NCBI GenBank assembly: GCA_963969395.1
Contig: OZ017801.1
Coordinates: 14,327,611-14,391,610 of the forward strand
DNA length: 64,000 nt
Direction: 5' to 3'
From: Pseudoscleropodium purum
Taxonomy: Eukaryota; Streptophyta; Bryopsida; Hypnales; Brachytheciaceae
Shown: positions 1 to 64,000 of the stretch, piece by piece
How the letters are laid out: every line of letters starts with the position of its first letter
How positions within the stretch are numbered: the first letter of the stretch is position 1
The notes under the pieces: model-generated
What the model was told of the DNA's origin: nothing
Database searches by the model: none
Seen by the model: the letters and a program-made list of their open reading frames with translations, nothing else
Position numbers and translations under genes: made by a program

Positions 1-1119
1 GTTACAGTGGGGCTTCAGATTGCAACATTTACCCACATACTGGAGTAAAAGCTTGTACTGTCAGTACTTGAAATTGGAGTCCCAGCTTTTCTACATGTCG
101 GCGTTGCCTTCGGGACTCACAGTAATAAATTGGCTGGTTGACTTTGGGGTCCAGACAGCCCAGGAACAAGGGGCGAACAGGCTCTTAACAATTCGTTCTT
201 CAAATTTTTTGGAAACAATTGGAGGTGACCTAACTTACTGCAAATTTAAAACGATTTGCGGTTTGTAGTATTTCTGGGAAATTGAGACCAAGGGGGATGA
301 CGGCCTGTCTTCCATGTTCTCAGTACATGCATAACTTCTCTGTGTTTTATGCCTCATTCTCATATGGCAAACAGAAAATTTCCTTTCTGTCACATTCTGA
401 CATATTCTCACAAATACGTCCTCAGGTGTACGTACATGATTGGATTGGACTTCTTCCAGTTAGAAGCCACCTATTATAAGAGATTTGGGGGCTCGAGCCA
501 TGTAATGCCAATCAAGCAAACATAAGCATTGACACTCACATGCACAGACAATCATGACTTAACTTGAGCAACTGTAATTCAAATTGAGAACAACTTTGCA
601 AAACTAGTTGTCCAGGAACCGCACAGAATATGCAAGGGATTCCTATTCATGCCACTTCAAAGGGTGCCCAACAAAGGCTCTTTAGAATGTTATTACCATT
701 CACTCCTTTCCAATAGCAAGTGTTCCAATTGTGAGAAATAAAAAGGAATATAAAAAAGAATTTAAAAAGGGTATGCAATAGCACACAAATGTAGAAAGTG
801 GGTCACTGAAACTTTGCACGATACCATTATTGCCGAAGTGCCTCAAAACATTCAATTATAAGACACAGTGATAAGTAAACTGGTCAGAAATAACAGACAA
901 TATAGACTTTGTCACACATGACATTACAGAAAGCCCAAATCAATTGAAAGCACCGAAACCAAAACCATCCTCCTACCAGGCCCGCAGGCCGGAACCTAGG
1001 TCCTCATGTACAGTACATAGAATCCTGAAGACATCCCTTATATCGCCTGGAGCACACTGTTTTATGACCTGAACGATACAACTGTGCTATTGCTGAGAGA
1101 CCTACATACGGTTGCTAAC
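1..1119. other. no gene recognised
   Basis: Only short open frames without recognisable motifs are present. The base composition is mixed, less AT-rich than the tract after 21 kb. It could be 3' flank or 3' UTR of the possible minus-strand gene that starts to the right, but nothing in the sequence proves this. Confidence 0.4.
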
Positions 1120-1858
1120 TTACTGCTCCTCGTCTGGATCTAATCTCCTCGTCAAAGTTGTGGGAGACTCATCCTTGTGAGCGGTTGCAGAGGACGACTG
1201 ACTGGTGAACAAGAGTGGAACCCGCCGAGAATACTCCGGAGCAGGATCCGAAGAGGAGCTTTCTGTCAGTCTGGAGTTTTCTGTCAGTCTGAAGGTCGGT
1301 CCGGGACTCTGCACATGCATCACAGCCAGCTAGGACCATAAAAGTGAAGAGGGAAAGGTGGACGGTCCGCGTTGGTCTGCACTTCAACACCGAGAACAGA
1401 AACTGTTTTGAGAGAGTTGACAACATTCAAACCCGGCACGTGGGAGTCCGTGTCAGGGTTAGAATCAAGGTTGAGGTTGAGGTCCGGCGAAGAAAAACGG
1501 AGTGGTCTCTCAACATCCATGCCTGTTTCCTTCACGTCCTGGGAAGCGGGAGTCTTGCTGCGGAGTCCCAACGGAGTCACTAGTAGTGGAATAGTTTGAA
1601 TGCTTGATTTTGATTTCCGGAACTTCCATGCCTGGAGAACCGTTTGCACTGTCGATCTTCCCCTTGACCTTTGCGCCTCACAAGTCTCCACTTGTGCCTG
1701 AAACTTTTCGTTGGTTGATGGTAAGCGGGCTAGCTGACGCTGCCAACAAGCGGGTTTTGTCAGAAAGCACACGGTCGTGCAATTTGTGGATGACTTTCCG
1801 GACGGCCTCTCTTGCTAGCATGCACAACTGCAACAGAATCGCAGTCCGGGCCGGTGTC
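1120..1858 (-). other. possible 3' exons of an unrecognised minus-strand gene
   Basis: Two open segments look more protein-like than their surroundings. The first (1858 down to 1678) follows a plausible acceptor, TGATGCAG, and encodes a charged helical stretch with heptad-like leucines, containing LAREAVRKVIHKLHDRVL. The second (about 1312 down to 1120) follows GTGCAG and encodes a Ser/Pro-rich tail ending LTRRLDPDEEQ and a TAA stop. They are in different frames and the donor joining them is not obvious. I recognise no family. This could equally be non-coding sequence; alignment of RNA reads would decide. Confidence 0.2.
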
Positions 1859-3590
1859 CTGCATCAGTTTAAGTAAGGTTGCGGAGATGAGATTTGCGTC
1901 CAATTAAGTGAAGGCAAAGAAAAATGTCATTGCTAGCTAGCTCTAGTGTCTTACCAACTTACAATCGACGGTTGCATAAAAGAAATGTAAGCTTAGGGTA
2001 CGAGGATCCGACAGATCGGATCTGATCCTCAAATTCTCATGATCGAACATCTCTGATCTTCTCCAAATGATCGTCTCGATCACTGGATCACCATTCATTC
2101 ACGTACAATCTTCGATTCGCACTGCATCTGCTGCAACACTAGCTGATCGAAAGAGAGTCATCAGAATTAACCTAGTTAATCCCAGAAGTCCAATCGCTCT
2201 AACTTCCCAAAACAGTAAACTCTGACAAGACTTTAGCATAACATCGCAACCACATCAATTGATTTCCGGCAACTTAACAATGCACTTAATTACCAAGTGA
2301 TTGATCGAGGCTCCTAGCTAGCTTGTCTATCAACACTGTTCCTCGTCCGCAACGAATAAGCTGAGTGTCTAGCAACATCATACCTGGGAGTCTAGGATGC
2401 AGCTAGAAAACACTGGAAATCAGTTTTAGACGGGGCAGTTCTGAAGCCAGTCGAAATTAGATCGTCGATAAACAAAATGCACTTTAGAGTACTAACGCCT
2501 TGGTACACCTTCGGCATTCAACACGCTTGAAATGCAATTGACATCATTGAGGTCTATGCTAGAAGAATATACGTAGAACATTTCAACACAAGGCTAGGGA
2601 ATAGTTCTACCATAGCAATCAAGTACAAGTGCAGAAGAAGGATAAGATTCTTACTTGAACTTTTGGAAGCGTACGTTAACTTTATAGTCTCTTTGAGCAA
2701 ATAATAATGATGAGTGATGATTGTCTCATCACACGACAAGCTTACTTGTGTCTGTGTGTTCAGTATCTTTGTCTTATGAGATTGGACTATCAAAGGTACT
2801 CAGACTGTTTGTATTAAATTTCAAAAAATAAAAATAAAATTGTAAATCATGAAGAATCAATTATTTTCTTTACATGTTAAATATCATTATAATTTTATAA
2901 CTTTTCATAATATTAAAATTGATAAATTTTCACAAAATGTATGAATTATTTTAAGATTATTGAATTCAAATGATATTAATACACACAAAAACATAAAAAA
3001 TTAATCATTCTATATTAAATGAAAAAAATTGATCATTTTATTATAATTGAACTGTTAAAAAACATACAAGCCATCTGAGCACCTTTGACAGTCCATTCTC
3101 ATACGTAACAAAGTTACAAAACACAACACACATACTATCACATTATTGTGTTTTGAAACATACATCATCCTGACAACAAAAAGATCACTATCAGTACAAA
3201 AGAAGTTGCGGCATTATCTTAACTAAACCACGAATAACTAGTTTTCAAATGTAGAATATATCACAAATAGATGATTGCATTATCTAACAAGATCAAACTG
3301 TTACCAAACAAATGTTGTAACATTCAGCTAGTGCCGTTGGTTAGTTGCAATCGGCAACATATCTTATAAAGAAAATCAGTCAGTTCCGTTTCAGATTTGA
3401 ATCCAGCAAGTGAGTGTAGCTAGAAAGCTAGTACTTCAGTTCTGACAAGAACTTACTTACGATCGTTACGCTGGTCACCGTGTCTGTGACGCACACGGCG
3501 TCGTGAGCCAGTGAGGATCATCTTCACCAAGCTAGTCATCAAGTGCGCATCATGAATGTGTTGCTCATGAGACCCAGGGCAAGCTAGCAA
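1859..3590. other. intergenic, no gene recognised
   Basis: The stretch holds many CTAGCTAG-type tetranucleotide runs, also common upstream of the GRAS gene, and an AT-rich patch around 2815-3060. No open frame with recognisable motifs was found on either strand. Confidence 0.4.
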
Positions 3591-3680
3591 GCTGATCGAT
3601 CTGCAGAATCAATTGCAGAAGAGGAGTCGAAATTGATGTTGGAGCCCGCTCTCCCAGCCATCCAAGAGGCGATGAAGACG
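3591..3680 (+). other. possible exon remnant resembling a dynein stalk segment
   Basis: This 90-nt open stretch follows a TAG and ends at a possible donor (ACG|GTAGTA). It encodes a charged helix containing LEPALPAIQEAMKTV, which resembles the conserved ALPAL-x-AM segment beside the microtubule-binding stalk of dynein heavy chains. No flanking dynein exons were seen, and a 30-residue match judged by eye is weak. It may be a gene fragment or chance. Confidence 0.12.
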
Positions 3681-5795
3681 GTAGTATGTACTGAGCGAAG
3701 TACGTAAACCTCCCTGAAAGCAAGGCTGTGGGCTGATGATCATATCCGTAACCACAGTTGCACCGAGAGCTTTTTGAATTGCGAGCAGTTGCCGGAACTT
3801 AAAATATCAAGAATCGAACATCATGTCTTGCTAGCTTGCAGGTGACAACTGATAGACGACAAGCAAAGGAGAGTCCTGGACGTGCTCCTGGATTGAAGCT
3901 AGTCCACTTGCAAACCCAAGTTGATAGGGACATGCGCAAAGCGTGCAACTATAAACAGCGTTTTCTGATGTTGTAGGCTGTCCGCCTTTCTGAACTGAAG
4001 GAGGGAGATGATCGGCGGGACCAGCAGAAATTTATCTTTATGGGCGGATTTCCTTTGCTCTCCAGACAACCAGGTGTCGTCCCCTATAAACTTTGCCGGC
4101 CTGCCTACAAAATGAGAGGACCACCGCAGCTAGCGAACGAATGCACTAACCGTGTCAACTTTTGTCAAGTGACCCAAGGTAAAGTATCCCCTGGGAATTC
4201 AGTTTAATTTGGTGCTGCCCTAGTAAACCGCATGTCAATTGGGGAACTAGCTTGCTGTGATTGTGATTGTTGCGTGTATGCTACATGCCGTAGCCGACCT
4301 GCTGTAGTGATATTCGTGGTGTTTTCCCCCTCTGCTCATTATTGGCTCCATCCTCGCTTTGTTGTACCCTGAACCAAGAACTCATCTTAGTTTATATTGT
4401 TTTTAGGACATCGCGCATATCACATTACCCCAGAAGTAGGAATCAGATCAATTAATTAATTTTTTTAATGTTTTGAAACCAGTGGAGGTCCTTCGTTGCA
4501 GATTCGTAACTGATGTTCTGAGCCAGATGGCGCCCACACTAAAGCTGGACCTTCTTGACTCCGCCTGGCGCAGTGCAGCCCTTCAAGTTTTGGAACAAAT
4601 GAAGGAACTTCGTTACAGATTCGTAAAGTTTCTTATTAGTTGCCATGATTAGGCTTTCACGTTAAAGCTGGGACTTTTTGTTTCTGATGGCTCAGGATAT
4701 CTTTTCAAATTATTGTTATATGTTTCGCTAGTTTCTGGCCCTACATGGTGGCGACCATGGACCGTGGATGCTTGCAAAATTTCCTGTCTCAAATCAGTTT
4801 GGTGGTTTTGTTCGTTATACATGCAACTACTGATACTTGGAACAAAAAAGTCAGATAAAGTCGCAGATACGGTCTAGGGTTTCAGTAATTTCCTACACTA
4901 CAGTAGCTAGCAAGCACTTGAAGTTAGATGACAGACATAAAATATACCAAATGACAGCAGACTTCTTACTCTTTGTCATTTTCTGATGAGTACCCTGTCT
5001 GCCAAATGTAGCAATTACGCTAGCACGATCGACCCTCATTGTCCACATCCGCTCCAAAGACTGTTTATGGCTTCCGTTGGCCGTTTGGTTTTAATGATAT
5101 GCACTCGTTCGTTTTCCCCCCTCCCCCCTAAACCTACTCATGGCCAGCTGAATTTTTCTTAGTTCTCATTTTTCAATTCTTCTTCAGAATAACTTTTTGA
5201 AACCCCCTCATCCGAAGACAAAAGTCACCGTACCAAGGCTCCAGTTGTAAGAACCTATAAGCTAGCTTGGACACCAAAGAATGATGCCCGATGTGAAAGT
5301 TTCACACAATGGAATCCTCACGGCACGGAAATACTTAATAACCAGTAGTCCTGAAAAAATCGTTCAAGTACAGACAACAGAAGTGAACCCTCGTGGGAGC
5401 ATGGTTGGCGGGGTTCTTCATCAGTACGACCACGGCGAAAGCCGAAAGGTACTTCCATTGTGCCATTACTGAACCTGTCCTGGCCATTGAATGCTCAAGT
5501 CTTCCCTTCTCCTGAACGCGTGCCGCAGAGTAGTGCAGGGGACCGGGAGGGAATACGACGGCAGTGGACGCACTCCCAAAATTCAAGCGTCGGCAAGTGT
5601 AACGTATAACGAATGGACGACGGCCCAGGTCCTTTAGGTTTTCATTAGGTGGCGAGTACTTTAATGGTCGAGTAATTGCGAGGGAACTGTTGCAGGCAGA
5701 TGACGACAGAGGCGCCCTGCTGCAGGCGCTCCAAGAATAGCCCTGCGGCCCTGCTGCTTGTTGACGGCATGCCACCCTTTGGCCATAGGAAGGTA
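3681..5795. other. intergenic or distal promoter, no gene recognised
   Basis: A CCTATAAA box lies near 4083, and a consensus-like donor (CCCAAG|GTAAAGT) about 95 bp further on, so a short leader exon is possible. No confident coding sequence was found. The longest open frames in the GC-rich part near 5.3-5.95 kb have no recognisable motif. Confidence 0.3.
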
Positions 5796-5806
5796 GCGCC
5801 TTATAA
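5796..5806 (+). promoter_or_regulatory. candidate TATA box upstream of the GRAS gene
   Basis: A CTTATAAGG sequence is followed about 30 bp later by a pyrimidine-rich, GC-rich patch, the spacing expected of a plant core promoter. If real, the GRAS transcript would have a leader of several kb containing introns. This is inference from base composition and spacing only. Confidence 0.2.
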
Positions 5807-8800
5807 GGGAGAGGCTCCCCGCCGGCTCCCCTTGCCCGTGTCTTCTGTCCGTCTGGGCATCGTCGTGGTGGTCGTCGTCTCGGCAGGCCTTTTGCTGCCC
5901 GGCTGGGGCGGCCGTCTCGCAAGCCTTGCGACGAAGTAGTAGCCCCATCACCAGTTAACTTAGCTACCTACCTACCTACGCATTCAAGGTAGTCTACGTC
6001 ATGCCCCGCCTTTAACATGAAAACGTGCTCGCGCTGTCCCAGTCTGTATGTGCCGTGACGATGTATAGCCGGAGGCCGTCACTAGATGGCCGGGTTACGT
6101 TGCTAGCTAGCTTCACGTATCTCGCGTGCGCTCGCGTTTGTGCAAGTTAGGTGACTTTGAGACTTTATTGTTATTGTGACTGAGACTAGGAAAAACTTCG
6201 ATTGCCCAGGCGTGATACGTGGCACGGCGAGGTTTTCTGTTTGGCCGCTACAGATTAGATGCTTGCTCCCGAGTTCTGTACTGAATCGCTGGATCGGATC
6301 GTTTGGAAGTAGGTCATCCTTCTGCGCATGCTGGAGATCACTTGATCATCAATGTAAGACTCGACCTAGCTAGTCTAGTCGCACCTAGTTTCCGATTGAG
6401 CTTTACCACGTGCATGCAGCAGCTAGTGGTGGAAAAAAGGTGTGATTTGATGTGGCTCTGTGCTTTGCAATTCGTCGTTAGAATCGCATCAATCCGCAAG
6501 ATGGAAGAATTTTGAGACTTTTCGTGATTTGGGGTGAAACTGTCAATGGCGCAAAATGCATTTTTTATCTCCCCAGCCTCGGTGATACCCAACCGTATAA
6601 GCATCTGGAGTTGTCCTTGCGAGTGTGGTTCGTTTTGGCGGCGGGCTGAGTGCCTTTTGTAACTAATAATTGCGAAAGATCGATCTCATGAGCCTATTTG
6701 ATTAGAATGGTATCAGTTCGATCAGTTTGTCGTTGCGGAACTGACGGAGCTGTGAAGAATATGTGTTGCTAACGATGACGGATGTGAGCGAGCTGTGCAG
6801 GAAATTGTTATTCTCACTAGCAAGCTGGTGCTCTTTAATTACATCAGGCGTTCAATTAGGGTACTCATCTTTCCCGGATCTAGAGGCTGTGAACCGGGAC
6901 TCTCGGATGTAACGAAGATCGAGCTACAATCACAATTGGCTATGCAATACGGCAGGTGAGTAATGCAGCTCCGCCTCTTGTTCATTCCTGACCCACTGCT
7001 GAAAGAATATCTGTTGATAAGAAACGCGTGGTCACTGATTTACTGGCCTGGTTGGCTTCACAGTACTGGGCATAGTTGATCGAGTTGCTCATCTGAAACA
7101 TTTTCGTGCGTGATGTATTTCTATTTAGAGACCTGGATATTATTTGTCAGTAAGTGATTTTTATGGTATTCGTGACGTTGGTGAGCGTGAGCGAACTAGG
7201 TCGTAAGCCAATTGCTATCAACCTCGCATTCGTTAAAGTGGCGCAGTTTCAGTCGACCGCCTGGAACCTCAGATCTACATCAGTCGCAGTTCTGAGAGCT
7301 CTGGCCCTGGGCACGTGAACGTCACAAGTCACAACTTTGACAGTTCGGCGATCTGAAACTCGCCATCTTTTTTATAAATATGAGTATCGATCAGCTTGTA
7401 ATTACCTGCATTCCCACACTAATTAGAATAACTAAAGGAATTTTCAGCCAACTGAATAAGTGCAGTTTCGGTGACTGACGAAGGTCCTGTTAATGGCTAA
7501 GGTCATGATTTTGTCTCATGCAAACCTACTGCAGAAGTTTCTGAGTATGTGATCTGTGACGAGTACTCTTGAATGAGCTGAAGGTGGTTTAAATTGACTT
7601 GACGCCTTTTTATCGCGAAATGGATGCCTAATGTATTGAGGGAGACTGCTAGTCTGTAGTTCCAAGATTGTGAGAGGCAGTCCTCGGAATGCTTTGAAGA
7701 TCCATGATCCGGCGCGGGCTTCAAGCTGATGTGCTATTTGAAAACCCCCTTGAATTACAAATCCTATAGAGTAGAGAGAAAGAGGTTCGTGATACGGTTG
7801 GAAGTGCTGCTAAGCTGGGCAAGCTATTGGCTGCCCCACTTAGGGTTCAATCAAGAATTTATGAAAGAAAGTTACGTAGGGGTTAATCTCAATGACCTTT
7901 GTTTTTTTGAAGTACTCTATGGTCTTCCAGTTAGAGGTACATTGTAAAGTGAACCCCGCCTTACGCTGCTCATTCTCTAGCCTTCATTCTCTATGGTATA
8001 CCTGGTTTGTGCTGCTAAATTTGATTTCCGACAGTTGTAAAAATGGCAGACAGAAGCATGATATCACATAATTGTCAAGCACTTGTCGTGATGAGTCCAG
8101 GCCTTCCATTAATCTTCCAACTTGATTTGCCTGTGAATTAGATTATGTTGATTCGCTTGTGATGAGCTTCAGCTTCAGCTTCTCCATGCAACCATGAACA
8201 GATTGGAAAGAAAGATGTGTATAAGAGCATTATACGTCGAGATGCAGACGTCGAAGCATTTTAAGGACTAGTTCACGAGCTCCAACAATAGTTCCATGTG
8301 CGAGAGGTTTCACTATTCTCTTCCCCAACTCTCAACCAGGTATCATGGTGAAGTATGCCAACTGACGATCGATTCACACATCGCATTTATTAATATAATT
8401 GTCAATACCAGTTAGTAATAAATCGATTCTTTAATGTTATCAATGTCGTTCTTTTGACATCTTGAGTGATGACTGACTGTGCTGTCAGAAGTAGTCCGTG
8501 AAGGACTTTACTATTATCACGTTAACTGAGAGTCCATTACAGAATTTGCTTATTTAAGTCTTATGTACGTCAATTACTTTGAGATGACTGCTCTGCACTC
8601 AAAGCACGTGCTTTTAGTTATTGCGTCTCAGTTGGATTGATTGATATATTTCACTGAGCTGGGCTAGCTAGCTTGATCCACATACTCTGGCGGTGTAGCT
8701 AGAATTTATTCGTTCTTCCTTTTGTAGAGATATTGTTCATAGAGCTGAATTATTTGCTCTTACAGGATCATGAATGATGGGCTTCAGGTTGACTAACTGT

Positions 8801-9469
8801 CTGACTTGTGGTCTGTATTAGGCCGACTTGCTCAATTACAGTACGTCTAAGTGGCGCTCAGTAATGTGGAAGCAGGACTGAGCAGCTGGACGAAAGGGGT
8901 GGAAATCGATTGACTGCTAGTTGTCGATTATTCTCCGCAATTGTTCTCCGCAATATAATTACATATCACTGACATTGGAAGACTGGGCCTCGACATCAAT
9001 TGCACATCACAGTTTTCGATCTGTACTCATCAATCGCAGCAATGGTTGGTTCTTAAGGCTCCTCATTCTCACCTTCTGTTTCGTAGAAGTTGAGTTTTGA
9101 GATCGTCTTTCATTTCGTAGATGACAACATTCTTGAATCAACCATTAATGGAAATTCCATAATCATTTAGTCGACCTGATGCAGAAGACTGTTTGTTCCC
9201 TGTTTTCAGCCCCGCACAACGTAACCCTAGAAAATTTGGGTTTTCTAGAATAACAAATGTGTTATGTGATAAAACTTCATCATGGATTGGATAAGCCATA
9301 AGAAGAATTTCCTTAGAGATTCGGCCAATGCACTCTTAGCTCTTTCTACCCCCTTTCGCACGTTAATTATCTCGTCAGAGTATTTTGTTTTTGCACAATT
9401 GTAGATGTATTATATGTGGCCAAAATTTACCTTGTTGACGTGCACATGCAGATCGGTCGACCTTAAATC
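5807..9469. other. upstream region or 5' leader of the GRAS gene
   Basis: No coding sequence with recognisable motifs was found on either strand. The stretch contains CTAGCTAG runs and moderate AT content. Leader exons may be hidden here, since the coding start at 9470 has no obvious TATA box immediately upstream. Confidence 0.35.
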
Positions 9470-12051
9470 ATGGTAAGTGTGAATTACGCATGTTGTACTT
9501 GACACTGAAGTGGTGAACGTCTTGAGAACAGAATGAACCAAATTAACCTTCGAAGTTGTTTTCTAATATGACTAATTCATGCGAGCTGTATGTTGCGTGA
9601 TGAACGTACTTACAGGACGAAAATGCCTGGACGGGGACGACAGCAGCCGGGGCGGAGGAGCTGCTGGTCCTGTTTGCGAACGCCATCAAGAACCGCAACC
9701 GCGTGGTGGCGAAACAGGCGCTGCAGGCGCTGCAGAAAATCTCCTCCCTGGACGGGGAGCTTCCTAGTGAGCGCGTCACCGCCTTCTTCCTCCGGGCGCT
9801 CGTCCTGCGAGCCGGCTCTTTGCTGCACGACCGCAACCTCATTCTTCCAAAAGAAGACCGGGACGAGGAGGAGGACGACGACGACGAGCTTCAAATGCAG
9901 GATCCTCCTCATCGTGAGTATTACTTACTCGTCCCTTTCACGCTCTAAAATGCATAGCCATATTCGTTAAAATTAAACGTCTAGGTATCGTGAAATTAAG
10001 TAAAACCTCGTTATGAGAAATAACCTGGATCTTAATTCCATAAAGGGGTTGTGCAGTCACGTTATCGGGCATAACCTTAACTGTTGGATCCTGTTCCTGT
10101 TCAGACATGCACAATCAAAGTCTCAATTCTAAAAAGGTACAATGCATAACGTTGAAGGAACTGCACGTTATAATTAATATCCTTCTCGATCCTTATCCAA
10201 TGAGCGATCGTAATCTGTGTAGAAATGGGCTCTATTGAGGTTATGGCGTATGTGCCGAGCTGAGGTTCCAGTCAGGCAACTGGTCAACTGCAGCTATTTC
10301 TCTGAAATCCACCATTTTGACGAAAAGTTCCTGCCAATCTCTAGAATGGTCATAATCGTTACAATGAATGAACGTGGTAACATGAAAGTAGAACCTCGTT
10401 CTCAGAAATAACATGCCATAGATTTTAAATAATTAAGTAGCAATATAACCGGACATAATCTCAATGACTGAATCTTGTTCAGTCATGTTGAATCAAGGGT
10501 CTAAGAAAGGCACCATACTTCGAAACTAACCTCATGTTTTGGAAAATAACATGTCTCTCCGTATGAATGATCACCATCCATATAGATATGGGCTCCCGTG
10601 AAGTTATGGCATACGAGTTTCAGGTTTCTGAACCTTCAAGTGCGCAGAGCTCTAAACACTAGCACTTGAATAGATCTGAAGTTCCAGGCACGCAACTGAG
10701 ACTGCGAAAGCTCTCAATGATATCCCGCCATTTTGACGAAAAGTACCTTCTAAGCCCCAGAATGGTCAAATGTAATCGTTGAAATGGTGTGTTACAGAGT
10801 GTCTTACATTAAAGTGCCTAGAGCTCTACAAAATAGGACTGTAGAGATTGGAAGTTTCTGTCAGATAACTGAAACTGCTCTGAAATCCGCCATGCTAACG
10901 AGTATATATATATAGATGAGGTTCAGACATCCATCTTAATTCCATGCTTCTGGCTGATTCCGCGCTTTCTCTGACATGAAACGAAATTGAAGGCTTTGAG
11001 TGCTAGAGCCTTGACGCTTATCTCTGTCTCTGTGGTATCAATATTGACAGAAATGCAATGGGCGGAGCGCTCGCTGGGCTTCAACGAGCTCACAAACCTG
11101 GTGGACATGACTCCGTTCTACCGCTTCGGCTTCGTGGCCGCCAACGGCGCCATCCTGGAAGCTTTCGAAGGCATGGACCGCGTGCACATCCTCGACTTCA
11201 GCACCTCCCACTGCATGCAATGGCCGACTCTCATCGACGCTCTCGCCGATCGCATGGACGGCCCCCCTCACGTCCGTCTCACCGTCTCCACCTGCGCACT
11301 TCCCACTCCACCCCGCTTGCACCCCACTTACGAAGACATTGGCCACCGTCTCACGCTCTGGGCTCGTGAGAAGGGCGTCCCATTCGAGTTTCACCTCCTC
11401 TCGCTCCCCTTGGAGTCTCTCCGCGTCACCGACATGAACCTCCGCGACGGAGAATCACTCGCCATCAACTGCAACCTCCGTCTACATTCCCTCGCAGACG
11501 AAACTCTAAACGAGAATATAGACATCACCAACACGCAACAGTCTTTGTGTCCCCGGGACAACTTCCTGCAACTCATCAGCGTGCTCAACCCGGTTGTGGT
11601 GACGATCTACGAAGAAGACTGCAACGCGACGTCCACGGATCTGGTATCCCGTCTGACTGAGAGCTATAACCACGAGTGGATCCCTTTTGATTACCTCGCG
11701 ACGTACGGCAGTCGTGGGCGTCACGAGCATGAGCGCGACGTCGGGGAAAGGATCGAGAATGTGTTGGCTTGTGAAGGCGTGGAGCGGATCGAGCGGTTGG
11801 AGTCGAAGGTAATGTGGTTGCAGAGGCTGAGGAGGATGCACTTTCGGAATGTGGCTGTGAGTGAGGATGTGACGGCCGCGTTAAGGGAGATCGTTGGGGA
11901 TTATGCGGTGGGGTGGGGAGTCAAGCTGGACGAGGATGATGTGCAGATTCTGTCGTGGAAGGGACATAGCTTCGCGTTTGCTAGTGCGTGGGTGCCGGTG
12001 GCGCCTGTCGGCTCTAATCCTCTCAAGCTTAGCTACTTACACTTACAGTGA
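9470..12051 (+). CDS. SCL32: GRAS transcription factor, SCARECROW-LIKE 32 type
   Basis: Nuclear GRAS-family regulator. Exons in my model: 9470-9472 (the ATG alone, before GTAAGT), 9616-9913 and 11051-12051, giving 433 aa. Donor GTGAGT (9914) and the acceptor ending GACAG (11050) keep frame, a codon being split C|AA. Residues 2-100 carry the first leucine-rich region (EELLVLFANAIKNRN, VTAFFLRALVLRA) and then an acidic Asp/Glu run. Exon 3 holds the VHIID motif as VHILDFS at about residue 145, followed by THCMQ-like SHCMQWPTLIDAL, then PFYRE- and SAW-like parts ending WKGHSFAFASAWVPV at about 403-417. The order and wording match SCL32 proteins, which lack the DELLA motif. GRAS proteins act by protein-protein contacts in the nucleus; the target here is unknown. 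The start is inferred: no ATG in exon 2 precedes the conserved region. A truncated duplicate of its 3' end lies directly downstream. Confidence 0.88.
10001..10905 (+). repeat. diverged tandem repeat inside GRAS intron 2
   Basis: Two long diverged units, roughly 10001-10388 and 10389-10800, share AACCTCGTT...GAGAAATAAC, ATGGGCTC...GAGGTTATGGC and CCATTTTGACGAAAAGT in the same order. A third, partial unit (about 10811-10905) repeats the end of the motif series. The array fills most of the 1137-nt intron 9914-11050. No function is evident; it is an intron-length expansion by tandem duplication. Confidence 0.7.
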
Positions 12052-12520
12052 ATTGCATAAGAACGATTGAATTATATTTTTGCAGCGTGATAACATAGCT
12101 ATCGATTCTATACAATTCTCAAAATTATGGGAAACAATAATAGTGACCCATACTTCTTACTTCAATTTTTTATCAGATTGTTGCTCTTGAAATCGTTCCA
12201 TCTACGAGAGTTTATGAGTCGAAGCTGGACGAGGATGATGTGCAGATTCTGTCGTGGAAGTGACATAGCTTCGCGTTTGCTCGTGGCGTGGGTGCCAGTG
12301 GCGACCGTCGGCTCTAATCCTCTCAAGCTTAGCTACGTACACTTACAGTGGTCGAATTGGACTCGATTAAATCATATTTTTGCAGCTAGATAGCTAGATA
12401 GTGATCAATTTAGTAGAATTTTCGGAACTACTGGACTCAATGGTGACCCATATGCATGCTTCTTACTTCAGATTTCGATCAGATATATTGTTGCTCTTTC
12501 AATTCGTTCCATCTAAGATC
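11917..12520 (+). repeat. tandem duplication of the GRAS gene 3' end
   Basis: Unit 1 (about 11917-12210) holds the last ~45 codons, the stop codon and the 3' flank of the GRAS gene. Unit 2 (about 12211-12520) repeats them in the same order, from AAGCTGGACGAGGATGATG through TTTTTGCAGC to GTTCCATCTA. The coding part of the two units is nearly identical while the flank has more changes and small indels. Confidence 0.88.
12211..12520 (+). pseudogene. broken duplicate of the GRAS C-terminus (SAW region)
   Basis: The copy of the C-terminal SAW segment carries TGG AAG TGA where the parent gene has TGG AAG GGA, so it stops inside the SAW motif, and it has a one-base insertion further on (GCTCGTGGCGTGG against GCTAGTGCGTGG). 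It has no start or upstream GRAS sequence. It lies after the parent stop codon, so it is most likely untranslated and could be part of the parent 3' UTR. Confidence 0.8.
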
Positions 12521-13381
12521 CTGCAGCTTTTTTTCTGTGGGGCGAGCTTGGAACCAGTGCTTGTGAGGCCGGGTGCGATTTGCACTGCACTTTCGGTTGG
12601 TTGGTTGCTTTTCAGTTAGGACGATTAAGCTAATTTAGACTGAGTTGAATTGGTTGTTATGAGGATCCCGGTTTTCTATACCAGAAGACATGAGCTTGTG
12701 TTGTTTCAATTCGGCGCCGCATTGTTTTGAAAGATGTACTAAATATCATCAAACCTGTAACTGCGGGTTTAATCAATTAAGCACTCACCGGCAGTTCTTC
12801 AATTGATCGAGTTTGTGTTTCAGTTCCTCTGGAATGTAGTGCATGTTACTTTTCATTTTTTATATTCAGCTTGTATGTAGGGAAAGAGATTGACGAGGTA
12901 CGTAATGGAGTTTTGAGGCTCTTCATGTGCTCTGGTTCTGTTATCGATGGTTTTGCCAGAACTTTTCCATTGATTGGTTCAGCCAATGTGGCGAACTTTG
13001 AAGTTGAGAAGATTAACCCGTGAAGGACTGAGGTACATTTGGGGCAGAAATTGTGGAAAACTGACACTTTTTAAGAGCAGTGAGATTTTTTTTGAGTTTT
13101 AATTTTCTTTAAATTCAACCATACAAATTTGTACTAGACCACTGTGGAAATGTGTGGAAAAAATCTCAGAAAATTTGACCACATGGATGGAAAGATTATA
13201 ATGTTTGAGGTTAAGAGAATAAGTTTTTTTACCTTGTCCAATAGGGCCAACAAATATTTGCATCTTGTATCATGTAATTATCATACAAACTTGCTAAATT
13301 TCAGAAGCAGAGCTTTACATATAACTTTTAATTTGGGCACCCTTTTTGAAAAGAAAATTACATTTCTACTAAACGGGTACA
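12521..13381. other. intergenic; one diverged repeat fragment
   Basis: No gene recognised. Around 13085-13210 the minus strand resembles the later part of repeat family A/B (CCATGTGGTCAAATTTTCTGA and TTTTTTCCACACAT compare with CATGGTGGAAATTTCTGA and TTTTTTCCACAT in those repeats), so this is probably an old, partial copy. Confidence 0.4.
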
Positions 13382-13515
13382 CACCTTGGGTCAAAATTTT
13401 GTAAACATCCAATTCAAATTCACTTGGTGCATAACTATCCAAGAGATGCACCTTGGGTCAAAATTTTATGAACATCCAATTCAAATTCACTTGGTGCATA
13501 ACTATCCAAGATCTC
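13382..13515 (+). repeat. 67-bp tandem duplication
   Basis: Two adjacent copies begin CACCTTGGGTCAAAATTTT, at 13382 and 13449, and end ATAACTATCCAAGA. They differ at only a few bases, so the duplication is recent relative to the neighbouring repeats. Confidence 0.92.
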
Positions 13516-13675
13516 TTGGATACGTTGAAGGTAAGTTGATTCTTTAGGGATTAATTAATGAATGACATTGTACACTTAATTTTTAGATTCATAGACCCCT
13601 AAGAAGAGAGAATGCATAATAAGCTTTGACTTTAAGTGTATCTTTTAGATTAAGAAATTATATTCATAAGGGTGT

Positions 13676-13916
13676 CTTTAACCTTTAAAAAACGGTTGAT
13701 CATGGAAATTATCCTTTTGGATATTGTGGGAATCATTGGCTTTTAAAAAAAACATGCAAAAACACTCATTAGAAATCATACTACTATAGAAGACTTTCCT
13801 TTTTCACAACAAAATTCTAAAGATGAATAGTTGCACTTATGTCTAATATGAAGGGATTCTTTGTCATTCATTGAACACAAAACATCCACAACAACATTTA
13901 TGCATTAATGGAACAA
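13676..13916 (+). mobile_element. family D short MITE, diverged copy
   Basis: It starts TTTAACCTTTAAAAAACGG and shares the internal series ATTGTGGGAATCA, TACTATAGAAGA, CCTTTTTCACAACA, GATGAATAGTTGCACTT with the two better copies near 57.1-57.8 kb. The right end is eroded and approximate. It has no coding capacity. Confidence 0.65.
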
Positions 13917-15325
13917 ATATACAGACCCTCCAAATAAAATTTCAATTATAAACTGGTAAGAAGTTAGAGGTTTACTTAGATTACCAAACAAAGTCTTTTT
14001 TGAAGCCTATCATGTGGAACTACAACACACAAATGTGATAAAAAAATCATACTTGCTTATAAGATTTTGTAATAAAATTCATTCATCAAGAATCAAAGGA
14101 ATTTAACTCAAAATTTTAGAATTCTTTTCTAATCTTTTTTTATATTATTAAAACATTTTTTGCCATTTTGAATTTTGATTTTGATTTCTCAAACAATTGG
14201 ATTCAATGTAAACTAATAACAATCCAATTGGTCTAGGTGTAAGAAAATTCATCTTACATGTATTGTCATAGCATTTTTGTGATTTGATTCACATTCAACT
14301 CTAGGTCAAAGAGAGTTTTTCAATCTCTAAATCTTTGCAATGCAACATTTTTTCAATCTTCCAAAAATATGATAGCTCATACATACATTGAAGTTTTCAT
14401 GAGTCAATTTATACATTCTTAACTTCATAAGAATCATTCCAAAATTTGTTTCAAAATGATCAACTACTTAATAATTTTTCTCTAAGTACAATATGCACTA
14501 AAAATGTAGTCCTAGATTCAAAGCCATTGGAGTACCTATTGAGGCTTCTACACAAAGTGAAAAGACATTTCATCAATAGAGGGTACATCTATATCAAAGT
14601 GAAAAAACTGAGGAAAAAGTTTGAGTAGCATAACACTCTTAAACTTCACAAGGACTCAATTCCATACTCTATTTACCTCTCACATTGCAATCTTCCTACA
14701 CTAACGAAAACCATTGAATCCCACAATAATATTCTTCCATCTATATCGTCATTGTTGAGAGGACACCCCAACATTCATGTTCAAGAATGTCATGACATTT
14801 TCAGTGTAGTGACATTTTCTGTGTAGTGCTTGTTTGCTACTTGAAAACTAAGCCCTAGTTCTTAACCAAAAAAGGCCCTAGAATATGCATATTGAAATTT
14901 CCTACATACATTGGCTGTCAAATTTAACTCGAATATATTGGTAAAATAGAACTTCCAAAACAGGTACAAAGTTTTCAACATAAGAGTATAACATAAGAGA
15001 TCAAACGACAGCCTTCAGTTCTGATTTCAGCACTTCCAGCATTTGCGGGCAGACTCGGGTCCACGATAATACACGAAAGAGGTAAATATCCCATCGATAA
15101 AATCGGTATTATTATTCTACTCAACTGATTTGAGTTCTTCACACATCTGTGGAGTGAAATAAAAAAATCTGTCTGTGATAACCAGTTGGATAGATTGGTG
15201 TGCAAGCTGACCCTCCTGCGGTTGATTTCAAAAACGCAGCAAGAAAAGGTCAAGTATTGAAATTTTGATCTAAACAGAGCTCTCTAAATTGGAACCGAAT
15301 TTTTTCTCTTCAAGACTCTTTACCT
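13917..15325. other. AT-rich intergenic
   Basis: No gene recognised; only short open frames in AT-rich sequence. The stretch around 14690-14830 (GGACACCCCAACATTCATG...AAGAATGTCATGACATTTT) resembles repeats near 35.3 kb and 36.7-36.9 kb (family G). Confidence 0.4.
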
Positions 15326-16978
15326 CTACTTCGCTCTCCTTAATGCTTTTCCTGCCTCTTTCACTTCTCTGCTAACAGTTCGAATTTGCGTTAGCAGCTT
15401 CTGTTTCTTAGGGCTGTCTTTGAGATTCTCCACGTCAGTGTTCATCCGCTGTAGTAGCTCATAAAAGTAGCCGTCCGTGTCCATAATATACAGCGAATTA
15501 CTCTTAATGGTTTTGGCCCGTTCATATTGATCGGATTCGTTCAGCAACTGCAATCACAAAAATGCCAAAAGATCACAATGAGCTTTCCACAAGAAAAAAA
15601 ATCGTACTGAGGGTCGGTCAACTCTTGGCATTGAAGACAGGACCTTGGACCATATTTTAGAAAATCTTTGCAAGGAAATTAGTCAAAAGTTGGAGAGCAG
15701 TCCCTGGAGGACTTACACTTTGTCTAGACGGCCATGGACAAAGAATCTTCACATGGATGATAAAATGACATGAATGCTTATATGAACCTGGTTTGTAAGA
15801 GGCCTAGTTCATTTTGTTTAGTGCTAAAAAAAAGTGTTAGTCAACAACTAAGACCCCTTAGCCTAACTTAACCTATTTTGTAATCGTCTTCCCATCTTTT
15901 CCCATCAGCTCCAAATAGCTATGTCTTGGCCTCAACTTTTTGCTCGTCCTCAAGACTTATCCATAGAAGTATAAACCAGCCCTCGCACTATCAAATAACT
16001 ATGAACAAGAATTTTCATGCAAAGTACACTCAAACCCTCTGTAATCTTTATGATGTAGTATGAATGTGTGGCAATTGTGCAGGACACTCTAGAATGTCAG
16101 TCAGTTTAGAGAAGGTAGTAATAAAGGCTTGAGCATACCTTGTTCATGAGTTGAATCTCGGGCCTGAGTGTTTTGCCTTTCTCAGTCATGGCGATTTCCA
16201 AAACTTCCTCAATTCTTTTCATGACTTCCACATTACCTTCTTTCTTGGCCTTTCTAGCATCACGTCAAAGAGAGAATCATTACATGTATTCCAGGAACCT
16301 ACCATATATCATTCGCTGAGGAGCTCCTCAAATGTTCCGCTCGAGAAGCTGTGACATAATCACAAAACTAGTACGAAAAAAGGAAGACGCAATTGGAAAA
16401 GAGAAGGGTACCATCTCAAGATACGTTGAAGCCACCATGAAAAACTCCTCAGAGAGATGGTCTAAGTACTTGGAAGCTGTCGCTTGCGGATTCTTCGACT
16501 TCAGAAGCTCCGCGAGAACCTCCGTGGCTTGCATTTGAAATTTCTTCGCTTGGGCAATTTGATCTAAACCCCAACAGATACCACACACCACGCAGATTAT
16601 GAGAACGAAACGGCTTCCCCATTCATCGTCCAACTGCTGAGAAATGGCGAGACTCGCCATCACCAATTAGCACAAACTCTTACATACCCTGGCAAACCCC
16701 AAAACAGATTGAACAAGCTTGTGTATGGAAGAGTATGCAAGACTTCCAAGAAAGATTAAACAAGTTAAGCGAAGCTTCAACCAGATAACACGAGAAACCC
16801 TAAACCCTGAATTTGACGCACCTTTATCGAATGCCTTGCACACAACAGAAGGCCGTGAGCGAGACGATGTATGGACCAACGCTGGGCCAACGCAAGCTCT
16901 CTCGCTCTTCCCCCATCCCGGGGCCGACACATTTACTGCGCCTGCTCCAAAACCCCGAACCCTCGAATTAGCATTCAT
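15326..16978 (-). CDS. predicted plastid membrane protein of unknown function
   Basis: Four exons on the minus strand: 16978-16688, 16636-16412, 16249-16139 and 15547-15326, all joined in phase 0, giving 282 aa. Donors are GTATGT, GTACCC and GTATGC; acceptors are CAG, AAG and CAG. Residues 1-50 are Ser/Arg/Gly-rich without acidic residues until residue 26 and end PSVVCKAF, like a chloroplast transit peptide. Hydrophobic segments lie near 70-86 and 106-120 (FVLIICVVCGICWGL). The rest is a charged helical domain: ATEVLAELLKSKNPQ, HLSEEFFMVASTYLEM, then EGNVEVMKRIEEVLEIAM, TLRPEIQLMNKLLNESD and a Lys-rich tail ending GKALRRAK. I recognise no named family; a plastid inner-membrane or thylakoid location is inferred. 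Intron 1 would be only 51 nt, short for plants, so the exon 1-2 join is the least certain. It is head to head with the PAT11-like gene. Confidence 0.7.
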
Positions 16979-17869
16979 AATCCCCTGAAAGCCCAAACAA
17001 AAGAATAACCCTTCGAGCACCACGCTCACCTGCTGAATGTCGTGAATTCCATGGCTTCAGTGAAATGGAAGCTCGAGGCAGCGTCGAAGACGACACGGGA
17101 CAAACCACACCTGCCATTGTTTGTAATTGGAGACTGGTTTCTTGGGCCCAAGGAATAAAAACAGGAGCAGAGGACTTGAAAGCGGCAGATAGCTTCCTCA
17201 GATGTGGATTAGGACCGACGTTTCGTCCACTCTCGTCTCCCGAACCAAAAAAACTTCGTCCACTCTCGTCTCCCGAACCGGAAAAACTCTGTCCACTCTC
17301 GTCTTGCGAACCAAAGAACTTCGTTCATTCTGGTCTTCCTAGCCACGAGCTTCGTTCACTTTCGTCGCAGTTCTGAACTTGGACTTTGGGGGAGAGAGGA
17401 TCGCTCGGCTGAATTTCGGGGACAGACGATGGATCCTTCTCTTCCGCATGTTGGCTTTAGAATTGACTTGAGACATGGCAGGCAGGAGAGATTTTCGATC
17501 TGCAGATGCCAGTTGAGAGATTTTGAAACAGTGGTGATGAGGAATTTGAGAAGTATAGGATTGAATGAGTTAGAGATTTGCAACATAGTGTTTATGTAGT
17601 GCACGAAACCTGTGAAATAGGTTACGCAAGAGTTTGTATGATCACGCAACCTGATCGTGATCGCAATTTTTCTCAGATCCTGCTTCTTCCAACTAGTGAT
17701 TCTGATGGTAGTGGGTAACGAAACAGTGGTAAGCGTTTGTAAGGATATGTGACCATATTAGGGTTAAGTATTCCCCAAGCAGTGCAAATGCTCCTGCATA
17801 GATTTGTATGCGATTTGGGATCATTACTTGCACTTTTTGAGAGTGAAAGTGGAGTTTCTTCATGTGCAG
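16979..17869. promoter_or_regulatory. divergent intergenic region between two genes
   Basis: The 891 bp between the start codon of the minus-strand plastid-protein gene (16978) and that of the PAT11-like gene (17870) must contain the upstream sequences of both. It includes the 33-bp minisatellite. No clear TATA box was identified for either gene. Possible leader introns exist on both sides (CAGCAG|GTGAGC on the minus strand near 17030; TGTGCAG immediately before 17870). Confidence 0.5.
17224..17366 (+). repeat. 33-bp minisatellite
   Basis: Units begin CGTCCACTCTCGTCTCCCG or close variants at 17224, 17257, 17290, 17322 and 17353. The first two are nearly identical and later ones diverge, so the array is about 4.5 units long. 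In one frame it would read as a Leu-Ser-Ser-Pro-Glu-Pro repeat, but nothing suggests it is translated. Confidence 0.9.
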
Positions 17870-20800
17870 ATGCTAGTCGAGGAGCGTGTGGGTTGGCAGA
17901 CGACATGCTGGGGTTGTGGACTGGGCGTGGTGCTCCCGAATTTTGCACCCATGTTTCGTTGCGGATGGTGCGGGGCCATCACTAGCGACCAGTTGGAGAT
18001 GAAGCCGGTATCTTCGTGGAGCACCCGGTGTTCCAAAGGACGAGATCGTCTCTTCGTGTGCTTTGTGCTTTTGCTGACATTCTCCATCGTATGTGAGCAT
18101 TCTGAAAGCCTTGTCTGAGCTTCCTTGTTGCATTAATCTCTTACAAACCTCTTAGCGGGAGCGTCGGTGGATTTGACTTGTGTAGAATTTTTTCCAGTAT
18201 GATCACAAGTGACATGTGCAAATTGACCATTGTGCATTTTTTTCTCACACATTTACGACATCTTTTTTTGGAGTTTGTAGGTTATACGAGGATGCATTCA
18301 AAACTTCAAAGTTTCTATGAATTGAATGTTGCAATTGCTTCAATTCACGACCTAAAAAATGAAGTTCGAACTTCTTTTTCGTTTTTCTTGATTATGAATG
18401 ACAAAGTGAGACAGAGTAGATTATTTTCAACAAACATACTTAAAATCATGCATTAGAATGCAGAACCTCCCTACTTCAGCAAAACTTGATGTATATTTAT
18501 GGACAACGAAAATTTGTAGACATCGGAAGTTGCATTTATCAATCAATCATCTCTCACTTTTGGACAACTCCGGTAGGTGAAATCAAGGTTTTGATACAGA
18601 CTCAGTACTGTGAATTGAACGAAACTGTCATTACGTGACTCTGAATTTGAGTTTTTGTGACTTCAGAATTCTCCCCCGGGGCGTTCTGAACAGTTAGGGT
18701 TTCAGTCGAACTCACAGAATTCATGCTTTGGGTGGTGGTGTTTCTGTAGTTGGAGGAGTTTGGGCTACATTCCCAGTACTGTTTCCAACAGCAACGGCGG
18801 GATTCTACGTACATTCCGTCTTCACTTCTATTCTTTCGTTCAACACTCTGTTCAACTTCTATATGGCGGCGTTCCGACGAGCCGGACCATCTCCAGCCAG
18901 GGAATGGGGCAAGTATGAGTTAGTGGGACGGAAGGCTTTGGAGGGATACAAGTTTTGTGTTTACTGCAAAACACCGAAGCCACCAAATGCTCACCACTGT
19001 CGCAGTTGCAACTCTTGCGTGCTCGACATGGACCATCACTGCCCCTTTGTAAGCACCCAGCTCACCTCACCTCACCTTTGTTTTCTCTTTCTCTGCCCTT
19101 CCTATGCTTTTTCCTCTCTCCAGATCTAATTTGTTGCTTCCAAGCAGAAGGATCGTTTTGGGTTGACAGCTTTTCATTCAGTAGAGATCTTCTTAAAGTC
19201 TGATTCTAGGCTTTCCTGTTGGGTCTTTCCTTTGATCTCTTATCTCTTATTAGTGTAGTAACGAACCCCTAAAAGACAAAGGATTCTAGGTTTGAAAGGG
19301 CCAATTCAATTGATCGTATTGTGAAACATATAAATTAGATGAGGCCATACTTTGTGTCACCGAAATCAATGAAGAGTGGTGTATAATGAAGAGTGGTGTA
19401 TGTGTTGGTTGAAAAATAAACCAAAGTGAAAAAAAAAATCCACAAATAACCTACTCAAATTGTCTCAAGAGGTCAAAATTGGAAATCTTGGTCCTTTGGG
19501 GTACAATCAAATCAGACCAATGAGGTACATTCCTACATGAATTGAACTCTTGTAGATTCAATTTTCTAATAATTTCAAACATTAGAAGTATGGAAGAAGA
19601 GATATGGAGGTTGGAAGTTGATCATGAATTCATCCAACTTTGAAAGTTATATGAAATGGAAACAACTATGCTATAAGAGCCCTAACCCTAAGATGCTTTG
19701 ACCCTCTAGTATGGGCTCATTTTTCAAGTAAGGTCCTACTCAAACTTCTTCACATCCTCACATATAGTTTTTGTCAATACAAAACCTCTTCCCCTTTGGT
19801 ACAAAGCCAACATAGTGAAATAACTTCCCATTAGATTAGTTGCAACCTTGATACTTTAATTGCACATTCAATTTTGAAACCCTCCTAAGGTATTGGAGTC
19901 TTTCCTAATCCATCTTGTGACCAAATAAGGAAGTTAGATCAAAATGAGGTAAGAGAAAACCACAAGATAGAAACTACGGTTGGACTCAAAGATATCTCTT
20001 ACGTGTCTTGTAGTTTCTTTAGGGCATATACAATATGGAATTTTTATTTGACTATGTTTATATAGGTACTTTTGAAACTCACAAGATAGACTAAGAGGAA
20101 GTAGTTTTTGAAGCATCAATGATGTGATGTCTTTAGTTGAAGGCACACCGTCACATGCCATAAGTCTTTGTACCCAAACAAACATTTTTGAAAAGTTGAC
20201 CCATTTTTATCAACCAAAAGCTCATTTTAGGTATTAACGTAGAAACCTCCTTTGATCATGATACTACCATTAGAATTTGGGATTTTGGTATGGAATTTAA
20301 AATCTGAAATCAATTTTGCAAATTATCTAACTAACATGCAGATTTTACTTAATAAATCAATTATTCTATTTGATGTTGCTTAGATGTTATGCTGGTATTC
20401 TTAGCTCAATGGTCAAAATTGTTGACTCTATTATGTAATTGATGTTTGCAAACATTTTCACCAGTTTATACTACCCCTAATGATACACATACTAACACTA
20501 ATTGTATTTGCAATCTTTTCAGAATCAAATTCTTTTTCTTACAGATATCCTTTCACATCCAATTCTCGCTATTGCTTAAATTGTAATGAAATATTCTGCG
20601 ATAAGATTTTCAATCTCAGAGTGTACAAGGACTTATGGCATGCTACTGTATGCAGCTAAAGGGATCATGAGCTAGGTGTCTTCCTTTGTTTCCTTTTCAA
20701 CATAAAGCTTGCTCAGTAGTTGTGCTGAGATATGGAGTTCACAATGTGATTGCTATTTCATGTCGTATTGCAGCATAGCATGCCTGCAGCACACTGTTTT

Positions 20801-21408
20801 CTTTTTTGTTCCACTTCACTATTGATTGTGTTGTCAGGATAAGGTCTATAAATACGGTGTGTTCAAATTTAACACCACCGCTACTTCTGATGAATGTATG
20901 ACAGATTGGGAACTGCGTGGGGGCGAACAATCACAGACACTTCCTACTCTTCTTGCTGTTTGCAACTGTGAGTGGCCTCTATGTGTTGACGATGTCGATC
21001 TATGTGGGCTCAAAAGTCTGGCCACAGTTGTTCAACTTCCGTCGTGTTAAGAATTTCCCTCGGCTGCATTCTGTGGTGAGCTTCGATGTTGTTATGGATG
21101 TGTTAGCCATACTGTTAGCAAGCCTGGAACCAGTAGCCTCAGCTCGTGCCTTTGCATTGATCTATCTGTGTATAGCATCCTTGTCACTTGTGATCGGAGT
21201 TGGTCTCTTACTTTACCATCAGGTGCAGCTCGTCTATACTGGTGAAACTTATATAGACTCACTTACTCCAGGTGGAGGGGGGAAGGGTAGGAGGAGAAGC
21301 TGGGCTAACTTCAGAAAGTTGTTTGGCATGCAGCATCCGTTTCTTTGGCTTCTTCCAAGAATCAATGCAAGATGTGTTTTACCTCCTAGAAAAATTCATG
21401 CAACTTAG
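17870..21408 (+). CDS. PAT11: DHHC protein S-acyltransferase, PAT11-like
   Basis: Membrane enzyme that attaches palmitate to cysteines of target proteins. Exons 17870-18092, 18750-19048 and 20905-21408 join in frame (donors GTGAGC and GTAAGC, acceptors TGTAG and GACAG) to give 341 aa, close to the usual PAT11 length. A Cys-rich N-terminus carries CWGC (13-16) and CGWC (31-34), as in PAT11 proteins. Transmembrane segments lie at about 60-80 and 85-110. The DHHC cysteine-rich domain runs FCVYCKTPKPPNAHHC, then LDMDHHCPF with DHHC at 169-172, and continues IGNCVGANNHRHF across intron 2. Two further membrane segments follow (about 184-207 and in the 250-280 range), with TGETYID standing where other DHHC enzymes have a TTxE-type motif. 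The start is the first in-frame ATG; an AG directly before it leaves open an upstream exon. The compartment is not shown by the sequence. Confidence 0.9.
19049..20904 (+). other. intron 2 of the PAT11-like gene
   Basis: An 1856-nt AT-rich intron begins GTAAGC and ends ATGACAG. It separates DHHCPF from IGNCVG. No internal gene is recognised; an 83-codon open frame on the minus strand near 19.95-20.18 kb has no known motif. Confidence 0.8.
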
Positions 21409-22239
21409 TAAATGAACCTCCTGTTCTTCCTGATTCGCTTCAGCCTGCTTGGTGCTTACAATTTAAGCAATGAACGCTTTCTTTTCAACGCTAAAACCTA
21501 ATGCCCTTGTGTTTTCATTGCCCTGACTATCGAGGTAATCGAACTCGCTCCATTCCGCAGACGTCATTGCTCGGCCATGCTGCCCGGGTAGGACTCCTCA
21601 ATGAAAACGTAGCAAGATTATTTGGTTGCCTGGGATTCAACGTGCGGGAAGGGAACTCGCATGGCATGTATTTTTTGGCAGGAATCTGATGCTATGCAAG
21701 TTTAGATGAAATAACGTCAGCATTAACTGCCATTGTGATCTTTGTGATGGTGGTGGTGGTGGTTAGCAGGGCTTTTGAAGACAAGCCACCTGCTGGTCCC
21801 TATCGTATAACATTTCACCCAAATACTTCTGGTGAACAATCAGTACACTACCCACTTCTCATCTCAACTCATCATGTGCATTTGACCTAATTGGCACTAT
21901 TGTATTGATTGAGTAGTGTGTTCTGTAAGTCATTATTAACCTCTGAGAGTCATGTAAGTTTGGAGGTGCTAAAAGCCTCCTTGAACAGAGGTGCACAAAA
22001 CGAATTTCTCAATGTCATTAGTGAGAGCCTCATGCCACTTCATCAAAAGTTCATAAGTTTGTAATTAGTTTTGAGGCTTGCCACTGCCCCCTCCATGCTT
22101 CTTGGATATTGAACTACTGTGGGCAACTTGTGGACTTCACCTACAACCACCCTCTGCATATATCAAGTTACCTTGACAATAGTGATCATTGTCATAATGT
22201 GGATTGATTATTAGTTACAAGTAGGCATCTGCACATGTA
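21409..22239. other. 3' flank of the PAT11-like gene
   Basis: Probable 3' UTR and intergenic sequence. A less AT-rich part around 21500-21700 has an open frame without known motifs. A (GGT)n run lies near 21747-21762. No terminator or polyadenylation site can be fixed by eye. Confidence 0.4.
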
Positions 22240-22497
22240 TGTGTTACTCCTGTCTTGAAATGATTGTCCACTTTGAATGTTATATTTTTTTAAGGTTGTT
22301 TTGATAAAGTCAAAAAAACAACTTTTGTGGTTAATTTTATTTAGGTTGCAATGAATACATGCAATGTTCTTCATTGATGCTAATGATATAAAATTTGGAA
22401 CCTTTCTTAATTATGTTTTTCACAATATGATCAATGAAATTGGCTCAAAAAAATGGCAACAAAATTATGGCCAATCATTTTGGAACAGCAATAGTAG
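22240..22497 (+). mobile_element. Stowaway-like MITE (family H), diverged
   Basis: The left end reads TTACTCCTGTCTTGAAATGATTGTCCAC and the right end carries the inverted counterpart, GGCCAATCATTTTGGAACAG, ending at GTA. The interior matches the minus strand of the copy at 32926-33590 (CCTTTCTTAATTATG, CACAATATGATCAATG, ATTGGCTCAAAAAAATGGC). About 258 bp, without coding capacity. TIRs of the CTCCCTCCRTYC kind with TA ends are typical of mariner-derived Stowaway MITEs. Confidence 0.65.
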
Positions 22498-22679
22498 TTC
22501 TAAACCGGTGGGCTACTATGTTGGAAGTCAAGATTATCAAATTTGTACCATAAGCTTTGGAGACCCTAAATTTATTTTTTTGGTATTTGAAGGATTTCAA
22601 GTTTGCATTGTGGGATCTCTTTCCATAGTTACTTATCTTTGGAATTTTTTTCATTGTATTGTAGTGTTGTGTTAACATT

Positions 22680-22860
22680 TTGGTATTGTGAATGTTATAG
22701 ATAAAATTGGAATAAAATATATATTCCCATAAAACTAATCGTTTTTTCCATCTTCAAAAGAATTTTTTTTGAAATCATGCCAAAAATTGAGTCTATAGAA
22801 ACCTACCCAAACTCTTATTTGTCCTTTAAGGAAACACTTCATCTTTTAAAGGTTAAGCAA
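22680..22860 (-). repeat. fragment of repeat family B
   Basis: The sequence ATAAAACTAATCG...AAATCATGCCAAAAATTG...CCCAAACTCTTATTTGTCCTTTAAGG resembles the last part of the family B copies at 23.2-24.3 and 55.3-56.25 kb. Boundaries are approximate. Confidence 0.45.
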
Positions 22861-23212
22861 GTCAAGGTATACCTTATTCATCCTTATCTCCAAAGGTGAA
22901 TGTAAGATTATTTAAAAAGTTGGGTTAAGGATTCTTGGTTATCTACTCATTTTCTTTCAAATGAATTTTTCCAACAAGGTGGAGGAATATGGGCTCCCTA
23001 TTGTGACTCTTCCTAGTTAATGTCTCAAAGTTTAAATAGAATAAAAAATAAAAAAACCATGTAATATTGCAACTTAGATTCTCATAGCACAGCTATTCAT
23101 TCCTTCTTAAACTACATTGACACTTTTTGAAAGCCTTCACAATATCTTTGCTAAAGTCTCTTGTGACCTTCTATTCTAGTTCTATTCATTTTCCTTAGTT
23201 GAAATTAAAATC

Positions 23213-24338
23213 TTAACCCCTAAAGACCTTGGGTCATTTTTCATCAAAAATTGCTCAACACTACCATTTCCAATGCAAAGAGACAAATTAAATTTTTTTT
23301 TTTGCATATCCAAATATAGGATCTTATACTACTTTATTAAGAGAATATGTGGAAGAAATTTTGGAAAATTTGATCATTAAGATTGCAAGCTAAACATTTC
23401 ACTTAGGCTTAGCATCTAAAGCGTTTCTTGAATTTTTACATATTTTGTCTTATATCTTTAAAAATATAAATTAATTACCTTAGTTTCATCATATAAAAAT
23501 AAGACTTTGAAAAGTCAAGCATTGGTTCTAATGAATGTAAAATTTTGTGGTCAAAATAGTCCCTTCAAACCTCTATTTTCATCGTCTAAAATTAGAGAGT
23601 TTGAACATTAAGGGATTAAAGTGAAGAAAAACAAGTTTTATTGCACCTTGCAATACTAGACTATAGGAATTTGAATCCTCTTAACAAATAAAATTTGCAC
23701 TATAGATTTTGAGCTTAAATTTTTTTATGTTGAAGAATTTAATTGAGAATTGGGGAAAGAAACCTCTAAAAAAAAACTTTATTTTCATTCATCAAAAAAT
23801 TCTTTAGTAGACATAGGTATTGTATAGAAGGAGAAACTAAATCATTAAAAGTTTTAAGATAGAATTAAAAACACACTAATCCAAATGGTGAGATTGGTCA
23901 AGCAAGAAACTTCCTCCTTGTGGAATTTTTTTCTTTGGAAATTGTGGGGATTGATTTCAAAAATAAATTCAAATTCATTATTTTTCAAAGATATCCTATG
24001 ATTTTCAGCATAACAAGATGATCTATAAATTTCGCATCATTAATCTAAATGGAATGAATCAAATCTTTCCATATAGACAAAAACATAATCTTTAAGAAGT
24101 TAATTTCCTAGTGTTTTTTTAAAAAATTTGTGGTATTCTTTGTTGCTTGTTCTTGACTATTTTGAGCTTTGCATCACATAAATTTTTCTTCTAAACACTA
24201 ATCCAAATAAAATATCATATTCCCTCCAAAATAACCAATTTTTTCAATTTTTAAAAACAAGTTGTAAAAATACTACAAATAGGAACCCTAAACTTTTAAG
24301 AATCTCCCCTTGGGGACATTTGGAACTTAAGGGGTTAA
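23213..24338 (-). mobile_element. family B TTAA-flanked element, full length
   Basis: Begins TTAACCCCTAAAGACC and ends TTAAGGGGTTAA, so the ends are inverted repeats on TTAA. About 1.13 kb, AT-rich and without an open frame. The interior (AGGATCTTATACT...GAAATTTTGGAAAATTTGATCA) is related to family A read on the opposite strand, so A and B are probably subfamilies. Strand is given relative to family A at 48481. Confidence 0.65.
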
Positions 24339-24655
24339 TTGTTTTATACTCATACATTCCCATCAATATAAATACCTTTCCATGTAATGAACTATTTTCA
24401 TGGCCACTAGGCCATCCAAGAGATTCATTCTAAAATAATCATTTAAAAAAATTATACAAGTCCTTTCCTAATTAACTAAAAGAAAAATACAAAAAAACAA
24501 AATACCATGATGTTGTTTTATTTGCAATTTGACAAACCTACTAAGCTAACACCACCTAAATATGTCCAAACAAGCAATTCAACATATCTTCCATTATCAT
24601 ATTGAATTATTTTTGTAGGACCTTGCTTATAGTTGGAAGGAGATTCTAGATTCTT

Positions 24656-25550
24656 TTAGGGCAACTTACTATGAATGGATTTTTTATTATTTTTCTTTGA
24701 AATTTTCATACAATATGTGCCCAAGGACTAGCTTTAAGGCCCAACATCTTCCATAATTTTTGACTACATGGTTCAAAAGCTATTGCATGATATGTAATTT
24801 TCAATGAACTTTAGGCATGGCAGCTCAAAAAATTTCTTTTGAAATCATTTTATTCATAGAAAAAAATTTGAAATTGGTTTTCTAGATTAGGTATATGTGG
24901 AAAGCTTTGAACCATTCCATTTTGATTAATGAGGTGAAAGTTATGAGGATTTTTAGTTTGCAGATAGTTATGAATTTTCTACTCCAAAATAAACTTTGAA
25001 GTCCTTTATTGAACTCAATTTTCAATATTTTTAAAAATAAAATAAAAACATTGGATGTGGATTGTTTATTACAACATTACAACCATTGGGATTGGCATTT
25101 TTCAATCCCATAACTAAATTTTTAACAATTTTGTATTTTGAATCATTCTCTACTTCTTTCTACTTACTATTTTTTTTCCATGTGTTGCACAATCCCAAAC
25201 AATCTAAAAATTTTCAAGCATGCATCCAATTTGCCTTAAAGAATGAATCCAAAGAGCAACCACTATTTTGGACATTTTTTCATACAAATGTGACCTTGTG
25301 AAGTGCAGCTACCTAGTTTTTTGTGGGTCAAAAAAAGGATTTTTGTCAATTCAAACACTAATATCTTGCAATCTATGAGATGAAAATTTCTGAATTTTTT
25401 TTCCACATCTTCTCAAACTAGCATACTACAAGATCCTACGGTTACATGTGTATTTGAAATGTTCTTTTTCTAAAATTTGATACTTGTATTAGAAATGACA
25501 ATTTTGGAGTGTTTTTGGTGAAAACATAGTCTTTGACCTTCAGAGTTTAA
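24656..25550 (+). mobile_element. family A element, 5' end eroded
   Basis: It carries the family A series in order: GACTACATGGTTCAAAAG, GGATTGTTTATTACAACATTACAACC, TTGAATCATTCTCTACTTC, TTTTCAAGCATG, CATACAAATGTGACC, TACTACAAGATCCTA, AGAAATGACAATTTTGGAG, GTGAAAACATAGT. It ends on TTAA at 25550. The usual TTAACCC start is not recognisable. Confidence 0.75.
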
Positions 25551-25639
25551 AGCAACACCCCCATATAAACATCCACTTATTGCTATAGTGCCCAATTACT
25601 ATTATTAAACTAGTCAAATTTTAATTGATTTTATTGTGT

Positions 25640-25855
25640 GGCAAGTGAAAGGAGGTTTCAACACACCAAAGGACACGACATTTGGATATGGATATAATTT
25701 GCAAAAGTTAAGAAGTGTCAAATTTTTTTTGGGTAGAGATTCTGAAATCGTTTCTTCCAAATAGGTACATACATACATACTGATTTTGAAGATTTTGAAG
25801 ATGTACTCAGAGTGATGATGACGATTTTGGGGGCAGTGATGCATTTGGGGTGGCC
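25640..25855 (+). repeat. repeat family F, copy 1
   Basis: It shares GCAAGTGAAAGGAGGTTTCAACACA, ACATTTGGATA, GTTAAGAA and the closing GATGTACTCAGAGTGATGATG with a second copy at about 52700-52910 (GACAAATGAAAGGAGGTTCCAACACA... GATGTATACAAAGTGATCATGG). The type is unknown. Confidence 0.6.
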
Positions 25856-26092
25856 ACCTTTTAACTTATATGGTCACTTGTATGCGAAAGAGTGTAATGG
25901 TTCCTACTGGGCCAGAACTGCAGCAATCCACACTCAAATCTCTCTTGGGATGCAGCCAGACACTCTTACAAGCCTGACTCAGTCCTTCTGTGCCCCCCCC
26001 CCTAAAACAATCAGCAACTCACTTTGTGAGAGAGAGGCTCCGTACCTATAAATTTAAAAAATAAAATAAAATATTCGAATTTCTCTTCGGGA
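25856..26092. other. GC-richer island between repeats
   Basis: This stretch is noticeably less AT-rich than its surroundings, contains a C9 run near 25990, and lies between a family F and a family A element. No coding motif is recognised. It could be unique sequence or part of the family F element. Confidence 0.35.
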
Positions 26093-26997
26093 TTAACCTC
26101 CTAGAGGTTTCTCAGACTATGTTTTCACCAAAAATGCTCTAAAATTGCCATTTTTAGTACAAGTATCAAATTTTAAGGAAGGAACAGTTTTGGACACATG
26201 TAACCATAGGATCTTGTATTATACTAGTTTGAAAAGATGTGAAAAAAATTTCAGAAACTTCCACTTTAGAGGGTTTTGCTAGAAAACAGGCAGGTGCACT
26301 TTACAAGGTCACATTTGTATGAAAAAATGTTCAAAATGGTAGTGCTTCTTTGGATTATTCTTCAAGGCAAGTTGACTACATGCTTGAAAAAATTCTAATC
26401 ATTTGGAATTGTACAACATATATAAAAAAAAAATAGTAAGTAGAAAGAAATAGAGAATGATTCAAAATACAAAATTGTTAAGAATTTAGTTATGGGATTG
26501 AAAAATGTCAATCCCAATAATGGTAATGTTGTAATAAACAATCCACACCCAATTTTTTTCTTTTCTTTTCAAAAACATTGAAAATTGAGTTAAATAAAGG
26601 ACTTCAATGTTTATTTTAGAATAGAAAATTTATAATTGTCCGCAAACTAAAACTCCTTATAACTTTCATCTCATTAATCAAAATCAAGTGATTTAAAGCT
26701 TTCCATGTATATATAAATCTAAAAAACCAATTTCAAATTTTTATTCATAAACAAAGTGATTTAAGAATTAAAAAAATTGAACTACCCTAACTAAAGTTCA
26801 TTGAAAATTATACATTGAACAATAAATTTTGAACCATACAGTTAAAAAGTTATGAAAATTGTTGGGCCTTAAAGCTACTCCTTAGGGACATGCTGTGAGA
26901 AATTTTAGCAAAAAATATTAAAAAATTCATTTGTAGTGAGTTGCTCAAAACCTCTATGTTGCCAAAAAAAAATGATGTTTGGTCTTTTAGGGGTTAA
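26093..26997 (-). mobile_element. family A TTAA-flanked element, inverted
   Basis: A complete copy in opposite orientation to its neighbours: it begins TTAACCTCCTAGAGG and ends CTTTTAGGGGTTAA, 905 bp. The interior matches the copy at 24656-25550 on the other strand, including GGTCACATTTGTATGAAAAAATG and TAGAGAATGATTCAAAATAC. No open frame of note. Confidence 0.8.
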
Positions 26998-29146
26998 CTT
27001 CCAAGTGCCTAAGCCTTTCCAAATGTGTTTTGACTATGAAAAAAGAACATGGACTTATTGTTCAGTATCCTCAGTGAAGCAAATTTTTTTTTCAAAATCA
27101 AACCATAGAGATGTTTAAATAACTTGTTTATTAGAGCGCATAGCAATTTTGAGCATGAAATTGCATGGGAGTTGTGAGATTATAACAAGAAAAATGTACA
27201 TATCATATTTTTAGTACACCACCCCTCCCCACAATATTTGAAAAATTTGCATATGAGATTTTCTAGAGATTGGAGGTGACATGAACAACTAAAAATTGTG
27301 TTGGCATAATTAAATGCACTTCCAAAAATTTGAAGTTCAAATGAAGAACAATCAAACTCATTACATAATACACCTAGCAATTGTTGAAATGTAATTTTGT
27401 TTATTAATGAAAATCACAAGTAACTCCAAATTGACACTTGCATGTTTAAATTTTCAATGGTAAAAATCATGAAAACACTCTCCTCTTTCCACTGGATCAT
27501 TTTCAAAGCAAAAGGATAACGATAATTTTTTAGATCTCCAATTAAGTGCAATTGGCAAACTTTGCTCAAAGTCAAGAAATAAAGTAAAATTAGCAAACTT
27601 TATTCTTCCACTAATAGACATATATGCCTTAAAAGACCTATCAAAAATAATATATTTATCCTTTTTTAGTGAAAACTAAAAGTTCCATTAGTTAACCTTC
27701 AAAAATATTCAAAAAAAATTTATAACAATCAAAGGAATTTAAGATTAGAAGATTTTCAATTACTTTGTGGGGCTACGAGTTCCTTGAGGTTTTCAGACTC
27801 TAGAAACTCGTTGCACCTACTAATTGGCATGGCACAACAACTACCATGTCAGTAAATTTTATTTATTTTTTGAACTTTTTTTTTCATTTCAAAAAAAATT
27901 TCAAGAAAAAAATCTAATAGCAATCATTCCATGGTTGCTAGGGGAATAGTGATGGAAACAATCCTAAAATGGCTCTTCCTAACCCTTGAAAATCCTTTAA
28001 TGCTACCCACACCAAAATGAGCATCAAATTTCATATCAGTCATATTTGATCAATTGGAGAGATAGAGGTTAACTCCTTAGTGCTTCAACGTCTAAAATCT
28101 AGATGATGAATAGAAAGGTTCCAAGGGCTTTTTTGCCTATATAACTACTCATTTCTCTAAACCAATGCTTGACTTTTTTAAACACTTTATGGATGATGAA
28201 TTTTACGAAATTAAAGTAAAGACATAAACAAAAGTATATATAATTTATTAAGATATAGGCACAACTATGCAAAAATTCAGGAAAGGATTAACTTGTGGTT
28301 ATCCCTAAGTGCTTTAACAAAGATGGTAAGATTACTTATTAAAGTCACAACAATTGTAATTCCTCCCAAATATCTAAATCATCAAATCTCGGTAGAACAT
28401 TTTGTATTTATTGCGTTGATACATCATTCAAAAAAATTCCTGAAGCTTTCTTACCGAATATAAACATAATGAGATGCACTTTTTAAAACAATCGTCATCA
28501 ATCTAGTCAATGTCTTAGCACTTAGGAGACAAAGGAATTGGTGAGGACAAGTATTGTATTGTAGGTGTATGCAATCTTTGCCTAATATCCTAGTGCGGTA
28601 CCTCCATAGATATCATTTGTATTGTAGCAAATTAGAGGGTTATATGTTTTTGTAAATATATCACTACTTAAACTTCTTCATATTATTTGTAGTTGTAACT
28701 ATTATCAATGCAAAGCTTCCTCTATACATGTCCAGAATCCACAAAATATTGAATATGCAATGTAAGACCACAAAAAATCCAGAGAAGGGACATTCATGTA
28801 CTCAACCATTCCAAAGATCAATAATGGTATTACACATTTTTGTTGGTAGCTAATCTTTATATATCATTTGTATTTCTTTATTTGAAGAAACAATTCATTT
28901 CCAATGTTACATGTTGTAAAATGCCACAAAAAGTAGAGTGAAGGACCTTGTGAAAGTAAAATAGACCAAAAACTTGTATGTTGTTTTTTCCTCTTCAATT
29001 ATAGTTTGTTTACAATATTTATTTTTGAACATTATAGTTCATACCAAAATGCAACGAATTATTCTTTTCAATTGCATAAATGGTTTAATTTTTCCATTGA
29101 TGCAAATTAAATTATCTAATAGCTAATGTATTGGTCTCAACTTTCT
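26998..29146. other. AT-rich, no gene recognised
   Basis: No coding sequence recognised. The stretch 27745-27925 is a repeat family I copy (listed separately). A TTAACTCC near 28069 may be an eroded element end. Confidence 0.4.
27745..27925 (+). repeat. repeat family I, copy 1
   Basis: GGGGCTACGAGTTCCT, AATTGGCATGGCACAACAACTACCATGTCA and a following T-rich patch ending TTTCAAGAAAAAAATC correspond, on the opposite strand, to 44095-44265 near the HUH remnant. A related CCATGTCATTGCCACGT patch lies near 50530. Confidence 0.5.
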
Positions 29147-29882
29147 ATATAGGTAGTTGCAAGAAACACTTGCCAGTTTTGGTTCAAAACAACCTTATTA
29201 CTAGAGTTTTGTAACTTTTGGAATAAATTTTTTTAAATAAAATATAATTTGTATAATTTTTAAAGCATTAAAAATAATTTATGTGTAAAAATTCAAGCTT
29301 AAAAAAATTTATCTCTAAAAGTTATGCCCAATAAAAGAGGCCTAGAAAAATGCAAGAAAATAGATACTTTTGAATTTGATTTTTTTTAAATAGTAAGAAA
29401 ATTGAAATAATTTTTAAAAAAAAAATCCATTTTAAAAATCTTTTTTTTGGTCCTATGTGAACAAAAAATTCATCATACAAAGTTTTTCCCTCTTCATAGT
29501 ACTTGCGCAAACAATGTCTACTTTCAACCCATGTGCAACCCTTACACTGGGTATTTTGCCAAAAATCTCATTAGATGTCTTTAGAATGTTAGCTCACCTA
29601 CAACAAATCAAAACCTTGGCTTCACAATCACATTTCTAGTCCCCAATAGGACTAAAAAACCCCAAACAACCAAGGTAGACACCCAATCGAGGCCACCTTA
29701 AAAATAGTAAATTAATTTTTTTTAAATTGAAAAAATTATAAAATGTCTCGATCAACAACATGCACCTCTCTTCCAAATTTTAGCTAAAACGGACTTTAAC
29801 CACAAAAATTATGAGGAGAAACACCTTTGTGGAGACCAAAGGGACACAAAAAATGACAAGTGTTTCTTGCAATCACCTATAT
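29147..29882 (+). mobile_element. 0.73-kb element with a ~24-bp terminal inverted repeat
   Basis: The left end TATAGGTAGTTGCAAGAAAC (continuing ACTTG) and the right end CAAGTGTTTCTTGCAATCAC (continuing CTATA) form a near-perfect inverted repeat. The interior is AT-rich with no transposase. The superfamily is not clear. It lies 24 bp left of a family A element. Confidence 0.75.
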
Positions 29883-29905
29883 TTCATTTATAGGTTTCCT
29901 TGATT

Positions 29906-30735
29906 TTAATCCCTAAATGACCAAATTACATTTTTTGGCTACATAGAAATTTTGGGCACATGCATATGACTAGAGATTTCTATATTTTTGGCCCAAATCC
30001 TAGTAGAAGGTGGAGACAAGGAATTTCTTTCTTATGCACTAGATTTCATGACATTTGGAAATAGGAGTCAAAAGTTATAGCCTAATATGTTATTTTTTTC
30101 ATAATTGGGCAATTTGGGTAGATAAAAAAAATCATTTTTTTCAGATACAAAAATTTGAAATTGGTTTTTTAGAGTTGTATATACATAGAAAGATTTGAAT
30201 CATTCCATTTCAATCAATGAGTCAAAAGTTATGAAGATTTTTTGTTTGTAAGCAATATAGATTTTCTACCATAAAATGAACTTTGAAGTCTTTTATTTAA
30301 CTCAATTTTCAATATTTTGTGGAAAAGAAAATCATAGGATGTAGATTGCTTACTACAAAATTCTAATTGGAACCAACATTTTTCAATTCCGTAACTAATT
30401 TCTTAGCAAATTAGTATTTTGAATCATTCTCTACTTCTTTCTACTTACTATTTTTTTTTAATATATTTTACAATTCCAAATGATTTGAAATTTTTCAAGC
30501 ATGTAGCCAACTTATCTTAAAGAATGAATCCAAAGATAAACCTCCAATTTAGACATTTTTTCATACAAATGTTACCTTGAAGAGTGCAATTGCTAGATCC
30601 AAACACTAATATTTTGTAGTATATATGCAGTAGAAGTTTTTGAAATTTTTTCCACATCCTCTCAAACTAGCATACTACAAGAGCCTATGGTTACATATGT
30701 CCAAAATTGTTCTTTCTCTAGAATTTGTCATAGTA
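29906..30735 (+). mobile_element. family A element, 3' end eroded
   Basis: It starts TTAATCCCTAAATGACC and follows the family A series through CTACTTCTTTCTACTTACTA, TTTTCAAGCATGTAGCC, CATACAAATGTTACC and CTACAAGAGCCTATGG. The usual closing GGTTAA is not found. It belongs to the subfamily with GGGCACATGCATATGAC and GAAGGTGGAGACAAGGAA after the start. Confidence 0.75.
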
Positions 30736-31170
30736 GTCTATTATATTTTTATATGCTTGAAGTTAAAGAAAAGTTTTTATTTTCAACTATAGACAATGCA
30801 CTAAAAAATGGCATTTTTTGATAATTTTTCTTCAAAAACACCCTGGTTGTCTAAGGTAGTAGGTCCATAAACCAACCATTTGAGGGCTAAAAATGATTTT
30901 TGGAGAGGTGTAACTTTGTAAAATATTTTTCATTAAATTTTCCATTGATAGACATGTAGAATTAATTCTAAGTAAACGGCATCCACATTGACATGTCCGA
31001 ATGGATAGACAATGTCAAAATTGATAAAAAAAAAAAAAAGTGTCTGAATTGACAGAAAACGGCAGCATTTCCTTGTAGTGATTGGCATCTAACCCAACTT
31101 GTTTCATATTTTTTAGAGTTTTTTTTTAGAATTAGTTATGAAATTTTGAAGTGGATATGACATAGGGCTT

Positions 31171-31273
31171 TAAAAGTGTCCACCTCCTAAAATGTACATT
31201 GCTTGTACATTATTGAAGGCTACAAAAAGCAACATGTACATGCAATGTACATTTGTGAAGGTGGGCACTTTTA
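31171..31273 (+). mobile_element. small foldback element
   Basis: TAAAAGTGTCCACCTCCTAA (continuing ATGTACATTGC) pairs with GCAATGTACATTTGTGAAGG (continuing TGGGCACTTTTA), giving a ~103-bp imperfect hairpin with short unpaired parts. This is typical of a foldback MITE. Confidence 0.7.
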
Positions 31274-31491
31274 GAACTTGAATGCTTTTTGAACCTCCTA
31301 CCTTAGGGATTGATTGGTTGAATTGCACTTTTTTATACATTTATCATCTACCAAGTGAATGGTTGAGCATTCAGGGGTTAAGAAAAATTGTAGGGGACAA
31401 GTATCAGGTTGTTAACTTTGTATGCACTTTTTTTCTAATATCCTACTTTGGTACTTCTATGCACAATAATCCAAATTGTAACACATAGTAG

Positions 31492-32423
31492 TTAACCCTT
31501 CAAGGATCGGATTGCATTTTTTGACTATATAGAAATTTTGGGCAAGCCATTGTGACCACAAATTTGCATATTTTACACTGAAATTTTATTATAACGTGTG
31601 GACGAGGAATATCTTTCATACACAACAAATTTCATGACATTTGGAATTAGAAGTCAAAAGTAATAGCCTAATATTTTACTTTTTTTTGTAACTGAGCAAT
31701 TTGGATAGATTAAAAGAAATCACTTTTTTCAGAAACCAAAATTTGAAATTGGTTTTCTAGACTAGTATATACAAGGAAAAACTTTGAATCATTCCATTTT
31801 GATCAATGAGTCAAAAGTTATGAGGATTTTTTGTTTACAAGCAATTATGAACTCCCTACTCTAAAATAAACTTTAAAATCGTTTATCTTATCCAATTTTC
31901 AATATTTTGGAAAAAATAAAATCCTAAGATGTAAATTGTTTGTAACAACATTTCAACCATTAGGATTGCCATTTTTCAATTCCATATTTAAATTCTTAAT
32001 AATTTAGTATTTTGAATCATTCTCCACTATTACCTATTTCCTATTTTTTTTTCCTATATGTTGTACTATTCCAAATGATCTGATAAATTTCAAGCATTTG
32101 GCTAACTTGTCTAGGAAAAAAATCTAAAGAAGCACCACCATTTTGATCATTGTTCATAGAAAAGTGACTTTGTGAAGTGTAGCTGCCCAATTTTTTGGAG
32201 GGTTGAAAAAAAGATTTTGGTGAATTTGAATGCTTATATCTTACGATCCACGTGGTGGAATTTTCTAAACTTATTACCACATGTTTTAAAGTCATCACAC
32301 TACAAGATCCTTCAGTTGCATATGTCAAAAATTGTTTTTTTCCAAAAATTTAGTAGTTGTACTAGAAATGGCAGTTTTGGAGCGTTCTGGGTGATTACAT
32401 AGTCGTGAAGTTTTAGGGGTTAA
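31492..32423 (+). mobile_element. family A TTAA-flanked element, complete
   Basis: Starts TTAACCCTTCAAGGATCGG and ends GTTTTAGGGGTTAA, 932 bp. It contains the full family A series and the GTGTGGACGAGGAATATC subfamily marker. No intact coding frame. Confidence 0.82.
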
Positions 32424-32925
32424 TTAGATTTTTGGAGTTTTAGAATAGAATTAAACTTATCAATTTTCATTTTCTTAGTTTGATTAGAATGACATTAAAA
32501 AATGAATATCTTGAAAGCTACAAATGCATTTGATTGATGCACATCTTATTTTAGGATGCAACAGGGACTTTCAAATTTGAATGGCAGGGCACCATAAGCA
32601 TTGGCCAAACTAAGAATGTTATAAACTGCAATTTGAAATTGAAAAAGTAGTATGGATCTTTGTAAAATTATTTAAAAAAAAATTCAATATATGCATCATT
32701 AGGGTTTAGGATTTATTTCAATTGCCTTTTTGTACTTGTTGCTCTTTTAGAGTATTTGTGAAAGTTTCCAAGACAGATGAATATATATTTCAAAAATTCT
32801 AACATTGTATATAAATACACATATCACAATTGAATGTGGTGTACATGAAAAAAATACACACATTTTGGTATACTAAGTAGGAGAAAATTTTCAAATTTGT
32901 TCTAATGAAATTTTTGCAAAAATCC

Positions 32926-33590
32926 TACTCCCTCCATTCTAAAACAATTGTCCACAATTTTGTTGGTATTTTTTTGAGCCAATTTCCTTAATTGTATTGT
33001 GGAAAACATAACTGAAAAAGGTTTCAAACTTTATAATTATCAATTAGAATCAATGAAGAACATTACATGTGTTCATTGCAAAATAGATAAAATTAAGGTG
33101 GAGGCACCAATTATCAACCATGTCCAATACCCAACCAGGAGGGTGTGCTATTTCCAACCTTAGGCCAGATCTGCTAGAGGTGAAGCTTGAAATTTGTTTT
33201 TTCGGTCCTTTTCAAGTTGCCAACTAATAAGGTTATGACACATTATGTGTAGTAATAAGCAAGAAAGTACTGTTTGGAATGATTAGAATTAGAAGACTCT
33301 AGACATTGCTTATGGGTGAAGAGTTCTTTTGCTTCCCGAAAAGCACTGTAATTTCAATTTTCTGAATAAAAATCTGAAAATTTAGCAATCCTCATATTTC
33401 TTATCTTCCTACATGGGAAAAAATATTCACCGACTCATACTACACAGAATCTGCTCCAAAATTGCTTATTTGATTGTTTATTGGTGCCTCCACCTTAGTC
33501 ATAAGGAAGTATTTTCTTGGTCTACTTAAAAAACCCTTTTCTAAAAACATGACATTCAAAGTGTACAATCATTTTGGGACAAAGGGAGTA
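32926..33590 (+). mobile_element. Stowaway-like MITE with an inserted element
   Basis: TACTCCCTCCATTCTAAAAC at the left and GTTTTGGGA-type CATTTTGGGACAAAGGGAGTA at the right are inverted repeats closing on TA, the mariner/Stowaway signature. Its interior is split by another element at about 33094-33497; without that it would be about 260 bp, as in the copy at 22240. Confidence 0.8.
33094..33497 (+). mobile_element. nested element with a 17-bp perfect TIR
   Basis: TAAGGTGGAGGCACCAA (33094-33110) and TTGGTGCCTCCACCTTA (33481-33497) are exact inverted repeats bounding about 400 bp inside the Stowaway-like element. The terminal TAA/TTA could be a target duplication of the PIF/Harbinger kind or part of the TIR. 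No coding capacity. Confidence 0.75.
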
Positions 33591-34929
33591 CCTCATTTCA
33601 ACACCAGTGTACCTTATTACTAAATTTTTTTTAAAATTGCCAAGCAACTCTCAAGAAAGTACTATATTTGCCAACATTTGAATGAAAGTTACTTATAATA
33701 GGTGACTGCATGGATGAACTGACACTTATAAGTGATTCTATCCTTTTTATTTCCCTTAACTTATATGCATGCATTCCAAGGTATGTGTTGCTCTACCAAC
33801 AAAGAAAACCAAAAAAATTGGGTGACATTGCCTGACATTACCCAACATAGCCAAACAACTTTTTGAGGATCTTCCAGTCAACAAAACAAAGCATGGCATG
33901 AGATGATCTCAGCATTTTCAACATTTTAATTTTTTTAATTTTTTTAATTTTTTTTTACACAAATGAAACCATTTTCAATATTTTCAATTGACATGCGCTT
34001 GACATTGGGTTTGCAAATTTCAATGGTACTGTCGAGTGGAAGGACAGCTGGAGCTTGTGATTGCTGTCCTTGGAGAACATTCACACCTGTAGAGGTAGAT
34101 GCATCCAACTGCACATTCCCAATCACTATGTAATAATGTAGCAACACCGGCTAAGGTAGACTAGCCCATTACCACCCTGATTTATTACAGTCTGCATATC
34201 TTGGTGGCCACCTCCAAGAGGGGTACATTTTTTTTTTTGAGGTGCGTATTTTTTTTGCAAATCAAACTCAAGTGGAATTATAATTTTGTGATTAAAATTG
34301 TAATTTCTGTGAATTTCTGAAGTAGTTTGCCTTGAAATTACAAAGCTGCAGATAGAGTCATAGGGTAGCCAACCCATTCTTGATTACTCCACCTATTTCC
34401 GCAATATAAATTGTTATTTTTTTTTATCACCTCTAGTTTAGGTGAAAGCTCACAGAGAGTAGGAGCAACAAAAATGTCCAAGAGTTGTACATTGAAAGCA
34501 TAGAATGGTCACACATACATTGAAAGCCACAATCATCACTTACATCAATTTTGTAACAAGTTTGTGGTTGGAAATGGGGATGATTTATACGACAAGAATA
34601 GGTTCAATAGAATCTTGACAAAAAAAATTCATGGTAATTTTGTTCTTGGACTAAAAAAATGAAAAAAGAAATTCAAATCCATCTAAAATCTATTTTCCTA
34701 TATAGGAAAAAATTTCCCTCGCTGAACCTAGAGAGCAACTATGCTCAATTCCTTAGATGGTTGGAAATAGATTCTAAGCTTCTAAATGTCTTATAAACAA
34801 TCCATAACCACCTTTCCATTTTTAAGTATTCACCAACTTACCCCTCATTGGTAGAATTGGATGGATTTTTTAGATAGAATTGGGATCAAAAGTAGGATGA
34901 TAGAATTAGGTAGTGAACAAAATTGGGTT
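33591..34929. other. AT-rich with a less AT-rich island
   Basis: No gene recognised. A minus-strand open frame at 33944-34147 is in a more balanced patch (around 34010-34200) and reads like protein (NVQLDASTSTGVNVLQGQQ), but no family is recognised and it has no splice context. It may be a captured gene fragment. Confidence 0.3.
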
Positions 34930-34996
34930 GACTTACCTTATCTATGACCTAATTTAACTAGTTTAGGAAGGAGAGTGAAACATGTAGTAATTTGTA

Positions 34997-35580
34997 ACAT
35001 ACTACTTGAAACAACTACACTACTCATTGTATCCGACATGGGAATTTTTAAAATCAATTTTACACTGAGTCTAAATATTAATCCTAAATTGTCATTGAAG
35101 ACAAAAAGTCGTAGAACTTCTAGAAGCTAACAACATATATATTCATTTTTGGATTCTTATCATTTTTAGTTGATTACCCTCCTCCTTGAAGGATTACATA
35201 GATACTTGGTTGTTGCATAATCATAGCATTTTTGAACTAAGGGATTGTGTCTTTTTAGCCTCCCATTTGTTACATGTCTTTTTCACTCTTGAATAGAAGT
35301 TTTTAGTGACACTATAGAAGGGACATTCTAATCTTCATATCCAAGAATGTTGTGATGTTTTAACTCAACACTAGAGTTAGAATACAACTTTAGGAAATCT
35401 ACCAACTGATCTTGAACTTTCATAATTTTTGTATACTATCAATTATAAACCTAATACACACATTCTCTTCTATTTGTGGAGATAACTAACATACTACCAT
35501 TTATAGATTAGTAACTCACTCATTGAAACTACACTGCTCCTAGTGTCCAATGTGGGATCTTTCAAAATCAATTGTATACT
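34997..35580 (+). repeat. direct repeats bounding ~0.5 kb (family G region)
   Basis: ACTACACTACTCATTGTATCC...GGAATTTTTAAAATCAATTTTACACT near 35010-35070 recurs as ACTACACTGCTCCTAGTGTCC...GGATCTTTCAAAATCAATTGTATACT near 35530-35580. The spacing could reflect a very small LTR-type (TRIM-like) element, but primer sites were not identified. The interior (GAAGGGACATTCTAATCTTCATATCC) is shared with 36.7-36.9 kb. Confidence 0.4.
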
Positions 35581-36508
35581 AATGTGTAAAGGACCATTGT
35601 CCCTTTGGAGGACAAATGGGATTTCAGGTAGGTACCTATAGGCTGAAATTTTTTCCTTATTTTTTGAAACTTTTCTTGTAAATAGAAAAATTGATTAGCT
35701 TCATAGAAATATAATTTTTTTTCCAATCAAGGCTAGGAAAGGAAATTTATGCCCAAATAAGCTCAAAATAGGGGATGGGGCCATGGGGGGCAATAAAAAA
35801 GCTTTCAAAAATTTAAATTAAAATTTTTTTCCTCATATATTATATTTTGTGTACATGTAAAGCTTTAATTCATTCCATTTGGATTTTTTATGAGAAAGTT
35901 ATGGACAATTTTGTTTTTCAAGCAATTAGAGCATCTTCTTGAAAAAATAACTTGTAGGATTCATTTTTTAATGCATAATTTACAATTTTTCAAAAAAAAA
36001 AGTTTCATATGGTCAATCTTTTTGTCTAGAACAATATTACCATTAGAATTAGTGTATTTTAATTTCATTTTAGAGATATTAATAATTTATATTTCCCTCC
36101 TATCTCATATCTACTTCTACCTAACAATTTCTTAAAGAACAAAAATTAAGTTTTTTTTGAATATTTTGAATTTTTTCTAAACTCTCAATTCAATTTTATA
36201 CTATACAAATTTAAATCTCGAAAATTCTTAGTGCAAAAAATTTAAGTTATGAATGTTCAAAGTTAAAAAATCTAGTCCTACAATGTGCTAAAAAACTTGT
36301 TTGTTCCACTTTAAATGCAAATATCATGCAATTTGTGCAGTCCAAATTCTGAAATTTTTTCCACACATTTTAATAATAGTTAGGTGTAAGATCCTATGGT
36401 TAAATGTGAAAAAAAAAATTTAAGTATATTTTACCTTTTGCCATAGAAATGACAATTTTTATTGTTTTTTGGTAAAAAAAAAAAAGGCCTTGGTCCTTTA
36501 GGGGCTAA
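35575..36508 (+). mobile_element. family B element, diverged
   Basis: It ends CTTGGTCCTTTAGGGGCTAAAT, an eroded TTAA end, and shares GGTGTAAGATCCTATGGTTAAA and a CCCTTTGGAGGACAAAT start region with the family B copy at 55330-56254 read on the other strand. The left boundary is approximate. Confidence 0.5.
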
Positions 36509-36589
36509 ATCTAAATTTTAACCTAACCTGCTAATGAGGGGAAAAAGTGTTAGAAATTGCAAGAATTAAAATACAACACATCATAATGT

Positions 36590-36960
36590 TTGGTTCATTG
36601 CTTTGGTAATAAGCCTCTTACTTCAAGAGTTAAGTAGATACTTGTTGCACAATCATAACATCCTCAAATTTCAGGGGTTGGGTCATTTTGCCTTTCATTT
36701 GTTGATAGAAGGATGCTCCAACAAATTGTTGTGATGTTTCTACTCAAGATTGAAGTTGGAATACAATTATAAAAATCTATTGATTGATCTTGACCTCTCA
36801 TAACTTTTGCATAGAATTGGCATTCATTGTAGAAGGGACATTCCAACCTTCATATCCAATGAAAGTGATGTTTCTACTCAACATTGAAGTTTGAGTACAC
36901 CTTTAGAAATCTATTGATTGATCTTGACCCCTCATAATTTTTGGAATTGACTATTCTTAC
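36590..36960 (+). repeat. family G with internal tandem duplication
   Basis: GATGTTTCTACTCAA..ATTGAAGTT...AAATCTATTGATTGATCTTGACC..TCATAA appears twice (about 36730-36810 and 36865-36945), giving a unit of roughly 130 bp. Related sequence lies near 35.3 kb. Confidence 0.65.
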
Positions 36961-37968
36961 CAATCCATCACAATTTAGCCTACCTTATCATTATGTTGTC
37001 ACTTGTGAACTTATTTGACATACAATCATTTTGAAACAATTTTGCATGGTTTTGAATGATTCTACAATATTTTCTCTTTATGCTTTAAGAATGAAAGAGG
37101 TATTATCAATCAAAATTATTCCTTGACAACCATAATTGCATCAAATGAAATTTAATATTTTTAGCCAAATATTGGGAAATAGCCATTAAATTTAAGTGAA
37201 GTCCCAAAATAGCATATCAATATTGTATGACAAATGATCAATGTCAAAATTTTATTGGTAAATTTTTTAAACCCATGGCCTAACTTAAATGTCCTATTGT
37301 TTAATTATTTGCAATGAATATTTATTTAGGATTATTATGGCACACTTTTTGACATGAGCTCACCAATGAACAATTTAACCTAAATACACTCTAACACATA
37401 TGTTTCTAGTGAAATTTTGTTGAAAATCTTCTTAAAGGTCATTACTTATAATCTTACATTCAAGACCATATTTAAAAACTCACTTAAAACATCCTTTTTT
37501 CTTGCAGTGTATGGTATATCAACTTTCTAAGAATTTAGATCCCAAATATTGCCTTGAATCAATACTTTATTCAAATACAAAGTCAAACTCTTTACATCAT
37601 TGCTCCCTTCAATAATAAAATACCAACAATCATACAACTTAGCAATACAAGTGCATCTCTCACCACAAACCTACTACCAATCAAGAGAGATAGAGGACAA
37701 ACCATTGCCTCTAAGTAGACAACTTCAACCCTAAAGGGCTAGCCACTAACTAACCCTAATTTGTCCTAATCCTAAAATCAGCTACTAACCAATTAGTTAT
37801 CGATTACTTGACAACTAACAAGAACTTCTAATACTTCCCACACTTTTATATACAAAGATGCCTACTTTGACTAGTGAACAACCCACATTACAACTTGGTG
37901 TCTAATAGGGCTTCATGCAAATCATCTAAAAAGTCACATCTCCTCTTCTAAGTATATTTCAATAATAT
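36961..37968. other. AT-rich, no gene recognised
   Basis: No open frame with recognisable motifs and no clear element boundary seen in this stretch. Confidence 0.4.
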
Positions 37969-38925
37969 TTAACCTTTAAAGTCCTAAATTAATTTTTTGG
38001 CAACATAGCAATTTTAGGCAACTTGCTATGAATGGAATTTTTAATTTTTTTGCTAAGATTTTAACACAACATGTACTTGAGGAGTAGCTTTAATACACAA
38101 TCTTTTTATAACTTTTGACTACATAGTTAAAAATTATTGTATGAAATGTAGTTTTCATTGGTCAATATGCAAGCTAGGCAAACAAAAAAATTCTTTAAAA
38201 TCACTTTTCTAAAAAAGAAATACTTGAAATTTGTTTTTTACATTTATATAAACATGGAATGAGTTGATTTGTTACATTTTGATTAATGACATTTTGACTA
38301 ATGAGATGAGAGTTATAAGGAGTTTTGCAATTGTTTGTGGATTGTTATGGAATCCCTACTCTAAACTAAACTTTGAAGTCCTTTATTTAACTTAGTTTTC
38401 AATATTTTTTTGAAAGAAATAAATGCATATAATGTGTATTGTTTATAACAACATTACAACCATTGGGATTGACATTTTTCAATTCCATAACTAAATTCTT
38501 AACCATTTTGTATTTTGAATCATTCTCTATTTCTTTCTACCTACTATTTTTTTCCTATATATTTTACAATTCCAAATTATCTTAATTTTTTCAAGCATGT
38601 AGACAACTCGCTTAAAAAATGAGTCCTAAGAGTTGCAATCATTTTAGAAATTTTTTCATATAAATGTGACCTTGTAAAGTGCAAGTGCCCATTTTTCATA
38701 AGATTGAAAAAAGGATTTTTGTCCATTCAAATGCTAATATCTTGCAAATCTAAATGGTGGAAATTTCTGAATTTTTTTTAGAATTTCTCAAACTAGCTTA
38801 CTACAAGATCCCTTGGTTATATGTGTCCAAAAATGTCTTCAAATAAATAAATTTGGTACTTGTACTAGAAATGGCAATTTTGGAGTGTTTATGGTGAAAA
38901 TATGGTCAAAGTCATTAGGATTTAA
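37969..38925 (+). mobile_element. family A TTAA-flanked element, complete
   Basis: Starts TTAACCTTTAAAGTCC and ends CATTAGGATTTAA, 957 bp, with the whole family A series. It belongs to the subfamily with GCTATGAATGGAATTTTTAAT and GTACTTGAGGAGTAGCTTT after the start. A short internal duplication of ATTTTGA.TAATGA occurs near 38280. Confidence 0.82.
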
Positions 38926-40377
38926 CTCACTTCAAGGCCTATTAACTTCTTAAAAATGTTGGTTGTAAATGAGTAATTCCACTTTGATTTTATTGTACAT
39001 GGATGTGCTTGAGATATTTTAATTTTAAACATAAAATTTAATGGTTGATAATATCAATAATCTTTTGGAACATCTAAAGAAAATTTGGAATCATTGTAAT
39101 TAGTTTGTACTTTCATCACACCAATTCCCTGCTAGTTTGTCATCCATTGAAAACATACTTTTATAATTGAATATGTATTTTTGAATGCAATGCAATGTTC
39201 ATGAAAATGTTTTTTTCCATCTCTACCGTTTCTTTTACAAGGACCTTGTCCAAAAAATTTGTGCACTCTCCCATAATATAAGGTTGCATTTGTTAAATAA
39301 AATTTTCAGTACTTCTGGCATTGAAATTTTGAAAAACAAATACAAATATGCCAGCTTGCTACCCTACAACACCTTGCTTTATAAAATATTTATTTCGCCC
39401 TACCAAGAATTTGCCATTAAAAATTTGAAGAGGACACATTATACCCTCTTGATTGATGAATAATAAAGTATATTTTTATGTGGGACAAAAGTGCAATTGT
39501 TCATTTTGGGAATTATGTGCAAAAAAGAAAAATCATGCACAATAGTTTGACCTCCAATGAGTACTTTTAGTATTTTTAAAGTAGACAATGTCACATGATA
39601 CCAAAAAGGAAGATTTCTATGTTAACCAAACAAGTGTTTAAGGGTTAAATTTCCTTTGGTATTTATTTATTTATTCCTTAAATATAGACAATTATTTATA
39701 GCAATGCTTTTTAGTAACATATGTGCTATTAATTTTTGTATTATATCTTTTTATTCAAATGTGTTTGGTATATGAAATTAAAAATTAAAAATTAAAGTAA
39801 GAATGAAAAATAATAGCTCTATATTGTGGCTCCAAAGCATTCTATACCTCTTGTAAGCTTGATGGCTATCCATAACCAAATTAAAAAAATTTATATAGCC
39901 TCAAAACATTTCGAAATCCATATCTTTCACCCCTTTAATCAAAACAATGTGAACTTTAATCTATGCAAATACCCTTCTTGATGGCTTTCTAACAATACCA
40001 AAATTGATTTGTTTGGCCTCACGGTTTAGGAAATCCCAAACAAACAAAACAAACATTTGCCATAATAGTATAGACTAGTTTATTAAAAAACATGAATGCA
40101 ATTGCATAGTTAACTCTTACAATACATTTCACTTTTTGGCATGTGCATTGTACTTTTGAATACAAATATTTGCAAATAGGATTTGTAAACTCTAATTGGT
40201 ATGAAAAATTCTTCTAGCCAAAAGGTGACCTTCTATAGCTTAACATTTGCAAATATTTGGGACATTGTTATATTTGTAAAAAACAAAATTTTTGTGGCTT
40301 CATGGAGGATTTTTAGACCATTTAATCTGCAAAAATACTTGACAACTATTATGTACAAGTTTTTATATATGCGCATT
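38926..40377. other. AT-rich; possible family C remnant
   Basis: No gene recognised. The part 39790-40060 has elements of family C (CCATAACCAAATTAAAAAA, TTGATGGCTTTCTAACAATACC). A terminal-like AAGGGTTAAA lies near 39650. Confidence 0.4.
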
Positions 40378-40670
40378 GAATAGACACTTATTCATATAGA
40401 TTTTTAGTACCTGAAAAGTTAGACTGATGTTTATCCATGGTCAATGTCCAAGTATGGCTTTTTGTACAATTTAGGCAAGCTATCCAAGTTAGTGAATAGA
40501 CACTTAATCCAATAGATATATGTAGATGAATGTTTAATTGATGTAGACAGCCAGTTAGTACTTATGTCCACGTTTGTTATAGTACACTTTGGATAATTAA
40601 TCAAGTCATTGAATAGACACTTCTTCCTATAGATTTATATGAAAGTTTGATTGATGTATACAAGAAGCAA
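40378..40670 (+). repeat. ~116-bp tandem repeat, 2.5 units
   Basis: Units start GAATAGACACTT at 40378, 40494 and 40611 (spacing 116 and 117) and share ATAGAT, TTGATGT and TATGTCCA-type positions. The third unit is partial. A local tandem duplication, not a CRISPR-like array. Confidence 0.8.
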
Positions 40671-41939
40671 GGGAGGTGATAGTGTCTACATCAATATAGT
40701 TTGGACATGCTAATGATGTAAGAAGGTACAATTTGCAATCTCTAATAAACCAATTGCATATCAAATATGGGTGCACCCTTTGATGTCTAGTTCACAGTAA
40801 TTTTTTCCTAATATAGCATTTTTCATTTAATGTTCATTTAAATACAAATTTTCAATCTACCAAATCAATAGTATTTCTTTGTGAATATACTAAAGGCCAT
40901 ATTTAAGAAGCTATAGACTCTTTATATGAATTCATATAATAAAATCTAAAGCAAAATACCAATAGTTCTTTTTGCAAGTTCCAATACATAAGTGAATACA
41001 AATTTTTTTTTGGTTTTTGCAAGGTTTCACTTAAAAGGTGTCAAGATGTCAAAGAGTTCAACAAAAGTGGGTGAATGGAAAATTGTGAAAATAAATTGTG
41101 ATAGATGAATATATGATACAATTTGCATTTACTATAATAGATGTAATTTCATAATTAAATAATTTTAGAGAGGTAGTAGAGATCATCACCAAGTATGTAC
41201 ATTACTTGGTTAGCCATGCACAAGGATTAAATCATATTATTGACCAATGATGAAGGAAAGAGTCTTGAGTAAACTTAATTTTGCTATAAAATATGACTTT
41301 TATAAAGAAGATGGATTTTTTCATCGAGTAAGATTATGTTATTTATCAAGTAAGATTATGATATTCATCATGAATAAAAATTATCTCCTTGGTCAATTTT
41401 TTAAAATATTAATAAATAATATTCAAATCAATTTCAAAGCATAATTTAACTTTGAAAATTTACCAATAATACAATTTGTATTTTTTAAATGGAATTTTCT
41501 GAAGATTAAATAAAATTTCATCTTACATTTATTATCAATAAAGGATAAAAAATTTGCTCATGAAGACATCATTACTTTCTCCAAATAGAAGATTTTTTAA
41601 CACTTTCATAATCTTATGTACTCTATGCTTATTTCTTTATATAAAAAAAGATGGATAATAACAATTTCTATGTATAATATAAATATTCAAAGTCAATCTA
41701 TTTTTATATACAAAAAATACATAAAAGTAAATATTTTACCATCTAAAAATGTTGCACCAAAAAAAGAAACCACCACAGTATGATTGCATGCATCTAACAT
41801 ACAATCTTTGTTGTTTACCACATTAATAAGAGTTTGTGCACCCAAACATAATAAAAGCACCTTTAATTATTTTAAAACAAAACAATTTTGGCTCAGTGTC
41901 AAAAAGAGATTGGATAGTATTCTATTGAGGTTGAATCAT
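40671..41939. other. AT-rich, no gene recognised
   Basis: Only short open frames; no recognisable motif or element end was seen. Confidence 0.4.
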
Positions 41940-42310
41940 CTATAATCAAATAATCTAGTATGCCTTGTATTGTTGCCACAACCAAAATAAAAGGAAAATT
42001 ATTTTTTAATTTTTTAATTTATAAAAATTTTAAAATTCAATATCTTTTGTATACAAAGGAGTGCAAGAGCTTTGTTTCTTGGTGTTTGGACATGCAATGT
42101 GAAAATTATAGTTCTTTCAAAACAAAGAAAAATTTAATTTAATTTTTTAATTTGTGAAAACTTTGAAATCCAATAACTTTCACACTATAGGTCCAAACAC
42201 CACAAAACAAAGTCCATCACCCCTCCTTGTAGAGAGCTTTCCAACAATATTTAGAACTTGGCTGAGAGACTCGTGGTTTCTTAGATCTCAGCATATCAAG
42301 CAAACAAAAC
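41940..42310 (+). repeat. repeat family C, copy 1
   Basis: ATTGTTGCCACAACCAAAATAAAAGG, TTTAATTTATAAAAATTTTAAAATTCAATATCTTT, AACTTTGAAATCCAATAACTTTCACA and AGAGCTTTCCAACAATATT are shared in order with 58250-58596 and, inverted, with 57830-58020. Its two halves resemble each other (AAAATTCAATATCTTTT and GAAATCCAATAACTTTC), suggesting an internal duplication. No coding capacity. Confidence 0.65.
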
Positions 42311-42703
42311 AAACAACATAATTTAAGGTATAGATTTTTTTGTCAACCATCGTTGTCTGATTGACCACATTTTAATGACAAAAAATTTGAATGTATTATT
42401 AATGGTTGGATACTAAAGCTAAAGCTGTGTGAAGTGAGTGCTGAAATATGAATGCATAGTCACTCAGACGTTCAGTCCTCATTAATTTTGATTAATCCTG
42501 ATAATCCCCACCCCAACAACCAATACAATGTGTTCCAAAGAAAACACAACATATTACAAATATGATGATGTATATGATGACGTATATGACTACAAATACA
42601 CATACGAATACAAAGACACTTGTTTGGGAGCAATGAAGGCATTAGAATTTACAATTTCACTTACCAAGGAAGTATAGGAAACATGTCGAAGAAGAAATAT
42701 AGG

Positions 42704-43637
42704 TTAACCCCTAAAGGCCCAAGGTATGTTTATTTTACAACATAACTTTTTTGGGCATGTGCATGTGAGCAGAAATTTCTTTATTTTTGGCCCAAAATTT
42801 AATAGAAGGTGTGAACAAGGAATATCTTTTATGTGCACTAAATTTAAAGGCATTTAGAAATATGAGTCAAAAGTTATGACCTAATATTTATTTCTCAACT
42901 TGGGTAGTCCGAGCATATTTGAAAAAATCACTTTTTTCAAAAATGAAGTGTGAAATTTGAAATTAATTTTTTAGCTTTATATATACATAGAAAGCTTTTA
43001 ATCATTCCATTTTGATCAATGAGGCAAAAGTTATGAAGCGTTATAGTTTGCAGGCAATCATGGATTCTCTATTCCAAAATAAACTTTGAAGTTCTTAATT
43101 GAACTCAATTTTCAATATTTTTGAAAAAAATAAAAAATATTGGGTGAATATTGTTTATTACAATATTACAACCCTTGGGATTGTCATTTTTCAATTTCAT
43201 AACTAAATTCTCAACAATTTTGTACTGTTTTGATTCATTCTCTACTTCTTTCTACTTACTATTTTTTTCCTATATATTGTACAATTTCAAATGATCTTAA
43301 TTTTCTCAAGCATGTATCCAACTTGTTTTGAAGAATGAATCCAAAGAGTTGCAAGCATTTTGGACATTTTTTTATACAAATGTGACCTTGTGAAGTGCAA
43401 CTGCTTGATTTTTTGCGAGGCCCAAAACAATCTTTTTGTCAATTCAAACACTAATATCTTGCAATCTACACAGTGGAAATTTCTGAAAATTTTCCACATC
43501 TTCTAAAATTATCATACTACAAGATCCTATGGTTGGATGTGTCCAAAAATGATTAAATTTTTTTTGATACTTGTCCTAAAAATGGCAGTTTTGGAGTGTT
43601 TTGGGAGAAAGCGTAGTCAAAGAACTTTAGAGGTTAA
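42704..43637 (+). mobile_element. family A TTAA-flanked element, complete
   Basis: Starts TTAACCCCTAAAGGCCC and ends CTTTAGAGGTTAA, 934 bp: inverted ends of about 13 bp with one mismatch. It contains the full family A series. Good reference copy of the GTGTGAACAAGGAATATC subfamily. Confidence 0.85.
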
Positions 43638-43799
43638 ATCTCATAGTTCCTTAAACATTAAACAAAAGACAAAAAAAGTATTCACATGCTCATAACTGGA
43701 GTAGGAAACTATTCAGATTGTCAGTCACCATACACATTCAGGAATGAACATGGCATCATTCATAGTGTCTACAAGAATAAGGCAAGTAGTTATTGCTTC

Positions 43800-43843
43800 T
43801 TTTCAGTGCATAGTGACACTTTGTAGTCACTATGCACTGAAAA
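43800..43843. repeat. perfect 18-bp hairpin
   Basis: TTTTCAGTGCATAGTGAC and its exact inverted copy GTCACTATGCACTGAAAA are separated by 8 nt. A related single arm, TTTTCAATGCATAGTGTC, occurs near 44477, and the HUH remnant lies about 1.6 kb to the right. Confidence 0.9.
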
Positions 43844-45479
43844 TCCCCCAAAAATCATCATTTAAAAATAAAAAAATTTACCCCCACCCCTTTGTTATAG
43901 TGACCAAATTAAATTGAATTAATTTAACTATATTGAAATCATTTGCATTGTAGTCCTGCCCCCCCGCCATACTTATAATTTTGAGGGGCTTTTAAAGTGA
44001 CAATTGATCATTAGAAGATTTTAGGGGATCAGGAGGGCCACTTCAAGCAAGTGTGTCGTGAATTCCCCCCTTGCAGTTTTTGGAGAACAGCTATTCCTGA
44101 CAAAAAAAAAATTTTAATAAATCTTGAAATGAAGAAAAAAACTGAATTTTTTTTTCCATACATGACAATTGTTGTGCCATGTTAGTGAGCTACCGTAGCC
44201 CCTTGATGGGCAATTCCCATAGTTTAGGAACTCGCAGCCCTCCCGAGGGTGAAAAACTCTTCTAATGTATGGGATATCTAGTATTCAATATTCAATATTT
44301 TGTATTCATATTCAATATATATGTCTGTATCCATATTCAATATCGTATCTGAAATTATATTTTGGAGATCAACAACATTGGAGGGGGTGATGATTTTTAA
44401 AAATTCTTGATCAACGGCTCTCGTTCTTTTTGGCAAGGGGTGGTAGTTAATTAATAGGATTGTTGGGTGCGCCACTTTTCAATGCATAGTGTCTTTTGCA
44501 ATTTGACGAATGGTGTTAGACATTTGTGCTAGAGATATTGTAGTCTATTCTGCATCACCTAGAGTAGTACCTCCAAAGAATGAAACATGTGAATTAGAAA
44601 AAGCATGTACAATGGTTGGCTTGGGGTATCCCTCTTTAGACACACTAATTAGGTTATTTTTGTTGAAAGCCTCCAACGTTTGTCTAATTTGTTCATTTTG
44701 ATCAACTAAGAAGATCCTAAAATTTATAAAAAAAAATTGTGCACCTCAACAAGATCAAGATGTATATTCATATTGAGTTTTTAAGGAAAAAAATTAAATT
44801 TGTGAATCTTTTCATAGATGTGAAAAAATCCACTGAATTTTGGAAATTGCAACCTCTATAGTGCACAATTTAATTTAATTTTTTTTAATAAAATTAATTA
44901 TTTTACATATTGGACCACTCTATATAAGTCACATCCAAAAATGATGTTAAAAAAAATTATCTGATATTCCAAATGCTTGTTCTCAAGAATTTTATGTATT
45001 TAGGACAACACTAATTTTTTTCACTAAAATATTCATTAAAAAATTATAAATTCTTTTTTTGTGTTGAGTTTTTTTTTCTTGATACATTATAAGTTCAGGC
45101 ATCTAAAACCACATTTTGTGAAACCATAATTTATTACATTTAAAGGATGAAGTTGTTTGACACACTACAGTAGATTGACATTATTGTTAAGACAATATTT
45201 TTGGGTACCCCAAGCTGACCATTACCCTGTATACATTCTAATGCATTGATAAAACAAAAAAGGATAGGAAAATGACATGATTACCTAGAACCACATAATC
45301 ACATTGTGCCCCTTTTTGAGCCTTGTCTAAAGGTGTTGCTAATCTTTATCACCCCAAATCCATTAGACGTGATACATAATTACTGTACTAAACAAATTTT
45401 GAGTCACATCATACATTTCCACAATGGAGCGGCTCGGATATACTAGACTATAGCATAGGCAACAAGGTACTAGTAAGTA
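43844..45479. other. AT-rich between hairpin and HUH remnant
   Basis: Contains an inverted family I copy (44095-44265: GTTGTGCCATGTTAGTGAGC...GGAACTCGCAGCC). No gene recognised. It may include the 3' part of the element that carried the HUH remnant, but no boundary could be set. Confidence 0.35.
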
Positions 45480-46100
45480 TACTTCCCAATTGTTTCTTCA
45501 ATTTGTATCTGCAAAAAGTGTCGGCCCTTTCAATGAGATTCTTGTAGGTCAAAATGATCTGATTCTTGGCAAATGGGGTACCATATTTTACATATTCTTC
45601 AACAGCTTCTTTGATCTACTCATGGGTCATGTTTGGATGGATGCACTCGAAGTGATCTTCGCCTTGGTCTTTGATGTAGTACCTCAACATGCGAGTGAAT
45701 GTGTGCAAACCAGTATTGCAAAGTGTTTTACTAAGAATGTGGTGCCTTATTGGAGCTACTCTAGATATATCCCATCCAAAATAAATCTTGATCCTTTTGC
45801 TAACCACAGCCGCAGAGGATGCCATAATTCAACACACCATTTGCAAATATATGGAGTGTAGAAAGAGCTCGACCTCTTTCAATAGAACACAATCCACTAA
45901 TGCAATCTGTTCTAAGAAACTCTTCCATTCTTTTTAAACACATAGGGTCAATGTCAAAGCTTTCCATCATAATGGTCACACTTAGATCCAATTGTTTAGG
46001 CGGTACCAGAGTTTTTGCCCATGGAGGTTTTTTAAGAACTCCACTCTTGACTACTCTCTGCTACTTGGCGGCAATTTCTACAAGAGTAGAATCTTGTCAT
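45480..46100 (-). pseudogene. decayed HUH/Rep-like endonuclease remnant, possibly Replitron
   Basis: On the minus strand, a protein-like stretch runs from about 46100 to 45480 across two frames: VVKSGVLKKPPWAKTLVPP, MMESFDIDPMCLKRMEEF, ERGRALSTLHIFANG, then after a frameshift near 45825 DISRVAPIRHHI, LHTFTRMLRYYIKDQGE and, past a stop, EEYVKYGTPFAKNQIILTY. The ERG...LHI segment fits an HUH-like motif and the YYIKD segment fits the Tyr-x-x-Lys catalytic motif of rolling-circle Rep enzymes. Similar proteins occur as repeated genes in lower plants and algae, where HUH transposons called Replitrons are known. Breaks: a TAG near 46063, the frameshift and a TAG near 45617. The N-terminal limit and host element are unknown, and the second His of the motif is not evident. 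Confidence 0.45.
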
Positions 46101-46679
46101 CCTTGAAAGACTCATGCATCCTCCATTGCTAAATGTACCCCTTTATGGCTTACTGCTTTAATAATTTGCAATATGGGAGGCCCCATGATTGACATGGCAC
46201 ACACATAATAAAGAATACAAAATCAAAACACAATGGATTTAAAGGAGTATTAATACTTTGTAAATTACATATCTTCTTGAAGCATTTCCTTCTTGAGGTA
46301 GGTAGTACCAAAGCACAACTAATACATGAATGATCACTACAACACCCTAAAGCTAATCCAAAAGAAACCAATACATCAATGATTTGGTTTCAACAATGAA
46401 AAGGAAACACTAACAAAAAAAACTACCAAGCTTCCTCTGTGCATTACATCACCCTAAAGCTAAACCTAAAGAAAAGCTAAAATTGAGCACTTGCACCCTC
46501 ACAACACCCTAAAGCTAACCCTAAACAACAACCAAAATTTATCTCCTCTACCCTTAGACATCTGCACATCATCATCAATTTTCATTACATCAATTTATTT
46601 TTAAAATTTCAAAAGGGACAATTTAGAACTTAATCATTGAACTCACTGAATAGACTCGTAGAACAAAATAGGAAATTGA
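46101..46679. other. AT-rich with short repeated motif
   Basis: ACACCCTAAAGCTAA-type motifs occur three times (near 46342, 46447 and 46502). No gene recognised. Confidence 0.4.
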
Positions 46680-47040
46680 ACTTGTGTACCTATATACAAC
46701 TCCAAACCTATGGAAAAAAAAAGACTTACTAGGCAAAAAGCAAGAAATGATAAAAGCTCAGGCATGACTCTAGCTCTATATAGCTCCTACTTATCAACAT
46801 GAAATGAAAAGAATGATTGCAATGCTCTCAAAGACTACCTCAATTTTTTAAAATTGGCAAATATGAAAACAAAGATTAGATTAAAAAAAAATATGAGCAA
46901 TGTCTAAACCAAATTGAACTTGTGCATCTATGTACAACTGCAAACCAAACTTAGAAGAGAAAGTAACAACTTACTAGGCAAAGCGAGAGAAATCAAGAAT
47001 GCTTTGGCACGACTCTAGCTCTGCACGACTTCGACCAATT
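46680..47040 (+). repeat. ~130-bp direct repeat, spacing ~240 bp
   Basis: GAACTTGTGTACCTATATAC...ACTTACTAGGCAAAAAGC...CATGACTCTAGCTCT (46680-46800) recurs as GAACTTGTGCATCTATGTAC...ACTTACTAGGCAAAGCG...CACGACTCTAGCTCT (46917-47040). An old local duplication. Confidence 0.7.
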
Positions 47041-48480
47041 TATTGGCAAGCTATAGTCAAAACCCTACCATCACCATATTCAAAACCCTACCAAACAAAT
47101 GAAACCCTATCTAATGGATAAGATGGCACCAAAATTGACAATGTATACATTTTTTTCCAATCAACAGTAGGAGAGGGGGGGGGGGGACAAGCAAGGTGGG
47201 TGGCGTCCAAATCAAATCAAAGTTGTAAGGGCTATCTTTTGAGGGGATAGTCAATGAATCATTTGCTACACAGTCATTAAAGAAACTTGATCCCTTGACC
47301 TTTGAAATAGTTTTGTCCTTTGCTCAATGAGACATCTCTAAGTAATCGTGGTGTTCAAGGCTTGTTTAAAATCAACTATAATTGATGCAATATACTTTTT
47401 ACATGCAATATATGAGGAAATATTTTTAATATAAAAAATGATTCAGTAGCTTAATAGAATTTATAAATTCTTTCATTACATTGAACAATTTTGAAACTTC
47501 TTTTTGCATTCAAAAAACCCCAAATGGTAACCCCAAATAGAAGATCTTATACATGAACACTTCATTGGGGCATCAAATGTAAGAAAATGCAACAAATTCC
47601 TTGCATATGTATACCTTTTATATATAAGCATATTAGGAGAATAGATATACTTTCTGTATTTTGATAGGTAATTGCTAAAATTAAGTAAAATTGATATTAG
47701 TTGTTAAACACTAAACATTTTCTTTATAATAAAATCATAGGAAGTGCATATAAGAAAGTAATGATTAGACAAGTGAACTATAAGAAAGTAATGGTGACCT
47801 ATATTTCCATAACATGAACCCCATCAAGAATGGTATACCTTTCCTTTGGGATATTAACAAATTTAGTAAACTTATCCATTTGAATGCATTTACTACATAA
47901 AAATAGCCTCCTATTGAGTTGCAATGTTATGTGCTTATACAAAATATTTGAATAGAAAATGTAACTATGGGCATATAATAGGATGTTAGATTTACAAAAT
48001 TACTCCAAGTTTTTTGGATTTTTGTTAACCTCCAAATTTCCTTTGTATTTTGGTAAAGAATTAAGAATGTGAAGAGACCTACATGCTTGAGAATCCAACA
48101 ACTCTTCTCTTTGTTTTTCCTTACTTATTCCCCACAATTTCATAATTTAGTCATCCCAAACAATCACACATTCCACATTGCATAGATTTAAGTGCCAATT
48201 TTTCATCCTCACTAATTTTGGGAGAATGCAAGGAACTCATTTGCCTCTTTAATACAATGAAAGAAGAGTATGGCAATGAAGATGTTCCAAACCCCTTTGG
48301 ATATATTTACTCCAAAAGTGAAGGAAAAAAACAATATAAATTTTTCCCCTATGGAACTGATAAGAGAATATAATAAGCAATTTGAAGATAAATATTCCTC
48401 CACAAACCTCACATAGAATGGAAATTATAGCCCTCAAGGGATAAACAACAATAAAAAAGAATTCACCCTCTCAAAGGAAT
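47041..48480. other. AT-rich, no gene recognised
   Basis: A G-run (GAGAGGGGGGGGGGGGAC) lies near 47172-47189. No coding motif seen. Confidence 0.4.
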
Positions 48481-49423
48481 TTAACCCCTAAATGCTTAAA
48501 TTGCATTTTTTGGCAACATAGAAATTCTGGGTAGTTCACTACGAATGGAGTTTTTATTTATTTTTGTTTGAAATTTTAACACAAAATGTACCCAAAGAGT
48601 AGCTTTTAGACCCAAATTTTTTTATAGCTTTTGACTACATAGTTAAAAAGTTATTGTATGATATGTACTTTTCATTGCTCGGCGGGTAGCAAAAGAAACT
48701 TCTTAAAAAAACAATTTCTTAAGAAATTAAAATTTGAAATTGTTTCTTTAGATTTATATATACTTGGAAAGCTTTGAATCATTCCATTTTGATCAATGAG
48801 TCAAAATTTATGAGGAATTTTAGTTTGTGGGAGTTTTGAGGTTGTTATTGAACTTCTACTCTAAGACAAATTTTGAAGTCCTTTATTTAACTCAATTTTC
48901 AATATTTCTAGAAAAAAATAAAAAAGTTGGGTGTTTACTATTTATTACAAGATTACAACCATTGGGATTGGAATTTTTCAATTTCATAAATAAATTGTTA
49001 ACAATTTAGTATTTTGAATCATTCCCTACTTCTTTCTACTTATTATTTTTTTCCTATATGTTGTACAATTCCAAATGATCTGAAATTTTTCAAGCATGTA
49101 GACAACTTGACTTGAAAAATGAATCCAAAGAGTTGCAACCATTTTGGGCATTTTTCATACAAATGTGACCTTCTGAAGTACAACTGCCCGAATTTTTGCA
49201 AGGCCAAAAAAAGGAAATTTGTCACTTCAAATGCTAATATCTTGCAATTTACATGGTGGAATTTTTTGAAATTTTTTCCACGTGTTTTCAAACAAGCTTA
49301 CTACAAGATCCTATATTATATGTGCCCAAAAATATTTTTTTTCTAAATTTTGGTACATGTATTAGAAATGGCAGTTTGGAAGCGGTTTTGGTGAAAACAT
49401 ACTGAAAACCATTTGGGAGTTAA
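48481..49423 (+). mobile_element. family A TTAA-flanked element, complete
   Basis: Starts TTAACCCCTAAATGC and ends CATTTGGGAGTTAA, 943 bp, with every internal marker of the family. I use this copy to define the family's plus orientation. It belongs to the CTACGAATGGAGTTTTTATTT subfamily. Confidence 0.85.
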
Positions 49424-51476
49424 ATACCTTCTCTATTCTCTTCAAACAAGTAAATACTTTGTCAATAGAGTGGTCTAATTGTGGTCTTTATGGATTTAAG
49501 ATAAAAACCACCCTACAATGTCATGGGCCACAATAAATCCCTTGAATGCAAATAATTAAGTTTAATTTGAAAACTTTTTGAGAAACATTTTCTAATTTGG
49601 AATGAATGAAGGTGCCAATAAAACACTTTGAAAAGCTTACAAAGTAAGATGATATCACTACATTTCAATGAACAAATACATTTGATCTATAATATACAGA
49701 AAAATGTATGTAATTTACTCTATTATTCCAATATTCTAATAAAAAAAGAAAATTTGAACTTTTAGCAAAATGGCTTAAAAGCAATACAAAAATATGTAAA
49801 AAGGTGAAATTGCTAACATTGATGCAAATTTATGGATTAATATTCTAAACAAATATTCAAGGTCAAGTAAAATAATAATTTTTCATTAATATTTACTTTT
49901 TTAAAATCCAAATATGCAAACACGCAAACATAGAAAGCTTTGTCATTCCATTGTAGATTTCATTTTCAACTCCCAAAATACATGAAATAAAACTTCCTAA
50001 TCACAATTTAGAGTATCCCTAGTCCAACCAATATATTGACCTTTCAATTATATTTCTAACTTGTGACTCCTATATTTAATTAGAACTTGAAATTATTATT
50101 GTTGGAAGCACATCCTACAGTACTTTGAACAAGACCTAAAAAAATTCCAATTTTAATATTTGGGCAAACGCTTCAAAAGCAAGTTAAAAGTTAGAAATAA
50201 TAGAAGTTTTGGCAAATCTTGCTTACTAGAGATAAATTTGGTCAATTGTACATTGTATGTAGAGTGCAATTGGCCAAATTTTGCTCTATAGGAGCTGACT
50301 CATTTTTTTTAATCAATTTCCCTATTTCCATAGTATAGGTTGCTCTCTTTTCAATCAAGTGTTGTTGATGATGATGATGATGAAGAGTGATTAATTATAG
50401 CATAATTTCATCAAGAAAAATTTTAAGCCACAAGAAGGTTGAGAGTTTTGAACCTCCCTACTACTATTAAAGAGGAAATAAAATTATTTATTATTTAATA
50501 AAAACATCTGATGTGGTAATCTTGGTACCATGTCATTGCCACGTCTAGTTTTACTATTTTTTATTTAAATTTTATTTTTTAAATAAAAAAATTTCAAGAA
50601 TTTTTAATTTTTTAATTTTTTAGTTCTTACACCATGAGGTGCTGAAAAATGAAAGCTTAATGACTCTTCCAAGGGTTCAAATTTTTCCTAATGCAAATTA
50701 TGATTAGCCCAACATTCTCAATATTGCAATTAGCCCTTGGTGGATTTTGCAACCAACCCATGGTCACAAATACAAAGGTCTATATGACCAAAATAGGTCA
50801 TACAATACAATTCACCTTAAAAATTTGTAATAATTATAATTTGAGTTACAAAAGATTTGGAAATTCTACAATTCTTCCCAATTCTATTTTGGTATATTTG
50901 AAAAATTCCATTGTCCAAATATATGCACTCCACATAATTAGAATTGCTTGAAAATGGGTGAAAATGGGATGACTCCCTTAAGAAGTATGATTTGCCAAGT
51001 GAAGCCTCTATAGCTTTTGACTTTTTAACTTGCTTTTGAACCGTTTGTCTACTTTCTAATTTGGAATTTTTCAATGTCTATTCAAAGTACTTTTGACAAT
51101 GCTTCCACCGATCGTAATTTCAAGGATAGTAATTTCAAGTTCTAATCAGTGTATCAAAGTCAAAAGTTAGAAATAGTACTTCTGGAGGGCCACTATACTG
51201 TGTTTTTCTTTTTCTTTCTTTTTTTACACAAATAAAAGTCTTTATACCGGTTCTGACTGAGGTTGCTCTTCAGATTAATTCCACTACTTTTGGAAGCTTG
51301 AGAAGAAAATCCCTGTCGGAGAAGGGTTAGCAGATTGGTGAATGATAGGACTTCATAAATGCTGCTAATGAAGACCTGCCTGAGTGAGAATCTGAGGCGT
51401 GTGGGTTAGGGCAGTTCAAATGGGCTAATGATCATTTGTGAAAAAAAAGAAAAAAAAAAGGGCTAATGAGTGGCAC
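49424..51476. other. AT-rich, no gene recognised
   Basis: No gene recognised. A (GAT)n run lies near 50370-50385. Around 50420-50640 the sequence has family I features (GTACCATGTCATTGCCACGTC followed by T- and A-rich patches). Confidence 0.4.
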
Positions 51477-52057
51477 TTAACCCCTAAACGTCTGGATCCA
51501 TTTCCAAAATTGACAATTTGGGAAAAATTGTTACAAAGTGCTATGTGGAAGAATATTTTGGAATTGAAATACAAATAAAAGTTGTAGATATTGATTGGTA
51601 GATTCTATCCATATGGTTAGATTCACTAGTGTTATCACCAATATTTATTTATTTTTATCAATTTTGAAAGGGAAATTTCAAAATTCCTTCTAAATTCAAT
51701 TACAAGCAAAATATTATCATTTTTTGAGTAAAACTTGTTGGAGTGGATTTGAAATGAGATTCTCTTGATACAGTGATTTTTTGAAATTCTTGGGTTCTTT
51801 ACATCTATGACCTCATTTTTGCAAATCAAGTTTTGAACTAAAATCAATGCAATTTTTGGCTTGACACTCTTCCACATTTGTAATTTTAGAAAAATATGCA
51901 CTCTAATAACACCAAATCCAACCATTAGATAGGACAAGAACTTGATAAGGAACCTCCACAAATTAGATGACTTTCATCCAAACAGAACTGAGAAAGAAAT
52001 CTGAATTTCAATCTGTTCGTCGTCCAGAAATTGGACGTCGGAGCGCTCCAAGGTTAA
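51477..52057 (+). mobile_element. family E TTAA-flanked element, copy 1
   Basis: Starts TTAACCCCTAAACGTCTGG and ends GCTCCAAGGTTAA, 581 bp. The right end contains CGTCCAGAAATTGGACG, a small palindrome. It is highly similar over its length to 54144-54657. No coding function: open frames on the minus strand arise in both copies only because the DNA is shared. Confidence 0.82.
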
Positions 52058-52699
52058 CCTCAGACGAGCCCACTTTCAGTGCTTCAAAAGGTGTGCAAAT
52101 GTTGGAAAAGAACCCCAAAAATTGGGACTGATTTTTCTTTCCCTCAATTATTAATTTTTGGTCTGTCACCTGCTCTGGAACACAAGTTCCCAGTGGGCCT
52201 GGCGGAGATGGCTCTTTTCCTGCCATCTTAGGGAACATTCGTACACACCAAGAGGGTAAAAGAAAAGAAGGTGGGTAAAAAAGTTTTAAGGGCGAGCTTA
52301 CATGTGAGACCGGTGGGCAAGTTTTGTGCTAGTTTAAGCAACAAGAAAAAAATAAGCTTCATCAATTGTCTTGTGAGAGTGATCAAGTGGGAAAGGAGGA
52401 GTTGAAGTTTCATTGATATCAATGGACATTCCCATTGGTGGAGACTATTCATCTTAAAAGAATCTAATATTGAATTCATATGAAAGTGCAATAGCTATTT
52501 TCAACTGTAGCAATCCATGTGAAGTTAACCCAATGTCCAATACATGTAAGGAGGACCTAATCAGGTGGGCTAAGAGAAGTTTAATATAGAATCCCACCAT
52601 GTGAAGATAACAAGGTGGGTACCCCTTCCAAAACACTACTTTTAGCTACCGTGACTAGTTACTAACTATAATGTTATCTTATTTTCATATTTTCTTGTT
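52058..52699. other. intergenic, less AT-rich patch
   Basis: The stretch 52060-52240 is more balanced in composition than its neighbours, but no coding motif is recognised in it or in the rest of this gap. Confidence 0.35.
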
Positions 52700-52910
52700 G
52701 ACAAATGAAAGGAGGTTCCAACACAACAAAGAACGCAACATTTGGATACCATATGCAAATTAAAGTTAAGAAAGGTTAAAATGTTTTTTTAGTAGATGTT
52801 CTCAAATCATTTCTTCAACATATGTACTGTACCTATTGATTATAGAGATGTATACAAAGTGATCATGGCAGTTTTAGGCAAGGTTTGATTTAGGATGTAT
52901 CCATTGTATT
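52700..52910 (+). repeat. repeat family F, copy 2
   Basis: Matches 25640-25855 in order: GAAAGGAGGTTCCAACACA, CATTTGGATA, AAGTTAAGAAAGG, CAAATCATTTCTTC, GATGTATACAAAGTGAT. Boundaries are approximate. Confidence 0.6.
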
Positions 52911-54143
52911 TCTCATGAGATTAAAAGTTTTTGCACACAATAGAGGGAAATATTAAAGAAGGAGAAGAACTTTGGTTCCTTTGAAGGTCCGGTGTGAATG
53001 AAGAGTCTTGGTTTGTTCGAGATTCCACGCTAAAGTCTATAGAGGGAAATACAATCCATAAGGAGTCAACAAGAAATAAGAAGACCACACCCTCATTGCA
53101 AGATTTACTTTCCCTCACTATCTAAATTATTTAGAAGGGTATATTAGTTCCATTGGGGCAAAAGAGAACTTGTGAAGGATTTAACTTGTAAAGGACCAAA
53201 TACTGTTTTTTTGGCAATGTAGCAATTTTTGGCAACTCGTTAAGAAAGGAAATATTCACTATATTATTTGAATGTTTTGAAGATGTGGAGATGAAGGAAT
53301 GAGGAGTATCTTTCCACTCTACCAAAACAAAATTTACAATTGGATTTTCTACAAGGAGTTATGGAAAAAATATCATTTTTTTTTATAGATGGGAGGAAAC
53401 AAGGGTAGAGATATTTGCATTGGAGTAAAATTTTCATTACAATGCCCAAAGGAGTCTAGGGCAAATTTTAGGCCCAAATTAAAAACATGTTGCTTCTAAC
53501 ATTTCTTCGGGACCTATAAATTTTGGAAATAGTACAAAGAAGGGAGGCCAAAGCGACGATTGCTCTACAGAATATAATTTTAGAAAATTTGGCATTAAAT
53601 TCAAAGAAATCTATATATTTGGGAACTATACCACATAGCTTCAAAAGCCACCCATTTAGTATGTAGAGAGATGAGAAGGCAAGTTGTTTATACAAGAGGG
53701 ATGGTAGGAGGTAAACCAACCCATGTTGGATATGTAAATTAAGATTCTTGTATTTAAATAGCAAGTTTTCTGTCATTTAATTAAAATAATGTAATGCCAA
53801 TTTATAGAGTGTCGAATAATTTGAAGATGAGAGTATAATTGCTCATTGTCTAAATGTAGGAACTATGTTCAAACTAGAATTTCAAACCTCATTTTGGCAT
53901 AGTAGAATAACTTTTTCTCAAAATAACTTTTAACTAAGAAAAGTTGAGAAATCAAGCTACATTTCATTCTAAAAATCCTTTTGAGGTTTAAGGATTCCAT
54001 TAAAAAAATTACAGACAAAATTTAGAGAGGATATTTTAAGATGTTCTTTGAAATCCTCTCTTGAAATTTGACCATAACTTTTGATTTGAGGCTTGAAATC
54101 TCAAAAAGATTTTTAGAAATGAAATTTAGCTTGATTTTCTACA
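52911..54143. other. AT-rich, no gene recognised
   Basis: Several short minus-strand open frames are present, none with a recognisable motif. A family A-like start fragment (TTTGGCAATGTAGCAATTTTTGG) lies near 53210. Confidence 0.4.
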
Positions 54144-54657
54144 TTAATCCCTAAACATCTAGATCCATTTCCCAAATTGACAATTTGGGAAAAAATGTTA
54201 TAAAGTGCTATCACCAAGTGGTTAGATTCACTAGTGCTATCACCAATATTTTTTTTTATAAATTTTGAAAGGGAAATTTCAAAATTCCTTCTAAATTCAA
54301 TTATAAGCAAAATATTATCATTTTTGAGTAAAACTTGTTGGAATGGATTTGAAATGAGGTTATCTTAATATGGTGATTTCTTGAAATTTTTGGGTTCTTT
54401 ACATCTATGACCTCATTTTTGCTAATCAAATTTTGAACTAAAATCAATGCAATGTTTGGCTTGACACACTTCCACATTTGTAATTTTAGAATAATATGCA
54501 CTCTAATAACACCAAATCCAACCATTGGATAGGACAAGAACTTGATAAGTAACCTCCACAAATTGAATGACTTTCATCTAAACAAAATTGAGAAAGAAAA
54601 CTAAATTTCAATCTATTCATTGTCCAGAAATTGGACATCAGAGCACTCTAGGGTTAA
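54144..54657 (+). mobile_element. family E TTAA-flanked element, copy 2
   Basis: Starts TTAATCCCTAAACATC and ends CACTCTAGGGTTAA, 514 bp. Relative to copy 1 it lacks about 65 bp after AAAGTGCTAT, before GGTTAGATTCACTAGTG; the rest aligns closely. Confidence 0.82.
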
Positions 54658-55329
54658 TTTAGTCAGGAGTTATTTTACTAACCCAAAATGAGGTCTGAAA
54701 TTCTACTTTGGACTTGTCTACAAACGATTGAGCTTCTTTATAAGCCTTATTTACATATCCCACTTAGGTTATTTTACCTCCTACCACCTCACTTGTATAA
54801 ACAATTTGTTTTCTCAAATCATAGAACAAGTGGCTCATGAAACTATGTGAGATACTTATGCTTAGGCAAGTTGAAAGTAGAAATACCTAAAAGACCATCT
54901 ATAAGGGATGAAAATAATGTAGGTTGGCTATTAAATAAAATTGGTTTATTTCACCTAAATGCCCAATATTTTAGAATTATATTATAAAGTACCAAATCTT
55001 GTTATTGAACTTTAATTAATGATTATACACCAAAATGCTGAATTTACTATCTAAGTACAATAATATTTGTAAAAAGTTACAATAATAAACATTCTATTAA
55101 CTTTAGTTTACTTCAAATATTGTGAATTCTCACTAATAGGTGCAAATCCATTTACTTTCAAAATTGGTACATTTTTTTGTTATATAGAGGTGAGAGATGC
55201 ACTAAAGTAAACCAACCTATTACCACCAGCCTTCTCAATTCAACTAAGGTGAATAGACCCCCTTGCTTGTCCCCTCAAAGTCAATCCAAGGGTGCATGTA
55301 AAGAAAAAGCCCCCCTATTTTATAGTTCA
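54658..55329. other. AT-rich, no gene recognised
   Basis: No coding motif or clear element boundary was seen. Confidence 0.4.
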
Positions 55330-56254
55330 TTAATCCTACAAGTCCCAAGGCCATTTATTTTTTGGCAAAAACCATTCAAAATTGTCATTTTTGTTACGTT
55401 CATCTAAGAAAAAAAATCGTTTTTTTAGAATTTAACCATAAGATCTTGTACTTCACCTGTCTTAGGTCATTTGGTAAAAATTTCATGAAGTTTGACTACA
55501 TAGATTGGAAGATATTAGCATTCAAAGTTGAAAAATAATGTTTTTTTGAACATTGGCCTACAATTTCAAATGACTTTGACCACCAATTGTGGAATTTTTT
55601 TGCACTATAGACTTTGATTAAAAAAATATATATATATTGAAGAATTGGATTGAAAGTCTAGAAAAAAAAGGTTAAAAAACACACACTTGATTTCATTCTT
55701 TAAAAAATTGTTAAACAAAAGTAAGTCCAAGGTTGAAATAAAAACTAAATCATTAATAGCTCTAAGATGGGATTGAAAGACAATAATCCCAATGGTGAGA
55801 TTTTTTTAAGAAGCAAACACAACATTCTCAAAAAAATTGTGGAAAATTGTGGAAATTGCGTTTAGAAATGAATCCTACAAGTTATTTTTTCAAAAAGATG
55901 CTTAAATTACCTAAAAAACAAGATTGTCTTTAACTTTCTCATTATTAGTCCAAATAGAATTAATCAAAGATTCATATGTAGACAAAAATATAAAATTTTA
56001 GGGAAAAAAATTAGAATTTATTTTGATTTTTTTATGATTTTTGTTGTGCTACCCGTTGAGTTTGGTTTCATACTTTTTTTGGTATACCTTTTACTTCTAG
56101 GCACCAATTGAAATAAAAATTATACTCCCACATAGTTAATTATTTTTCTATCTTATGGAAAAATTTCAAAAAAATTCACAAGAAATTGAGGTCACAATGA
56201 CCTGCCCAAAATTTGATTTGTCCTCTGAGGGGACTATGGGACTTTAGAAGTTAA
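55330..56254 (-). mobile_element. family B TTAA-flanked element
   Basis: Starts TTAATCCTACAAGTCCC and ends GACTTTAGAAGTTAA, 925 bp. It shares AACCATAAGATCTTGTACTTC, AATTTCATGAAGTTTGACTACATAGATTGGAAG and the closing CCTGCCCAAAATTTGATTTGTCCTCTGAGG with the other family B copies. No open frame of note. Confidence 0.7.
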
Positions 56255-57116
56255 TTCATCTTCTACATACATCTCTTCTAGCTAATTTGGAATATGTAAT
56301 TGCAAATATGAATTCAAAATTTTCAAATTTGATCATAAATAGCAAATAAAAAAAATTGTTGTTTTCCCTTGGGCCGATGAAGAAGGGGTCAATTCATCTT
56401 GTCCTTTATGTATGTATGGGATATATTTCAAAGAAAGAATGTACACCACATAGACATGAGGGCAAAATTGAGGAGGGTGATAATGAATAGGTTGGTTTAC
56501 CTGAACCTTTAAACATCAACATGAACATTTGGTATCCAATGGATGATAGGAAATCTTCCTAATAGCACATAAATTCAACTATTCATCCTTGAAATTTAGC
56601 TCTAAAAACGCAAGATCTCCTACAATAGTTTGACTTCCTATGAATTTTTTCTGCTATTTTTTCAAGCCAATGATTCACATGATAATGAAAAGGGACGATT
56701 TCCAAGATCACATGGTCATCCTTTTTAAGGGTTAATTGAAATACTGTATGTGACATACATGGAGACAGACGTACTGTACACATAGGAGTTAGTTTAACCT
56801 ATTGTGACATAAGCTTTACAAAGCAACCTGGTTTCTGCCACAAAATAATACCATAATTGAAGCACCACTCAGTCACCCAAATTGATTAATTAATTAATTT
56901 TTGACACAAATAAAGAGTCACCCAAATATTTGACCCCTCCTGTCGGTCCCATCTACCCGGACCACCATGGGTCAGCCACACATCCCAATTATTGGTGTGA
57001 TCTGTAAGTCTTCATTGCCATGTTCTGTTATGCTTGTTGGATGACTCACTGACACAAATTTTTACTGCAATTGCTGTAGGGTAGAATCATTCTGAAAATA
57101 ATTAGATTTATTTTTC
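56255..57116. other. AT-rich, no gene recognised
   Basis: A possible element end (TTTTTAAGGGTTAA) lies near 56737. The region 56935-57010 is less AT-rich. No gene recognised. Confidence 0.4.
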
Positions 57117-57347
57117 TTAACCCTGTAAGGACAGGCCAGTCTCCACTGAAATCATCATTTTGTAATACCGTGGGAATCAATAGCTTAAAAAAATGGAAAA
57201 ATAGTCATTGGAAGTCAAACTACTGTAGAAGAAGTCCCCTTTTCACAACAGAACATGGAAGATGAATAGTTGCACTTCTGTCCAGTATAGAGGAATTCTC
57301 CATCATCCATCGAATACTTAGTATCCACGGTGGTCTTATAGGGTTAA
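57117..57347 (+). mobile_element. family D TTAA-flanked MITE, copy 1
   Basis: Starts TTAACCCTGTAAGGACAGG and ends GTCTTATAGGGTTAA, 231 bp. Its interior (ATACCGTGGGAATCAAT, ATGGAAAA, GAAGTCAAA, TGTAGAAGA) is shared with the copy 200 bp downstream and with 13676-13916. Confidence 0.88.
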
Positions 57348-57545
57348 ACTTTACCTTGAAATTGAAAGTTTGAGTGAACACTGGTCCAAGATGACCCTAA
57401 ACTATACTTACTGGGTGATGGTGGTGAGAAAAACCCAAACCGAATGGCATGGCTGAGGGTTCAATACCTTGCTTGATATCAGCCTCTCTTATAGATGGAA
57501 CACTTTTGCAATGTGTTTCTTGAACACACTAGTCAATATCTTAAG

Positions 57546-57788
57546 TTAACCTTGTAAGGACAGGCCAGTCTTCGAAGAAATCGTCATTTTCCGATACCGT
57601 GGGAATCAATTGCTTAAAAAAATGGAAAAGTATTCTTTGGAAGTCAAATTATTGTAGAAGATGTTCCTTTTTCACTACAAAACTCCGAGGATGAATAATT
57701 GTACTTTTGTCTTACATAAGAGAATTCTTTATCATCCATCGGACACTTGGTGTTTGCGGTGGCATTACCGGGGGCATTATAAGGTTAA
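57546..57788 (+). mobile_element. family D TTAA-flanked MITE, copy 2
   Basis: Starts TTAACCTTGTAAGGACAGG and ends GGCATTATAAGGTTAA, 243 bp, same orientation as copy 1. Differences are mostly single bases, plus about 12 extra bases near the right end. Confidence 0.88.
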
Positions 57789-57829
57789 GCTGTTTGTAAT
57801 TTTGATATGTTGAGATTTCCTGGACTGTA

Positions 57830-58020
57830 CATTTGTTGGTTGTGTTCATAGTATTGTCGGAAAGTCCTTGGTGAGGAGGGGTGCAAGGGTTTGGTTTCAC
57901 AAAATTTTGACATACAGTGTGAAAGTTATTGAATTTCAAAGTTTTCATGAATTGAAAAATAAAAAAAATTATGCTTACTTTTATTTTGACCATGGCAACA
58001 ACACAAGACACACTTTATTA
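57830..58020 (-). repeat. repeat family C, inverted copy
   Basis: On the minus strand it reads GTTGTTGCCATGGTCAAAATAAAAG, then AAAACTTTGAAATTCAATAACTTTCACA and GGACTTTCCGACAATACTATG, matching 41940-42310. Confidence 0.65.
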
Positions 58021-58249
58021 GTGCATTTGACACCATACAAGAAACATAAAAGTGCTTTCTATATTCTGGTATTCATGAATACACCCACCCACCAATACAT
58101 GTAAAGAAGCCTTTAGAATGTTTGGTTGCAAATGAGATGTTAAAAAAATTACCTAAAGGACCTAGGTTGGTCTTCGAGACTGAACATATGAGGTTTGTAA
58201 AGTAACTTAGTTTGACCAATAATCAACTTAGCCTACTCGAGACTAGTGT

Positions 58250-58596
58250 ACTTTGTACCGTTGTAACAACCAAAGTAGAAGTAGAAGTCATTTTTTCATT
58301 TTTTCATTTATAAAAAAATGAAAATTCAATATCTTTTAAATTGTATGTCCAAAGGCTAGGAAATAGGCACAAAGAAATGGAAGGGCTTTGATTTGTGGCA
58401 TTTGAACAAAGGATGCAAAATTTATTTATTTTTTAAAAATAGAATAATTTCATTCTATTTTTTAATTCATAAGAACTTTGAAATTCGATAACTTTCAAAC
58501 CATAAGTCCAATTGTCACAAAATAAAGTGCATGCACCCTTCGTTGCCAAGAACTTTCAAGGAGTTCCAAGAATATTGTTGTACATCTTTTAGTTTG
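58250..58596 (+). repeat. repeat family C, copy 3
   Basis: GTACCGTTGTAACAACCAAAGTAGAAG, GAAAATTCAATATCTTTTAAA, AACTTTGAAATTCGATAACTTTCAAACCATA and AAGAACTTTCAAGGAGTTCC follow the family C order. It abuts the start of a family A element. Confidence 0.65.
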
Positions 58597-58802
58597 TTAA
58601 CCCCTAAAGGATTGGACTGCATTTTTTGGTTGTATAGAAATTTTGGGCAGGTACTTGTGGCAAGAGATTTTCATATTTTAGGGTGAAATTTTAAGAGAAG
58701 GTGGGGACAAGGAATATCTTTCATATTCACTAAATTTCAAGACATTTGGAAATACAAGTCAAAAGTTATAGCTTAATATGTTACTTTTTTATATATATAA
58801 TT
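58597..58802 (+). mobile_element. 5' fragment of a family A element, interrupted
   Basis: Starts TTAACCCCTAAAGGATTGG and follows the family A order (ATTTTGGGCAGGTAC, GGTGGGGACAAGGAATATC, AAAAGTTATAGC) for about 200 bp. It then stops abruptly at an AT run, where the sequence changes character. The rest is expected beyond the right edge of the window, on the other side of the retroelement. Confidence 0.7.
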
Positions 58803-60483
58803 TGTCATGTTAATCAATGGTGGGTGGTTGGTAGGCTCTGTAGAGCATGTTGTAGGCTTAGTATTGTCAAAATGGCCATGTATTGGTCATTGGGGGCCTA
58901 TACTAGAGTTTTGAGACTGAAGGAAGTGTGAACGGAACTATTTGGGGGCTCCTTTGGGGTGGTTGTAACCCTAGGCCGCCCCTTTGCTCCTCCACTCTCT
59001 TCAAGTCTTGCATATGTGTGTAGTTTATGAATTGATAGGAATTGGAGCATGGATATAATGATGATTGGTTGTTATACCAATCTTTACTAGTGTTATTCCT
59101 TGATTCATCTCGTTTTGCAAGACCAATCCAATTGAGACAAAGTAGAAGCTATCTTGGAGTGTTAGGGAAGCTTATTACTTGAAGAGAGTGAAGGAGGTGC
59201 TGATGTGAGAGCACTAGAGTTGTTAGAGAGGTTTGAATTGCTGTATTAGGGTTGCTAGCATTGGTGGTAACGTGCGGAAACGCTGGCAAAATCAAATCTT
59301 GGAGCTTTGGTGTTGGAGGTGCTGATGTTGAGGTGGAGGGTGTTGGAGGTGCTGATGTTGAGGTGGAGGGTGTTGGAGAGCTTCCAAGGGTGACAAGAAG
59401 ATCTAAGAAGAAGCTCTTTGATGTAAGAATTCCATAAAGACAAGTTTCAAGCAATTCCGACACTTTTTGCAAAAGTTGTGTGAGTTTAAGTAGAGTGGTG
59501 AAAACCCTCATGTGTGCTGGACCAAACATGCAAAAGTGCTGATTTGGGGTTTTGAGGGTCATTAGGGTGACTTTTTAGTGTTATAAACATTAGAAGTTGT
59601 AGTATCCCCAAAACTGTAAAATTGTCGAAAACCGTCAATTTTTGAAGAAGTTATGGCAGTTTGAAGTTTTGGAGTTGAAGCCTTGTTTTGAGAGGTGTTT
59701 TGTGAGGTTTGTTGACGTTGTTCAAGCTTTGATAGCTTCGAAGAACGAGAGAGACGAAGACCGGTTGACTTTTGATAGTTACCGGACCATTTACTAGAGT
59801 AATTTTGAATATTACTGGATCAATTATCGGGGTAACTTTTGGAAGTTACTAGGGTAGTTATTGGGGTAATTTTGAAAGTTACCAAGGTAATTTCTTGGAT
59901 AACTTTTGAGTAGTTTTTGAAAATTACCACAAATTATTTTAAAAAAAATTTTAAATTTTAAAAAAATTTAAAAAAAAATAAAAAAATAAAAATAATAGTG
60001 GTAATTCCCTATTATATTAGGGGCTGATTTTAGTTTGGAGGTGTAGAAGGAGGCCATTTAGAGGGGTTTGGAGGGCTATTAGTGGGTTACAAATTTATTG
60101 TTTGTAATTGTGATGCCCTAGCCTATTTTGGAGACTTTCTTTTATGCTTTGTGCATCATTGTTGTTGCGGGCAGCGTGGGTTACACCATTGCTTAGCTCC
60201 ATTTCTTGTTGTGGTGACGAAGTGGGAGTTGTGACCCACATGGTCGAGACTTGCTTGTTCTCATGGTAAGGCTGGAGTTATGACCAGCAGACCGTGATTT
60301 TGAAGTTTAGGATCCATTTTCACCGATGGTATCTCGTGGAATGCCGTCGGTTCCACCCGTCCTATATTCCATGGTTTTCTTATCCCTACCTGGATACTTG
60401 AACCAATCTAGAGCCTCAACAGGATAGACCAACGGGGAGCAGTTTGACGGTGGTATAGAAGATTCGACATTCGAAGGTCGTTT
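58803..60483 (+). other. probable 5' LTR and leader
   Basis: No coding sequence. It includes an exact 30-bp tandem duplication (59311-59370), a stretch rich in GGGGTAACTTTTG-like repeats (about 59780-59935) and a purine-rich AT block at 59930-60000. The LTR end and primer-binding site could not be fixed by eye; the 3' LTR needed to define them is outside the window. Confidence 0.5.
59311..59370 (+). repeat. exact 30-bp tandem duplication
   Basis: Two identical units, each TGTTGGAGGT-GCTGATGTTG-AGGTGGAGGG, at 59311 and 59341, with a partial third start at 59371. They make spurious repetitive open frames on both strands. Confidence 0.97.
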
Positions 60484-63000
60484 ATGGTTCAAACACGGAC
60501 GCGTGACTACGCTGCACATGAAGACCAGGAGGTCGCAGTTCACGTTGAGGAGGACAGAGAAGAGCCAGCTCTACCCTCTGTGAGAGTTGATCCCCTTAAG
60601 AGTTGGAGAATTAGCGTTTTTGACGACATGGAAGACCATAATGGTGGATCCATGGTTCGTGACCGCTACTCCGGAAGAGCTGAGGGTGTGGCCTTCAATG
60701 ATTGGAAGACCAGGTTTCGATCCTGGCAACGCACACAAAGACAACGCAATGCTCTTTTCAATGATTGGTGGGCTTTTGAGCAGCTACCCACCTATCTTGA
60801 GTTTGAGGCGTTGCAAGCCTATGATTCTTGGTTTGAGGATCATAGGGTTGAGCTTGAAGAGGTGGAAGACTATTGGGCTTGAAGGGTGGAGTTAGTCACG
60901 GCGTTGAAAGAGGGAGCTGCATTCCCAGCAACTCAAGCTTGAAAGACTAGTGATGGAGATGAAGAGAAGGGCGAGGAAGCTACCTCGGGCCCTGATGCAG
61001 CATGAGCTATGCGGTTGCTTTCTAAAGCTGCTACGAGTGGCGCTAGTGGGACTGCAACTACATTCATCTCTCGGTTGGCTCGAGCTTCAAATGAGGCAAT
61101 AGCCACGATGGGCCCTCCTCCTCAGTTTGATCCACTCCGATTGTTTTTTGAGCATTTGGAAATGGGGTTTGGAGGCATTCGCCGCGATCGCATGCGCCAC
61201 ATCCAGGATTTCAAGAAAGAGACTGGAGACACTCCCCGTATTATGTATGCAAGACTCTCCAAGTTTGCTCGTGAAAGCGGAGATGCATTCACGGAACGCC
61301 AGTTGGTGGAGCTTTATATGGGGAAGCAAGACAAGAAGATTCGTGATATGGCACACCTTCACATGTTGTTGGCATATGGAGGTCGAGCTACTTTAGCTCA
61401 AGCTTTTGCTATTGTGGAGCAATTGGATCGAGGGCTATGTGTAGAGGAGGCTGGAAGATTGTCATCCATTATGACTTCAACACCCAGCCAGACCAAGATT
61501 GTTGTTGGTAGTTCTAGCAAGAGCCAAGGGAACCCCAAGGCCTCCAAGCAAATTGCTATGGCAGCTGAAGTGGAAGTGACAACCAATTCTCGTATGCGGT
61601 GTTGGAATTGTGGATTGCTAGGCCACGGAAAGAGAGATTGTCCTACAGATACATCATCTGAGGGTAAGAATGGTGGGCAATCAGTTACCAACAAGGGCAA
61701 TGCAACCACAACAAATAGAGGCCCACAAAAGAAAGTACAAGGTGGAGGAACACCTCCAAAGTGCACTTATGCACCTTGTAGTCGGGTTGGTCATACGGAG
61801 GACAAATGTTGGGTGAAGAACCCGCAGTTGAGGCCTCAATCTTTCACCCCACAAGGTGCTCAAGGGGGTGGATCAAATTCTGGGGGCAATAATCTTGAGG
61901 CACGCATGGGAGAGTTGCAAAATACCCTAGCATTGCTTGTTGCAGTGACAGCAAAGATCACACCAGTTCCTTCTAATTCAAAGCCTGGACCAGATAGGTT
62001 TGAATATGGAGCACTTGGTGAGGTGGTTGCAGTGGTGGCTACGAGATCACAAGCCAATTCTTTGCCAGTTGCACCCATGGTAGAAGGAAACTCAACTACT
62101 CCAGGTGGGCCTCATGTGTGTCACCAAGGGCCTCCTGATAGTATTGGGCAATCAAGATTGCCAATGACATTTGGCTTGGCAGATGTGGTGACTAGTCCAT
62201 CACTTGGAGCTAGCCCTGATGGAAGAAATTTCCCCGTAGAAAAAGACATGATGGTGAAGAGTTTGGTTGTTAAACTCTTGGAAGTCCCATTGTTTTCAGG
62301 GGTTCAGTTGCAGAGCGACAACTTTGATGCAGCTGCCGTACATCATATGGCAGGGAAAATAATGCAAGGAACGGTCCAGATGCCTGCCAATGTGGCCATG
62401 AGGGAGATGGAAGAGTCTTCTTTGGCTGAGGGTGATGTGTGCACAAGGAAGGATGCTGCTAAAGAAGCAGCGAATGCCTTGCGATGTTGGAAGGGGTGGC
62501 TAAAAGAACCTCCTTCGCAAGCAGAGTTTGATAGCCACTTGAATTCAAGTGGAGAAGCTGTTGAAGTTGCCACAAGCTATTTGGCAACGGTACCAGCTCG
62601 TGCAACTCGTGAACGCTTGCAAGTCAAGCCTGGAGTGGTGCGTTTGGCCAATTCTAGCCATGTCTTTTCTGTGGCTCGAGGTGAAGCACCTCAAGTGTTT
62701 CCACAAAAAGTATTGCTTGATATGGGAGCCCAACCAGTCATACTAGGCAAGTTGCTAGCTCAGAGTTTGGGGCTTCTTGCTAGTGACTTGGAGCCATGTC
62801 CTTTCACCATAGCAACATCGCTAGGGGGCACAGAGCAGCCTACGGGGATGACAAAAGAGCCCCTACGACTTCGGTTCAAGGTGGGCACTGATGCGTACAC
62901 TCACATCTCTGTGAGGTGTGTTGTAACAAGTGCTACGAGCTATGACATTTTTTTGGGGCAGCAAGTTTTGTACCCCATTGGTTTTGGTTATGATTCTTAG
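60484..63000 (+). pseudogene. retroelement Gag and protease region, with in-frame stops
   Basis: Gag forms the particle coat and binds element RNA; the protease cuts the polyprotein. The frame opens MVQTRTRDYAA at 60484, a start like those of plant Gag proteins. Capsid-like helices follow (DFKKETGDTPRIMYARLSKF, QLVELYMGKQDKKIRDMAHL), then a classic zinc knuckle, CWNCGLLGHGKRDC, at 61600-61641 (C-x2-C-x4-H-x4-C), and a second, unusual one, CTYAPCSRVGHTEDKC, at 61762-61809 (C-x4-C-x4-H-x4-C). The protease core is VLLDMGAQPVILG with the catalytic Asp at 62719-62721; the usual DTG/DSG is DMG here. A later SYDIFLGQQVL matches the conserved second half of such proteases. In-frame TGA at 60880, 60940 and 61003 and TAG at 62998 break this copy, with no frameshift. 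The longest open part is 61009-63000 (663 aa). Confidence 0.85.
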
Positions 63001-64000
63001 ATTGAGGAGGCATGGTTTCGATCAGGGTGGTTACAAGGAGATGGATGGAAGGAGGTGATTCCCGTCATCTTTGGAGCTTTTGCTGGCGTGGTTGAGGGAT
63101 TGGTGGCAGTGTATGGGTGTGTTGCAGAGTGGTTGGCAACCGGAGATTTTCTACTGGAGGGCAACATGTCTACTATAGACTCGCCTCTAGAGTTAGATAC
63201 GCCAACACAAGGCAAAATCAACTCATTTGTAAGACATCCCAAGGATCCCATACCACCATGGATTTCACCAAAAGCTTTGGCTGAGAAATGCCATGAATTA
63301 GTGGAGAAAGTAAACCAGCAGCTATGGCAACCACAACACACACTACCACCTCTACAACAACTGGTAGATCTTTCTGATGATTCTAAGGACATAGTTCTTG
63401 TGGAACTATTTGCTGGACTTGGTACTGGTTTGGCTGCAGTTTTGGAGGCATGATTGTCTATACAAAGTTATACTTATGTGGACAACAACATAGTGGTGAG
63501 CAGAGCTGCAAAACATCATTTAGACCAGTTAAGAATGAAATATCCAAAGCAACTACCTGCAAGCACTATTCAAGGTTGTATGTCTCAAGTTCCTTCAGAC
63601 ATTGCCTTGATTGGAGAAGAAGATCTTTTGAGGTTGGGCCAAGTGGACCTTGTGATGGCTGGATGGCCTTGCCAAGGGCATTCCCGGGCTGGTTCTCGCC
63701 AAGGACTCCAAGACCCACGATCAAGTTTATTTTGGGAGCTCTTACGGTTGTTGCATTGGTGGCAATGTAGACAAACTACAAGTGTGGCTTATGTTCTTGA
63801 GAATGTGCCTCTATTGGGAGATGTTGGAGCTCAAGTTCATGAGGATGCACGATTGGTATGTCAGCACCTTGGTCAGCTAGTGGCAGTGGATGCTGCAGCC
63901 CTTGGTTCTTACGCCCATCGTTTACGGTGGAAGTGGACCAATTTGGCTCATATGCGAGGGATTTCTGTGGTAGTACATCGCATTAGTCGTCTCGAGGGCA
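63001..64000 (+). pseudogene. C5-cytosine DNA methyltransferase domain in the retroelement polyprotein
   Basis: Transfers a methyl group from S-adenosylmethionine to C5 of cytosine in DNA. It is in the same frame as Gag-protease, separated only by the TAG at 62998. Motifs in canonical order: I, VELFAGLGTGLAAVLEA (63409-63429 covers FAGLGTG); a YVDNN acidic strand; IV, MAGWPCQGHSRAG with the catalytic Cys at 63670-63672; then GLQDPRSSLFWELLRLL; VI, VLENVPLLG with Glu-Asn-Val at 63799-63807; VIII-like, YAHRLRWKWTNL at 63910-63942. The linear order differs from plant DRM enzymes, whose motifs are permuted, and the HRxR...W.N wording recalls DNMT3. A TGA at 63451 cuts the domain between motif I and the acidic strand. 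Motifs IX-X and the end lie outside. The 63001-63360 linker, with PRHPKDPIPPW-like FVRHPKDPIPPWIS, has no recognised domain. Confidence 0.85.

Follow-up and report, generated by a model that had tools for sequence, protein, structure and literature searches.

The window, i.e. the whole stretch of 64,000 nt of DNA analysed here, contains on its forward strand a single frame (60484-64000) in which Gag is followed by two zinc knuckles, an aspartic protease, a linker and, last, a C5-cytosine methyltransferase (Table 1). The end of the window cuts the methyltransferase, of which about the first two thirds are encoded, and the right half of the element lies beyond position 64000. The initial annotation had joined these domains into one reading frame; their order is confirmed and no indels or frameshifts were found, but the frame is not open, its translation being interrupted by five in-frame stops, one of which sits just past the protease (62998) and one between methyltransferase motifs I and IV (63451). 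The open stretches comprise 144, 664, 150 and at least 182 codons. The protease active site reads DMGA, versus D-T/S-G-A in the relatives L001, P0066, P0070 and P0071 described below. Given the five stops and the altered active site, the window copy is considered dead, and a frame broken in this way can yield no active enzyme. The 664-codon open stretch, together with the collinear alignment to L001, nevertheless places the element beyond chance.

Table 1. Features of the retroelement in the window
Feature	Position	Strand	Evidence and remarks
Putative 5' LTR and leader	58800..60483	+	Between dispersed repeats ending near 58790 and the Gag start; no border set
Leader hairpins (n = 2)	60222..60288	+	5-bp stems, 8-nt loops AGTTGTGA and AGTTATGA
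Gag	60484..61599	+	tblastn with L001 Gag; three in-frame stops (60880, 60940, 61003)
CCHC-type zinc knuckles (n = 2)	61600..61809	+	Pattern match, translation; PF00098 below its cut-off
Retroviral-type aspartic protease	62605..62997	+	PF13650, E 0.019; identity to P0070/P0071 and L001; active site 62719-62730 altered
Protease-methyltransferase linker	62998..63384	+	Starts at in-frame stop 62998; identity to P0070/P0071 and L001
Predicted DNMT3-like C5-cytosine methyltransferase	63385..64000	+	PF00145, homologues, PDB matches, motifs I to VIII; in-frame stop 63451

Domains, leader and genomic setting of the element

The Gag start was placed at 60484 by tblastn with L001 Gag, which aligned over 60484-61164 (E 2e-47), and the proteins P0067 and P0068 are also homologous to the window Gag. 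The first zinc knuckle (61600-61641) follows the pattern CX2CX4HX4C and the second (61762-61809) the variant CX4CX4HX4C. The Pfam matches of both the zinc knuckle (PF00098, E 0.008) and the protease are weak and under cut-off, the protease match passing it in P0070 and P0071.

The initial assignment to the LTR retroelements is supported by the homology of Gag and protease to L001, but not by the LTRs themselves: a direct-repeat search and self-BLAST revealed no second LTR within the 64-kb window, and neither these analyses nor the alignment with L001 set the 5' border of the element or pointed to a primer-binding site. The window leader has a weak nucleotide likeness to the LTR/leader of L001, chiefly in an A-rich tract, and an Rfam scan of the window gave no match. 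The L001 leader contains a hairpin (8446-8463) with a 5-bp stem and an 8-nt loop, GTTCATGA, its stem sequence being unlike those in the window. The loop pattern used in a shuffle test, unfit for the window's own loops, occurred 0 times in the window and once in L001, and no significance is claimed. These leader hairpins of window and L001 are possibly a packaging signal. Repeats with about 80% likeness, some dispersed and some in tandem, were observed on the left side of the element (57117-57343 and 57546-57772), together with a repeat at 58596-58790 that is about 80% like 29929-30103, 31491-31685 and 42749-42893.

The element lies in a stretch of 30-48% GC together with a split GRAS gene (9604-12048; PF03514, 1.2e-74 and 5.1e-7) and, at 20902-21405, with a DHHC domain (PF01529, 5.9e-11), in agreement, at the level of domains, with the GRAS and PAT11-like genes noted initially. 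Eukaryotic GRAS proteins are a family of land plants and advanced streptophyte algae, and the genome of Klebsormidium nitens is GC-richer than the window. The nearby GRAS and DHHC domains make it plausible, as proposed at the outset, that the arrangement exists in another streptophyte lineage.

CpG occurs at 0.76 of its expected frequency over the first 22 kb, at 0.42 over the element and at 0.20 between 22 and 58 kb, versus observed/expected GpC ratios of 0.98 in 22-58 kb and 1.10 in the element. This composition points to long-standing methylation of the right two thirds of the window. CpG is less eroded in the element than in its surroundings. Where the gene-containing first 22 kb give way to the region 22000-58000, with its 30% GC and extreme loss of CpG, an unmethylated domain appears to adjoin a methylated one at a sharp boundary.

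Relatives of the element and conservation of its domains

A scan of genome contigs gave three loci, namely two bacterial-type methyltransferases (L002 and L003) and L001, a contig of 9285 bp in a 'Synechococcales cyanobacterium' MAG (AVDCRST_MAG81). Window Gag, zinc knuckle and protease (60484-62997) are homologous to the Gag-protease of L001, and the Gag-protease-methyltransferase of the latter is collinear with window positions 61066-63990 over 985 positions, with 42% identity (tblastn, E 0.0). Downstream of the methyltransferase, L001 encodes a reverse transcriptase (RT; PF00078, 4.3e-31), followed by RNase H (PF17917, 1.8e-38) and an integrase (PF17921, 9.6e-18; PF00665, 1.2e-13) with a PHD finger at its C-terminus (L001:6459-6593; PF00628, 4.3e-10). 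The full order Gag - knuckles - protease - methyltransferase - stop - RT - RNase H - integrase - PHD finger is thus seen in L001, with RT, RNase H and integrase arranged as in Ty3/gypsy elements. The PHD finger has PDB matches to those of CHD4, UHRF1 and KDM5 (3e-14 to 1e-11), several of which bind unmodified H3K4. No chromodomain was matched at the integrase C-terminus of L001 at E 0.1, the PHD finger being found there instead, and an assignment of L001 to the chromoviruses was rejected on these grounds. The position of the PHD finger in place of the chromovirus chromodomain suggests integration guided by histone state.

The first and last 127 nt of L001 are identical, as would be compatible with a circular path in the assembly graph with collapsed LTRs. 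The natural reading of L001 is that of a eukaryotic contaminant contig, and it may derive from a Klebsormidium. The bin of AVDCRST_MAG81, which holds this eukaryotic retrotransposon contig, is probably contaminated.

At the protein level, the methyltransferase piece of the window matches 65 metagenomic proteins at E <= 0.001, with identities of up to ~80%, seven of which also match the protease-methyltransferase linker. The Gag-protease search, which scored the 7998 candidates with the most words in common, gave at least six relatives among these; three of the six include the protease and the other three stop short of it. P0070 and P0071 (715 aa each) carry protease and methyltransferase in one ORF, and P0066 has the protease, its ORF ending inside the linker. 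A protein search with the part following the methyltransferase returned the query itself as the sole match, and the link to RT is thus drawn from L001 only. Scans of viral contigs gave six loci (L004-L009, assessed for the methyltransferase alone) and no relative of the retroelement, and no match to P0071 was found in plasmids. The claim that the methyltransferase is part of the retroelement, between protease and RT, is borne out by L001, P0070 and P0071. Both checks suggested for it, on other copies and on the right flank, gave concordant results: the two relatives whose ORF passes the linker (P0070 and P0071) carry the methyltransferase, and RT, RNase H and integrase are encoded in the homologous flank of L001. 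Since the enzyme is joined to the protease or Pol in these relatives, it belongs to the Ty3/gypsy-type element.

The protease and methyltransferase of the window are 58 and 55% identical to those of L001, respectively (the latter over 203 columns without gaps), and identity falls to 32% in the linker and 35% in the spacer upstream of the protease. In comparison with P0070 and P0071, identity is 71 and 73% in the protease, again 71 and 73% in the methyltransferase, and 44 and 50% in the linker. Differences between window and L001 at codon positions 1/2/3 amount to 0.35/0.26/0.60 in the protease, 0.42/0.28/0.60 in the methyltransferase and 0.57/0.49/0.57 in the linker (82 codons), with third positions near saturation and a GC content of 0.48 in the window and 0.55 in L001. 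Protease and methyltransferase are about equally conserved and the linker, taken as internal control, is not, which argues that the methyltransferase has been kept like the protease. Furthermore, the 22 invariant columns of an 11-row alignment include C345 (PCQ), E388 (ENV) and H427/R428 (HR.R).

These data bear on the possibility that the methyltransferase is a passenger, or a structural or nucleic-acid-binding part of Gag-Pol, whose catalysis is not under selection. The SymbioLINE and KnitGypsy enzymes were inactive in a yeast test (PMC5890265), which would favour such a role, but few columns are conserved as strongly as those of the catalytic motifs and the methyltransferase is conserved as much as the protease, so that we consider this explanation quite improbable.

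The methyltransferase tree comprised 34 rows, i.e. 33 members of the family and a DNMT3A fragment filling under half of the columns. P0045, P0046 and the DNMT3A fragment form long branches, and the tree was used for two clades only, not for the root or the placement of DNMT3A. One clade (11 rows, support 95/99) contains the window, P0070 and P0071, and the other (17 rows, support 100/96) contains L001, with more distant rows outside both. As the joint between protease and methyltransferase occurs in both clades, the capture would be older than their split, unless it took place twice.

The broken frame of the window, the position of the right flank outside it and the fact that motifs IV-VI are matched by bacterial and phage enzymes as well as by DNMT3A would all be compatible with a host or bacterial/phage methyltransferase gene fused by chance to retroelement remains at this locus. 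However, P0070, P0071 and L001, spread over two well-supported clades, all have the protease linked to the methyltransferase, and the alignment between window and L001 is collinear; a chance joining is refuted by L001, and such a fusion at this locus is exceedingly improbable. The feature is best interpreted as the left half of a Ty3/gypsy-type LTR retrotransposon, now a dead copy, with a DNMT3-like cytosine methyltransferase (probability of roughly 85%), the identity of the element and its gene order being close to certain.

Affinity of the methyltransferase

The window enzyme matches PF00145 (E 3.1e-12), and motifs I (63409-63429), IV (63661-63684), VI (63799-63810) and VIII (63916-63942) were located in the canonical order reported initially. 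The L001 enzyme has the likewise canonical, unpermuted order I, IV, VI, VIII, IX, X. Among NCBIfam families, the general Dcm family alone was matched, under cut-off. The best PDB sequence matches of the window enzyme are DNMT3A (E 3e-6), and no chain named DNMT1/MET1 or CMT occurs among the PDB matches listed (49, 50 and 55 sequences). DRM chains score far below DNMT3 in the PDB search (28-34 vs 60 bits), and membership in the DRM family was ruled out by these low scores and by the canonical motif order, DRM enzymes having motifs VI-X before I-V. Outside the PDB, phage and bacterial enzymes score as high as DNMT3A over motifs IV-VI. In particular, the bacterial/phage C5 methyltransferases at L002:9677-11080 and L004:7748-9265 equal DNMT3A in their motif IV-VI match to the retroelement family.

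The structure predicted for the L001 enzyme reached a mean pLDDT of 80.7 and a pTM of 0.84, with four other models at 57 to 75 mean pLDDT. The best 50 Foldseek matches listed for this model were all DNMT3, and another fold search returned DNMT3 entries with a few bacterial CpG/HhaI/HaeIII enzymes. DNMT3 thus tops the PDB ranking by sequence and by predicted fold, animal DNMT3A/3B being the closest solved structures in both respects. The methyltransferase is classified as DNMT3-like on the strength of its motif order, its motif VIII and the predicted fold, an assignment drawn from sequence and modelling. It shares with animal DNMT3A/3B the motif VIII HR.R..W.NL and ~24% identity in the structure alignment, but differs in motif IV (PCQ versus PCN), in that no PWWP or ADD domain was found, and in its fusion to Gag-protease.

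Stop codon, proposed role and comparison with known systems

The Gag-protease-methyltransferase ORF of L001 spans 1346 codons and ends in UAG, and the RT-to-PHD part continues in the same frame after it for 1047 codons. The context of this stop (L001:3489-3497) is UAG CAA UCA, of the tobamovirus type; readthrough in tobamoviruses requires the consensus CAR YYA following UAG, and one of the readthrough candidates listed is a rice gypsy element (PMC2754532). By base composition alone, we infer for this one case that CARYYA would arise by chance with a probability of about 1 in 500. The C-terminus of P0064 corresponds to the exact residue of the L001 stop, and P0056 and P0071 extend 37 and 54 residues beyond the end of their alignment, compared with 41 and 29 residues remaining in L001; P0051, rearranged near this position, adds little. 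The end points of P0064, P0056 and P0071 suggest that the stop separating methyltransferase from RT is conserved, with the methyltransferase on its Gag side. The tobamovirus-type context tilts the balance towards a leaky L001-type stop, in which case the methyltransferase may be made in amounts similar to those of Gag.

In the mechanism proposed here, most ribosomes would yield Gag-protease-methyltransferase and some would read through the leaky stop to the full polyprotein, the methyltransferase thereby being made and packaged in Gag-like amounts. The protease would free the enzyme within the particle, where it would put CpG methylation on double-stranded cDNA before or at integration, and new copies would join the genome already marked like host heterochromatin. 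The cDNA-methylation idea was put forward by de Mendoza et al. on the basis of DNMTs in the Pol of DIRS elements (PMC5890265), and its packaging step is strengthened by the Gag-side position. We propose pre-methylation of cDNA only tentatively, at less than even odds, as the main role of the enzyme.

The enzyme might, instead, belong to the element but act for the host, or on competitors, invading DNA viruses or its own chromosomal copies rather than chiefly on new cDNA. Self-restraint through slower transposition is offered in PMC5890265, PMC6338049 proposes that DNA viruses are the target of such a defence, and the CpG depletion of the window element (0.42; GpC 1.10) indicates that such copies do become methylated. 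However, the flanking 36 kb are even more CpG-depleted (0.20), so that host methylation alone accounts for the loss, and the Gag-side position would point to packaging in the particle over a free nuclear enzyme; such targets appear rather unlikely as the main ones. In its widest form, the cDNA reading would describe an old and widespread plant retrotransposon lineage, also in land plants, in which a methyltransferase packaged at Gag dose marks cDNA CpGs and a PHD-finger integrase reads target histones; taken as a whole, this picture is unlikely.

Retroelement biology has yet to explain why a genome parasite would write a mark by which it is silenced, and the report of 2018 was based on one charophyte and one dinoflagellate genus. 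The 65 relatives, in at least two supported clades, and a Gag-frame enzyme conserved like the protease would suggest an enzyme working in the particle, which is testable. PMC6338049 states that methylase-bearing transposons are absent from land plants, a statement that would fall if the host is a land plant. In the literature searched, with few subscription papers and no preprints, no report was found of a land-plant LTR element with a cytosine methyltransferase, nor of an integrase-PHD element of the L001 kind.

Captured nucleic-acid-modifying enzymes have precedents in other retroelements. According to PMC9289625, an orchid Ty3/gypsy element likewise carries one, an AlkB-like m6A demethylase domain, but differs in the enzyme, its placement in an additional ORF and the 25-kb size of the element. 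The dinoflagellate and Klebsormidium precedents cited in the initial annotation agree with PMC5890265. SymbioDIRS-Dnmt3 and SymbioLINE-Dnmt of Symbiodinium are retroelements with cytosine methyltransferases, the SymbioDIRS enzymes being of the DNMT3 family and active in yeast, but they are tyrosine-recombinase and LINE elements rather than LTR/integrase ones, and are described as independent acquisitions (PMC5890265). The kind of element found here is already known from KnitGypsy-Dnmt3 of Klebsormidium nitens (de Mendoza 2018, PMC5890265), likewise a Gypsy-type LTR element with a DNMT3-related methyltransferase fused in the polyprotein, intronless, with key residues conserved and motifs not rearranged in DRM fashion. 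Streptophyte methyltransferase elements are called LTR Copia in PMC12344493 and Gypsy in PMC5890265; the gene order of L001 is that of Gypsy. Compared by description only, the DNMT of KnitGypsy-Dnmt3 lies in the Pol polyprotein ORF, whereas here it comes after the protease, within the Gag frame; none of the words gag, protease, PHD and readthrough occurs in the text of PMC5890265, and the Klebsormidium layout may be identical. Unlike in that description, the L001 methyltransferase precedes a UAG CAA UCA stop and a PHD-finger integrase. Three features are apparently new, namely the location of a copy next to GRAS and DHHC genes, the placement of the methyltransferase on the Gag side of a tobamovirus-type stop, and the presence of a PHD finger, and the window element probably represents a new host lineage for DNMT-bearing Gypsy elements.
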